Notes under the pieces: model-generated
What the model was told of the DNA's origin: nothing
Databases searched by the model: none
Seen by the model: only the letters and a program-made list of their open reading frames with translations
Assembly (NCBI GenBank): GCA_016872495.1
Contig: VGZT01000013.1
Location: 1 to 49,971 of the forward strand
Reading direction: 5' to 3'
Length of the DNA: 49,971 bases
Origin: SAR202 cluster bacterium
GTDB lineage: Bacteria > Chloroflexota > Dehalococcoidia > Lucifugimonadales > Lucifugimonadaceae
Shown here: piece after piece, positions 1-49,971 of the stretch
Layout: each line of letters begins with the position of its first letter
Numbering within the stretch: position 1 is the stretch's first letter
Made by a program: the position numbers and the translations under genes

Positions 1-20
1 CGGATGAGGGATCGTTGGAA

Positions 21-433
21 GCCCCCTCACCCGCTCTCGACGTGCGTCGAGATCACCCTCTCCCCGTCGGGGCGAGGGGTCAGGACGATCCCGGCCACTC
101 TCTCTCCGTCGGGGCGAGGGGTTTGGACAAAACGTGGTCGTGTGCGCAGACCTTCGCCCTGGAAAGGGGATTCGCTGCAGCTGCCCCTTCGCCCTGGAAG
201 GGAGAAGGTGGTCGGAGACCGGATGAGGGTCCGTTGGAACTGCCCCTTCGCCCTGGCAGGGAGAAGGTGGTCGGAGACCGGATGAGGGTCCGGACGAGGG
301 GCCGGATGAGGGTCCGGATGAGGCTGCAGATGCCCCCTCACCCGCTCTCGACATGCGTCGAGATCACCCTCTCCCCGTCGGGGCGAGGGGTCAGGACGAT
401 CCCGGCCACTCTCTCCCCGTCGGGGCGAGGGGT
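21..433. repeat. GC-rich intergenic hairpin repeats, left edge
   Basis: A block of about 100 bp occurs twice, at 21-122 and 332-433, nearly identical. It carries a CCCTCACCC core, a short palindrome (TCTCGACGTGCGTCGAGA) and CCCTCTCCCC-GT-CGGGGCGAGGGG hairpins. Between the two copies a 59-bp unit beginning TGCCCCTTCGCCCTGG is repeated in tandem at 182-240 and 241-292. The reading frames through it are low-complexity and present on both strands, so no gene is called. It belongs to the same family as the array at the right edge, in the opposite orientation. Confidence 0.85.
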
Positions 434-493
434 CGAACAAACCTTCGCACTGGAAGGGAGAAGGGGGGAGGTGGGGGGTACGAGGGACGCGGA

Positions 494-562
494 GCGGCGA
501 GGGGTGTCCGCCCCTCGCCGCCGTCAGGCAACCGGGCAGACGCCCCGGGGGCCGGGGCGTCT
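494..562. terminator. Two strong GC hairpins downstream of the rsmD-coaD operon
   Basis: An 11-bp perfect stem (494-504 with 511-521, loop TGTCCG) is followed by a 9-bp perfect stem (538-546 with 554-562, loop GGGGGCC). They lie about 165-230 bp beyond the 3' end of the minus-strand coiled-coil gene. Neither has a clear U-tract on either strand, so a termination role is inferred from stem strength only. They could also be further members of the hairpin repeat family. I see no gene in the 434-725 stretch. Confidence 0.35.
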
Positions 563-725
563 GATCGACCGGCAGTAGTGGACATGGCCGCCTCGGCCAG
601 AGGCGGCACCAATCTTGTCGAGCAACGGTTCCGGCGCCCGCGTGGACCCTGCGGTCAGGGCTAAGACGTGTTGCCTGACCTGGAATTGGCCCCGCTATCA
701 GGAATCCGGAACTGTGGGGCTCTGG

Positions 726-1334
726 CTAGACCTTGGCCACGCCGTTCGTGGATTCCGCGGTCTGCTGGTCGAGCACGTCGATGCCCTTGCGGACCTGGCC
801 GAGTACTTCGGCGACCCGCTCTTCGAGCGCGAACAGCACCTCTCGGGCGTAGTCGTCGGCACCCTTGCGGCGCGCCAGTGCCTCGGCCTCGGCGGCTCCG
901 ACGATCTTCGACTTGGTGTCGGTCTTCGCCTTGGCGAGAATCTCGTTGGCTTTGGTCTCGGCCTCGCCGAGGACGTCTTTGGCGCGCAGTTCGGCCGCCT
1001 GGAGCACGTTCGTCTGCTCGATCATCTTGCGGGCCTTTTCGGTCGCAGTGTTGATTGCGGAGCTCGTCTGCTCCTCCGCCATCTGCCGGATCGTGGCCGC
1101 TTCCTCATCCGCGTAACCGCGAATCCGGCGAGCCTCCAGCTCCGCCTGCTTCACGATGCTTTCCTTCTGGCGAATGACGGTATTGGCGTCGGCGATCTCC
1201 GCCGGCAGTTCGTCGCGCATCGCCTTGATGATTGCGGCGAACCTGTCCATATTCACCAGACACCTGGACGTACCAGGGACCTTGCCTCCCTGAATCAGAT
1301 GCTCCAGTTCGTCTAGCTGCTCGTAGATCCTCAT
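726..1334 (-). CDS. Coiled-coil protein of unknown function, downstream of coaD
   Basis: A 202-residue, strongly charged protein rich in Ala, Glu, Lys and Arg. Its central part (roughly residues 45-150) is predicted by eye to form a long coiled coil and resembles ATP-synthase-b, V-ATPase-E or DivIVA-like stalk segments. No catalytic motif, signal peptide or membrane segment is visible. The ATG at 1334 is chosen because AAGGGGG lies about 5 bases upstream; an earlier in-frame start at 1352 lacks this. It is the third gene of a tight minus-strand cluster after rsmD and coaD, 24 bp from coaD. A scaffold or cell-division role is possible but not shown. Confidence 0.8.
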   Translation of the reverse strand: MRIYEQLDELEHLIQGGKVPGTSRCLVNMDRFAAIIKAMRDELPAEIADANTVIRQKESIVKQAELEARRIRGYADEEAATIRQMAEEQTSSAINTATEKARKMIEQTNVLQAAELRAKDVLGEAETKANEILAKAKTDTKSKIVGAAEAEALARRKGADDYAREVLFALEERVAEVLGQVRKGIDVLDQQTAESTNGVAKV

Positions 1335-1358
1335 CGATGCCCCCTTCGGCAATGCCTA

Positions 1359-1859
1359 CTATTCGGCGCTACTCTGCGGCCGATTTTTTAACCTCGAACC
1401 AATGGAGTCCGCGACGTGCCGCGGCACGAACGCGCTGATGTCACCGCCCAGCATGGCGATCTCCTTCACCCGGCTGGAGCTGACGTACTGGTTGTCCTGC
1501 GAGCTGATGAGACAGACCACCTCGATATCGGGGCCGATCTTCTGGTTCATGAGCGCCATTTCTCGCTCGTACTCGAAGTCGGCGCCGATTCGAAGCCCCC
1601 GGACGATCACCGAAGCGCCGATCTGGGTTGCGAAGTTCACGGTCAGACCGGAGTAAGGACGGACCTCGACTCCGGGAAGCCTCTCGAGGGAGCGCTTGAA
1701 CATCTCCACCCGCTCGCGCGTCGTGAACATGAGCTTCTTGGGAGGGGTGTCGTAGACGGCGACAACGAGGTGGCCGAACAGCTTCGCAGCTCGACTCGCC
1801 ATGTCGATGTGGCCATTAGTAACCGGGTCGAAAGTCCCCGGGAAGACCGCATTGACCAA
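1359..1859 (-). CDS. coaD: Phosphopantetheine adenylyltransferase
   Basis: Catalyses the penultimate step of coenzyme A synthesis, transferring AMP from ATP to 4'-phosphopantetheine. The 166-residue length is typical. The N-terminal nucleotidyltransferase signature is clear: PGTFDPVTNGHID contains the T/HxGH-type ATP site. The second ATP-binding motif appears near residue 128 (SSSRVKEIA, family form SSSxVKE). It lies 9 bp downstream of rsmD, a gene order seen in many bacteria, and 24 bp upstream of the coiled-coil gene, so all three are probably cotranscribed. Confidence 0.96.
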   Translation of the reverse strand: MVNAVFPGTFDPVTNGHIDMASRAAKLFGHLVVAVYDTPPKKLMFTTRERVEMFKRSLERLPGVEVRPYSGLTVNFATQIGASVIVRGLRIGADFEYEREMALMNQKIGPDIEVVCLISSQDNQYVSSSRVKEIAMLGGDISAFVPRHVADSIGSRLKNRPQSSAE

Positions 1860-1868
1860 GTGAAACCC

Positions 1869-2414
1869 CTAACCCTCAAACCTGTAGACAGTCACGGCCG
1901 TATCGCCGTACAAGCGCCGGTCGATCTGCCTCAGTCCCGGCAGGGCTTCCGGCAGCACCCTCCGCTTGGAGTGCTCAGCGATCACCCTTGCACCGGGAAC
2001 CAGGCGCCCGGACTCGACCAGCAGTCCAAACACTTCCGCAAACGGATCGTCGTCGTACGGCGGATCGGCAAACACGAGGTCGAAGTCGGCCTCGAGTCTC
2101 CGTACCACCGCAGCGGCGGCACCCCGATGCACCACACCACGCTCTCCGAAGCCCAGGTCCGCCAGCGCGGCGCGGATCGCACGGCACGCTTTCTCGTCCC
2201 GTTCGACGAATTCCGCCCACGCTGCGCCCCTGCTCAGGGCCTCCAGCCCGAAAGCACCGGTCCCGGCGTAGAGGTCGAGGACCCGCCTCCCCTCTGCGCC
2301 CCCAGGCCCGAGCATGGAGAAGAGCGCCAGGCGCACCCTCCCCGAGGTCGGTCTTATGCCTTTAAGGTGGTGCTGGAGCCTTCGGCCACCAGCTTCACCG
2401 CCCCCGATTCGCAC
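1869..2414 (-). CDS. rsmD: 16S rRNA (guanine966-N2)-methyltransferase
   Basis: Methylates G966 of 16S rRNA using S-adenosylmethionine. The product begins VRIGGGEAGGRRL, matching the family's usual start (RIIGGxxxGRKL). It carries the SAM-binding loop DLYAGTGAFGLEALSRGA and the catalytic DPPY motif (FADPPYDD). I chose the GTG at 2414 because it puts the family start motif at the N-terminus; a GTG at 2447 would add 11 residues. It is the first gene of the minus-strand rsmD-coaD-coiled-coil cluster and is divergent from lysS. Confidence 0.93.
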   Translation of the reverse strand: MRIGGGEAGGRRLQHHLKGIRPTSGRVRLALFSMLGPGGAEGRRVLDLYAGTGAFGLEALSRGAAWAEFVERDEKACRAIRAALADLGFGERGVVHRGAAAAVVRRLEADFDLVFADPPYDDDPFAEVFGLLVESGRLVPGARVIAEHSKRRVLPEALPGLRQIDRRLYGDTAVTVYRFEG

Positions 2415-2447
2415 GGACCGTTCCCCGGGCGATTGAACGCCTGTCAC

Positions 2448-2651
2448 GCAACAGCAGGTCGATTATTCCGATACGGGGTCGATCGCTTCAATGTGATTGA
2501 GGTTCGAGATTCGCGGGGTTTCTCGCGTCGGTGACACCCCGGCCAGTGACAGGGGGTGGCATAGAATGTCCGGATTGGCTACGGCCAGACGTTACAGTCC
2601 GCGCCTGGCCGCGGTTCCGCTTCCGTCGCACGTCTGACCCTGGATATCGGG
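2448..2651 (+). promoter_or_regulatory. Divergent rsmD/lysS intergenic region
   Basis: About 200 bp separate the divergent rsmD and lysS starts. A near-consensus minus-10 box TAGAAT lies at 2562-2567 on the plus strand, without a convincing minus-35 at the right distance. A small hairpin (CGGGGT/ACCCCG) lies near 2515-2543. I see no T-box specifier or riboswitch. Confidence 0.3.
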
Positions 2652-4193
2652 ATGTCTTCGACAGAGCAGCAATCAGGTGAGCCTCAGGCCGCGGGCGATG
2701 CCGGCGTAGCCGAGGCGCGCCTGATGCAGAACCGGATCGAGAAGGCGGGTCGCCTGCGGGCGCGCGGGATCGACCCGTACCCGGCGCGCGTGCGGCGTAC
2801 CCACTCCTCGGTCGAGGCAAAACGGCTGCTGCACGACGCCGAGCAGCGAGGCGGTCCTGAAGCGAGGACGGAGCCGGTCGCGCTCGCGGGCCGCGTGATG
2901 GCCAGGCGTGGGATGGGCAAGGCGGCATTCATCGACCTGATGGATGGCGCAGGACGCATCCAGGCGCATCTCCGCTCCGACATCCTCGGCGACGCCTACG
3001 AACTGCTCGAGGACGTGGACATTGGCGACTTCATCGCCGTAGAGGGCCCGGTGTTCCGCACCCGGCGGGGCGAACCGAGCGTCGAGGCGAAATCGCTACA
3101 GCTTGTTACCAAGGCGATCAGGCCGCTCCCGGACAAGTGGGCCGGCCTCCAGGACATCGAGAAGCGATCACGCCAGCGATACCTTGACCTGATCGTGCGA
3201 GAACGCTCGGTGGAGGTAGCCCGGCTGCGCGCCGGTATCGTCGCCTCGATGCGGCGTTTCCTGCAGGCGCGCGGCTTCATGGAGGCGGAGACGCCGATCC
3301 TGGTCTCGATCGCGGCAGGCGGGATGGCGCGCCCCTTCGTAACTAATCACAACGCGCTCGATCGCACCCTTTACCTGCGCATCGCGACCGAACTCCACCT
3401 GAAAAAACTGGTGGTCGGCGGGATCGAAAAGGTGTTCGAGATCGGGCGCATCTTTCGCAACGAGGGGATCGACGCCGACCATAATCCGGAGTTCACGACG
3501 CTTGAATCGTATGAGGCGTACGCCGACTACGGCGACGTGATGAGGATGGTCGAAGAGATGGTGGCGCACATCGCGACCGAGGTAACCGGCTCGACGCTGG
3601 TACCCGCGCCAGAGGAGGGCGGGAGCCCCATTGAATTGGCGCCGCCGTGGCCCCGGCTCGACCTCCGCCAGACGATCATCGACCGCTGCGGAATCGATTT
3701 CCTCGAATGCCCCGACGTCGCATCGCTTTCGCTTGCCATGCGCGCCCGGAAGATCCACGTCGAGCCTGGCGCCTCCTGGGCCCGGCTGCTGGACAAGGTC
3801 ATCTCGTCGCAGGTGGAACCCGGGATTCGCTCCCCGGCGTTCCTCGTCGACTACCCGCTCGCGATGTCGCCACTGGCCAAGCGCAAGCCAGGTGCCGAAG
3901 GGGTGGTCGAACGCTTTGAGGCGTTCGCACTCGGGCGTGAGCTGGCCAACGCATTCACTGAGCTGAACGATCCCGTGGAGCAGCGCGCCCGGTTCGAGGA
4001 GCAGGAACGGCAGCGGAAGCTCTACGGCGACGAGGAAGCGGACCGCCTGGACGAGGACTTCCTGGTCGCCGTCGAGCACGGGATGCCGCCCACCGGAGGG
4101 CTGGGCATGGGGATCGATCGGCTGGCGATGCTGATTGCGGGCGAACGCTCGATCCGCGAAGTCATGCTGTTTCCACAGCTTCGTTCACAGTAG
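2652..4193 (+). CDS. lysS: Lysyl-tRNA synthetase, class II
   Basis: Charges tRNA-Lys with lysine. At 513 residues it has the usual class II layout: an N-terminal OB-fold anticodon domain (roughly residues 70-180), then the catalytic core. Motif 2 is visible as FRNEGIDADHNPEFT and motif 3 as GLGMGIDRLAML near the C-terminus. The stretch before motif 2 reads SIAAGGMARPFVTNHN, where most family members read GGAAARPFxTHHN; this is a mild local divergence. serS starts 12 bp after the stop, so the two synthetases are probably one operon. Start ATG follows ATATCGGG. Confidence 0.97.
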   Translation: MSSTEQQSGEPQAAGDAGVAEARLMQNRIEKAGRLRARGIDPYPARVRRTHSSVEAKRLLHDAEQRGGPEARTEPVALAGRVMARRGMGKAAFIDLMDGAGRIQAHLRSDILGDAYELLEDVDIGDFIAVEGPVFRTRRGEPSVEAKSLQLVTKAIRPLPDKWAGLQDIEKRSRQRYLDLIVRERSVEVARLRAGIVASMRRFLQARGFMEAETPILVSIAAGGMARPFVTNHNALDRTLYLRIATELHLKKLVVGGIEKVFEIGRIFRNEGIDADHNPEFTTLESYEAYADYGDVMRMVEEMVAHIATEVTGSTLVPAPEEGGSPIELAPPWPRLDLRQTIIDRCGIDFLECPDVASLSLAMRARKIHVEPGASWARLLDKVISSQVEPGIRSPAFLVDYPLAMSPLAKRKPGAEGVVERFEAFALGRELANAFTELNDPVEQRARFEEQERQRKLYGDEEADRLDEDFLVAVEHGMPPTGGLGMGIDRLAMLIAGERSIREVMLFPQLRSQ

Positions 4194-4205
4194 GGAACAG
4201 ACACT

Positions 4206-5468
4206 GTGTTGAGCCTTGATCTGATCGTGAACGAAACCGAGAAGGTTCGCGAGCGCCTGCGCGCACGCGGCGAGGCGGACTCCGGGCTCGACCAGGTGCT
4301 GAAGCTGGACGCGTCCCGCCGGGTACTGATCAAGGAAGGCGACGACCTGCGGGCAAGGCGCAACGAGGCCAGCCGGCGGATTGGAGCCGCCGGCAAGAAG
4401 CCCTCGGCCGAGGAAGTCGCAGAAATGCGTGCGGTCGGAGACCGGGTCAAGCAGATCGAATCAGAGCTCGAAACGATCAAGGCGGAGCTCGAGGAGATCA
4501 TGCTGGTCCTGCCAAATCTCCCGCTGCCCGATGTCCCCGTTGGGACCGACAGCACCCATAACGAGATAACACGCCAGTCAGGCGAGGTGACCCGGCCGGC
4601 CCACCGGATCCCCGCGCACTGGGATCTCGACGCGCGCGTCGGGATCGACATCGAGGCGGGCACCAGGATGTCCGGCGCCCGGTTCTACGCGCTGACCGGG
4701 AAGGCCGCGCAACTGCAGCGCGCGTTAACGTCCTGGATGCTCGACGTGCACGTGAATGAGAACGGGTACACGGAGGTCAGCCCGCCGTTGCTGGTCAAGG
4801 GCGAGACCATGACCGGGTCCGGCAACCTGCCCAAGTTCGCGGACAACCTGTATCACGACGCGGAAGAGGACCTCTGGCTGCTGCCGACTGCCGAGGTCGC
4901 GCTGAACGCCATGCACGCGGGGCAGATCATCGGGCCCGGTGTGCTTCCCCTGAAGCTCGTCGCCCGCACGCCGTGTTTCAGGCGAGAGAAGGCGGCGGCG
5001 GGCCGCGACACGCGCGGCATCAAGCGCGTGCACCAGTTCGAGAAGGTCGAGATGTTCAGGTTCGTGGAGCCCTCCGAGTCGGAGGCGGCGCTCGAAGAGA
5101 TGCTGGCCGAGGCAATGACTCTGTGCGAACGCCTCGGCCTCACTTACCGCGTACTGAAGCTGTGCACTGGCGATATCGGATTTCAGTCGGCGAAGACGTT
5201 CGACATAGAGGTGTGGGCGCCCGGTTCCGACGAGTGGCTGGAAGTTAGCTCAATTTCCACCTGCACCGACTTCCAGGCCCGGCGCAACAACACACGCTAC
5301 CGGCCGCGCGCGGACGCCTCGCCTCGCCTCCCACACACGCTCAACGGGTCCGGGCTCGCCATCCCGCGCATCCTGATCGCGGTCCTGGAGAACAATTTCC
5401 AGGCAGATGGCTCGATCAAGGTCCCGGCTGTGCTACAGCCATATACGCGCTTCGATCGCATCCCATGA
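4206..5468 (+). CDS. serS: Seryl-tRNA synthetase
   Basis: Charges tRNA-Ser, and tRNA-Sec if present, with serine. The 420-residue protein has the N-terminal long antiparallel coiled coil (about residues 25-105) and the class II core. TAEVALNAMHAGQI, FRREKAAAGRDTRG, RVHQFEKVEMF and a C-terminal LNGSGLAIPRILIAVLEN motif are all diagnostic. The start is GTG at 4206, 12 bp after the lysS stop. The selenocysteine pathway would use this enzyme to make Ser-tRNA-Sec, which is relevant to the peroxiredoxin at 14087-14800. Confidence 0.97.
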   Translation: MLSLDLIVNETEKVRERLRARGEADSGLDQVLKLDASRRVLIKEGDDLRARRNEASRRIGAAGKKPSAEEVAEMRAVGDRVKQIESELETIKAELEEIMLVLPNLPLPDVPVGTDSTHNEITRQSGEVTRPAHRIPAHWDLDARVGIDIEAGTRMSGARFYALTGKAAQLQRALTSWMLDVHVNENGYTEVSPPLLVKGETMTGSGNLPKFADNLYHDAEEDLWLLPTAEVALNAMHAGQIIGPGVLPLKLVARTPCFRREKAAAGRDTRGIKRVHQFEKVEMFRFVEPSESEAALEEMLAEAMTLCERLGLTYRVLKLCTGDIGFQSAKTFDIEVWAPGSDEWLEVSSISTCTDFQARRNNTRYRPRADASPRLPHTLNGSGLAIPRILIAVLENNFQADGSIKVPAVLQPYTRFDRIP

Positions 5469-5530
5469 CGCGATCCGGCCTGCGAGGCCACCCGGCTGGT
5501 GGCGAGGAAATGGCTCGGGGAAGGCAGAGG

Positions 5531-5890
5531 ATGTACTACAAAGAAAACGAAGAGACCAACGTGGTTGAAATGCCGATACACCACGGGGTCGGAACGATCG
5601 TTCGTCGCAAGTTCTTCCCCGGGTCCAGCCAGCTTCCGATAAAGATGGAGATCTGGGAGCTCAAGCCTGGAGTCAGTGAGGGAAGTCACACCCACGACGG
5701 GGATCATGCGCTCGAAGAGATCTACTATTTTCTCCAGGGAAGTGGCGTCATGTGGTGCGACGGGAAAGACGTACCTGTTGCCGCCGGCGACGCCATCATG
5801 GTGCCTCCCGGAGTAGACCACGGCTTTCGGAATACGGGCACCGAAATACTGAAGCTGGTAATCATCTGGGGCAAACCTGCCCAGGCATAA
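5531..5890 (+). CDS. Small cupin-domain protein
   Basis: A single-domain cupin of 119 residues. Cupin motif 1 is visible as GSHTHDGDHALEEIYYFLQG (two His and a Glu that can bind a metal) and motif 2 as PPGVDHGFRNTG. Such proteins act as isomerases, dioxygenases or sugar-binding folds; the substrate cannot be read from sequence. The ATG at 5531 is preferred because GGAAGG lies six bases upstream; ATG at 5510 or the start at 5465 would add residues with no cupin character. It follows serS by 62 bp and may share its transcript. Confidence 0.85.
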   Translation: MYYKENEETNVVEMPIHHGVGTIVRRKFFPGSSQLPIKMEIWELKPGVSEGSHTHDGDHALEEIYYFLQGSGVMWCDGKDVPVAAGDAIMVPPGVDHGFRNTGTEILKLVIIWGKPAQA

Positions 5891-6008
5891 GAACCAACCA
5901 GCACACGAGCGGCGTCTACCTGTGGCTCGGTAAGCAATTACGGCCTGGGCCAGGGCGTAACCGAAGGCGATTCCTCGATCGGCTCGAGGACGGACTTGTC
6001 GAGCAGGG

Positions 6009-7949
6009 CTAGCGGCCAGAGCCGGGGGAGCCCGCGACCCCTAACGAGAAGTGCGCGGGGACCATCGAGGCGGGCGTGAGCGCACTGACCGCGATGTACA
6101 GCCGCTCGCCGGGAACAATCTCATTGACTGTCAGCAAGCCTGTTCCGGAGTGGCTTACCGGCAGCGGTAGTACAACCGCCGTCTGGCCGTCACGTACACG
6201 GACCACCTGCACCAGCCACTCTTGCGGGATGCGGTCGCTGATCCTGGTGAAGCCCCGGGCCAACCAGCCGCTGTCCGACCCGGACAGGTCCGCCCAGCCG
6301 ATTTCCGGGATTTCGAAGCCGTTGAAACAGGCGCCCTGCAGGTAGATCGCATCGTCGGTGATGTACTCGAGGCGCAGCAGGACCCGCTTGCCGGCGAATG
6401 GGGTCAGGTCGATCCGCTCCTCGACCCACCTCTGGCTCCTGCCCGTGTAACCGCTTCCGAACGCGTTGCCGTTGGCATTCCGCGCGGTCGTGTGGAGGCC
6501 GTCGAGGACCTGCCAGGTCGTTCCACCATCGGTGGACACCTCGACATATGCGTAGTCCCATTCCTCTTCGATCTGGTACCAGGCCGAGAACTTGAGAGTC
6601 GCGGTCGGCGTCGCGGAGAGGTCGACCTCGCGCGTCAAGGTCGTGTTGATTGAGTCGCCCTGATTGGTCCACCAGCAGGCCCGTGCGCCCCCGGGCTGTG
6701 AAATCAGAGCGGTCGAGGGCTCCCCTTCGAACCTTATGGTCACGCGATCCCGTCCGGGCGGCACCTCGTAGTACATGACCCCCATCTGTGAAGCGACCCC
6801 AGTCCGGGTCGAGTCGATGTTCAGGCGCGTCACCGGGACCAAATCAGGTTCGCGTCCTTCGTAGCCGAAGGCCGTGCCTGATTCGCCCAGGAGGTTTGCG
6901 ACCACCCAGTCGCGAAATATGTCGAGCGGCGGGACGCCTCTTCCGGAACGCCTGAGCGACGAATCCACGCCGGCCAGCCCGTCGAGCGGGTCAGCAATGA
7001 GAGCCTGGATGATGGCATCGCCACCGTAGTGCTCGTGCAGGTACTGGAGGAACAGTAGCGCGCCCCCGTAATTCGATCCCGTGTTCCGGTCATCCGGCCA
7101 TGCGTTCAACTGTGAATTCGGATCGGCGACGTAGGCCTGAACGCTCTGGGTCGGGTAGCCAAGGAGGTACACCGCCAGTTCGGACAGACCCTCATTGATC
7201 CAGGTGTCCTCGGTAGGATCGACGTAATGGTGCAGCGCGTGCTGTAGCTCGTGTGTGAGCAGGCCGTAGTAGGGCTCTGTGGCCAGGGTGGCCTTCTTGC
7301 CGTCCATGTAGATGATGCTTCGCTCGTTGGAGAACGGGTGCACAGCCCTCGGATAGGCATCGCTTGAGCTGAAGTAGCCGGCCATGCCTGCGTCGAGTTC
7401 GGTGTGAAAAATGGTGATCCGGCGGTCGCCATCGAGTCCGATGCGGTCCGCGGCCGGGAACAGTCGCATGACGCGAGGCCAGATCCGGCTCTCAAACTCG
7501 GCTATCGAAGCGTCGAGCTTCCCGGGTTCGACCCGCATCGACTCGTCGAAGATCCAGATTGCGTTCGCGCTGACCCGGCGCACGACCGCCGGCGCCTGGC
7601 GGCCGCCCCCTCTCTCTCGTAGCACCCAGAGCGTAAGGCGATCACCTTCCCGGATCTCGGGCGGCGTCTTCGCAGGTGTGACGTCGATTGGCTCTGCCTG
7701 GCGGAGGCGGAGTCTGCGCGCGAGTTCGACCGGGTCCCGGTCGGGCGGCGTCGGGATGGTCTGGACCGGTGCAGGGGAGACAGGTGTCAGCGATGGCGAG
7801 GCCACCGCGGTTGCGACGGCAGCCGGGGTCCCCACAGTTGCGGTCGGCAAGGAGGGCGGACGCGCTTCCGGGCGGCACGCTAGCGCCAGCAGCAGGAAAA
7901 GGGCAACGAGCGGTGCGCGGACGCGGGCGAAGTTCGGGCGAACCTTCAA
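6009..7949 (-). CDS. Secreted lipoprotein zinc metallopeptidase
   Basis: A 646-residue exported protein. The N-terminus is a lipoprotein signal peptide ending in LLALAC (lipobox Cys25), followed by a Pro/Thr/Ala-rich linker to about residue 75. The zincin motif HELQH is near residues 233-237 and is followed by WINEGLSELA, where the Glu is the likely third zinc ligand (gluzincin pattern). The C-terminal half resembles the MAM-like module of immune-inhibitor-A (M6) peptidases, with a WYQIEEEWDYAYVEVSTDGG segment. The TTG start overlaps the pth stop by four bases (TTGA), so it is probably translated by coupling. Substrate unknown. Confidence 0.85.
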   Translation of the reverse strand: MKVRPNFARVRAPLVALFLLLALACRPEARPPSLPTATVGTPAAVATAVASPSLTPVSPAPVQTIPTPPDRDPVELARRLRLRQAEPIDVTPAKTPPEIREGDRLTLWVLRERGGGRQAPAVVRRVSANAIWIFDESMRVEPGKLDASIAEFESRIWPRVMRLFPAADRIGLDGDRRITIFHTELDAGMAGYFSSSDAYPRAVHPFSNERSIIYMDGKKATLATEPYYGLLTHELQHALHHYVDPTEDTWINEGLSELAVYLLGYPTQSVQAYVADPNSQLNAWPDDRNTGSNYGGALLFLQYLHEHYGGDAIIQALIADPLDGLAGVDSSLRRSGRGVPPLDIFRDWVVANLLGESGTAFGYEGREPDLVPVTRLNIDSTRTGVASQMGVMYYEVPPGRDRVTIRFEGEPSTALISQPGGARACWWTNQGDSINTTLTREVDLSATPTATLKFSAWYQIEEEWDYAYVEVSTDGGTTWQVLDGLHTTARNANGNAFGSGYTGRSQRWVEERIDLTPFAGKRVLLRLEYITDDAIYLQGACFNGFEIPEIGWADLSGSDSGWLARGFTRISDRIPQEWLVQVVRVRDGQTAVVLPLPVSHSGTGLLTVNEIVPGERLYIAVSALTPASMVPAHFSLGVAGSPGSGR

Positions 7950-8581
7950 TTGAAGCCGTTCATGGCGGCATCTGGCCCGTTGCGCAGGATCGTTTCGACG
8001 GCGTCGGCCGCTCGCTTGACGGCGTCAATGACCAGGGCTCGATCGGCCCGATCGAGCGGACTCAGGACGTGGTCGATCTCGGCGCCCGGGGTCCCCGGCC
8101 TGCCGACTCCGATCCGCACGCGGATGAACTCGGTTGTGCCGATCGCGGCGACGATCGACTTCAGGCCGTTGTGCCCGCCTGCGCTGCCCTGCGCTCGTAC
8201 GCGCAGCTTGCCAGGGAGAATATCCATGTCATCAACCAGTACGATCAGGCCACTCGCCTCGGCTTGATACTTTCGAAGCAGGTAGCCGACTGCCTGGCCG
8301 CTCTGGTTCATGAAGGTACGCGGCTTCCCCAGGACGACCGGGACGCCGGTCAAAGTTGTCTCCGCGCCGTCGACCCGCGGGTCGAAGCGCTTCAAGCGGG
8401 CGCCGGTGCGCTGCGCCAGCTCTTCAAGGCACCAGAATCCCGCGTTGTGCCGCGTGTCGCGATATTCGGGCGACGGGTTTCCGAGGCCGACGATTACCCA
8501 GCCTGGTCTCGACCATCCAGCTGGCCTGGTTGACGCGCTTGATCTGCGGAACGGCAACTGGTCCCAGAGCTTTCTGTGCAA
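7946..8581 (-). CDS. pth: Peptidyl-tRNA hydrolase
   Basis: Releases tRNA from peptidyl-tRNAs dropped by the ribosome. Family hallmarks are GLGNPSPEYRDTRHNAGF, with the catalytic His, then FMNQSGQAV and a DDMDILPGKLRVR-GSAGGHNGLKS region. The conserved part begins at about residue 29; the leader before it has only TTG-type starts. I use TTG at 8581, one base after the ligA stop; an in-frame TTG a few codons later is possible. It lies between ligA and the lipoprotein peptidase in one minus-strand operon. Confidence 0.93.
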   Translation of the reverse strand: MHRKLWDQLPFRRSSASTRPAGWSRPGWVIVGLGNPSPEYRDTRHNAGFWCLEELAQRTGARLKRFDPRVDGAETTLTGVPVVLGKPRTFMNQSGQAVGYLLRKYQAEASGLIVLVDDMDILPGKLRVRAQGSAGGHNGLKSIVAAIGTTEFIRVRIGVGRPGTPGAEIDHVLSPLDRADRALVIDAVKRAADAVETILRNGPDAAMNGFN

Positions 8582-8582
8582 C

Positions 8583-10652
8583 CTAAGCGCGGCCGGCCGG
8601 AGCGTCGCCCGCGCGCGCCAGTTCCGGTTTGTTGAGCATTTCGACGAACTGCTCCTCGGTGATCGTCCTCACACCCAGCCGGTTGGCGTCATCCAGCTTT
8701 GAGCCCGGCTCAGCCCCGACGACCACGAAGTCCGTCTTCTTCGACACGCTGCCCGAGACCAGCCCGCCCAGGGACTTGATGCGCGACTGCGCTTCGCTGC
8801 GTGTGAAACGTTCCAGGGACCCGGTGACGACGAAGCGTTTTCCGTCGAACGGTCTCGGGCCGGGCCCGACGCGCGGCGCTTCTACGGGATTGACGCCTGC
8901 CGCTACCAGGCGCCCGATCACGTCTTGATTCTCCCGCGCCTCGAACCAATGCGCTACGTTCCGGGCGATCTCCGGGCCGATGCCCTCGACTTCGTCGATC
9001 TGCTCGATCGTCGCCGACTGCAAGCTTGCCAGGGACCCGAACTTTCCCGCCAGGAGCTCTGCCGTTTCGGCGCCAACGTGCGGTATCCCGAGCGCATAGA
9101 GGAGGCGTGCCAGCGGGCGCTGCTGCGCCCCGCGGATAGCCTGGATGAGGTTGTCGACGCTCTTCTCTCCCATCCTGTCGAGCTGGAGCAAGTCTTCCCG
9201 GCGCGCTTCCAGGGCAAATACATCGGCGATGTCATGCACGAGGCCGGCGGCGATCAGTTCGGCAGATAGCTTCACGCCAAGCCCTTCGATGTCCATGGCC
9301 CCCCGCGCAGCGAAATGCTCGAGGAGTCGATGGAACTGGGCCGGGCACTTTGCATTGACGCACCGGACGACCGCCTCTGCCTCGTCGCGCACGGCCGGCT
9401 GTCCACAGCTCGGGCACTCACGCGGCACACGGTACTCGACCGTGCCTGGCGGCCGCTTCTCCAGCACCGGCCCCACCACCTGTGGAATCACTTCGCCGGC
9501 GCGCTGGACGATCACGGTGTCGCCCTGGCGGATGTCCTTGCGGCGGATATCGTCCTCGTTGTGCAGCGTTGCCTGGCTGACCATCACGCCCCCCACGAAC
9601 ACCGGTTCCAGCACGGCGTACGGGTTCAGGCTGCCGGTCCTGCCGACGTTTACGCGGATCTCTTTCAGGACCGTGGTCACCTGTTCCGCTGCGAACTTGA
9701 ACGCGGTGGCCCAGCGGGGCTCGCGCGCGACGTGCCCGAGGCGGAGCGCCACGCGCCGTTCGTCGGCCTTGACCACGATACCGTCGATCCCGAAGTCGAG
9801 CGACTTGCGGAGTTCGACGACCTCATCGAACGCGGCAAGCACCTCGTCGAGCGACTTGGCGCGGCGGGCCCAGGGTGGAGTGTGGAACCCCCACTCCTTC
9901 AACTGCTCAAGGGTGTCCCACTGCGTAGTGGGCAGATCGCCGCCATCAGCGTGGCCAATCGCGTACGCAAAGAAGTCCAGCGGGCGACGCGCCGTCACGC
10001 GCGAGTCGAGCTGGCGCAGCGCCCCGGAGGCCGCATTACGGGGATTCACGTAGAGCGGCTCGCCTTCGACCTCGCGTTCGCGGTTGAGTTGCTCGAACGC
10101 TCCGGCCGGGTAGTAGACCTCGCCCCTCACTTCGACGATGGGTGGGTAGCCGCCGGAGTGAAGGCGAAGCGGGATCGAGCGGATCGTGCGCAGGTTCGCC
10201 GTGACGTCCTCTCCGCGTTCGCCATCGCCACGTGTGCCCCCGCGCACGAACACCCCGTCCTCGTAGGTAAGCGACACCGCCAGTCCATCGATCTTGAGTT
10301 CGCAGATCAGGTCGAAGCCCTTGAGGTCGCCGTAGTCGCAGGCGCGTCGATACCACGCCTCGAGCTCTTCCCTGTCGAAGACGTTGCTCAGACTCAGCAA
10401 CGGGAGCGGGTGAACGACCTCTGCAAAGCCGGACGCGGGCGGTGCACCGACACGGCGCGTCGGTGAATCAGGGACCGCCAGCTCCGGATAGCTAAGCTCC
10501 AGGTCGACGAGTTCCCGGAACATGCGGTCGTACTCGGAATCCGTAACTTCGGGTTTCGCGAGCACGAAGTACAGGTGATTGTGGCGGGAAATCTCTTGCC
10601 GAAGTCGCTCGGCCTTCGCCCTCGTCTCGGCGGAAGCCTGTGAATCGCTCAT
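8583..10652 (-). CDS. ligA: NAD-dependent DNA ligase
   Basis: Seals nicks in duplex DNA during replication and repair using NAD+. The 689-residue protein has every domain in order: N-terminal Ia domain, adenylation domain with KIDG (ELKIDGLAVSL), OB fold, a Cys4 zinc finger (CPSCG...CVNAKCPAQ), helix-hairpin-helix repeats and a C-terminal BRCT domain (FVVTGSLERFTRSEA...GSKLDDANRLG). ATG start at 10652 with GGAAGG just upstream. First gene of the ligA-pth-peptidase operon. Confidence 0.98.
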   Translation of the reverse strand: MSDSQASAETRAKAERLRQEISRHNHLYFVLAKPEVTDSEYDRMFRELVDLELSYPELAVPDSPTRRVGAPPASGFAEVVHPLPLLSLSNVFDREELEAWYRRACDYGDLKGFDLICELKIDGLAVSLTYEDGVFVRGGTRGDGERGEDVTANLRTIRSIPLRLHSGGYPPIVEVRGEVYYPAGAFEQLNREREVEGEPLYVNPRNAASGALRQLDSRVTARRPLDFFAYAIGHADGGDLPTTQWDTLEQLKEWGFHTPPWARRAKSLDEVLAAFDEVVELRKSLDFGIDGIVVKADERRVALRLGHVAREPRWATAFKFAAEQVTTVLKEIRVNVGRTGSLNPYAVLEPVFVGGVMVSQATLHNEDDIRRKDIRQGDTVIVQRAGEVIPQVVGPVLEKRPPGTVEYRVPRECPSCGQPAVRDEAEAVVRCVNAKCPAQFHRLLEHFAARGAMDIEGLGVKLSAELIAAGLVHDIADVFALEARREDLLQLDRMGEKSVDNLIQAIRGAQQRPLARLLYALGIPHVGAETAELLAGKFGSLASLQSATIEQIDEVEGIGPEIARNVAHWFEARENQDVIGRLVAAGVNPVEAPRVGPGPRPFDGKRFVVTGSLERFTRSEAQSRIKSLGGLVSGSVSKKTDFVVVGAEPGSKLDDANRLGVRTITEEQFVEMLNKPELARAGDAPAGRA

Positions 10653-10831
10653 ATCCTTCCGATCGAAAACCGGCGGTAATTTGAACGAGATTCATATACG
10701 AGAACAGATATGGCCAGTATAGCAACGGGCTTCTGCGCTTCCCCCTTGCTCCCGGCGCGCCCGGCGCGGCGACCATATACTCGGAGGTCCGGGGCGAATG
10801 TGCCCCCGGACCAGAAGCGAGCGAGTAGCGC
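10653..10831 (-). promoter_or_regulatory. Divergent ligA/DUF1015 intergenic region
   Basis: On the minus strand a TATACT box lies near 10716-10721, upstream of ligA. Between it and the start sits an imperfect palindrome, CATAT and ATATG separated by CTGTTCTCGT (about 10693-10712). On the plus strand another TATACT lies near 10775-10780 upstream of the DUF1015 gene. No minus-35 box at proper spacing is convincing for either. The assignment rests on the minus-10-like boxes only. Confidence 0.3.
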
Positions 10832-12127
10832 GTGGCAGACGTAAGGCCTTTCAGAGGGATCCGGTACGACGACCGCCAGGCTGGCGCGCTTTCGTCGAAC
10901 CTTGGCCCGACGTACGACATGATCTCGCCCGAGAAACAACGGGAGCTGCTCGACCGCTCGCAGACGAACGTGATCCGGCTGGAGCTGGCGCTCGACGCCG
11001 ACCCCGGCGAGAAGCTGGATGGGCGGTACGACAGCGCCGCTGCGATGCAGGCCAACTGGTTTTCGGCAGGAATCCTAAGGCGCGACGCGGAGCCCTCGAT
11101 GTACGTGATCGAGGAGTCGTTCAACTTCCGGGGCGCCCGGTACCGGCGTTTCGGGCTTCTGGCCGCCGTACGCCTCGAAGACTACGACCGGGGGATCATT
11201 CTGCCGCATGAGTACACGCGCGCCGGGTTCGTAGCCGACCGGCTTCACCTCATGAAGGCGACGCGGGCCAACTTCAGCCCCCTGATGGTCCTGTTCCGTG
11301 AGCCGCCGGGGGCCCCGATCAGCCGTGCGCTGATGGACGTGGTGAGCAACCCGCCGGACGCCAACGGGAATCCGCCGGACATGCCCGCGATTCGGGTCTG
11401 GCGGATTACCGACCCCGAGAGGCTGGCCACCCTGACCGCGGCATTCAAAGACACGAAGTTGTATATCGCCGACGGCCACCACCGCTACGAAGCGGCGCTC
11501 CTTTACCGTATCCAGACTCGGTTCGGGCACCGCGCGCGGTCCGACGAGCCGTCGAACTTCCGCATCATGAACCTGATCGAGATCGGCGACCCGGGGCTCT
11601 TCCTGCTTGGCTACCACCGGCTCGTGTCCAACGCCACCGGCGAGGAGCTGGAGGCGTTGAAGAGGAGGCTGAAGACGCAGTTCGCGCTGCGGCCGTGGCC
11701 GGCGCGGCTCCCACTGGACTCGGAGACGATCGATTCGCAGTTGAACCGAGAGACGCGCTCAACCCTGGTGGTCGGGATCGCCGGCCTTGAAGGCGCCGAC
11801 CTGCACCTGGGCGTCCTTCGCAATCCTGCCCACGCGACCTCCGAACGGGAGTCGTCGGATTACGCCCGGCTCCATACCGAGGTTCTCCGTGAAGTGTTCG
11901 GTGAAGCGCGGGAGCCGCAGGTGATCTCTTACGCGGCCGACCCGGTCGAGGCCATCAAGAACGTCAAGGCAGGGCGGCGCCAGCTGGCCTTCATCATGCG
12001 GGCCCTGAGCTCGTCGCAGTTTGAAGGCGTGGTGAGCCAGGGCCAGCGGTTGCCGCCCAAGTCGACCTACTTCTACCCGAAACTGCCCGCGGGCGTTGTC
12101 ATGCAGAGCCTGGACGGCGTGCTCTAG
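10832..12127 (+). CDS. DUF1015 family protein
   Basis: A 431-residue cytosolic protein of the DUF1015 family, recognisable from the N-terminal ADVRPFRGIRYD, an internal ILPHEYTRAG segment and IADGHHRYEAAL. The conserved His residues of DGHHRYE suggest a metal or phosphate site. Members are often encoded near serine, glycine or hydroxyacid metabolism genes; the biochemical function is not established. The start is GTG at 10832. It converges with the alcohol dehydrogenase, with only 19 bp between the two stop codons. Confidence 0.88.
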   Translation: MADVRPFRGIRYDDRQAGALSSNLGPTYDMISPEKQRELLDRSQTNVIRLELALDADPGEKLDGRYDSAAAMQANWFSAGILRRDAEPSMYVIEESFNFRGARYRRFGLLAAVRLEDYDRGIILPHEYTRAGFVADRLHLMKATRANFSPLMVLFREPPGAPISRALMDVVSNPPDANGNPPDMPAIRVWRITDPERLATLTAAFKDTKLYIADGHHRYEAALLYRIQTRFGHRARSDEPSNFRIMNLIEIGDPGLFLLGYHRLVSNATGEELEALKRRLKTQFALRPWPARLPLDSETIDSQLNRETRSTLVVGIAGLEGADLHLGVLRNPAHATSERESSDYARLHTEVLREVFGEAREPQVISYAADPVEAIKNVKAGRRQLAFIMRALSSSQFEGVVSQGQRLPPKSTYFYPKLPAGVVMQSLDGVL

Positions 12128-12146
12128 GCGCCGCCGGGGCTCCCGC

Positions 12147-13238
12147 CTAAGGCTTGATGATCGTCCTGGCGACGGTCCCCGAGAGCATGTCCTGGAACGC
12201 CTCGTTGATCTCCGTCAGGGGCCGGAACCGGGTTTGCAGCTCATCCAGCTTCAACCGTCCCTGCAGGTACAGCTCGATGAACCAGGGGAAGTCGTGGCGG
12301 GGTCGCCCGGTGCCTGCCGATGACCCGATCAGCTTGCGGTCGAGGAACAGTGGGCGCATCGGGATCGTGACCTCGCCGTCGGTCGGCGGTACGCCCACCA
12401 TGCACGCGGTGCCGCCGGCGCACACCGATTCGAACGCCTGCCTGACAGTAGCGGGCTTGCCAATCACCTCGAAGGCGTAGTCGACGCCGCCATCGGTCAT
12501 GTCGACAATCGCCTTGACGGGGTCGGTCTCGGAAGCCAGCACGGTGTCCGTGGCCCCGAACATTTTTGCGAATTTGAACTTCGAGGCCGCGATGTCGACC
12601 GCGATGATCCGGGACGCGCCGGCGATCACGGCGCCCTGGATCACGTTCAGGCCGACGCCGCCACAACCGTACACCGCGACCGTCGACCCCGGCTTTACCT
12701 CGGCGGTGTTCACGACCGCACCCACTCCGGTGACGACCGCGCAGCCGATCGAAGCGAGCTTCTCGATTGGCACGTCGTCGCGCACTTTCACGAGCGTCCA
12801 TTCGGGGACCACGGTGTACTGAGAGAAGGTGGCAAGGCCGTGAAAGAGGGGAGTGCCGTCGGCCTTCGAAAAGCGCTGTGTACCGTCGACCATGAAGCCG
12901 GGCTTCGCCTTGATGCCGTTGCACAGGTTGGGGCGGTTCGTCGAGCAGTACTTGCACTTCCCGCACATTGGACGGATCGCGAAGACGACGTTGTCGCCGG
13001 CCTTGAAGGCCGTGACGTTCGGGCCGACCTTTTCGACGACGCCGGCGGCCTCATGGCCCATTACGAGCGGCACGGCTGCCGCTTTCGTGTGACCGTCGAC
13101 CGCGTGGTAGTCGCTGTGGCAGGCGCCGGTGGCGGCAACCCGGACGAGTACCTCGCCCGACTTCGGGTCGCTCAAGTTCACTTCCTCGACCCTGATGGGC
13201 TGTCTTGGGGCGTAGAAAACGGCAGCCATGGTTCGCAT
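12147..13238 (-). CDS. Zinc-dependent alcohol dehydrogenase, class III-like
   Basis: A 363-residue medium-chain dehydrogenase. Catalytic zinc ligands lie in TGACHSDYH and MGHEAAGVVEKVG; the structural zinc site is the four-Cys lobe CGKCKYCSTNRPNLC. The NAD-binding fold has GCGGVGLNVIQGA. The four-Cys lobe and overall pattern are closest to class III or thiol/NDMA-type alcohol dehydrogenases; the true substrate is unknown. I chose ATG at 13238 because CAGGAG lies nine bases upstream; an in-frame start at 13280 would add 14 unconserved residues. The IS5-family relic begins about 40 bp upstream. Confidence 0.92.
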   Translation of the reverse strand: MRTMAAVFYAPRQPIRVEEVNLSDPKSGEVLVRVAATGACHSDYHAVDGHTKAAAVPLVMGHEAAGVVEKVGPNVTAFKAGDNVVFAIRPMCGKCKYCSTNRPNLCNGIKAKPGFMVDGTQRFSKADGTPLFHGLATFSQYTVVPEWTLVKVRDDVPIEKLASIGCAVVTGVGAVVNTAEVKPGSTVAVYGCGGVGLNVIQGAVIAGASRIIAVDIAASKFKFAKMFGATDTVLASETDPVKAIVDMTDGGVDYAFEVIGKPATVRQAFESVCAGGTACMVGVPPTDGEVTIPMRPLFLDRKLIGSSAGTGRPRHDFPWFIELYLQGRLKLDELQTRFRPLTEINEAFQDMLSGTVARTIIKP

Positions 13239-13280
13239 CAGATAGCGCTCCTGACAACGTTTTTTGGCGACGGGCCACAA

Positions 13281-13990
13281 TCAGGCGCAGGGATGATACC
13301 GCGAAGGGACCAGGCGCCCCGCCTGAGCCATGGCCGTTCGACAATCAGGCGCTCCAGGTGTAGCCGGCTGCCTGTCGTACTTCCGCTGGATGAGCCGGTT
13401 CGATCCCGGCGGCCCGGCGGCTTCGGCGCCCTGGTCCTGTACAGGCTCCAGGACCTCGCCGGAGTCATATCCCTGGTCCGCGATCACAGTCCGCGAGCAC
13501 GCCGGTGGCCTTTATCCCGCGCAGCAATGGCAGAGCTGCTCTACATCTGGAGCCTCGCCCACGGCGGGGATGAAGCGTGCATGCTGACCTGCGGCATCGA
13601 CCGCCAAGTGGATCTTTGTGGTTAATCCACCCCTGGAACGCCCCAGAGCCTGGTTTGGCGCCCCCCTTTTCCACTGGCAGGCTGCCGGTGGGCACGGACG
13701 AGCTTGGAGTCGGTCATGACCCACGAATTCTTCGGGTCTTCCAGCAGGACCTTGAAGATCCTCGCCAGGATTCCGGCCTTCGCCCAGCGTGTAAACCGTT
13801 TGTGCGTACTCTTCCAGTTGCCGTACTCAGCCGGCATGTCCTTCCAGCGTGCGCCGCTCCGCAGCACCCAGAGCACGCCATTTACGAAGGCGCGGTTGTC
13901 CTTTGCCGTCACCCCAACATGTCCTGGCCGCCCCGGCAGGAACCCCTCGATCTTGCGCCACTGCGTTGCACTCAGCTCGTACCGCTTCAT
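13281..13990 (-). pseudogene. IS5-family transposase, frameshifted and truncated
   Basis: Three reading frames together give a DDE transposase. The first (13990-13622) starts MKRYELSATQWRKIEGFLPG and reaches the first catalytic Asp in MTDSKLVRAH. The second (about 13724-13512) continues with ALGRSRGGLTTKIHLAVDA. The third (13487-13281) holds IADQGYDSGEV with the second Asp and a PPGSNRLIQRKYDRQ segment. The first frame change could be the programmed frameshift common in IS427-type elements; the second is not expected. The C-terminal domain carrying the catalytic Glu is incomplete. Probably inactive. Confidence 0.88.
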
Positions 13991-14090
13991 ATGGACCCCA
14001 CAAGCTGGAGGCCTGCAACCTGCTATTCCCTGCCTCGGGCCAGCATCGTGGCCTGGCCGCAGGTTTCTCTCAATTGTCGATTGGCCCTAG
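13281..14090 (-). mobile_element. Decayed IS5-family insertion sequence (IS427-like)
   Basis: Transposase remnants cover 13281-13990. The 100 bp upstream of them (13991-14090) is the element's 5' end, starting CTAG-GGCCAATCGACA when read on the minus strand. The 5' end is nearly identical over about 90 bp to the miniature element at 39970-40086. The expected matching end downstream of the transposase is not intact. A diverged GGGCCACAATC at 13272-13282 may be its remnant, but I cannot be sure. The CTAG at 14087-14090 contains the stop codon of the peroxiredoxin gene. Confidence 0.85.
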
Positions 14091-14800
14091 TTGGTAACCG
14101 CCTTGAGTTGTTCGATGATAGTGGCGGCCGCGACGTGTTCTGAGTAGCGCTTTCCGATGAAACTCCACTTGAGCTGGCCGTCCTTGCCCACGATGAAGGT
14201 GGAGGTCGATGCCAGGCCGTCGCCATGGAGATTGAAGACCCCGTACTTCCTGGGGACTGCCGAATCGCCGCTCGTATAGGCGATGTGGAAGGGCGCGCCG
14301 AACTGCTTGACCGCGTGTTCCGCCCCGGTCAGGTCATCGGTGGATACTGCGATGACCTCGGCGTGAAGCGCTTCGATCTGTTCGTACTGGTCTCGCAGCT
14401 GCACGAGCTGCTGGCGGCAGGAGGTTCACCACCAGGCACGGTAGAAGACCAGGACGACGTTCTTCTGGCCCAGGTACTGGCTCAGGGCGACTTCGCCACC
14501 CTGCGCGTCGGGGAGCTTGAAATCGTGCAGCCCCGGGCCGAGTTGCGTGGCTGGCGGGGCGGCCGGGACCGTCGCGGCAGGAGCGCTGACCGGAGCCGTG
14601 GTGGGTGCCGCCGTGGCCGCCGGTGGCGAGGTCGGGGGTGGGGTCGCGGTCGCGATCGTTACCGGCCGGGACGCTACCTGCGTCGCGGTCGGAACCGCTT
14701 CGCCGGCGCACGCCAGGACCAGCGCGCTCGCGGCGGCCGCGGCTACGGCCCTGAGCCGGACCGGAGAGCGCCTGGGCACTGCCGTGCAAGCGGAACGCAT
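14087..14800 (-). CDS. Selenocysteine-containing lipoprotein peroxiredoxin (candidate)
   Basis: Read through an in-frame TGA at 14426-14428, this is a 237-residue AhpC/TSA-type peroxiredoxin. The N-terminus is a lipoprotein signal (LVLAC) followed by a Pro/Ala/Thr-rich linker to about residue 85, so the enzyme should sit outside the membrane, lipid-anchored. The active site reads VLVFYRAWW-U-TSCRQQLVQLRD: the TGA (residue 125) falls where relatives have the peroxidatic Cys in FYRGxWCxxC, giving a UxxC motif. The thioredoxin-fold remainder is intact in the same frame (VIAVSTDD, FNLHGDGLASTSTFIVG). A 6-bp stem with a CGUGC loop lies 15-31 nt after the UGA. ATG at 14800 has GGAGGGG upstream. The alternative is a simple nonsense mutation. 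Requires selA, selB and selC elsewhere in the genome. Confidence 0.82.
14395..14411 (-). promoter_or_regulatory. Candidate bacterial SECIS hairpin
   Basis: On the minus-strand mRNA, bases 15-31 after the UGA form a perfect 6-bp stem, GCAGCU with AGCUGC, closing a 5-nt loop CGUGC. A G is the second loop base, followed by U, as bacterial SECIS elements usually require. The loop distance from UGA (21 nt) is within the usual bacterial range. The stem overlaps codons for QLVQL and could partly reflect coding constraint. Confidence 0.6.
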
Positions 14801-14877
14801 GTCCCCTCCGTTCGACGCCGCCCCGTGTTGCGGCCGGCAATACCTCTGGTACGGCGCCGGGGTGGCGGCGGATGTAC

Positions 14878-16014
14878 CTAGCGGCCGGCCCGCATGGCCG
14901 CAATCGACTTGCCGATCGCCTCGAGGGCGCTGTCCACGTGGTTCGTTTCAACCCAGCCCATGTGACCGACCCTGACGATCTTCCCGGTCATCTGTCCCTG
15001 GCCGCCGCCGATTACCGCTCCGTAGTTCTTGCGCACGCGGGCGACCAGCGCCTTCCCGTCGATCCCATCCGGCACGCGGATCGCGGTCACGGTATCGGAC
15101 GCGAATCGGCGCTCCGGAAACAGTTTCAATCCGAGCTTTTCGGCGCCATTGCGGCACCGGTCCGCGGTCCGGTGGTGACGTTCGAATACGCTCTCGATCC
15201 CTTCGTCGACGATCCGCTGCAGGGACACCTCGAGCGCGTACATGGCCGGCAGGCAGGGCGTGAACGGCGGCTGGCCGATCTTCAGGAAGTCGCGGTACTG
15301 CGCGACGTCGTAGTAGTACTTCGGCATGCGAGCCGTCTGGTACGCCTTCCAGGCGCCGGCGCTGAATGTGATCATCGCGATCCCCGGAGGCGCGATCCAG
15401 GCCTTCTGCGAGGCCGTTGCCACGACATCGATGCCCCAGGCGTCGACTGCGATCGGCATGGCGGCCGCGCTCGACACGGCGTCGACCAGCACAAGAGCGC
15501 CTGAGTTCTCCTTCACGGCATGCGCGATGTCTTTCAGCGGATTCGCGACGCCCGTCGAGCTCTCGTTGTGCGTCACGATCACGGCCCGTACGTCTTTTTC
15601 GGCCTTTAGCTTTGCCTTCAGCGCAAAAACATCAACCGGCTGACCCGCAGGGAACTGCATCGCGACTACGTTCGCGCCGTACGCCTTCGCGATGTCGCCG
15701 AACCGGTCGCCAAAAAACCCGATCGTCAGCGACAGCACCTTGTCGCCCGGCGACAGCGTGTTGACGATTGCCGCTTCCATCGCCCCGGTGCCGGAGGACG
15801 TAATGAAATAGGCGTCGCCCGCGGTCATGAAGACGGTCTTCAGGTTGGCGGTCATGCGCGCCAGCATGTCGGCGTACTCAGGCCCGCGATGGTTCATCAT
15901 CTGGGTGCCCACCGCCTCGAGGATGTCGTCCGGGAGCGGGACCGGTCCGGGGATGCGGAGGTTCTCACCCGCCAGCCGTGCGGCGGTGGTCTTATTGCTG
16001 GTCTGCGATGCCAT
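14878..16014 (-). CDS. Class V aminotransferase (serine/alanine-glyoxylate type)
   Basis: A 378-residue PLP enzyme of fold type I, close to serine-glyoxylate and alanine-glyoxylate aminotransferases. The N-terminal substrate region reads RIPGPVPLPDDI and MNHRGPEY. The PLP Lys is in TASQKAWIAPPGIAMI, with the family's SQK...PPG spacing. VDAVSSAAAMPIAVD holds the PLP-ring Asp. It probably moves the amino group of serine or alanine to glyoxylate or a similar keto acid, consistent with the hydroxyacid genes elsewhere in the window. ATG start at 16014. It precedes the peroxiredoxin gene by about 77 bp on the same strand. Confidence 0.9.
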   Translation of the reverse strand: MASQTSNKTTAARLAGENLRIPGPVPLPDDILEAVGTQMMNHRGPEYADMLARMTANLKTVFMTAGDAYFITSSGTGAMEAAIVNTLSPGDKVLSLTIGFFGDRFGDIAKAYGANVVAMQFPAGQPVDVFALKAKLKAEKDVRAVIVTHNESSTGVANPLKDIAHAVKENSGALVLVDAVSSAAAMPIAVDAWGIDVVATASQKAWIAPPGIAMITFSAGAWKAYQTARMPKYYYDVAQYRDFLKIGQPPFTPCLPAMYALEVSLQRIVDEGIESVFERHHRTADRCRNGAEKLGLKLFPERRFASDTVTAIRVPDGIDGKALVARVRKNYGAVIGGGQGQMTGKIVRVGHMGWVETNHVDSALEAIGKSIAAMRAGR

Positions 16015-16076
16015 TAGGCGTTCTCTTTCATGAAGTTGCCGGAAGGAGCGTCCAGTTTACGCCCGGCTTGCCGCAC

Positions 16077-17387
16077 CTAAGCCAGGTTCACGAGCCGGTA
16101 TGTCCTGGCGCCCCGCCTCAGGATTATCACGCGACCTTCGATCAGGTGTGAAACGCGGACGGGGAACCTGGGATCGTCGATCCTCAGGTCGTTAAGGTAA
16201 GCGCCTCCCTGGTCGACGAGACGGCGGGCCTCGGCGTTCGAAGCGCATAGCCCGGCCAAGACCGCGAAGCGATCGAACGGCGTTCCTTCGCCTTCGAGCA
16301 GCGACCGCGCGATCTGGGCCCGCGGCGCGCCACCGAGCACGTCCTCGATCTGCTCCGCGCTCAGGCCGGCCACGGAGCCCCCGAACAGCGCGTTGGTCGC
16401 CTTTTCCGCCTCTTCTAGCCCATCCTGACCGTGGACTGCGACCGTCACCGCGCGCGCCAGGGTTCGCTGGGCCACCCGCTTCTTGGGTTCCAACCGGACC
16501 GCCTCCTCAAGATCGGCGATCTCCGACTGGCCGAGGAACGTGAACCATCGCAGGTACTTGCCCATGTCGCGGTCGTCCGAGTTCAGCCAGTACTGGTAGA
16601 AGCGGTAAGGCGAGGTCAACGCGCGGTTCAGCCAGATGTTCTGACCCTGCGACTTTCCGAACTTCTCGCCGCTGGCGCTTGTCAGCAGCGGGTAGACCAG
16701 GCCGTGGGGTTCGCCGCGCCGGTAACCGGTGACCGCGCCGGATGCGGCAGTGACCGGCTCGACGCGCTTGATAAGGTCGACTCCGGCCAGGATGTTGCCC
16801 CACTGGTCGGACCCGCCCAGTTGCAGCCGGCAGCCATGGTCCCGGTACAGCGCCAGGTAGTCGTACGCCTGGAGCAGCATGTAGCTGAACTCGGTAAACG
16901 AGACCCCGGACTCCCTGCCGAGACGAGCGCTGACCGATTCCTTCCCGAGCATGTAGTTGACCGTGAAGTGCTTCCCGGTGTCGCGCAGGAAGTCGATCAG
17001 GTTCAGGTCAAGCAGCCAGTCGCCATTGTTGATCAGGCGTGCGGGATTAGTGGTGGTCTCGAAGTCGAGAAATCGGCCGAGCTGCGCCCGGATGCCGGCG
17101 ACGTTCCGGGCGATCGTGTCCCGGTTGAGGAGCAGCCGTTCCTCGGAGCGGCCGCTGGGGTCTCCGATCATGCCGGTCCCGCCGCCTACGATCGCGATCG
17201 GGGAGTGCCCGTGCTTCTGGAGGCGGGCCAGCGCCATGATCGGGATGAGATGTCCCATGTGCAGGCTGCTGGCCGTTGGGTCGAAGCCCGTGTAGCACGT
17301 GATCTTCTCGCTCGCGAGCATCTCTTCGGCGCCCGGGGTGGCGTCGAAGATCATGCCGCGCCATTTCAACTCTTCGAATACGTTCAT
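16077..17387 (-). CDS. tyrS: Tyrosyl-tRNA synthetase
   Basis: Charges tRNA-Tyr. The 436-residue product has the class I HIGH-type motif in TASSLHMGHLIPIMALARLQ and the KMSKS-type loop as KFGKSQGQN, plus a C-terminal S4-like RNA-binding domain (ARRLVDQGGAYLNDLRI). The ATG at 17387 begins MNVFEELKWRGMI, the expected family start; a longer frame to 17474 would overlap ribF. It follows ribF by 16 bp and is probably cotranscribed with it. Confidence 0.97.
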   Translation of the reverse strand: MNVFEELKWRGMIFDATPGAEEMLASEKITCYTGFDPTASSLHMGHLIPIMALARLQKHGHSPIAIVGGGTGMIGDPSGRSEERLLLNRDTIARNVAGIRAQLGRFLDFETTTNPARLINNGDWLLDLNLIDFLRDTGKHFTVNYMLGKESVSARLGRESGVSFTEFSYMLLQAYDYLALYRDHGCRLQLGGSDQWGNILAGVDLIKRVEPVTAASGAVTGYRRGEPHGLVYPLLTSASGEKFGKSQGQNIWLNRALTSPYRFYQYWLNSDDRDMGKYLRWFTFLGQSEIADLEEAVRLEPKKRVAQRTLARAVTVAVHGQDGLEEAEKATNALFGGSVAGLSAEQIEDVLGGAPRAQIARSLLEGEGTPFDRFAVLAGLCASNAEARRLVDQGGAYLNDLRIDDPRFPVRVSHLIEGRVIILRRGARTYRLVNLA

Positions 17388-17403
17388 GTCTTGCCAGACA
17401 TTG

Positions 17404-18381
17404 TCACACCCCGTCGGCTCGGTCCTGTAGTTGAGCCGCCGCAGACTTGAGGGCAGACCGCGCTTGCAGGACATCGGCGGTCATCTGGCGCACGAGGGCT
17501 TCCACCGACTCGAACCTGAGCTCCGGTCGCAAGCGCTTCACGAACACGACGCCCAGGGTGGATCCGTAAAGGTCGCCATTGAAATCCAGCAGGTGTGTCT
17601 CGATCGTGCGCTTGCCGCCGCCGAACGTCGGTCGGACCCCGATGCTCGTCGCCGACGGGTGCCGCCGCGCCGAAGGCGTGCCTGGCGCGACGATCGCCCA
17701 GGTTGCATAGATCCCGTCCCCTGGAATCGCAATGTGTGGGTCGACCCCGACGTTAGCCGTTGGAAACCCGAGCTGCCGCCCGCGGCGATCGCCGGTCTCG
17801 ACCGTTCCGGTCAGGGTGTACCGGCGCCCCAGCATCGTGCAAGCGTCGTCGACTTGCCCGTCGGCCAGGGCCTTCCGGATCGCGCTGCTGCTGACCTGAT
17901 GCCCGGCGTGGGTGGCGGGCTGGACCGTATGAACCTGGAAGCCAAGTTCCATGCCCAGGCCGCGCAGTACCTCCGGAGTGCCTGAGCGATCACGTCCGAT
18001 CACTGCGCCGGGACCAAGGATCAGGTGCTTCATGGCGACCCGCGTCGACAGTTCGCTTGCGAACTCGCGCGGGGAAAGGGACCGGAGCGACTCGTCGAAA
18101 TCCACCGGGATCACCAGGTCAATGCCAGCGGCGCGCACCAGCGCCAGCCGGTGCTCGATCGACGACAGATATGTGACCGGTCGGTCCGGAAGCAACAGCG
18201 CGCGCGGCTGCTGGCGGAACACGATCACGGCCGATGCACCGTCTTTCAGCGAGGATGCCCGGGCGACGGTCGCGGCGAGCAGCCGGCGATGTCCGACATG
18301 CACACCGTCAAATGTGCCGACCGTCACCGCAGTCGGGCGACCGTTCCTGCTCACGGAATCGAGCTGTGACTGAAAGGTCAT
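17404..18381 (-). CDS. ribF: Bifunctional riboflavin kinase / FAD synthetase
   Basis: Converts riboflavin to FMN and then FAD. The 325-residue protein has an N-terminal FAD-synthetase domain (TVGTFDGVHVGHRRLL, a GxFDGxHxGH nucleotidyltransferase motif) and a C-terminal flavokinase domain (GDRRGRQLGFPTANV and DPHIAIPGDGIYATW). ATG start at 18381. It lies 16 bp upstream of tyrS. Confidence 0.96.
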   Translation of the reverse strand: MTFQSQLDSVSRNGRPTAVTVGTFDGVHVGHRRLLAATVARASSLKDGASAVIVFRQQPRALLLPDRPVTYLSSIEHRLALVRAAGIDLVIPVDFDESLRSLSPREFASELSTRVAMKHLILGPGAVIGRDRSGTPEVLRGLGMELGFQVHTVQPATHAGHQVSSSAIRKALADGQVDDACTMLGRRYTLTGTVETGDRRGRQLGFPTANVGVDPHIAIPGDGIYATWAIVAPGTPSARRHPSATSIGVRPTFGGGKRTIETHLLDFNGDLYGSTLGVVFVKRLRPELRFESVEALVRQMTADVLQARSALKSAAAQLQDRADGV

Positions 18382-18458
18382 ACGCTTAGTATCTATCCAG
18401 CCAGTCGGACGCGCTTGCCGAGCGCGCTGGGGCCGCCGCCGGCACTACTCCTGCGCGA

Positions 18459-18833
18459 TCACCCCTGGCGGTGAGCCGAACGATCCCGGAGGTTGGCGGC
18501 GTCGCGCAGGTAGATGTGCTTGATTTCAGACTGCTGCTTCTCGGTATTCCAGAGGACCAGGATTCGGATGCAGCGCGCTTGTCCATGCGGGACCGCCATC
18601 TCGTGTCCGCACATGAGCGGGACGTGCTCCCACTTGAGTTTCTCGCGGGCCGCGACGGCCGGGAACTCGGCGGTCAGGTCCGGGCTGGTCGAAAAGATGG
18701 TCGCGGCGACGTCGTCGGAAGCGATCCCGTTGGCCTCCACCATCCGCTGCAGGAGGTCGGTGGTCGCCTCGATCACGCCGGCCCGCGTGTGGTCGTGGGA
18801 CGTAGTGGCGCCGCGTACACCTCTGACCTTCAT
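18459..18833 (-). CDS. aroH: Chorismate mutase, AroH class
   Basis: Rearranges chorismate to prephenate, the branch point to Phe and Tyr. The 124-residue monofunctional AroH fold is recognisable from VRGVRGATTSHDHT (substrate-binding Arg), RCIRILVLWNT and a Tyr in IKHIYLRDA. The ATG at 18833 overlaps the trpA stop by one base (TGATG); a TTG one codon earlier is also possible. Pairing with trpA puts the Trp and Phe/Tyr branches on one transcript. Confidence 0.93.
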   Translation of the reverse strand: MKVRGVRGATTSHDHTRAGVIEATTDLLQRMVEANGIASDDVAATIFSTSPDLTAEFPAVAAREKLKWEHVPLMCGHEMAVPHGQARCIRILVLWNTEKQQSEIKHIYLRDAANLRDRSAHRQG

Positions 18834-19663
18834 CAAGACCCCTGCCCTCTGTGGCCTGTCGGCCTGGCCGCGCCGAGCGCAAGCCCCCTGATATAGGCCT
18901 CGGCGCGCTCCGGCGCCGACTCCACCGGGCCGTCGCGCATCGCATCGATCAGCGCGCTGCCGACAACCACCCCGTCCGCGAACTCCCCGGTTTCCTTGAC
19001 GTGCGCGGCCGTCGATATCCCAAAGCCGACTGCTACTGGTAACGAAGTGTGGCGGCGCACCACCTCAACGAGCCCCCGGACACGCGCCGAGAACATTGCG
19101 CGGGCGCCCGTGACCCCGAGCAAGCTGACACAGTACACGAAGCCGCGCCCATCGCGACATGCCGCCGCGATCCGAGGCTCAGGACTGGTCAGAGCGAGCA
19201 ACGGGATCAAGTCCAGCCCTCGCTTTTCGGCTGCAGAGCGCAACGGGCCGGCTTCTTCGGTCGGCAGATCCGCCACGATCAGCCCGTTGACCCCGGACTC
19301 GGCCGCCGCGTCGCAGAAGCGTCCCAGCCCGTAGCTCATGAGCGGGTTGTAGTAGCCCATGAAGACGAGAGGGATCTTCAAGCCATCGGCGCGCAGCCGG
19401 GCCGCCGAGGCGATGCAGATCGCCGGCGTCACGCCCTGGCCGAGCGCATGGTGGCTGGACATCTGGATCGTTGGGCCCTCGGCGAGCGGATCGCTGAACG
19501 GAATGCCGAGCTCCACCAGATCCGCGCCTGCCGTTGCTACTGCCTTGACGGCGTCCAGGCTGGCGTCGACGGTCGGATAACCGATCGTCAGGAACGGCGC
19601 GATCGCCGTTCGCCTGCGCCGGCGCGCGTCCTCGAATGCCTGTTGTATTGGTCCAGTGGACAA
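18833..19663 (-). CDS. trpA: Tryptophan synthase alpha subunit
   Basis: Cleaves indole-3-glycerol phosphate to indole and glyceraldehyde-3-phosphate. The 276-residue TIM barrel shows the catalytic Glu in LVELGIPFSDP and the second acidic residue as Glu in PLAEGPTIQ (Asp in the enteric enzyme, Glu in many others). The phosphate-binding segment GFGIST is present near the C-terminus. The start is TTG at 19663. No trpB is visible upstream within the window; the upstream neighbour is an unrelated CPBP protease gene. Confidence 0.95.
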   Translation of the reverse strand: MSTGPIQQAFEDARRRRRTAIAPFLTIGYPTVDASLDAVKAVATAGADLVELGIPFSDPLAEGPTIQMSSHHALGQGVTPAICIASAARLRADGLKIPLVFMGYYNPLMSYGLGRFCDAAAESGVNGLIVADLPTEEAGPLRSAAEKRGLDLIPLLALTSPEPRIAAACRDGRGFVYCVSLLGVTGARAMFSARVRGLVEVVRRHTSLPVAVGFGISTAAHVKETGEFADGVVVGSALIDAMRDGPVESAPERAEAYIRGLALGAARPTGHRGQGS

Positions 19664-19702
19664 TGATGAAACCTCGGAATGGCGCCCACCGGCGGGCTCC
19701 CG

Positions 19703-20401
19703 TCAGGCGCCAACGCCTGACGCCGCGACCACGAGCACTACGACATTATTCAGCGCGTGGGCGAACATGGCAGGCCAGATGGAGCCGGTCTTCACATAGA
19801 CCCAGGCCAAGACGATACCAAATATGAACGTGGGCACGAAGACCGTCGGCTCCACGTGAAATAGCGCGAAGAGCACTGCGCTGATCACCACGCCGGCGAC
19901 GAGCCCCAGGTCGCGGCGGAATCCCGAGAAGGCGAAGCCTCGGAAGAAGATCTCTTCCGTGAACGGGGCCACCACGCCGACCACAACGAACGCGAGCCAC
20001 AGCTCGACGTTGTGCCTGAGGAGCTCGCGGGCGCTGTCGGTTGGACGCAGGAACTCCCATCCCATCTGGTCCACGACCTGTACCCAGCCGAACGAGGCAC
20101 CCACTCCGGTGAGCCAGGCGAGGACGGCCCACGCTACCCAGTGATCGGCGCGGGGGCGCACGAACCCGAGGCTGGCGAACGTGCCACCCCTTCGGACGAT
20201 GACGTACCACAACGCCACGGCCACGAAGAAGAATTCGAAACCAGCGCTGATCAGCAGCGCTCGCCGCCCTCCTGCCAGCGGCTGGTCGCCCGGGAGGGCA
20301 CGTTGTAGCGAAAAGGCCAGCCAGATCGCGAGGACGGCCAGCGCCCCCGCGAGCGCGCCCAGCAAGACTTCCCTCGATCCCCAGTTGACTCTTCCAGCCA
20401 T
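19703..20401 (-). CDS. CPBP family intramembrane metalloprotease
   Basis: A 232-residue membrane protein with about six hydrophobic segments. The CPBP (Abi/CAAX protease-like) motifs are present in order: EEIFFRG (the EExxxR motif), FALFHVEPTVF, and HALNNVVVL near the C-terminus. These provide the Glu and His active-site residues. Members process membrane proteins or act in bacteriocin immunity; the target here is unknown. ATG start at 20401. It ends 40 bp before trpA on the same strand. Confidence 0.9.
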   Translation of the reverse strand: MAGRVNWGSREVLLGALAGALAVLAIWLAFSLQRALPGDQPLAGGRRALLISAGFEFFFVAVALWYVIVRRGGTFASLGFVRPRADHWVAWAVLAWLTGVGASFGWVQVVDQMGWEFLRPTDSARELLRHNVELWLAFVVVGVVAPFTEEIFFRGFAFSGFRRDLGLVAGVVISAVLFALFHVEPTVFVPTFIFGIVLAWVYVKTGSIWPAMFAHALNNVVVLVVAASGVGA

Positions 20402-20484
20402 CGAATCTCCGAGCAGCTAAGCTATATTTTCAGTCTGCGCCCGATTCATCTCCCGACCCAACCGACGGCTGCTGCGAGGGCCCG

Positions 20485-20751
20485 ATGACATCTCAAGTTC
20501 ACGGATTCAATCTGAGGCTCGGCCAGGGTGGCGACCGCCTCGAGATGCGATGTGAGCACCAGAACGGCGTGCTCTACATGGTCCCGGCCGACCGCAGTTG
20601 GGTCTGCACGGACGAGCATCGCCATGCGCACGTGCTTGCCGGTTTCTTCAAGGAGCTAGCCTCCCTGGAGGATCCGAGGGTAAGGCAAGCCATGAACAGG
20701 TGGGGGCTCTACTACCGCGAGCGGCCGCTCGACGAAAGCGCCGGGCAGTAG
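20485..20751 (+). CDS. Small protein of unknown function
   Basis: An 88-residue acidic-basic protein with GAGG shortly before the ATG at 20485. It has no signal peptide or membrane segment. Notable features are a short His-rich stretch (DEHRHAHVLAGFF) and a C-terminal amphipathic helix (DPRVRQAMNRWGLYY). I do not recognise the family. It is divergent from the CPBP protease and followed by a strong hairpin terminator at 20794-20827, which supports it as a real transcription unit. Confidence 0.55.
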   Translation: MTSQVHGFNLRLGQGGDRLEMRCEHQNGVLYMVPADRSWVCTDEHRHAHVLAGFFKELASLEDPRVRQAMNRWGLYYRERPLDESAGQ

Positions 20752-20793
20752 TTCTTTTCCGATTGCGGGTTCGGCCCGAAGTACTCGCCATGC

Positions 20794-20827
20794 AAGAGGC
20801 CGCCGGGAATACACCCGGCGGCCTCTT
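20794..20827. terminator. Bidirectional hairpin terminator
   Basis: A perfect 14-bp stem, AAGAGGCCGCCGGG paired with CCCGGCGGCCTCTT, with loop AATACA. It lies between the convergent small unknown gene (plus) and ftsH (minus), about 40 bp from each stop codon. U-tracts are weak on both strands, but position and stem strength fit a shared terminator. Confidence 0.8.
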
Positions 20828-20860
20828 GATTCGTCTGAGAACTGAAAAGGGCGGCCTGTA

Positions 20861-22786
20861 CTAGGCCGATTGCGGGTTCGGGTCAGGCATCCGTGTCCCG
20901 CCCTCGACGACCGTCTTAGGATCCTGGTCACGCGTTGGAGGCCTGGGGGGCGTCGCCGGCTCGGAGTCGGGCCCCCGGGGGTCTTCGCCGCGCACGATCC
21001 GGCGGACCTCATCGGCGTCGATCGTTTCGTGCTCCAGCAGGTACTGGGCCATTCGCTCGAGCGCCTTGAAGTTCTCCTTGATCACCCTCTCGGCAGTCGC
21101 CCTTCCCTCTTCCAGGACGCGATCGAGTTCCCGGTCGATGATGGCCTCGGTTCGGAGGCTGTAGTCGCGCTGCTCACCAAGCTCACGGCCGAGGAAGACC
21201 ATCTCTTCTCGCTTGCCGAACGACCTGGGCCCGAGCTTTTCGCTCATGCCGTATCTGGTGACCATCTGGCGTGCGATCCTGGTTGCCACCTCGAGGTCGT
21301 TCGAGGCGCCCGTTGTGATCTCACCGAACTTGAGCTGCTCGGCGACACGTCCGCCCATGGCGGCCGCGATGTCGGCTTTGAACCCTTCCAGTGTCTCCAG
21401 GTACCGGTCCTCCTCCGGGAGGTAGCGGGTGTAACCGCCCATCCGTCCACGGGAGACGATCGAGATCTTGTGCACCGGGTCGGCGTGCGGCAGGCTCGAG
21501 GCCACCAGGCCGTGCCCGGCCTCGTGATACGCGACAAGCTCCTTCTCGTGAGCGCTGATGACGCGGCTCTTGCGCGCCGGTCCCGCTATCACGCGGTCGA
21601 TCGCCTCCGTGAGTTCGTTCAGGCTGATCGACTTCTTGTTGCGGCGCGCGGCAAGGATGGCCGCCTCGTTGATCAGGTTCGCGAGGTCGGCGCCGCTGAA
21701 TCCCGGCGTCTGGCGCGCCACGCGGCTGAGGTCGATTCCGGTCTCGAAGGGCTTGCCCTTGGCGTGGACCTCGAGGATCGCGGTTCGGCCGCGGATGTCC
21801 GGAGTGTCCAGGATCACGCGGCGGTCGAATCGACCCGGCCGGAGTAGCGCCGGGTCGAGAATGTCCGGTCGGTTGGTGGCGGCGATCACGATGACGTTGG
21901 TCGAAGTGTCGAACCCGTCCATCTCGACGAGGATCTGATTCAGAGTCTGCTCGCGCTCGTCGTGGCCACCGCCGAGGCCTGCGCCCCGGTGCCGGCCCAC
22001 GGCGTCGATCTCGTCCACGAAGATGATGCAGGGCGCGTGCCGCTTGGCCTGCTCGAACAGGTCACGGACGCGTGACGCGCCGACTCCAACGAACATCTCT
22101 ACGAACTCGGAACCCGAGATGGAGAAGAACGGGACGCCAGCCTCGCCCGCCACTGCGCGCGCGAGCAGCGTCTTGCCGGTTCCGGGCGGGCCGAGCAGCA
22201 GGACGCCGCGCGGGATGCGGGCGCCCAGAGCTACGAACCGCTCCGGGTATTTCAGGAACTCGACGACCTCCTCCAGCTCCTGCTTCGCCTCGGGCACGCC
22301 TGCGACGTCGAAGAAGGTGACGGTCGCCTTGGCCCCGACGAACATGCGCGCCCGGCTGCGGCCGAAGCCGATCGCCTGGTTCGAGTTGCCCTGCGCCTGG
22401 CGCATCATGAAGAGCAGGATGCCGCCGAAGATGATCAGCGGCAGGAAGTTGATGAGCACGCTGACGAACGTGCCCATGCCTGAGGAGCCTTTTACCTTTA
22501 CCGAGACGCGGCCGGTGTCTACGCCGGCGTTCTCGAGGATCTGGACGATGCTCGAACCAGGCTCCTTCCGCGATCTGAAGGTCTGGGAACCGTCGATGAT
22601 CGTGAGATTGTCGCCATTGACTTCTATCTGGATCGACTGAGAGACCTTGGCCCGTCCGATCACTTCGCTGATCGGGATCTCGCGGCTCTGACCGAGCCCG
22701 TCGTCGAACCACAGGAAGAACACGGTTATGACCGTGATGACGATCAACAGATAGATGAGGCTGTTCCGCATCCAGCGGCTGCTCAT
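20861..22786 (-). CDS. ftsH: ATP-dependent zinc metalloprotease FtsH
   Basis: A membrane-anchored AAA+ protease that degrades misfolded membrane and regulatory proteins. The 641-residue protein has two N-terminal membrane segments (about residues 8-26 and 112-127) around a small extracytoplasmic domain. The AAA module follows, with GPPGTGKT (Walker A), FVDEIDAVG (Walker B) and the second region of homology [18 protein letters not shown]. The zinc site is HEAGH. The C-terminal tail is Pro-rich. ATG at 22786 is preceded by GGAGG. The 5' leader carries two hairpins and a promoter with a palindrome. Confidence 0.97.
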
Positions 22787-22817
22787 GAAGACCTCCAGGG
22801 GGTCGGATCAAGGCGTG

Positions 22818-22914
22818 GATCGGTCGGGGAGACCGATCAGGGTGCCTGTTCTTGGCTCAGTCCGGGATGGCTCCGATGCCCGGCAGCAACCTGCATGTTG
22901 AGACGTCAGGCACC
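22818..22914 (-). ncRNA. Structured ftsH leader of unknown type
   Basis: Two stable structures lie between the ftsH promoter and start. The distal one (22841-22914) is closed by a perfect 8-bp stem, GGTGCCTG with CAGGCACC, around about 58 nt; inside it are a CCGGG/CCCGG stem (22862-22866 with 22879-22883) and a CTCA/TGAG helix. The proximal one is an 8-bp hairpin (22818-22825 with 22831-22838, loop GGGGA). Read on the plus strand the core contains GATGCCCGGCAGCAACC, superficially like SAM-type or SRP RNAs, but key loops do not match. Could be a riboswitch, a stress-sensing leader or an mRNA-stability element. Confidence 0.45.
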
Positions 22915-22927
22915 TGGTCGTAGATTC

Positions 22928-22955
22928 ATCCTAGCATACGAAACTCGTATTTCCA
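22928..22955 (-). promoter_or_regulatory. ftsH: Candidate ftsH promoter with palindromic spacer
   Basis: On the minus strand TGGAAA (minus-35-like, 22950-22955) and TAGGAT (minus-10-like, 22928-22933) are 16 bp apart. The spacer is almost filled by the palindrome ATACGA-GTT-TCGTAT (22936-22950), placed where a repressor would block polymerase. No CIRCE element is present. The boxes match consensus only moderately. Confidence 0.4.
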
Positions 22956-23527
22956 GATTTGGGACCCACTGTTCCTGAGGCTACCTCCGGGCCTGTCCCT
23001 TCAGCTTCCCCCTGGCGGTGATTTCACAGCGCGGGTTCAAGTCGTTCCCGACGCACTTGATCAGCCTTGCGCGCTCCAATTCGGCGCACGCCTGGCGGCC
23101 TTTCTCGCCCGCAGAGAAAGCGAAGCCCGGGAGGCCATGACGGCGTGCATCACGCGCCATTTCGCATGCCTGCAACCGAAGTCCCCGAATCTTGCTGAGG
23201 CTTGATCTTCACCGGCGCGCCGGTGAAAGCGGGCACAGTAGCAGCTCGTTTGCCTGTTAGTGGCACAGCTGGTCGCCATCAAGTGAGCATGGAGGGCGAA
23301 GCCGAAACGGGGGCTGCCTCCCACCCGTCTGTGTTGACCCCGTTCGTGGAGTTTCCATCTGGAATGCCGCTGGATCGGGTAGTCGAGACTATCCAGGAGG
23401 TGTGCCAGCGGATCATCACCGCGATCGAGAGCGATTGGCGTAGCGCTCAACTGGCCGCCCCTCGCTTCGAAATGTGCAAGAGGCTTTCGTTGTCGTGGCA
23501 CTGATGAGTGCATTAGTGCCGTTTTCG
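22956..23527. other. Region with only doubtful small open frames
   Basis: About 570 bp between the ftsH promoter and the infC promoter. A 64-codon minus-strand frame (22981-23175, TTG start) has coding-like third-position GC. A 100-codon plus-strand frame (23202-23504, with an inner ATG at 23289) has less convincing base usage. Neither has a recognisable domain or a good ribosome binding site. They may be remnants of a decayed gene; I do not call either as a gene. Confidence 0.4.
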
Positions 23528-23557
23528 TTGACTATAAAGCTGGCGTCGTGCTATGTT
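23528..23557 (+). promoter_or_regulatory. Promoter of the infC-rpmI-rplT operon
   Basis: TTGACT at 23528-23533 and TATGTT at 23552-23557 with an 18-bp spacer make a good sigma-70-type promoter. It leaves a leader of about 60-65 nt before the infC start at 23628. The leader contains AGGGGG just before that start. Confidence 0.65.
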
Positions 23558-23627
23558 TCTAAGCTAAACCGAAGCTGGCACGCTGGCTGAGGCCGGCCGA
23601 TTCGCACCAACAATCAGGGGGTCTGGA

Positions 23628-24197
23628 ATAGCTCGAGAATACCGCATCAACCGGCAGATACGCGCCAGAGACGTCCGCCTGATCGGCGGAATAGGGGACG
23701 GATCAAACGAATCGGTAGTGGTGCCACTGGAGCGGGCGCTGGCGCTTGCCGAGGAAAACGGTCTGGATCTGGTCGAAGTATCGCCCAACCAGAACCCGCC
23801 GGTTTGCAAGCTCCTCGACTACGGACGGTTCAAGTTCGTGCAGGCGAAGAAAGCCAAGGAAGCACGCAGGACGCAGGCCCGCAACGAGCAGCGTGAAGTT
23901 CAGCTGACCCCGCGTATCGGCGAGCACGATATCGAGGCCAAGATAAAGACCGTCCGGGGACTACTGACCGACGGCGCGAAAGTAAAAGTGGCTGTAAAAT
24001 TCCGAGGTCGGGAGATCACTCACCCCGATCTGGCGGTCAAAGTCCTTCGGCGCGTTGCCGAGGCGGTGGCTGCGGAAGCAAAGCTGGAGCGGCCTCCGAT
24101 GATGGAGGCGAGATCGTTGAGCATTATCCTGTCGCCTGCCGGCGCCCAGCCGGTCGGAGCGGCAACCGGAGGTACGGGCGAAGATGCCCAAAATTAA
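23628..24197 (+). CDS. infC: Translation initiation factor IF-3, non-canonical AUA start
   Basis: Binds the 30S subunit and proofreads start-codon choice. The N-terminal domain begins [20 protein letters not shown] and continues through [21 protein letters not shown]; the C-terminal domain carries [17 protein letters not shown]. No ATG, GTG or TTG occurs in frame between the upstream TAA (23565-23567) and the conserved N-terminus. The only plausible starts are ATA at 23628, six bases after AGGGGG, or ATC at 23613. ATA gives the 189-residue length and N-terminus expected of IF3. In E. coli the AUU start of infC underlies autoregulation by IF3. rpmI starts inside its 3' end. Confidence 0.93.
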
Positions 24198-24378
24198 GAC
24201 TCACAAGGGCGCCGCACGGCGCTTCCACGTAACCGGCAGCGGCAAGGTCGTCCGCACCAAGGGTCCCAAGAGCCACCTGCGCCGCAACAAGGCAAAGCGG
24301 GTCAAGCGGCTGTTCGGGGGCAAGGTCGAGACCGCACCGGTGTTCGCCAAGAAGATCAAGCCCTTCCTGCCGAAGTAG
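24184..24378 (+). CDS. rpmI: 50S ribosomal protein L35
   Basis: A 64-residue basic protein that begins [20 protein letters not shown] and ends KKIKPFLPK, typical of L35. The ATG at 24184 overlaps the infC 3' end by 14 bp in another frame, indicating translational coupling. It is the middle gene of the conserved infC-rpmI-rplT operon. Confidence 0.96.
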
Positions 24379-24442
24379 GTCGGCACTGAACCAGAGACGG
24401 CCGGCGTCGTGACGCCACAGGCCGAAGCCCAGGAGTAGTCCC

Positions 24443-24799
24443 GTGCCCAGAGTTAAGGGTGGTACCACCCACCATCGTCGTCAGCGGGCGGTTCTGACCG
24501 CTGTTCGTGGCCACAAGCAGGCGCGCCGCACCCGTTACCAGACGGCCCGCGAGTCGCTCCTGCACGCCATGGCCTACCAGACCGCACATCGCCGGAGCCG
24601 CAAGCGTGACTTCCGGGCGCTCTGGGTGACGCGGATCAATGCCGCCGCCCGAGCGCACGGCCTTTCCTACTCGCGCTTCGTCCGAGGCCTGATTCTGGCC
24701 GGCGTCGCGGTCGATCGGAAGAACCTGGCCGACCTCGCGGTGCGCGAGCCGGCCGCGTTCGCTGAGCTGGCGACCACCGCCCGCGGCGCGCTCGCCTAA
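24443..24799 (+). CDS. rplT: 50S ribosomal protein L20
   Basis: A 118-residue 23S rRNA-binding protein needed early in 50S assembly. It starts MPRVKGGTTHHRRQRAVL (GTG at 24443), and the family core RDFRALWVTRINAAARAHGLSYSRFVRGL is clear. The N-terminal arm has more Gly, His and Gln than usual, where most L20s have K/R-rich VKRGVTARARHKK. In many bacteria L20 represses this operon; no obvious pseudoknot target was identified here. Confidence 0.95.
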   Translation: MPRVKGGTTHHRRQRAVLTAVRGHKQARRTRYQTARESLLHAMAYQTAHRRSRKRDFRALWVTRINAAARAHGLSYSRFVRGLILAGVAVDRKNLADLAVREPAAFAELATTARGALA

Positions 24800-24897
24800 C
24801 CCTTCCTCAGGAAGGACGCAGCCGCTCGGCGGTAACCGCTCATCAGGCGGCCATCGCCGACTCCATGAAAGGCGCCACCCTCGCCCGTTATTAGCCG

Positions 24898-24920
24898 CGC
24901 CCGGCGAAGTACGCCGGGCG
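24898..24920. terminator. Hairpin between rplT and ctaB
   Basis: A 9-bp stem, CGCCCGGCG with CGCCGGGCG, loop AAGTA, lies about 100 bp after the rplT stop and 150 bp beyond the convergent ctaB stop. There is no U-tract. It plausibly terminates one or both transcripts. Nothing else is visible in 24800-25069. Confidence 0.5.
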
Positions 24921-25069
24921 TGCCGCGCGCGCCCGACACTCAGAACGCGTACGCGTGCGAGCCCGACCGCACAGGGACCGCTCGGCAACAGGGCCCCGCT
25001 TCCGAGAATCGCGCCGAGTCGGGCTGACGGGCCGGTCGGTGGCCAGCCTCAGCGTTCAACGGGCGGCTA

Positions 25070-25969
25070 CTAGCCGGAGCTGGCGTCGACGGCGACGAAG
25101 GTGAACAGGAGCGCCAGATACAGGAGCGAGTACAGGTAAAGGTCGAGCGCGGCCTGGCGGGAGCTATCGATCATCATGCGAGCCGCCAGCGCAAGAAACA
25201 CGGAGCCGGTCGACAGCGCGCCTGCGAGGTAGAGGACGCCAAGTGCGGGCGTGGAGATCCAGAGCAGGACGGAAAGGGCAACCACCGTAAACGTGTAGAG
25301 CAGGATCTGGACCCGGGTCGCTGACACCCCGGCGACCACCGGTAGCATCGGTATGCGCGCAGCCGTGTACTGGTCCTTGAGGATGATCGCGAGGGCCCAG
25401 AAGTGGGGCGGGGTCCAGAAGAACACCAGCGCGAACAGGTACCAGGCAGGGAGCGCCAGGCTGCCGGTGACGGCAGCCCACCCCACCAGCGGTGGGATGG
25501 CGCCTGCGGCGCCGCCAATAACGATGTTGTGGGTCGTAGAGCGTTTGAGCCAGAGCGTGTAGACCAGTACGTAGGAAAGGGTGCCCGCCATCGCCAGCAA
25601 AGCTGCGAGCAAGTTGGCCCACAGGACTAAGGTTGCGAAAGCCAGGACTGTGAGCACCAGTCCGAAGGTGAAAGCTGAGGCCGGGGCGATCCGCCCGCTG
25701 GCGACCGGGCGGCCGCGCGTGCGGCCCATCAGGGGATCGCTTTTCCGTTCGATCCAGTGATTGAGCGCGCTGGCCCCTCCCGAGGCGAGAGCGCCGCCGA
25801 CCATTGCGGCGACCGTGAGCACTGCCGGCGGGGGGCCTCCGTAGGCCAGGACCATCGCGCCGTAGGTCGTCAGGAGCAGCAGCGACATGATGCGCGGCTT
25901 GGTCAGGGTCACATAGTCGCGAATGGCGCCTCCGGTCCGTGTTTCGGTCGGCGCGCTCGTACTAACCAC
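25070..25969 (-). CDS. ctaB: Protoheme IX farnesyltransferase (heme O synthase)
   Basis: Transfers a farnesyl group to heme b to make heme O, needed for aa3/ba3-type oxidases. The 299-residue polytopic UbiA-family protein has the first Asp-rich site in NHWIERKSDPLMGRTRGRP and the conserved TKPRIMSLLLLTTYGAM start. About eight membrane segments follow. Its start overlaps the 3' end of ctaA by 8 bp, so the two act as one operon in heme A synthesis. Confidence 0.95.
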   Translation of the reverse strand: MVSTSAPTETRTGGAIRDYVTLTKPRIMSLLLLTTYGAMVLAYGGPPPAVLTVAAMVGGALASGGASALNHWIERKSDPLMGRTRGRPVASGRIAPASAFTFGLVLTVLAFATLVLWANLLAALLAMAGTLSYVLVYTLWLKRSTTHNIVIGGAAGAIPPLVGWAAVTGSLALPAWYLFALVFFWTPPHFWALAIILKDQYTAARIPMLPVVAGVSATRVQILLYTFTVVALSVLLWISTPALGVLYLAGALSTGSVFLALAARMMIDSSRQAALDLYLYSLLYLALLFTFVAVDASSG

Positions 25970-26969
25970 CCGTTTTGAGCCACCCTTTCGCGGCCGGATC
26001 CACCGAGCGCAGCCCCGTGAGGATCGCCAGCAGCACCGCGGTGGCCCACATGAGAGTGCCTAGCGTGAGGTGCAGGGCCCTCGCCCACTCCTCAAAAGTG
26101 GTCCATGGATTGGCCGCCCCTACGATGATCTGGGCCACGACGATCGCCATTGCCGCCAGCGCAACCCGGCGCAGCGCCACTGAAGAGGACGGCAGGCGAT
26201 AAGCGCGGTGAGCGGCAAGAAGCAGGATCAGGGAGCCGACACCCGCGAGCACGCGATGGGTCATGTGGACCCACGCAAGTTCGCTTTGAGGTAGCAGCGG
26301 GCCCCCGCACAGCGGCCAGGAAGCGCATACGGCCCCCGCCCCCTGCCATACCGCGTAGGAACCCGAGAGGAGGGCGACCAGTGTGGCGCCGCCTGCAATC
26401 CAGGTGAGGCGACGGACCGCGGCGTCGTTTGCTGGCGCGGTCTTCATGAGCGACCCGGCGCCAAACGCACGGGTCGCAAGAGCGAGCGCGCCGATCGCAA
26501 TGGCGAGGTTGGATTCCGCCAGTCCAAGGTGGAGCGTCCGCAGGGCCGGGTGCAGTTCGCTGAGCACGACCGTTGCCCCAATGCCGCCTACGACGACGAT
26601 CACGCCGAGCGCGGCGGTCGTCAGCCACAGGACGCCCTTTTCGTGGCGATGGCGCGCCCAGACGAGAACCGTCGTGGCCAGGAGCGCGATCCCGACCAGT
26701 GACCCGATCGTGCGGTGGGTCCATTCGATCCAAGCTTTCAGATCCGGGGGTGGAATCAGTCTGCCGTAGCACAGTGGCCAGTCCGGGCAGCCCAGGCCCG
26801 AACCTGTAACCCGGACGATCCCCCCCACCGTGATCTGCAGGACTATGCCAATAACGACCACACACAGCAGTGCGACCAGGGTCGAGTTTGGTCCGGACGC
26901 GGCGCTGGGGCGTGCCGGCCCTTGGAGTCGCGGTGAGGGATCTGAGGGGGAGGTTGAGGCTTGTTGCAA
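25962..26969 (-). CDS. ctaA: Heme A synthase (COX15/CtaA)
   Basis: Oxidises heme O to heme A. The 335-residue protein has eight membrane segments and the heme-ligand His residues of the family in EWTHRTIGS, LRTLHLGLA, HMTHRVLAGVG and ALHLTLGTLM. A pair of extracytoplasmic Cys lies in GAVCASWPLCGG, as in type 1 enzymes. The start is TTG at 26969, about 30 bp after a strong promoter. Presence of ctaA and ctaB implies an aerobic cytochrome oxidase elsewhere in the genome. Confidence 0.94.
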   Translation of the reverse strand: MQQASTSPSDPSPRLQGPARPSAASGPNSTLVALLCVVVIGIVLQITVGGIVRVTGSGLGCPDWPLCYGRLIPPPDLKAWIEWTHRTIGSLVGIALLATTVLVWARHRHEKGVLWLTTAALGVIVVVGGIGATVVLSELHPALRTLHLGLAESNLAIAIGALALATRAFGAGSLMKTAPANDAAVRRLTWIAGGATLVALLSGSYAVWQGAGAVCASWPLCGGPLLPQSELAWVHMTHRVLAGVGSLILLLAAHRAYRLPSSSVALRRVALAAMAIVVAQIIVGAANPWTTFEEWARALHLTLGTLMWATAVLLAILTGLRSVDPAAKGWLKTGG

Positions 26970-27002
26970 GGAATCTCGAGATGCTAATTCTCGGCGTTAG
27001 GA

Positions 27003-27032
27003 ATTATATCTGCCGCATCCCACGTGCGGCAA
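27003..27032 (-). promoter_or_regulatory. ctaA-ctaB promoter with inverted repeat
   Basis: On the minus strand a perfect minus-10 TATAAT (27003-27008) lies 18 bp from TTGCCG (27027-27032, four of six to consensus). An inverted repeat TGCCGC-N9-GCGGCA (27011-27031) covers the spacer and part of the minus-35 box and could be an operator. Confidence 0.65.
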
Positions 27033-27036
27033 CGAA

Positions 27037-27976
27037 TCAGCGACGTTCTGCAATGAGCCGGGCGGTCACGAGCAGGCGATGGTCGCAGACCAGCGGCGGC
27101 ACGCATGCGACCAGTGTGATCGTACCGGTCGGCGACTTGTAGAGATTCATGTTGTCCTGGTGCACGACGCGGCTAGCCGCAACCCGGTACGGGAACGCCC
27201 CAGAAGCGCTCTCCAAGATCACGTCTACCGGGTCCTGCTTGATCAGGTTTGGGCTCTCGGGCAGCTGGTAGAACGCGTTGCCCTCACCAGCAATTGGGCT
27301 TTCGAGGTGCCCGAAGAGCCATGTGCTGCCGTTTTCACCGGCATTGGCCGTGCCTGGGATGTGGCCGACCACGTGGGCCGGGGTTTCATACGCCCTCGAA
27401 TCCCCGAGATCGAGGATCTGGAGCCTGGAAACCTCGCTTACAACGCCGATCGATGGGATCTCGATGCGCCGGGCGTTCGAGAGGGTGCCGAGGCTCCGTG
27501 TCGCGTCAAATCTGGTAACGAAATCGTAGCCTCCAGGCAGTCACGGCCCTCCGTACGGGGAGCTTCCGGCCCACAGAGGAGAGTCCCAGTACCTGGGGTT
27601 CGTAGACGCGGCCGGGTACCGCGCTCGTACGTCGATGTGGCGACCGGCGAGCGAGGTGGGCTCGGCCATCGGCGTCGTGACCGCCAGTGTGCGGCGATGT
27701 CGGGGAAGCCGTCGCGCGGGCTGCGGCCGCCGTTGGGACCGGCGGTTGGAGCCAGCCGCCCCGGACGTCGTTCGGCACGCTCGCTTCGAGCCTGTCGGGG
27801 CGGCTGCAGGCAATCTGTGTGTAAACGAGGTACGCGATCGCAAGCGTTGCCATGAGCGCGCCAGTGCCGGCCAGGCGTATTCGAACAAGCGGCTCCAGGG
27901 ACGGTGGCGAGCGGTCGCGCTGGTCCCTGGCTTCTTGTGGGACTCGGTGGTCACCGAGTGCCTGTCTTCGATCCAA
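27037..27976 (-). pseudogene. Sortase gene disrupted by frameshift and nonsense codon
   Basis: The catalytic domain of a sortase is intact in one frame: RIEIPSIGV start, His in WLFGHLESP, Cys in TLVACVPP, Arg in DHRLLVTAR. Two lesions separate it from its N-terminus. An in-frame TGA lies at 27541-27543, just before LPGGYDFVTRF, and no ATG, GTG or TTG occurs between it and the domain start. The membrane anchor (LAGTGALMATLAIAYLVYTQ) is in a different frame, so a shift around 27650-27700 is also needed. Either the gene is dead or the assembly has two errors here. Sortases attach proteins to a cell wall or join pilins, implying a monoderm ancestry. Confidence 0.75.
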
Positions 27977-28084
27977 TACGCGTCAGCTTTGCCGGGGACG
28001 GATCCCGTCCCGCTGGCGAGCGCGTCCAGGCGCCGGACGCGTCGCCCCTTACAATCGAGTCCTGGCTACGGTGAAGGAGCAACC

Positions 28085-29134
28085 GTGCGGGTCCTGGGGA
28101 TCGAAACATCCTGTGACGAGACTGCCGCGGGCATTGTCGTGGACGGCCGCCACGCGACCGCGAATGTCATCTCGTCGCAGATCGACGTCCACATACTCTA
28201 CGGTGGGGTCGTACCTGAAGTGGCCTCCCGGTTGCACATCGAACGGGTATCGAAGGTGGTGGCGGCCGCGCTGACCGCCTCATCGACCTCCTGGGACGAG
28301 ATTGACGCCGTCGCCGTCACGAACGGCCCGGGGCTCGCGGGCGCCCTGGTGGTCGGCGTCAACTACGCCAAGGGGCTAGCGGCATCGCTCGGCAAGCCGC
28401 TGGTCGGTACGAACCACCTCGCGGGCCATATCTACGCCGGCTGGTTGATCGAGGACATCCCCGACCCCGCGCTCGACCCAGGTTTTCCGCTGCTGTGCCT
28501 CCTGGTATCCGGAGGACACACCGATCTCGCGTTGATGGAGGGCCACGGGCGTTTTCGGCTCGTTGGGCGCACGAGGGACGATGCCGCCGGTGAGGCGTTT
28601 GACAAGGGGGCACGCATCCTGGGACTGGGCTATCCGGGCGGGCCCGCGATCGAGAACGCCGCCCGGGGCGCGGAGGCAACGGAGCAGATGCCGCGCGCGT
28701 GGCTCGGGAAGTCCCACGACTTCAGCTTTTCCGGGGTAAAGAGCGCGCTGTTGCGACGGGCGCGTGCTGCCGGCGTGGAGGCAGCTGTGCCTGGCCCGGC
28801 ATCCCAGGAAACCGACACCGCAATTGTGGGCGCGCTTGCCAGCGCCTATCAGGAAGCCATTGTGGAGGTGCTCGTCCGGAAGACCGTGGAAGCCTCCGAA
28901 GTTTTCGGCGTGCGTGGAATTCTGGTCGGGGGTGGCGTGGCCGCGAACCGCCTGCTCAGGGACGAACTCGTTGCGGCGTCGAGCGTGCCGGTCGTCGTTC
29001 CGCCGCCCGCACTGTGCACCGACAACGGCGCGATGATCGCCGCCTGCGGTTCGTACCTGCTGGAAGGCGGCCTGCGGTCGGACTGGTCGCTTGACGTGTA
29101 CCCGAACCTGAAGCTCGACTACGCGATCGGGTAG
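28085..29134 (+). CDS. tsaD: tRNA N6-threonylcarbamoyladenosine transferase
   Basis: Transfers the threonylcarbamoyl group to A37 of ANN-decoding tRNAs, together with TsaB and TsaE. The 349-residue ASKHA-fold protein starts MRVLGIETSCDETAAGIV (GTG at 28085 with AGGAG upstream). It has the metal-binding HLAGHIYAGWL, LVSGGHTDL, GEAFDKGARILGLGYPGG and GGGVAANRLLRDEL. Its 3' end overlaps the convergent gene by 16 bp. Confidence 0.97.
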   Translation: MRVLGIETSCDETAAGIVVDGRHATANVISSQIDVHILYGGVVPEVASRLHIERVSKVVAAALTASSTSWDEIDAVAVTNGPGLAGALVVGVNYAKGLAASLGKPLVGTNHLAGHIYAGWLIEDIPDPALDPGFPLLCLLVSGGHTDLALMEGHGRFRLVGRTRDDAAGEAFDKGARILGLGYPGGPAIENAARGAEATEQMPRAWLGKSHDFSFSGVKSALLRRARAAGVEAAVPGPASQETDTAIVGALASAYQEAIVEVLVRKTVEASEVFGVRGILVGGGVAANRLLRDELVAASSVPVVVPPPALCTDNGAMIAACGSYLLEGGLRSDWSLDVYPNLKLDYAIG

Positions 29135-29631
29135 CGCGGCAGCCTGGACACGGGGGCAGCGGGCCGGTTGACGAGGCTCTCCCTTGCGGACAGCAGCGCC
29201 ATGGCAAATTCACGTGCTGCGGCCACATCGGATGTGTTGATCGGTATGCCGCGCGCCAGGGTTCCTGCATGGATCACGATCTGCAGGCCAGGCTGGCGGA
29301 AGTGGTACTGGACCAGGAGCACCCCGCTGATTGCGGCGACCGACAGCGAGCCAAGCAGGCCCACGTTGGGGTTGCTGGCCACCCGCCATACCCCGAATGC
29401 CGCGATCAGGCCCAGGATGCCCCACACGAGGAGCCCTCGATCACGGGCGCGCGACTCGATGGCGACGCCCGTAATGGCGGTTAGCGGCACCGAGCCCCAG
29501 CGGCTTCCCGCGCTGGTCTGGCCGTGAAATTCAACCCGATCCGTGAACAGGGTCAGCTGGTGGCCGTCCGAGCCGGCGAGTGACCTGGACACTTCCTGGA
29601 CTGGCAGGGTAGAAGTTGAATCCAATTTCAA
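29119..29631 (-). CDS. Two-helix membrane protein with PH-like N-terminus
   Basis: A 170-residue protein. Residues 20-55 resemble bacterial PH-like or DUF6232-type domains (LFTDRVEFHG and WGSVPLTAITGV). Two hydrophobic segments follow (GLLVWGILGLIAAFGVW and LLGSLSVAAISGVLLVQY) and then a soluble tail. The TTG at 29631 overlaps the dehydrogenase stop (TTGA), indicating coupling; a second TTG two codons on is possible. Function unknown. It is the last gene of the long minus-strand cluster 35764-29119. Confidence 0.7.
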   Translation of the reverse strand: MKLDSTSTLPVQEVSRSLAGSDGHQLTLFTDRVEFHGQTSAGSRWGSVPLTAITGVAIESRARDRGLLVWGILGLIAAFGVWRVASNPNVGLLGSLSVAAISGVLLVQYHFRQPGLQIVIHAGTLARGIPINTSDVAAAREFAMALLSARESLVNRPAAPVSRLPRYPIA

Positions 29632-30629
29632 ACCACCTGGTGCAGGAGCTTCGTTTCGCCCCGTTCGATCCGGGCGAGGTTCTCGAGCAAGATGTCGATC
29701 ACATTCTCCTCGTATTTGCGCGTCTCGCCAGCCGTGTGCGGGGTGACTATCACATTCTCGAGATCCCAGAACGCGCTCGAAGCGGGTAGCGGATCTTCCG
29801 TGAAGTGATCCAGGGCGGCGCCCGCGATCTTCCTGGTCTTGAGCGCCTGCAGCAGAGCGGCCTCGTTCACGCAACCACCACGGGCCACGTTGACCAGGAA
29901 CGAGGACGGCTTCATCAGCCCGAGTGAGCGTTCATTAACTATCTCTCGGGTCTCAGGAGTAAGCGGGCAGTTCAATGTGAGGAAGTCGGCCTGCCTGAAT
30001 ACCTCGTCGCTCCGGTCGGCCGGCAGGACAAGATCGGCCTTGCCCTTGTACGTCGAAGGGTCGCGCTTGGTGCCGACCACGCGCATGTTGAACGCCTTAC
30101 CGAGCTCCGCGACTCTCGAACCGATATGCCCCAGACCAATTATGCCAAGCACCTTGCCGCCGAGTTCGTCCTCACGTTCCGACAGATTGGAAATCAACTG
30201 GCGGTAGCGGTGCTTTGCCTGGTTGTCGCGGCAAAGGTGGATCTGCCTCGAGAGCGCGAGAAGAAGCGCGAAGGTGTGCTCTGCGACCGCGTTTCGATTG
30301 ACGCCATAGGCCCTGGTCAACGGTATGCCGCCAGCGCGCAACTTCTCGATTGGAAACTGGTCGTAGCCTGCGCCGATCGACTGTATCCAGCGCAGGCGCG
30401 GGGCATTATCCAGCAGCTGGTTGTGCCAGAGCCCGGAAATGACCAGCACGTCGATCTCGGGCATGCGCCGGATCAGTTCAGCCCGGTCGAAGACCTGGAA
30501 GTGCCTGATACCAGTGGCGCGGCTCTCGAAGACTTCCTTCATGCGGTAGGCAACATGCGCGAACCCGATGTTCAGGACGTCGCGCGAAGGTAGAACGACC
30601 CCCAATCCAGCCTCCTCAGAACCTGTCAC
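29628..30629 (-). CDS. D-2-hydroxyacid dehydrogenase, NAD-binding
   Basis: Interconverts a 2-keto acid and its D-2-hydroxy acid. The 333-residue protein has the NAD site GLGHIGSRVAELGKAF, the substrate-binding Arg in NVARGGCVNE and the catalytic His in VIVTPHTAGETR, with a Glu in FTEDPLP. There is no N-terminal ACT or catalytic-pair feature to name the substrate (glycerate, lactate, phosphoglycerate and others are possible). Its start overlaps the CocE hydrolase 3' end by 14 bp. Confidence 0.92.
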   Translation of the reverse strand: MTGSEEAGLGVVLPSRDVLNIGFAHVAYRMKEVFESRATGIRHFQVFDRAELIRRMPEIDVLVISGLWHNQLLDNAPRLRWIQSIGAGYDQFPIEKLRAGGIPLTRAYGVNRNAVAEHTFALLLALSRQIHLCRDNQAKHRYRQLISNLSEREDELGGKVLGIIGLGHIGSRVAELGKAFNMRVVGTKRDPSTYKGKADLVLPADRSDEVFRQADFLTLNCPLTPETREIVNERSLGLMKPSSFLVNVARGGCVNEAALLQALKTRKIAGAALDHFTEDPLPASSAFWDLENVIVTPHTAGETRKYEENVIDILLENLARIERGETKLLHQVV

Positions 30630-32397
30630 CTAGCAGATCGCGCGCATCGCTTCGTTGCCCACGGGCGGTCTCGCCACCACCTTCCCGAACGACGGGCAGG
30701 ATGAGCCGGGACGGGCGGCTGTGATCATGGAATACCGTCTGGTGCGCGGTCCGCAGCTCCGAGTCCGACCAGAAGTTGCGGCCGGTGTTGTGGTTGCGGT
30801 CGAAGTTCGGGAAGTCAGAGCTCGAGATGTCGAGCCTGATCCGATGCCCCTGCCTGAACAGGACTCCCGTGGGCATCATCCTGATGGTGTACTCGTACGG
30901 CTTACCTGGTTCGATCGGCCTGGGATCGTCGTACGAATCACGATAGCTTGACCTGACGATCCCATAGCAGAGATTGTAGGCGAGGCCGTCTGGCCGGACG
31001 TCGACCAGTTTCGCGGTGAAGTCGGTCTCCGGCGCGCTCGACGCCGCCCAGAGCTTGAGTGTCACCGGGCCGATCACCTCGAGTTCTGCCTCGATCGGAT
31101 CGGTCTGGTAGACGAGGATGTCGGCGCGGTCATCGAGTATGGACTGGTCGCGCGGCGCTGCCTGAGCGTCTTCGGCCATCAGGCTGGGGACCGGCCGGCG
31201 CGGATCGTAGTCGAACGTGTCGGGAGGCTCGCCTGCCGGTTCCGCGCGGGAGAGCGTCCCATCTCCGTCCGGCGTTCTTGCGTTGCCTCGACTGTGCAGG
31301 TGGAATTCGGTGAACCGCGTGCCCGGGAGCGGCCAGCCTGTCTCGTATCGCCACGTGTTGGCGTTGATCACGAACAACCGGATCGGCGGTTCGGACTCGA
31401 CGCCGTTGTCGTACTCCTTGAACTGGTAGTCGTACCAGCGGGTGACGAAGTCAACGTAGCGCGCGTCGGCTGCCGGGCCCAGGTCAAGCGGTCCCTGGCG
31501 GCGGGTCCAGGTCGTATTTCCGTGCCCCCACGGACCGATCACGAGGCGATGCTGGTCGCGCAGCCCGGCAGGACCATTGGCGACCATCCCTGTGAAGTTG
31601 TCGATGGTCCCTATGAGGCGGTCCCACCAGCCCGTGACCTGGCAAGTCGGCACGTTGACCTGCTGGTGTGCCATGTCGAACGCCCAGAACTCCTTGTCCT
31701 GGTTCCGAAAATAGGCCTTCAACTGTGGCGCCAGCGGGCCAAAAACGTGATCGGGGATCGAATCCAGCGGCAGCTGCCATAGCCAGCGCTCGCGTTCAGA
31801 TTTCCGCCACTGCTCCGCCGCCGCCCGCCATTCGGTCGGGCCAGAGCGGTCGCCTCTTCGCAGCCGGCTGTCTACCGCCATCTGATAGGTCCATTCGAGG
31901 CGTCGGCCCGTCTCGAAGATCCCGAAATTCAGATCGCGAATCCGGGCCGACATGCCGCTGGCGAACAGCGCCTTCAGGCTTGGAGGTCGGGTGGCGGCCA
32001 GCCGCCAAACACACCAGGAGGGATAGGAATGGCCCCATGTGCCGGCACGTCCATCAGACCCCTTGAGCGCCGCAGCCCACTCGATCGTTTCGTGGCCGTC
32101 CCGCGCATCGAAAGTCTCCGACTCGGGCCTGAACTGCCAAATGAACTCACCGTCGGACTTGTACCGCCCACGCAGGTCCTGCACTACGGCGATGTAGCCG
32201 CGCGCCGCCAGCGTGCGCGCCGTGTCTATGTAGTCGGGTCGGCGCTTGTCATAGGGCGTCCGGCACACCAGGACCGGGTACCGGCCATCGTCGTCGGGCC
32301 GGTAGACGTCGGCCCGCAACTTCGTGCCGTCGCCCATGGTGGCCGGCACGTCATCTTCGATCTTGATCGGCCGGTTGTCGGAAGGGAAGACCGTCAT
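30616..32397 (-). CDS. CocE/NonD family serine hydrolase
   Basis: A 593-residue alpha/beta hydrolase of the X-Pro dipeptidyl-peptidase S15 / cocaine esterase type. The nucleophile Ser is in GTWGHSYPSW, with a catalytic-region His in VIGPWGHGN. The C-terminal jelly-roll domain ends with PTGVLFRQGHRIRLDISSSDFPNFDRN, which is diagnostic of the family. No signal peptide. Likely an esterase or acyl hydrolase; the substrate is unknown. The ATG at 32397 overlaps the DUF2851 stop (ATGA), and the gene sits in a tight catabolic cluster. Confidence 0.92.
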   Translation of the reverse strand: MTVFPSDNRPIKIEDDVPATMGDGTKLRADVYRPDDDGRYPVLVCRTPYDKRRPDYIDTARTLAARGYIAVVQDLRGRYKSDGEFIWQFRPESETFDARDGHETIEWAAALKGSDGRAGTWGHSYPSWCVWRLAATRPPSLKALFASGMSARIRDLNFGIFETGRRLEWTYQMAVDSRLRRGDRSGPTEWRAAAEQWRKSERERWLWQLPLDSIPDHVFGPLAPQLKAYFRNQDKEFWAFDMAHQQVNVPTCQVTGWWDRLIGTIDNFTGMVANGPAGLRDQHRLVIGPWGHGNTTWTRRQGPLDLGPAADARYVDFVTRWYDYQFKEYDNGVESEPPIRLFVINANTWRYETGWPLPGTRFTEFHLHSRGNARTPDGDGTLSRAEPAGEPPDTFDYDPRRPVPSLMAEDAQAAPRDQSILDDRADILVYQTDPIEAELEVIGPVTLKLWAASSAPETDFTAKLVDVRPDGLAYNLCYGIVRSSYRDSYDDPRPIEPGKPYEYTIRMMPTGVLFRQGHRIRLDISSSDFPNFDRNHNTGRNFWSDSELRTAHQTVFHDHSRPSRLILPVVREGGGETARGQRSDARDLLGDRF

Positions 32398-33728
32398 CGC
32401 GTGGTAAGCGAGCGGTAGAGGTAGATCAGGCCTTGCTGGCCGCGCGCTCCGCGTACTCTCTCCGAACGTCCCAGCTGTGCCAGGATCCGGAGCGACTCTC
32501 GCTCGACGCTGTTTGAGGGGAGCCTTGGGAAGACCCTATACGTGGCGAGGCACCGTTCCACGACGTGCCACCGGCCCGCTTCGAGGGCGATCGCGTGGAG
32601 CGCCGGGAGCACACAGTTGATCACGATCACCGAGGCGCGCGCGGCGCCCATGGGAGACCGTTCGCCTGGCGCCCCTCTTACTGTGAGAGCTTCGATGAGG
32701 CGGCGTGGGCGAGGGGCAGCCAGCACCTGGTCCTCGAGGCACGCTGCCGGTCCGCCTGCGCTCATCCAGCGTTCGGCAAGGACGGCTGCAGCCCTGATCC
32801 GGTATTCGGGCCTGTTCTGTGGCCTGCCAACGGCCGTCGCCCACTCAGGGGATGCGCCCGGCAGGCGCCCGATCCGCGCCGCTGCATCACCGGACGGCGT
32901 ACCGGGGGCCGGCAACGTCCCCAGGCCACTGGCCCACCACAAGACCGGCTCGATGGCTTCGGCCGTGTAACCCGGGCATGCCTCGGCCAGAGTTGACCAC
33001 GGGAGACGAGCGGCCAGTTGCCGAAACCCCCTTCGGTTGCGGCTATAGCCGAGTCCTTCCAGGACCGCAGCCCAGATCACGTCATCAGGCCGGTGCAAGC
33101 GCAGCGCAACCTGGAACCCGCTGCTCTTGGCCAGGAATCGGTGATCGCCGGCTTCTGCGACTGAAATGTCCGGCACGAGATCGGAAAGGCCTCGGGCCGC
33201 CTGCGCCAGGCCTTCGGGTCCGGCATCTTCGTTCGAGTTGACCGCGGGAAGCACGACCAGTGGAATGATCGTTCCGGAGGAGTTCACCGCGTCCGACCGC
33301 CCCTCGGACGCGACGTGGAACACGACACCGTTGTAACGGCGATCGGTTCCGTGCCCGTGTTCGTGCCATCCGGCTGCCCGCACGTGGATCTCAATATCGC
33401 CCCTGATCAACTCCCCGCCGGGCGCCTGCAGGACGGCATCGCGAAAGTCAGGACCGGGCCCATCCGAGGGCCGGCCCACGTAGATCACGCGGTAGGCGTT
33501 GCCATCCCTGGTTCTTACCGCTCCCGTGCCACCTGCAGCCAGCCGCCAGGCTGCGTGCAGCACGGCCTCGGGTCCCACCTCGAGCACGTATTCGGCGGGG
33601 GGAGGGTCCGCTACGCGTGGCTGCGCCAGAGGGTGCTGATCAGGGCTGCCGCGCCGCCTCGTTCCCAGCCCGGTGGCAGCGTGTTGCGCCGCACGACGGG
33701 GCCGGGAACGCGACGACGCGGCCAGCAT
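32394..33728 (-). CDS. DUF2851 family protein
   Basis: A 444-residue protein whose N-terminal part carries DUF2851 hallmarks: VYVGRPSDGPGPDFRDAV-type region, GDIEIHVRAAGWHEHGH and NGVVFHVASE. The acidic and His residues in this region recall nuclease-like folds, but no activity is established. The C-terminal half is helical and Ala/Arg-rich. The start near 33728 (TTG) is uncertain; the conserved part begins about 45 residues in. It lies 6 bp after the HpcH/HpaI gene and overlaps CocE by four bases. Confidence 0.85.
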   Translation of the reverse strand: MLAASSRSRPRRAAQHAATGLGTRRRGSPDQHPLAQPRVADPPPAEYVLEVGPEAVLHAAWRLAAGGTGAVRTRDGNAYRVIYVGRPSDGPGPDFRDAVLQAPGGELIRGDIEIHVRAAGWHEHGHGTDRRYNGVVFHVASEGRSDAVNSSGTIIPLVVLPAVNSNEDAGPEGLAQAARGLSDLVPDISVAEAGDHRFLAKSSGFQVALRLHRPDDVIWAAVLEGLGYSRNRRGFRQLAARLPWSTLAEACPGYTAEAIEPVLWWASGLGTLPAPGTPSGDAAARIGRLPGASPEWATAVGRPQNRPEYRIRAAAVLAERWMSAGGPAACLEDQVLAAPRPRRLIEALTVRGAPGERSPMGAARASVIVINCVLPALHAIALEAGRWHVVERCLATYRVFPRLPSNSVERESLRILAQLGRSERVRGARGQQGLIYLYRSLTTR

Positions 33729-33734
33729 TGCTTG

Positions 33735-34487
33735 CTAGGTGCCCTTCTTGGCCCGGGCGTTCTTGCGGGCGAAGTCGCGGGCGAACCCGAGCATCATCTC
33801 CTGGATTCCGGTCCCTGTCGTCAGGTCGGACGCGACGTGTTTGCCCGCCTTGCGAGCACGCGCTTCCGCGTCGTCGGTCAGCTTCTGGCGAGTGGGGTGA
33901 TCCGGTTCGCCGGGGTGACCGAGGGAGGCCGCAAAGTCGTGCGGTCCGCCGGTGATACCACCAAGTCCTTTTACCTTGAGGATTGCGTTCAGGTTGTCGT
34001 AACCGAGCTTGGACTCGATCTGGGCGGTAACCAGCATGTTCGCGTTGGACCACCTGGCGAACTCGAGCTTGCCGCCGTACTTCTTCGTCAGGACGTCGAG
34101 GTCGTTGAACTCGGTCCCGCGGCCGCCGCCCCACGAGCGCTTGCCGTCTGGCGGGAAAAGGCAAGCGTCGGCGAACGCCTGCGCTTCTGCACCGGTCTCG
34201 ACGTGCGGACCGACGATGCCCTGCACTCCACGGTCGAGCCACAGGTTGATCGTGTTGGAGGCGATGTTGGGCACCCGCGCGGTAACCGACATCCCGAGCG
34301 CGTTTGCGATGCGGACGATGTCGTCGACATCCGATGGCGAGAACCCGCCGTGCTCCCCGTCCAGGCTGATCGCGTCGAAGCCCGCAACCCCTGCGAACTC
34401 AACCAGTTGAGTCGATGGAAAGGTCATGGCGAAAGAAAGGGCCTTCAGCCCCTTCTTGTTCTTCTTGATGATCGTATTTTCGATCAA
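33735..34487 (-). CDS. HpcH/HpaI family aldolase, first copy
   Basis: A 250-residue TIM-barrel of the 2-keto-3-deoxy acid aldolase/citrate lyase superfamily. Visible features are AISLDGEHGGFS (His/Asp base region), a metal-binding Glu in VTAQIESKLG, GIVGPHVETG and GGPHDFAASLG. It is more diverged from HpaI than the second copy and has LDGEHGG instead of IDTEHA. It presumably splits a hydroxy-keto acid made by the neighbouring dehydratase. The TTG start at 34487 follows GGAGG at good spacing. Confidence 0.88.
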   Translation of the reverse strand: MIENTIIKKNKKGLKALSFAMTFPSTQLVEFAGVAGFDAISLDGEHGGFSPSDVDDIVRIANALGMSVTARVPNIASNTINLWLDRGVQGIVGPHVETGAEAQAFADACLFPPDGKRSWGGGRGTEFNDLDVLTKKYGGKLEFARWSNANMLVTAQIESKLGYDNLNAILKVKGLGGITGGPHDFAASLGHPGEPDHPTRQKLTDDAEARARKAGKHVASDLTTGTGIQEMMLGFARDFARKNARAKKGT

Positions 34488-34618
34488 TTACCTGCCTCCA
34501 GTTGTTTAGCATCAGCGTGGGCGGCAGTATAAGGGAGACACGGGTTCGTACGTGCCGATTATCGATCGACCGCGGGCAGCCGCAAACCGGGCGATGTCAG
34601 GGCTGTCATCAGAGCCGG

Positions 34619-35764
34619 CTAGATGCCACGCCTCCGGGGCGCCCCGAGCTTCTGGAATGGGTGTTTTTTCACCAGCTCCTCGTTAAGCGTCAGCCCAAGT
34701 CCGGGGCGGTCCGACAGCTCGACGTAGCCTGCCTTCTGACGCGGCAGCCCGGCCACAACCTCAAAGTAGTGCGGCTCGTAGAACTCGGCGTGGTACTCCT
34801 GGATCAGGAAGTTCTGCATCGTCGCGTCGAGGTGCATCTCAGCCACCGTGCCGACCGGGCTGTTGGTGTTGTGCGGGGCCATCGAAAGGTGCTGGGCCTC
34901 GGCGATCGCCGCGATCTTCTTCAACTCGGTGATGCCGCCCGCATTGCAGATATCAGGCTGCAGGACGTCGACCGCCTCGGCCATGATGAGCTGCATGAAC
35001 GGGAACTTCCCGTACAGCCGCTCGCCGGTCGCAATTGGGATCGCCACGTTGCGCCTGACCTGGGCCATCTCGTTCGGGTTCTCCTGGGAGACCGGCTCCT
35101 CGAAGAACAGCGGGCGGTACTGCTCGAGCCGCTTGCCGAGCTGGACGGCCGTCGCAACGTTGAACTTGGCGTGGACCTCGACCAGGATGTCGATGTTCGG
35201 CCCAACCGCATCCCGCACCGCAGCCACGCGGTCCTCGGCGACCTGCGCTTCGCTCAGCGAGATGTTGAAGAAGTTGTCCTGGCCGAAGGGGTCGAACTTC
35301 ATTGCCGTGTACCCCATCGCAACGACCTTGCGGGCCTCCTCGGCATTCAGTTCCGGTGCCCCCGGGTTGGTGTACCAGCCGTTGGCGTACACCCGGATCC
35401 GCTTCGTGTGAGCGCCCCCGAGGAGGGTATAGACCGGCTTGCCGAGGATCTTCCCCTTCAGGTCCCACAGAGCAATGTCGACCGCCGACAGCGCGGTGCC
35501 GGCAACCCTTCCGCCGCGCACCAGGAAGTCGTTGTGCAGCCTTGTCCAGTGGACTTCGCTATCGAGCGGATCCTTGCCCCGCAGGTAGGTGTCGCACCAC
35601 TCCTCGAGCAGCGAGACAACCAGCTGTTCCTGGCCAAGAATGCTGCCCTCACCCAGCCCGTACACGCCGGGTTCGTCGGTCAGCACCTTGCACAACAGCC
35701 AGTTACGCCTGGCGTTGTGATGCCTGGAGTTGAATGTAAGGGTCTCGATGCCAGTTATCTTCAT
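34619..35764 (-). CDS. Enolase-superfamily dehydratase (galactonate dehydratase-like)
   Basis: A 381-residue mandelate racemase/muconate lactonizing enzyme family member. The capping domain starts MKITGIETLTF. The barrel has metal ligands in VEVHAKF, FFEEPV and TGERL, and the acid/base His in MAPHNTNSPVG. The layout follows D-galactonate and related acid-sugar dehydratases, but the first ligand reads VEVH where those have VDFH. It probably removes water from an aldonic or related acid to give a 2-keto-3-deoxy acid, the substrate type of the HpcH/HpaI aldolase 131 bp downstream. ATG at 35764 was chosen because it starts the conserved fold. Confidence 0.9.
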   Translation of the reverse strand: MKITGIETLTFNSRHHNARRNWLLCKVLTDEPGVYGLGEGSILGQEQLVVSLLEEWCDTYLRGKDPLDSEVHWTRLHNDFLVRGGRVAGTALSAVDIALWDLKGKILGKPVYTLLGGAHTKRIRVYANGWYTNPGAPELNAEEARKVVAMGYTAMKFDPFGQDNFFNISLSEAQVAEDRVAAVRDAVGPNIDILVEVHAKFNVATAVQLGKRLEQYRPLFFEEPVSQENPNEMAQVRRNVAIPIATGERLYGKFPFMQLIMAEAVDVLQPDICNAGGITELKKIAAIAEAQHLSMAPHNTNSPVGTVAEMHLDATMQNFLIQEYHAEFYEPHYFEVVAGLPRQKAGYVELSDRPGLGLTLNEELVKKHPFQKLGAPRRRGI

Positions 35765-35894
35765 TTCGCGCGACTCCTGAGGGTACGTTCGGGCAGCTGA
35801 CCGGGTGCCGCCGGAGTATAGCTGCGCTGGCCGGAGCACCGGCGAACCGCATACCGTCGAGTCTCCGCGTCTCGGGCCACAGGCCATGGTGCGA

Positions 35895-36230
35895 TCAGGG
35901 ACTGCTCGAGATCGCAGGGAACTCGTCGATCAGTGGCTGCGATGCCTCGAGTAGCGGTTTGGCCCACGCGGTCGCCCCCGCGTCGGAAATGGCGATCGGT
36001 GCTTCGTGACCTTCGTCGTGCCCGTCCAGCGCCGACCCTACGAGCAACAGGGGACCGTCCCTGACCCTCGGAATCGCCGGCACGGACATAGGAGCAGGCT
36101 CGGGAGCAATCGTGGGCATCAATGTCGCGTCCGCTTGCCGTGTTGGCTGAGCGGATGGCGTACAGGCAAGCGACGACAGCACAGTGAGCATCGTGGCCAT
36201 TCTGGGCCACCATCTGGTTGTGGCCTTCAC
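35895..36230 (-). CDS. Short predicted lipoprotein
   Basis: An approximately 111-residue product with a hydrophobic N-terminus and a lipobox (VLSSLAC), followed by a Pro/Thr-rich linker and a short acidic-His stretch (GHDEGHE). The GTG at 36230 is the best start; inner ATGs would shorten the signal. The mature part is too short for a known domain, so it could be a truncated gene. It is divergent from the M20 hydrolase. Function unknown. Confidence 0.45.
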   Translation of the reverse strand: MKATTRWWPRMATMLTVLSSLACTPSAQPTRQADATLMPTIAPEPAPMSVPAIPRVRDGPLLLVGSALDGHDEGHEAPIAISDAGATAWAKPLLEASQPLIDEFPAISSSP

Positions 36231-36311
36231 GAACCAGGCTTTCGCCAGGATTTTCTTCGGGTTGCCCGCCCGAATATGCCTTTGTGCGGCACCGTGATAC
36301 TCTCTGGCCCC

Positions 36312-37541
36312 ATGACTTCGACCATCGACCTCGCTTCTACGATCAAATCTGCGTCGCAGAAGGCGGCGGCCCGCGCGAGGCAGCTGCGCGAAGAGATCCA
36401 CGCTAACCCCGAGCTCCGATTCCAGGAGCACGCCACCGGCGAGCTATGTGCGACCGAGCTGGAGTCGCTGGGGATAGAAGTTCGCCGCAACGTCGGACGG
36501 ACCGGAGTCGTTGGTGTCCTCCGGGGAACGGGACACTCTAGAACGGGACGCTGTGTCGCTTTGAGGGCTGAGATGGATGCCCTGGCGATGGACGACCAGT
36601 GTGGCCGCCCGTTCGCATCCAGGAACCCGGGCGTCGCCCATCTGTGCGGCCACGATGTACATGTCTCTTGCCACCTGGGAGTGGCCCACGTGCTCGCAGG
36701 GCTCAGGAAGCACCTGCAGGGAGACGTCAAGTTCCTGTTCGAGCCCGCCGAAGAGAACGCCCCGCCCGGTGATATCTCGGGCTCCGAAGCGATGATCAAC
36801 GACGGTGCGCTGGACGCGCCGAAGCCGTCGGCGATCTTCGGCGGACACGTCTACCCGGACTGGCCGGCCGGCTCGATCGCACTTCGGACCGGTTCGTCAT
36901 TTGCAGGCAACGATCGCGTGAAGTTGACCGTGATCGGGCGCGAATCGCACAGCGCAGTAGCGTCCACGGGCATCGACGCGATCGTGGTGGCGGCTCATAT
37001 CATCACCGCGTTGCAGTCGTTCGCCAGCCGCGAGCTGCCTTCGGAGGAGTCGGCCAGCCTCCATTTCGGAACCATCGAGGGTGGCCGCGTGTCCAACCTG
37101 CTGGCCGAGCGCGTCGAACTCAACGGGACGTTCCGGGTGTCGGATGAGAAGCTGCGGGACGAGCTTCCGGCCAGGTTGGAGCGAATCGTGAAGGGCGTTT
37201 GCGACGCCTTCGGAGCCACCTACGAACTCGACTATGCATTGCGTTCGCTGCCTGCCATCGTGAGTACGCGACGGGAAGTCGACCTCATGCGGGCGGCTGC
37301 AACTGAAGTTCTGGGTGCCGACCAGGTCATCCCGATGCGGCATCCGCGGCTGGCTGCCGACACCTTTCATCACTGGCTGAAACACATGCCGGGCGTGTTC
37401 TACATGGTCGGCACTGCGAACGCAGATCCGGCGACGCGCTGGCCCTCACATCACCAGCGGTTCGACGTTGCGCCGGAGACTTTTCCGGCATTCATCGCTG
37501 CGGTCTCGATGACGGCGATCCGTTATCTGGAGAGCAAGTAA
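36312..37541 (+). CDS. M20 family amidohydrolase
   Basis: A 409-residue zinc amidohydrolase of the IAA-amino acid hydrolase/hippuricase (M20D) type. It starts REEIHANPELRFQE after a short N-terminus. Metal-site residues are in LRAEMDALAM, CGHDVHVSCHLG and FEPAEENAPPGD, with another His in MRHPRLAADTFHHW. The dimerisation insert is in the middle (VKLTVIGRESHSAVAS). It likely cleaves an N-acyl amino acid or similar amide. The ATG at 36312 fits the family start. The second aldolase gene follows 33 bp downstream. Confidence 0.93.
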   Translation: MTSTIDLASTIKSASQKAAARARQLREEIHANPELRFQEHATGELCATELESLGIEVRRNVGRTGVVGVLRGTGHSRTGRCVALRAEMDALAMDDQCGRPFASRNPGVAHLCGHDVHVSCHLGVAHVLAGLRKHLQGDVKFLFEPAEENAPPGDISGSEAMINDGALDAPKPSAIFGGHVYPDWPAGSIALRTGSSFAGNDRVKLTVIGRESHSAVASTGIDAIVVAAHIITALQSFASRELPSEESASLHFGTIEGGRVSNLLAERVELNGTFRVSDEKLRDELPARLERIVKGVCDAFGATYELDYALRSLPAIVSTRREVDLMRAAATEVLGADQVIPMRHPRLAADTFHHWLKHMPGVFYMVGTANADPATRWPSHHQRFDVAPETFPAFIAAVSMTAIRYLESK

Positions 37542-37574
37542 CCGGGCAGATTCGGAAGGAGACAGGGGGTAGAC

Positions 37575-38399
37575 ATGAACTCAGGCGAACTTAAGGCCAG
37601 GCTGCAGGGTGGTGGCGCAGCGTTCGGCTGCATGCTTAGCGCGGTGAGCAACCCCCGCATCTCCACGGTGCTCGCAGGCGGTGGGATCGATTACGTCGTG
37701 ATCGACACCGAGCACGCTTCGCGCGATCGGGGCGAAGTTGCCGACCTCGTGTTCGGCTTGAAGTCGGTGGGTATCGTCCCGATCGTACGTGTCGCCAGTA
37801 CGGTCCCATACCTGGTCGCCGTGGCGCTCGACGCCGGAGCCGCGGGGGTGCTGGTCCCGTACTGCGAGAACGTTGAAGATGTCCGCGCCTGCGTCGCAGT
37901 CGCGCAGTGGCATCCGCTCAAAGGCGAGTACCTCGAGAAGGCGATGAAGGGCACGCACATCAGCAAGGCGTCGCGGGACTACCTGGCGGCCCGGCATAAG
38001 GACGGCATCGTCATCATCGGGATCGAGAGCGAGCCCGCCTACAAGAAGCTCGACCAGATCATGGCCGTGGGCGGGATCGACGCCCTGTTCGTCGGGCCCA
38101 ACGACCTGAGCACATCGCTCGGCGCCCCGGACAAGTTTGACAAGCGCTACTGGGGCGTGTGCGAGGACATCTGTAAGCGCGCGAGCGCCCGGAAGCTGCC
38201 GGTCATGATCCATCACCAGACGCCAGAGACGGCAGCCCGCGCGATCGAAGTCGGCGCACGCTTCGTGCTCTATTCGAACGAAACGCGGCTGATGCAGCGC
38301 GCGATGCAGGACGACTTCACGGCGCTGAGGGCCGCCGCCAAGAAGAAGTTCGGCGGCGCGGCCGGGACGAAGGTCAAGGACACGATCGAGACCGTCTAA
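37575..38399 (+). CDS. HpcH/HpaI family aldolase, second copy
   Basis: A 274-residue class II pyruvate-type aldolase. Signatures are YVVIDTEHASRDR, IVRVAST with the catalytic Arg, GVLVPYCENVEDV, and metal ligands Glu in IGIESEPAYKKLD and Asp in FVGPNDLSTSLG. It is closer to HpaI/GarL than the copy at 33735 and probably performs retro-aldol cleavage of 2-keto-3-deoxy acids to pyruvate plus an aldehyde. ATG at 37575 with AAGGAGA upstream. It probably shares a transcript with the M20 hydrolase. Confidence 0.92.
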   Translation: MNSGELKARLQGGGAAFGCMLSAVSNPRISTVLAGGGIDYVVIDTEHASRDRGEVADLVFGLKSVGIVPIVRVASTVPYLVAVALDAGAAGVLVPYCENVEDVRACVAVAQWHPLKGEYLEKAMKGTHISKASRDYLAARHKDGIVIIGIESEPAYKKLDQIMAVGGIDALFVGPNDLSTSLGAPDKFDKRYWGVCEDICKRASARKLPVMIHHQTPETAARAIEVGARFVLYSNETRLMQRAMQDDFTALRAAAKKKFGGAAGTKVKDTIETV

Positions 38400-38408
38400 G
38401 GGTCAGGG

Positions 38409-39131
38409 CTAACCCCGGAGCTTGAAGACGCGGAACGCTTCTGCGTACCGGAGTCCACGCAAGGAGCCGGCGCGCGCCTTCCACTCCCGCATCCGGCTAT
38501 CCACGTCGGGCGGCACCTGGCTGACATGGGCTTTGAGCGCCTTCATCGACAGCTCAAGGTGCTCCTCGGTCAGTTCCACCCAGTGGTTGGCGGCGCCGCC
38601 ACCCATCGTGATCCAGACCTCCTTGACCTTGTGCGGTTCCAGGCCCTCTTTGATCAGGTCCGGATAGGTAAGGCGGTCGCGCGCGGTCGGATATACGGCG
38701 GCAAGCGCCGCTTCCCCGGCAGCCATGTGGTCGGGGTGACCGATGTAGGAGTTGTTATCGAAGCTGCGGAAGGGGCTCGGGCAGATCAGGACATCCGGCT
38801 TGTGCTTGCGGATCACCCGGGCGATGTCCTTGCGGAGGTCGAGGCTCGGCGTCAGGTACGAGTCGGGGTAGTCGAGGAACTCGACCGTCTTGATGCCGAG
38901 GATCTTTCCAGCCTCGATCTGCTCCTGCTTGCGGATGGCCGCCAGCTTCTCGGGCGTCATTTCGAGGTCGTCTGAGCCCTTGCTGCCGTCAGTACACAGG
39001 ACGTAGACGACCTCCCAGCCTTCGCGGCACCACTTGGCCACGGTGCCCGAGCAACTGAACTCGGCGTCATCCGCGTGCGCCATGACGACCATCGCCTTGC
39101 TGTGCGGCTTCTCCTGATTGGCCTCAGACAT
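38409..39131 (-). CDS. PIG-L family deacetylase
   Basis: A 240-residue zinc deacetylase of the LmbE/PIG-L/MshB family. The AHADDAEFSCSGT motif supplies the first His and Asp ligands and the catalytic Asp; GHPDHMAAGEAAL carries the later His residues. Members remove acetyl groups from N-acetyl-glucosaminyl conjugates such as thiol cofactors, or from glycans. The ATG at 39131 has GGAG upstream; the longer start at 39152 does not. It converges with the second aldolase gene, 9 bp apart. Confidence 0.92.
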   Translation of the reverse strand: MSEANQEKPHSKAMVVMAHADDAEFSCSGTVAKWCREGWEVVYVLCTDGSKGSDDLEMTPEKLAAIRKQEQIEAGKILGIKTVEFLDYPDSYLTPSLDLRKDIARVIRKHKPDVLICPSPFRSFDNNSYIGHPDHMAAGEAALAAVYPTARDRLTYPDLIKEGLEPHKVKEVWITMGGGAANHWVELTEEHLELSMKALKAHVSQVPPDVDSRMREWKARAGSLRGLRYAEAFRVFKLRG

Positions 39132-39210
39132 GCTTGCTCCGTGAATCGCCAAGTGTGGTTTCGGACTAGGTTACAGCGACCTTCCGGGGGGATTCGGAAC
39201 GCGCGACGAG

Positions 39211-39969
39211 TCAGCCAGCGCGCGCGCCTGCCCGCGCTGCCGGAGGCTTGAACATGTCGTCAGGCGAACCAGCGCCGGGGCCGCGCAACGCCGTGATCTG
39301 GCCGTCGTGCATCTCATACACCTCGTCGGCCAGATCGAGCAGGGTCTGGTCGTGCGTGGTCGCCACGATCGACATGCGGTCGTCGTGGACCATCTTCTGG
39401 AACAGCGAAAAGATTGCGTGGGCGTTCACGGAGTCGAGCTCGCCGGTGGGTTCGTCGGCCAGGATCACTGCGGGCTTGAGCGCCACGGCGCGCGCGATCG
39501 CGATCCGCTGCTGTTCTCCGCCGGAGAGCTCGTAGGGACGATGGCGCGCGCGGCGAGCCAGCCCGACCATCTCGAGCACCTCCTGGGTGCGCGTAGCCCG
39601 CGCTCTCGCATCGATGCCCGCGATGCGCAGCGGCAGCTCGACGTTCTCGTATGCCGAGAGCAGGGGAAGCAGGCCGAACGACTGAAAGACGAAGCCGACC
39701 CTGTGCCGGCGTAGATCGACCATCTGCTTTTCGCCGAGATGGGCCAGGTCCTTCCCCTGGAACAGCACCTGGCCGGTGGTGGGCCGATCCAGCCCGGCCA
39801 GCAGGTTGAGCAGTGTTGTCTTGCCCGAACCCGAACGCCCTACAAGGGCGACAAACCGTCCTTCGTTGATATCCAGGTCGATATCGCGTACGGCATGCAC
39901 CAGTTCGCCGGCCAGCGTGTACACGCGGCCAACGCCCCTGGCTGAAATCAGTTCACCTTGAACCGTCAT
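39211..39969 (-). CDS. ABC transporter ATP-binding protein (MacB/LolD type), downstream copy
   Basis: A 252-residue ATPase with Walker A GRSGSGKTT, signature LSGGEQQRIAIA, Walker B VILADEPTGELD and the switch His in VATTHDQ. It powers an FtsX-type exporter or mechanotransmission complex with the upstream permeases. Its ATG is the first base pair beyond a miniature element. Without that element, GGAGG would sit five bases before the ATG. As it stands, no ribosome binding site is visible upstream, so expression may be reduced. Confidence 0.93.
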   Translation of the reverse strand: MTVQGELISARGVGRVYTLAGELVHAVRDIDLDINEGRFVALVGRSGSGKTTLLNLLAGLDRPTTGQVLFQGKDLAHLGEKQMVDLRRHRVGFVFQSFGLLPLLSAYENVELPLRIAGIDARARATRTQEVLEMVGLARRARHRPYELSGGEQQRIAIARAVALKPAVILADEPTGELDSVNAHAIFSLFQKMVHDDRMSIVATTHDQTLLDLADEVYEMHDGQITALRGPGAGSPDDMFKPPAARAGARAG

Positions 39970-40086
39970 CTAGGGCCAATCGACAATTGAGAAACTTGTG
40001 GCCAGTTTACGATGCTGGCCCGAGACGGGGAATAGCACGTTGCGGGCCTCCAACTTTTGGAGCGTCTGCCTGTCGATTGGCCCTAG
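39970..40086. mobile_element. Miniature IS5-derived element (MITE)
   Basis: A 117-bp element counting both flanking CTAG sites. Its ends are 12-bp perfect inverted repeats, GGCCAATCGACA and TGTCGATTGGCC, each bordered by CTAG (39970-39973 and 40083-40086). The first about 90 bp match the 5' end of the IS5-family relic at 14090-14000; the last about 26 bp supply the other end, so the transposase is deleted. The CTAG copies look like a 4-bp target duplication. One of them contains the TAG stop of the upstream ATPase gene. Confidence 0.88.
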
Positions 40087-41024
40087 TCCTCCGCGGGCCG
40101 GAGGATGACGTTGCCATCGACCGCCTCGACAACTACCCGGTCCCCGAGGCCGGCCAGCTCGATCAGCTGGCGCGGAACCTGGACCCTTCCACTGGCGTCG
40201 ACGATCTGGAACTCCCTGGTCCGGTCCGACTGGCCGCCGATGCGGCGCGCGTAGGAGACCATGCGCCTTATTTCGGTGCTGGTCTTGCCATCGCGGATCG
40301 CAATGGCGCGCTCGACACTGGTGGCAATGGCCGGATCGTGCGTGACGACCACGATCGTCGTCTTGAGCTCCTGGTTTACCCGGTTCAGAAGCTCGAGCAC
40401 TTCTCTGCCGGTCTCGTCGTCAAGTTCCCCGGTCGGCTCGTCGGCCAGCAGTAGTGGCGGGCGGTTGGCGAGCGCGACCGCGATCGCCACGCGCTGCTGC
40501 TCTCCGCCCGAAAGTATCTCCGGCCGGTGCTTGATGCGATGGCTCAGCCCGACCAGGTCGAGAAGCTCGCGGGCCCTTGCGGTGCGCGCCGATGGGGCCG
40601 ACCCCGACAGGACCATCGGGAGTTCCACGTTCTCGAGCGCCGAGAGATAGGGGAAGAGATTCCGCGATGTCTGCTGCCATATGAAGCCGACCTCGCGCCG
40701 CCGGTAATCGACAACCTCTGATCGGGTCATGTTCAAGAGGTCGAACTTGCCCACGCGCACGGTACCCGCCGAAGGGGAGTCGAATCCGGCAAGGATATTC
40801 AGCAGCGTGCTCTTGCCGCTGCCTGACGCGCCCACGATGGCGATGATCTCACCGGGTCCCACCGTGAGGTCCAGCCCGCGCAGGGCCACCACCTCCAGGT
40901 CTGCGACCTTGTAGATCTTGAAGACATCCGAGCATGTGATGTACGGCGTCTGGTCGGCGCCAGGCTGAGCCGCGACCGCCGGCGCCTGCGACGCCGCGCT
41001 GCCGCTCTTTTTCGGGTCGGTCAT
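40083..41024 (-). CDS. ABC transporter ATP-binding protein with C-terminal AbrB-like domain
   Basis: A 313-residue protein. The ATPase part (about residues 25-260) has Walker A GASGSGKST, signature LSGGEQQRVAIA, Walker B LLLADEPTGELD and VVTHD. The last roughly 45 residues match the SpoVT/AbrB swapped-hairpin pattern: FQIVDASGRVQVPRQLIELA, then GDRVVVEAVDGNVILRP. In other proteins this fold binds DNA or forms dimers. ATG at 41024 lies 8 bp after the permease gene. Its TAG stop is part of the CTAG at the edge of the miniature element. Confidence 0.9.
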   Translation of the reverse strand: MTDPKKSGSAASQAPAVAAQPGADQTPYITCSDVFKIYKVADLEVVALRGLDLTVGPGEIIAIVGASGSGKSTLLNILAGFDSPSAGTVRVGKFDLLNMTRSEVVDYRRREVGFIWQQTSRNLFPYLSALENVELPMVLSGSAPSARTARARELLDLVGLSHRIKHRPEILSGGEQQRVAIAVALANRPPLLLADEPTGELDDETGREVLELLNRVNQELKTTIVVVTHDPAIATSVERAIAIRDGKTSTEIRRMVSYARRIGGQSDRTREFQIVDASGRVQVPRQLIELAGLGDRVVVEAVDGNVILRPAED

Positions 41025-41032
41025 TCGATTCG

Positions 41033-44000
41033 TTACCTCTCACCAAGCCTGAGCACGCGGTGCACCGACATCCGGTACACCGAGACGAGAATCACTCCGA
41101 TCACCGCGGCAAAGACCGCGCCTACCAGTCCGAACGTCACTGCCACCAACCCCCAGTCGATCTCGAGGATCATCGGCGGCGCAATTCGAATCCCCGCGCC
41201 CGAAGTCCCGAGGTACGGCATGATCGTGGCGCCCAGCCGCGCGCCCATGAAGGCGCCGATCGCGATGCCAGCCCCGATAACAAGCAGCTGCTCGAGCGTC
41301 ACCAGGGCGAGTAATTGCCGCATCGAAAGCCCCGTGGCCCGCAGCAACGCCAGTTCGGTCTGGCGCGCCCGGAACGTCACCTGGGCGTGAACAATGAAGC
41401 CGATTGCACTGACCACGAGAACGGTGATGAACGCGATCGCCAGCAGCGCGCGCCAGCCTGCGGATACGAGGGGATCGACCGCCGTCGCCTCGAGTTCAGC
41501 GGACCGGTCGATTACCCCGCCGATCCTCAGGGGCACGCCCCTTACTCCCGACATGACGGCGTCGCGGTCGACACCTTGCTCCAGGCCCAACCACGCTTCG
41601 TTGGGGACCAGGCCGTCGACCGACCTGCCAACGCTCGTTGCCCGGGCCAGGGTCCGGACGTCCGTGACCAGGAACGGCCCGTTCTCGGGGTCGAGCGTAG
41701 GAAAGTACGTGACCACGCCTGCGATCCTTACCGAAAAGCTGTCCTGCAACACGGTGAGGTCGATCACGTCCCCGAGCGCGTAATTGCCGGTGTCGAGCAG
41801 GGAGCTGCTGACCAGGGCCGGGATCGGTGGCTGGATGCGGCCGGGCGCCACGCCGCGCAGGTTTCCTGCGACTCCGGACGACCACGCCATCCTGGCGACA
41901 CCCGAGATCGCGGTTCCAGTGGCGTTATGAGCCTGTTCGAGGGTGTCGGCGAACGCCTCGTCCACCTTCGTCAGGACGCTCCAGTCGGAGGCGTCGCTGA
42001 AATCTTCAAGCAGGACCTGTTGCCCGCTGCGTGTGACCACGCTGACGTCGTCCAGGTCAACCGCTCCGGGTTGAATCAGGCGATTGCGCCCGAGCGGCGT
42101 CACCCCGATCGCCTCGAGGCGCAGGGGCGGGGTAGGCACCCCCGGGTTCAAGTAGGAAGCGGCCCCGGAGATGGAGGCGCCCATGCGACACCAGGGGATC
42201 GGCTCTCCCTGCAGTCCCGGGCTGCACGGGAACGCGTTCTGATCGCTCGACGTGGGTGCCAGCGTACCCAGGAGTAACGAGAAGAACCTGCCCTGGCCAT
42301 CGGAGATGCGAGCGATCAACGCTACGTCAGCGCGCCGCCGGGTCGGCTGCACGCGCACGGAGATGAATTGGGCGTCGTCGGGAAGCAGGATTCCCGACTC
42401 CTGGAACGAGTCGATCGCCGCCAGCGAGTCTGCGAACGAGCCGCTGAAGAAGTCCGGACGGCTCCAGGCGACCTCTTCGAACGTGTTCGGGTCGACCCCC
42501 AGGACGTGGACAAACCCGGCGCTCGACTGTGAGGTGATCGAGGCGGTGTTCCTGAACACGGGTGAGGCGACGGCCACGCCGTCGACGGCCCGCAGTTCGG
42601 ACATCGGCTCGACCATGCCGCCGCGCCGCAGCTGGCTGAACCCGACGACCCGGATGTCGGAGCCGGACTCGTAGTGAACGCGCTCGGAGAAACTGCGTTC
42701 GAGCGTCCCGCCGAAGCTGGCGGCAAATACGCCCAGTCCGGCGGTCAGGATCAGCAGGAGCGACAGCCTGGCGTGGTGGGCCGGGTTCCTGGCCATCTGC
42801 CACAGGCCCAGGACCAGCGCCGGCGAGGCGATGCCCGACAGCCAGCGGCTCGAAAGGAGCCGTCCAAGCCAGTCCATCGCAGGCGGGAAGATCCTCAAAA
42901 GGACCACGCCCGCGGCTACCAGGAACATCGCAGGGACGGCCAGCACCAGCTGGTCGACCGCCACGTCACCGAGCAGCCGAACCGCGATGAACGAACCCTG
43001 CTTGGATAGCTGCCAGAAGAAGAACAGCACGATGCCCATCAATGCCAGGTCGAGGTAGTAGCGCTGGAAGGCGGGCAGGCGGGGTGGGCGAGCAGAACCC
43101 TGGCGGTACTGCAGCAGGCCCACGCGCGCGGCACGCAGCGACGGGATCAGCAGCGCAAGCAGGCCAAGCAGCGCGCCGATGCCGGCCATGCGATACACCG
43201 ACCATGTGAGCCGGACCGGCAGCAGGTCCCCGTCGTTCAGGCCTGAGAAGAGAGGCACTACCCCGATCAGACCGACGCCCGCCAACGCCAGCAGCGGGCC
43301 CAGCGCGAGGGCCAGGACGGAAAGGAATACCGCCTCCACGGCGTACACGGATACGATCTGGCGGGAGGTGGCGCCGCGGCTCCTCATCAGCCCGATCTCG
43401 GACCTCTGGGCGTCGATCAGGAGGCTTGCGATGGTGATGACGTAGTAGATGACGACCAGGACGATCAGGATCAGGACCACGAACATCGGGAGCCGGTTGA
43501 AGAAGAGGCGAGTCCCGAAGCGGTCAAGTACTTCCGGGAGGGATGTGGTCTGCCGGTATCCATCTGCGTTCGCTTTGAGCTCGGTATTCGCGCTGGCCAG
43601 GGACCTCTGCAGCGGGGCCACGTCGACAGCGTGAATCCGGTCAATGTCGGTGTCGAGCAGCCAGTAGTAGCCTGCACCCATCTTCGGGAGATATGAGCCG
43701 AGACCGGCGACGAGGACGTCCTCTGATACGAAAAAGCTGGCGAAAGTGAATGAAGTGGTCCTGACCCCGAACCCTTCATCGTGGACTCGCCAGAAGATTG
43801 CGCCGGGATCAGTGGGTCGAATCACCCCTGTGACGCGGACCGCCACGCTCGCAAAACGATCGTCCCAGTAGGGGACCGCCTTGACGACCACGCCCGGCGC
43901 CAGGCCAAACTTCGCCGCCGCGTCTTCCAGGACCACCACTTCGATGATCGGTTCAGCCTGGCCGGAGACCACTCTCTGGCCAGGCCATTCGCCCGCGACC

Positions 44001-44443
44001 AGGTTGACGCGCTCCTCGAGGCCCCTGACAGCGCCGAAGAAGACCCGTCGAAGGTCGCTGTTGGGCGGTGGCTCTCTGCCGCCTTCGACGGCATTGCCGG
44101 ACGCCACGCCGCCGTAGTAGAAGGTGTCGGTCCTGATCCCGAAGTAGATGTCGGATGTGTACCGGGACATCGCCGATCGCAGACGGGGATCGACCAGGTC
44201 GTACTGCTGTGCAAACTGGTTCGGGTTGACGGGCGAAGCAGACGATTCGACCAGGATGTCGAGGCTCGCCGGAGCCTGGCGCTCCAGGTCACGCGTCAGC
44301 CCCAGGTCTCGCAGGGCGTCGAAGTAGATCACGGACCCGGCCATGATCGTCACCGCGAGGAGCACGCCGATGACGACCGCGGTCAAGAGGCGCCAGTGCG
44401 AAAGAGTGCGCCGTCCGATCAGTTGCAATGAGGTGACCAGCAT
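41033..44443 (-). CDS. FtsX-like ABC permease, large (first)
   Basis: An 1136-residue membrane protein. One N-terminal membrane segment (LLTAVVIGVLLAVTIMAG) leads to a large extracytoplasmic domain. A first FtsX-type helix bundle (about residues 330-450), more membrane segments and a second extracytoplasmic domain follow, and a C-terminal FtsX bundle ends near ALLRATGLSMRQLLAL. Such two-bundle permeases work with MacB/LolD-type ATPases to move lipids, peptides or lipoproteins, or to transmit force across the membrane. It lies between the second permease and the AbrB-tailed ATPase with spacing under 15 bp. Confidence 0.9.
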   Translation of the reverse strand: MLVTSLQLIGRRTLSHWRLLTAVVIGVLLAVTIMAGSVIYFDALRDLGLTRDLERQAPASLDILVESSASPVNPNQFAQQYDLVDPRLRSAMSRYTSDIYFGIRTDTFYYGGVASGNAVEGGREPPPNSDLRRVFFGAVRGLEERVNLVAGEWPGQRVVSGQAEPIIEVVVLEDAAAKFGLAPGVVVKAVPYWDDRFASVAVRVTGVIRPTDPGAIFWRVHDEGFGVRTTSFTFASFFVSEDVLVAGLGSYLPKMGAGYYWLLDTDIDRIHAVDVAPLQRSLASANTELKANADGYRQTTSLPEVLDRFGTRLFFNRLPMFVVLILIVLVVIYYVITIASLLIDAQRSEIGLMRSRGATSRQIVSVYAVEAVFLSVLALALGPLLALAGVGLIGVVPLFSGLNDGDLLPVRLTWSVYRMAGIGALLGLLALLIPSLRAARVGLLQYRQGSARPPRLPAFQRYYLDLALMGIVLFFFWQLSKQGSFIAVRLLGDVAVDQLVLAVPAMFLVAAGVVLLRIFPPAMDWLGRLLSSRWLSGIASPALVLGLWQMARNPAHHARLSLLLILTAGLGVFAASFGGTLERSFSERVHYESGSDIRVVGFSQLRRGGMVEPMSELRAVDGVAVASPVFRNTASITSQSSAGFVHVLGVDPNTFEEVAWSRPDFFSGSFADSLAAIDSFQESGILLPDDAQFISVRVQPTRRRADVALIARISDGQGRFFSLLLGTLAPTSSDQNAFPCSPGLQGEPIPWCRMGASISGAASYLNPGVPTPPLRLEAIGVTPLGRNRLIQPGAVDLDDVSVVTRSGQQVLLEDFSDASDWSVLTKVDEAFADTLEQAHNATGTAISGVARMAWSSGVAGNLRGVAPGRIQPPIPALVSSSLLDTGNYALGDVIDLTVLQDSFSVRIAGVVTYFPTLDPENGPFLVTDVRTLARATSVGRSVDGLVPNEAWLGLEQGVDRDAVMSGVRGVPLRIGGVIDRSAELEATAVDPLVSAGWRALLAIAFITVLVVSAIGFIVHAQVTFRARQTELALLRATGLSMRQLLALVTLEQLLVIGAGIAIGAFMGARLGATIMPYLGTSGAGIRIAPPMILEIDWGLVAVTFGLVGAVFAAVIGVILVSVYRMSVHRVLRLGER

Positions 44444-44455
44444 GGTGTCTTCCGC

Positions 44456-47400
44456 CTAGTCCGTGCGCCTGGTCAGCGCATGCAGGGGCAGGCGCACATA
44501 GGAGGTGGCGAGCTGGGCGAGCATGCCCAGGGCCACGACCGCGAGGCCTGCGACCACCAGGGCGATCGGGGTCCAGTCGGTCACGACAACGAAGGGCGGC
44601 AGGACCGGGCGCCCCGTTTCGGTGTGCGAGACCGAGTCGACGGCCATGCGGGTCATGCCGTAACCGGAGAGGATGCCGATCGTGAGTCCCAGGACGACCA
44701 CCGAGACCTGTTCCAGGGCCACGGCCCTCAGATGTCCGCCCCGGCCCAGCCCCAGCGCCCGGAGGAACGCGGTCTCGACGCGTGCCCTGCTCAGGTATGA
44801 GGCGAGGTAGGTGAGGAGGCCAACGACCACCACGAATACGGTTGAGCCGGTGGCGACCAGGCCGACGCCACGCCAGCCGGCTACCGTCAACGGCGCGATC
44901 AATGATGCGGTCTGGATCTCGGCACGGTCGGCCACCTGGGCGCCGGCTCCGACCGAGAGGCGTATGCCGTCCGATGCGGAGCGGTGCTTATCGGCTGCCG
45001 TGTCGATGAACATCTCGAGGTGTGTTCCGGCGCCGGACGCCCCGCGCAGTTCAGAAAAGGCCCTTAGCGTCGGGAGGTCGACGAGTACAAAACCGCCGTC
45101 GACCGGGTCCATGGTGGGGAACAACTTGACCGAGCCGATGATCTCGAGTGGCGTCAGCGTGCCGCTCAACGAGCCCACGAACCGATCGCCCACGTTGAAT
45201 CCGCCCGCGTTAAGAAAGCCCTCGCTGGCGATGATGGGCACCGGGGCGGCATTCGCCGACCGGTAGATGCCCCTGACACCGCCATCGGTCCCCCGGCCCA
45301 GGCCCAGCCTGGCCACAGACCGCCCGGCGTGCGGGCCGATCCGTTCTCCTCCAGCCCTTTCGTTGGCCAGACCGAAGGTGATGTCCAGTCCCTGCGAAGT
45401 CGCCAGCGGGGTCCAGAGATCCCCGTTCTCGAAGTCCAGGATCGTCGTGGCGGGCCCCCCGGCCGCCCGGCCAAGAGCGACCAGATCGTCGATGTACAGG
45501 TTGGTCGGCGTCCCGGCGTCGCCGCTCACCGGCTCATAGGCGAGCAACGAGACCAGGCGCAGCGGGGCTGTGTAGGTTTCAGGCAGGTTCACACTCTGTT
45601 CGCCCCACGCGGAGTTGCTGACTGGCCCGAACGTGAGGGTGTGGAGGCGTCCCTTGCCGTCTCGTAGCACCACCCAAAGGAACATCTTGGCGACTGGCGG
45701 ATCGGCCTTGGCCCAGATCGAGAGCGAGGTTGCCTCCGCCGGCACTTCGATAGGGGGTGGCTCATCCCGGACCGGCAGGACCCGGAGGATCTCTTCCGGT
45801 CGCTGGCTGGCGAAGTCTTCGCGCCACCAGATGATGTTCGCCATCTTCTCGGCGTCGAAGGCGAGGAGGTCAAACTCCTGTCCGCTACCGGTCGTGCCGA
45901 CATGACCGGAGGTCCTGAGGGCGACCGAGGCCTCCAGTACGCCGTCTACTTGCAGCACGCGGTTGAAGGCGTCTTCCGCGCTGGAGCCTGCGACCCCGGT
46001 GACGAAGACATCCGCCCCGGTCTGGTAGGCCGAGCGGTCGGCCGTGCTTCGCTCAAGGGTTGATCCCAGGCCTCCCGCCAGGACCGCCAGGCCGGAGGCC
46101 AGGACCAGGAGGAAGATCGGCCACGCGTACTGGAACGGGTTTCTGGAAAGCCTGAGGAGCGCCAGCACGAGCCATACGGGACCGCCGCGACTCGCCGTCC
46201 AGGAAGCCGCACTTGCCACCGGCGGGTACACGCGCAGGAACACGAGCATGATACCTACCAGCAGGAGCGCGGGCGCGAATAGCATCGTGATATCGGCGCC
46301 CTGCTCGCCGGAGAGGCTCGAGGTCACAATCGTACGGCGGCTGCGCAGCTCCCAGAGGATCAGGCCCCCCAGAACCATCACCGCGGCGTCGAGATAAAAG
46401 CGCTGGAACCAGAGGATGCGCTCAGGCCTGCCAGCGGACCGACGGACGTCTGAGATGTGGCGGCGCGCGCGCAGCAGCGCGGGGATCAGCAATATGGCAA
46501 ACACCACGGCGCCTGCCACCGCGGACCAGAGGAACGCCGCGACGGGCAGTTCCGTTGGTAGCGCGGCGCCTCCGGTCACCGGCTCGTATATTGAAAGCCG
46601 ACCGAGCGAAGAGACTGCCAGCCGCGCGAGGAGTGGCCCGCCGATCGTCGCAAGCAGCATGATCATGACGCCTTCAAGCGCGTAGACCCGGGCAACCTGG
46701 AGGGCGCTGATCCCACGCGTTCGGAGCATGGCGAGATCATCGTTGCGTCGATCGACGAGTAGTCCGGCGACCATCATCGTGTAGTAGGTGATCAGAACCA
46801 CCAGCAACGCGCCAATCAGGAACATAGGGACGCGGGCGAAGAGCGATCGGCGTTCGAGATCGCGCAAAGCGCTCTCGAGGCCGCTGGTGACATTGGACCT
46901 GGGTACCGAAACTTCAATGTCCTGGCGGAGAGCGGTGAAGTCCGCAAGAGTGGCGCCGGCCGGCGCTTTCATCAGGAACGAGCGATCGGTTTCGACGAAC
47001 CAGTAGACCTCTGCCGCGCTGCCCGGAGCCGTGGCCGCTGCCGCCCATAGCGGCTCAGGCTGGACGAAGAACGCGAGCACAGGCGGCTGGCCGTCGAACG
47101 ACGGGGCGATCATGGCCGTCCCGAGCAGCATCCAGTACCCGGCGTTCAGGTCGATCGGCTGGAACAGGCCGGAAACCACCAACCGGGAGCGACCGCCGGC
47201 GCCCTCGACCGGTTCGAGCTCGATGACATCACCGACATCGATGCCATACGAACGGGCCTTTGCTTCGTAGACTGAGCCCTCAAATACCGGGATGCCGCCT
47301 TCGACCCTGACCCGCGGTCCGGGAGGCGCGCCTTTGACGTATCGCACCTGGTTGGAGAGGCCATCGAGCTCATGTATCAGGGCACGCGTTTCGTCAGGTC

Positions 47401-47782
47401 CCCGCCTGACACCTGAAGGATCACTCGTGTCACCGAAGAAGAATGCCGGCGATCTGACGAAATGGTGCATACCAGTCGCGAACGGCCCGATCCTGGCATC
47501 GACTGCGGTTCGGATCGCATTCTGGCGATGGGTGAACGCAGATTCCGTGAAGGGCATGCGCCTGAGCGCGACCTGGAAGTTCTTGCGGGCCGGACCCAGG
47601 GAGTCGACAGTGCTGCCGACCGATACCAGTTCGAGGCTGCGGAGGTAGATCACCACGCCGCCAAGCACGGTCGCCGCGATCAGAACCCCGATGGCAAGGG
47701 CGATCAGGAGTAGAGAGTCCGAGCGGGCTCGCCTGAGTGAGATTGTGAAGATGTTGGTGGGGCGCCCAGGAAGCGGTGTCAA
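44456..47782 (-). CDS. FtsX-like ABC permease, large (second)
   Basis: An 1108-residue paralogue of the downstream permease with the same plan: N-terminal membrane segment (LLIALAIGVLIAATVLGGVV), large outer domain, central FtsX bundle (MVAGLLVDRRNDDLAMLRTR), further helices, a second outer domain and a C-terminal bundle (VETAFLRALGLGRGGHLRAV). It is the first gene of the four-gene locus; 12 bp separate it from the next permease gene. The two permeases probably pair as a heterodimer served by the two ATPases. The cargo is not evident. Confidence 0.9.
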   Translation of the reverse strand: MTPLPGRPTNIFTISLRRARSDSLLLIALAIGVLIAATVLGGVVIYLRSLELVSVGSTVDSLGPARKNFQVALRRMPFTESAFTHRQNAIRTAVDARIGPFATGMHHFVRSPAFFFGDTSDPSGVRRGPDETRALIHELDGLSNQVRYVKGAPPGPRVRVEGGIPVFEGSVYEAKARSYGIDVGDVIELEPVEGAGGRSRLVVSGLFQPIDLNAGYWMLLGTAMIAPSFDGQPPVLAFFVQPEPLWAAAATAPGSAAEVYWFVETDRSFLMKAPAGATLADFTALRQDIEVSVPRSNVTSGLESALRDLERRSLFARVPMFLIGALLVVLITYYTMMVAGLLVDRRNDDLAMLRTRGISALQVARVYALEGVMIMLLATIGGPLLARLAVSSLGRLSIYEPVTGGAALPTELPVAAFLWSAVAGAVVFAILLIPALLRARRHISDVRRSAGRPERILWFQRFYLDAAVMVLGGLILWELRSRRTIVTSSLSGEQGADITMLFAPALLLVGIMLVFLRVYPPVASAASWTASRGGPVWLVLALLRLSRNPFQYAWPIFLLVLASGLAVLAGGLGSTLERSTADRSAYQTGADVFVTGVAGSSAEDAFNRVLQVDGVLEASVALRTSGHVGTTGSGQEFDLLAFDAEKMANIIWWREDFASQRPEEILRVLPVRDEPPPIEVPAEATSLSIWAKADPPVAKMFLWVVLRDGKGRLHTLTFGPVSNSAWGEQSVNLPETYTAPLRLVSLLAYEPVSGDAGTPTNLYIDDLVALGRAAGGPATTILDFENGDLWTPLATSQGLDITFGLANERAGGERIGPHAGRSVARLGLGRGTDGGVRGIYRSANAAPVPIIASEGFLNAGGFNVGDRFVGSLSGTLTPLEIIGSVKLFPTMDPVDGGFVLVDLPTLRAFSELRGASGAGTHLEMFIDTAADKHRSASDGIRLSVGAGAQVADRAEIQTASLIAPLTVAGWRGVGLVATGSTVFVVVVGLLTYLASYLSRARVETAFLRALGLGRGGHLRAVALEQVSVVVLGLTIGILSGYGMTRMAVDSVSHTETGRPVLPPFVVVTDWTPIALVVAGLAVVALGMLAQLATSYVRLPLHALTRRTD

Positions 47783-47794
47783 CTCGGTCTAGAT

Positions 47795-48733
47795 ATGTCC
47801 TTCAGGCGCCGACATCGCGCTGCGCCCACCTGCGGGCCGGCGATATCGTTGATGATCGGACTCGCTGGGGTCCCCGGGCCCGGTTTCATGGCAAGGGAGC
47901 GGCCTCGGGAGCCACCAATCACGCATTATATGGTTAGCTTCAGCGCCGCATCTGTCACCCGGCGCGCCGGCGCGGTCGGGTCAGCATGAGTACCCGCGAA
48001 ATGCGACTCGGACAGGATCGTTTGCGCTCGACGCAGATGGCCTGGCTGGTCGGGCTGCCGGTCTTTCTGGACGGGCCGGGGCGGCCGGGCGACGCGCACA
48101 CTCAGGGTTGGAGACGTCATCGCAATTGGACACGCCCCGGCTCTCCTGGGATGCCCAACCGTCAGGAAGGGGGTCGCAAGTGCCCTGGACCGCTCGGTCA
48201 ACACCGGGGGCGTTCAACTGACCGACCTGATTCAGACGGACGCCGCCATCAACCCGGGAAAAAGCGGAGGACGGCTGGTGAACTCGCGCGGCGCGATCGT
48301 CGGGGTCAATGTGGCCGAGATCCCCGGCAAGCGAATCGGTTTCGTCGACACGATCAAGAACGGCAGGCATGTAGCCGATCGGCTGATCCAAGAGGGCAAC
48401 CAGCCCACTCCTGACATGGGGTTCACCGGCATTAACATCACACCGGCGCTGGCGGAGTGCGCGGGCCTGCCCGTCCGGCGTGGGGTCGGCATGGTTTCAA
48501 TAACACCAGGCGGGCCGGCCGACGAGGCGGGACTCAAGGTCGATGGCATGATCATTCAGATCGACGGCCGGATAGTCGGGGACCTGACCGATCTGCAGGG
48601 GCTGCTTCGCCAGCGCGAGGTGGGGCAGACCATGACGGCTACGTTGCTGTGCGGTACGGACGTTCATGCACGTCCCGTAGGTCTAGGCGCGCAATCAGAT
48701 ATGAGAGAAACTGCGACCCCGGGAGGCAATTAA
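47795..48733 (+). pseudogene. HtrA-like serine protease, decayed
   Basis: Fragments of an HtrA/DegP-type protease lie in different frames. An N-terminal remnant (VPGPGFMARERPREPPITHYMV) matches the region around the catalytic His. The middle (REMRLGQDRLRSTQMAWLVG) lies in a second frame. The distal part, open to 48733, has RVGDVIAIGHAP and the serine site INPGKSGGRLVNSRG, followed by a PDZ domain (MGFTGINITPALAECAGL; GMVSITPGGPADEAGLKVDG). The protease N-terminus and the catalytic Asp context are lost. The TAA stop overlaps the SDR start (TAATG). Confidence 0.72.
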
Positions 48734-49545
48734 TGGGAGAACTTGACGGTAAAGTTGCGATCGTGACGGGCGCGGGCCGCATGCGCGGGATCGGAAGAGC
48801 GGCCGCGAACGCCCTGGCAAAAGCGGGCGCCAACGTCGTGGTCACCGGGACAGGCAGGGACCCGGCGACCTTCCCAGCCGACGAAAAGGCCGCGCACTGG
48901 GGCGATATCGATAGCGTCGCAAAAGAAGTCCGCGCACATGGCCGGAAGGCGCTGCCGCTGGTCTCGAACGCGAACGACCCGGTCCAGGTGCAGGCGGTAA
49001 TCGACCGCACTGCCCGTGAGTTCGGCCGCATCGACATCCTGATCAACAACGCCGCAGCCGCGCTCGGCGCCGACCGCGTGCCGGTCGTCGACCTTTCCGA
49101 CGAGCTCTTCCGAAAGGTCGTCGAGGTCAAGCTATTCGGTACGTTCTACTACTCGCGCGCGGTCGCCAGGTACATGATCAAGCAGAACCAGGGCGGCCGG
49201 ATCGTGAACATCTCGTCAACCGCGGGCAAGCGCGGCGCCGCGAACATGGCCGCCTACAACGCGGCGAACTTTGCGGTCGAGGGCTTCACGCAGGCGCTGG
49301 CCAAAGAGTTGGCCGGGTACAAGATCACCGTCAACTCGGTCTGCCCGGGACTTACCGACACCTCACGGATGGACAGCATCAAGGCGGCGGCGAACTGGGA
49401 GAAGCGGGTAGCCGACATCCCGATGGGTAGACCCGGCACTGACGCGGAGGTTGCGGACCTGATCGAGTTCCTCTGCAGCCCGCGCGCCGCCTTCATCACC
49501 GGCCAGGGCATCAACATAAATGGCGGCGCGCTGACCGAACGCTAG
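48733..49545 (+). CDS. Short-chain dehydrogenase/reductase with YxxxN site
   Basis: A 270-residue SDR. The NAD(P) site is VTGAGRMRGIGRAAANALA; NNAA and the catalytic Ser in VNISSTAGKRG are present. The catalytic Tyr is in AAYNAANFAVEGF, but the Lys four residues later is replaced by Asn (codon AAC). The C-terminal GQGININGGALTER is typical. Loss of the Lys should weaken cofactor binding and proton relay unless compensated. The ATG at 48733 overlaps the upstream stop (TAATG), with GGGAGG seven bases before it. Confidence 0.93.
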   Translation: MGELDGKVAIVTGAGRMRGIGRAAANALAKAGANVVVTGTGRDPATFPADEKAAHWGDIDSVAKEVRAHGRKALPLVSNANDPVQVQAVIDRTAREFGRIDILINNAAAALGADRVPVVDLSDELFRKVVEVKLFGTFYYSRAVARYMIKQNQGGRIVNISSTAGKRGAANMAAYNAANFAVEGFTQALAKELAGYKITVNSVCPGLTDTSRMDSIKAAANWEKRVADIPMGRPGTDAEVADLIEFLCSPRAAFITGQGININGGALTER

Positions 49546-49577
49546 CCATCTGTCGTCCACGGACGGGCGCTGAATTA

Positions 49578-49971
49578 CCCCTCGCCCCTGCGGGGAGAGG
49601 GTGGCCGCAGGCCGGGTGAGGGTCCGGTGCCTGCGCCTTCCTCAACCCCTCGCCCCTGCGGGGAGAGGGTGGCCGCAGGCCGGGTGAGGGTCCGGTGCCT
49701 GCGCCTTCCTCAACCCCTCGCCCCTGCGGGGAGAGGGTGGCCGCAGGCCGGGTGAGGGTCCTGCCCCTCGCCCCTGCGGGGAGAGGGTGGCGGTAAGCCA
49801 GGTGAGGGTCCGGTGCCTGCGCCTTCCTCAACCCCTCGCCCCTGCGGGGAGAGGGTGGCGGTAAGCCAGGTGAGGGTCCGGTGCCTGCGCCTTCCTCAAC
49901 CCCTCGCCCCTGCGGGGAGAGGGTGGCCGCAGGCCGGGTGAGGGTCCTGTCCCTCGCCCCTGCGGGGAGAG
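49578..49971. repeat. Tandem GC-rich hairpin repeat array, right edge
   Basis: Units starting CCCCTCGCCCCTGCGGGG begin at 49578, 49646, 49714, 49764, 49832, 49900 and 49950, giving periods of 68, 68, 50, 68, 68 and 50 bp. Each unit contains a CTC-CCCC/GGGG-GAG hairpin and GGCCGCAGGCC or GGCGGTAAGCC followed by GGGTGAGGG. The 50-bp units lack the CGGTGCCTGCGCCTTCCTCAA tail. The array runs off the window. It is the same family as the left-edge repeats, in reverse orientation. Confidence 0.9.

Follow-up and report, generated by a model that had tools for sequence, protein, structure and literature searches.

Does the TGA that interrupts a redoxin gene of this SAR202 cluster bacterium end the protein, or is it read as selenocysteine (Sec)? 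The gene occupies positions 14087–14800 of the window, by which we mean the whole 49,971-nucleotide stretch of contig VGZT01000013.1 that was analyzed. The original prediction had these coordinates right and left the strand, which is minus, unstated. Read with TGA as U, the gene comprises 237 codons (237 aa) followed by TAG, and the TGA at codon 125 (14426–14428) is its sole in-frame stop, which bears out the earlier description of a frame open on both sides and free of other stops. A plain ORF list breaks the gene into ORFs of 124 aa and 105 aa, the split that a standard gene caller had been expected to make. A Shine-Dalgarno-like GGAGGGGAC (GGAGG) lies immediately 5′ of the ATG on the same strand (14801–14809). 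The coding sequence opens with a lipoprotein signal peptide running through lipobox Cys31 (ALVLAC; 14708–14800, minus strand) and continues with a low-complexity Ala/Pro/Thr linker between the lipid anchor and the domain (14549–14707, minus strand), the length of which varies widely among relatives. The AhpC/TSA-fold domain (14090–14548, minus strand), identified by Pfam and in the predicted structure, starts near residue 85 and contains the motif F-Y-R-A-W-W-U-T-S-C; the Pfam model AhpC-TSA (PF00578) matched residues 92–212, spanning the TGA (E 5.8e-24; 84.8 bits against a cut-off of 26). The PS51257-type signal pattern ending in C31 supports the prediction that the product is a bacterial lipoprotein. 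A lipobox was present in 55 of the 64 Sec copies with a frame closed upstream, and several of the remaining Sec copies are domains inside longer chains or use a different membrane anchor; the earlier claim of a lipoprotein is thus supported.

To follow the codon through the family, we searched 400 Chloroflexota genomes with the protein. Sec was entered as Cys in the query, so the search could not favor TGA. We found about 25 close relatives, mostly at 39–51% identity, whose reading frames contain TGA (the stretch reported for one of them, L044, holds a TAA as well). Alignment to homologues at residue 125 had been proposed as a check, and the outcome favors Sec: when the alignments were mapped to DNA, every TGA in the close relatives with fetched loci fell at query residue 125, the more distant homologues have TGA (Sec) or TGC/TGT (Cys) there, and the codon in an ordinary peroxiredoxin is ACC (Thr). 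A tree placed the Sec rows to one side of a branch; because its support was weak (76/28) and the branches long, we do not claim a single origin of Sec.

We additionally scanned GTDB contigs for the DNA pattern FYRA-x-W-UGA-xx-C-R. This gave 58 stretches, all but four of them redoxin domains, nearly all from Chloroflexota and many labelled Dehalococcoidia. Full-domain copies came from dozens of Chloroflexota contigs, Dehalococcoidia/SAR202 included, and one resides in the closed genome of the cultured SAR202 strain "Candidatus Lucifugimonas marina" JH1073 (L065). Because the scan selects for TGA, we use this set as evidence of spread, and codon conservation is drawn from the protein search only. 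Pattern matches in Eubacterium, Methylotenera, and a Bacteroidetes MAG were rejected as chance, their frames stopping within a few codons. The sole full-domain Sec copy of the scan labelled outside Chloroflexota (L069:7927, Spirochaetaceae MAG bin103) is a real domain that could reflect a mis-binned contig or a transfer. A search of a plasmid collection returned distant redoxin matches only. We conclude from these sequence comparisons that the gene is one member of a widespread, uncurated family of predicted Chloroflexota selenoproteins that includes a cultured SAR202 strain.

Sec insertion would depend on dedicated machinery, and the original prediction had proposed looking for selA, selB, selC, and selD in the same genome. 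All four are present in the host genome (2.34 Mb; 98% complete; a 102-contig draft). SelB scores above its curated cut-off, tRNA-Sec scores 70 bits with anticodon TCA (ARAGORN), and selA and selD were both found, the latter with an in-frame TGA of its own at CAGUAGK. The absence of selB and selC had been named as evidence against a selenoprotein; since both are present, that test favors the selenoprotein reading. tRNA-Sec was also found in the Ca. Lucifugimonas marina genome. Although selA occurred in 20/20 genomes bearing the closest Sec copies, this co-occurrence has little weight because selA is common across the phylum (322 of 400 Chloroflexota genomes). As a side observation, the SelD of the host genome is itself a predicted selenoprotein (L119:3061–4000; G000:C38).

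Downstream of the UGA, the minus strand contains a SECIS-type hairpin, GCAGCU-CGUGC-AGCUGC (14395–14411), with six base pairs and a G at the second loop position. It begins 17 bases past the T of the UGA and places 20 nt between UGA and loop. Published limits for bacterial SECIS elements are a loop of 3–9 nt, a stem of 4–16 bp, and a spacing of 16–37 nt, and the published model also calls for a G at one of the first two positions of the loop (PMC13188914); the window hairpin (6 bp, loop CGUGC, 20 nt) lies inside these limits. A short hairpin of the type GCAGCUC-GUG-GAGCUGC occurs in nearly all Sec copies. It overlies the codons for QLVELQ, and conservation of the protein therefore had to be ruled out as its source. 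We found that at least 6 of 7 pairs were kept in 63 of 68 copies, compared with 12.5 ± 3.0 after synonymous-codon resampling (maximum 23 of 68 in 1000 rounds). The copies also covaried: 20 cells had changed on both sides, none of 500 shuffles (which treat the sequences as unrelated) attained the covariation score, and the signal was gone when the partner was slid. Compensatory changes include CAA..TTG for CAG..CTG and a basal pair found as G-C, C-G, U-A, or A-U. Cys and Thr homologues form just 2–4 Watson–Crick pairs at the hairpin position.

The window copy taken alone is unremarkable, and the SECIS evidence is for this reason a family-level result. Its stability is not unusual (z 0.25), the minimum-energy fold of the single post-UGA stretch is unlike the family hairpin, and six pairs are common when the gene is resampled under its own codon usage. 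RNAalifold drew 4 of the 7 pairs, and an Rfam scan of the window gave no match at gathering scores. From the family alignments, we conclude that the putative SECIS hairpin is kept by compensatory changes exceeding what the protein requires. With its synonymous compensatory changes, the hairpin constitutes a clean set of natural data on the rules that bacterial SECIS elements follow. The host genome encodes a second Sec redoxin (L116:3807–4394; G000:C16; FYRGFFUGICRQQLVELQ), anchored by one hydrophobic N-terminal segment; its hairpin, GCAGCUCGUUGAGCUGC, is the same as that of the window family.

Together, the conserved UGA, the Sec machinery, and the covarying hairpin support the earlier claim of a selenoprotein, and on this sequence evidence we consider it very probable that the gene is a working selenoprotein gene. 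Three other accounts of the TGA were weighed. A Cys codon might have decayed to TGA by nonsense mutation, leaving a split pseudogene, as could be suspected from the mobile-element fragment adjoining the gene and from the two pieces that gene callers would give. We regard this as very improbable, since the TGA stands at the same codon in relatives down to ~40% identity whose frames are open on either side, the hairpin is conserved, and the Sec machinery is complete; for the family as a whole, the conserved TGA rules it out. A sequencing or assembly error at codon 125, conceivable in a draft of 102 contigs, is more improbable still: the nearest relative (L086) has the TGA too, as do independent assemblies that include the PacBio-closed genome of the L065 isolate (PMC10444878). 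Equally hard to credit is reading of UGA as Trp or another residue through general suppression or genome-wide reassignment. Read-through of that kind would likewise yield the full protein, but TGA is the normal terminator of RibF, TrpA, and other genes flanking the redoxin in the window, homologues have Cys and not Trp at the position of residue 125, and the genome has the Sec machinery. An in-frame TGA was absent from all the other flanking genes checked.

The place of residue 125 in the active site differs from the one first proposed. The original prediction put Sec at the peroxidatic Cys. Aligned with AhpE, archaeal Prx, and a Chloroflexota PrxQ-like protein, however, U125 falls on the catalytic Thr of PxxxTxxC, and it is C128 (TGC codon 128; 14417–14419, minus strand) that aligns with the peroxidatic Cys (CP). 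The UxxC motif that had been proposed, U125-T-S-C128, is supported by the frame and the alignments. Relative to PxxxTxxC, the window protein has R121 for Pro and U125 for Thr and retains C128 alone, and neither it nor its Sec relatives have an Arg at the position aligned with the active-site Arg that precedes the late core strand. In the alignments, the residues that activate CP (Pro, Thr, and Arg) are replaced family-wide. The AlphaFold model (pLDDT 94) has the Prx fold with U125 just ahead of the first long helix, and structure comparison matched it to AhpE (Z 21.0; 148 residues aligned at rmsd 1.9; 30% identity). With Pro and Arg missing and Sec at the Thr position, the name peroxiredoxin, as given in the original prediction, holds for the fold (Pfam, AlphaFold, and the AhpE match) and not for the catalytic site. 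We conclude that the protein combines a peroxiredoxin fold with a thioredoxin-style UxxC pair.

We infer the following mechanism. SelB and tRNA-Sec would insert Sec at the UGA of codon 125, directed by the downstream hairpin. The product would then be exported and lipidated on Cys31, the flexible linker tethering it to the external face of the membrane. There the selenol of Sec125 would attack an extracytoplasmic substrate (a disulfide, a peroxide, or some other oxidised thiol) and reduce it. As the resolving partner, Cys128 would close a selenenylsulfide with Sec125, and the pair would be regenerated by a thiol donor of the membrane or the extracytoplasmic space. From the motif, fold, and signal peptide, it is likely that the protein performs thiol/selenol redox chemistry outside the membrane, and we think that Sec125 probably attacks first. 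The opposite assignment, a selenoprotein that acts as a true peroxiredoxin in which Cys128 is peroxidatic and Sec125 is merely auxiliary or resolving, draws on the alignment of C128 with CP of AhpE and archaeal Prx and on Prx/AhpE being the closest fold. We consider it unlikely, given that the residues activating CP are replaced across the family, that Sec is the stronger nucleophile, and that one Sec form (L049) keeps Sec and the hairpin although its second Cys is Asp (UGPD). That protein belongs to a group in which a SurA-N-like region is fused to the redoxin (L049:1501–2631, L048, L050, L051, and L057); Cys forms among these fusions have an additional TlpA-like WCPPC-type domain.

The setting of the gene recurs in other genomes. 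Many have the order aminotransferase, Sec redoxin, DUF1015, and LigA, with TyrS and RibF farther out. In the window, the conserved neighbors are a class-V aminotransferase (14878–16014, minus strand) and a DUF1015 protein (10832–12127, plus strand). Between DUF1015 and the redoxin lie an alcohol dehydrogenase and an IS4/5-type transposase fragment (13622–13990, minus strand), the latter not belonging to the redoxin gene. L086, the closest relative at 72% identity, has DUF1015 immediately beside the redoxin. Because the gene order is common to many genomes, the gene has probably resided at this locus for a long time and been inherited vertically.

Several relatives carry more than one Sec domain or gene. 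On the minus strand of L075 (OY282385.1; 6350–4236), a single TAA/TAG-bounded frame of ~700 codons specifies a lipoprotein that strings together three redoxin domains; every domain has a UGA (5969, 5390, and 4577) and a SECIS-like hairpin of its own. L082 (OY282365.1) has a two-domain version with two UGAs (4488 and 5223) and a hairpin per domain. Since a 2026 review already gives two to three Sec for a small subset of prokaryotic selenoproteins, the number of Sec residues in these proteins is no record; the repetition of whole Sec domains on one chain is worth a look. Separate genes also occur in series: three nearby genes for Sec lipoproteins whose Pro/Thr linkers are long at L121:6500–9700 (G049), interspersed with small CxxCH (c-type-cytochrome-like) lipoproteins (e.g., 6940–7494), and two-gene Sec lipoprotein arrays in several relatives. 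An excalibur-like Ca-binding insert (DLYDDNGNGRISCDEA...DRDGDGVVCE) occurs in the linkers of two Sec lipoproteins (L032:108–1400 and L042:3–860). In Ca. Lucifugimonas marina, a redoxin-like lipoprotein lacking a UxxC/CxxC site (L065:1206–1850) adjoins the Sec copy.

A literature search of open-licence papers returned none describing this Chloroflexota family, and the main text of the SAR202 cultivation paper (PMC10444878) makes no mention of selenium. Likewise, no NCBIfam model matched the window protein at its cut-off. Because gene callers split the gene and no such model captures it, exported selenoproteins of marine and subsurface Chloroflexota are likely to have been missed or mis-annotated. 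The family would link SAR202-type selenium use with redox chemistry outside the membrane, and the cultured strain Ca. L. marina makes it testable. We take seriously, without favoring it, the possibility of a separate, unnamed, surface-tethered family, largely of Chloroflexota, in which the Prx fold was remodelled with Sec for the catalytic Thr and multiplied into arrays and polypeptides of two or three Sec domains, forming an extracellular redox/peroxide shield in SAR202/Dehalococcoidia.

Among known systems, AhpE (Rv2238c) and PrxQ/Bcp share the fold; unlike them, the window protein lacks the Pro and Thr of PxxxTxxC and the catalytic Arg, has its Sec three residues ahead of CP, and is predicted to be exported. 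The selenocysteine peroxiredoxin PrxU (TxxU) likewise has Sec inside a peroxiredoxin fold, but there Sec is the peroxidatic residue, whereas in the window protein it lies three residues earlier. The best NCBIfam match, over the active-site half, was NF040769 (SelL-related redox protein), which matches all 40 aligned sequences at E 0.001 or better; the window protein reaches 59.1 bits against a cut-off of 120, matching as far as about residue 170 of the full-length chain. NF041057 (Rcas_1661 family thioredoxin-like (seleno)lipoprotein), to which the 2026 review gives a UxxC site, is a Sec-containing lipoprotein, as predicted here, and so provides a precedent for the exported location that the original prediction had called uncommon for a selenoprotein peroxiredoxin; the window protein scores 25.5 bits against its cut-off of 190, with similarity reaching only as far as the active site. 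The "Prx-like thiol:disulfide oxidoreductase" (PF00578, UxxC/UxxU) is a listed family of predicted selenoproteins (PMC13188914, PMC9312934). Compared by its listed features, it shares with the window protein the AhpC/TSA domain, the UxxC motif, and Cys homologues with CxxC, and the window protein differs in its lipid anchor, long linker, and lineage specificity. Because it shows the listed features and no NCBIfam model matched at cut-off, we consider the predicted selenoprotein a new member of this group, best filed by those features among the already known Prx-like thiol:disulfide oxidoreductase (UxxC) selenoproteins, as a lipid-anchored, lineage-specific representative.
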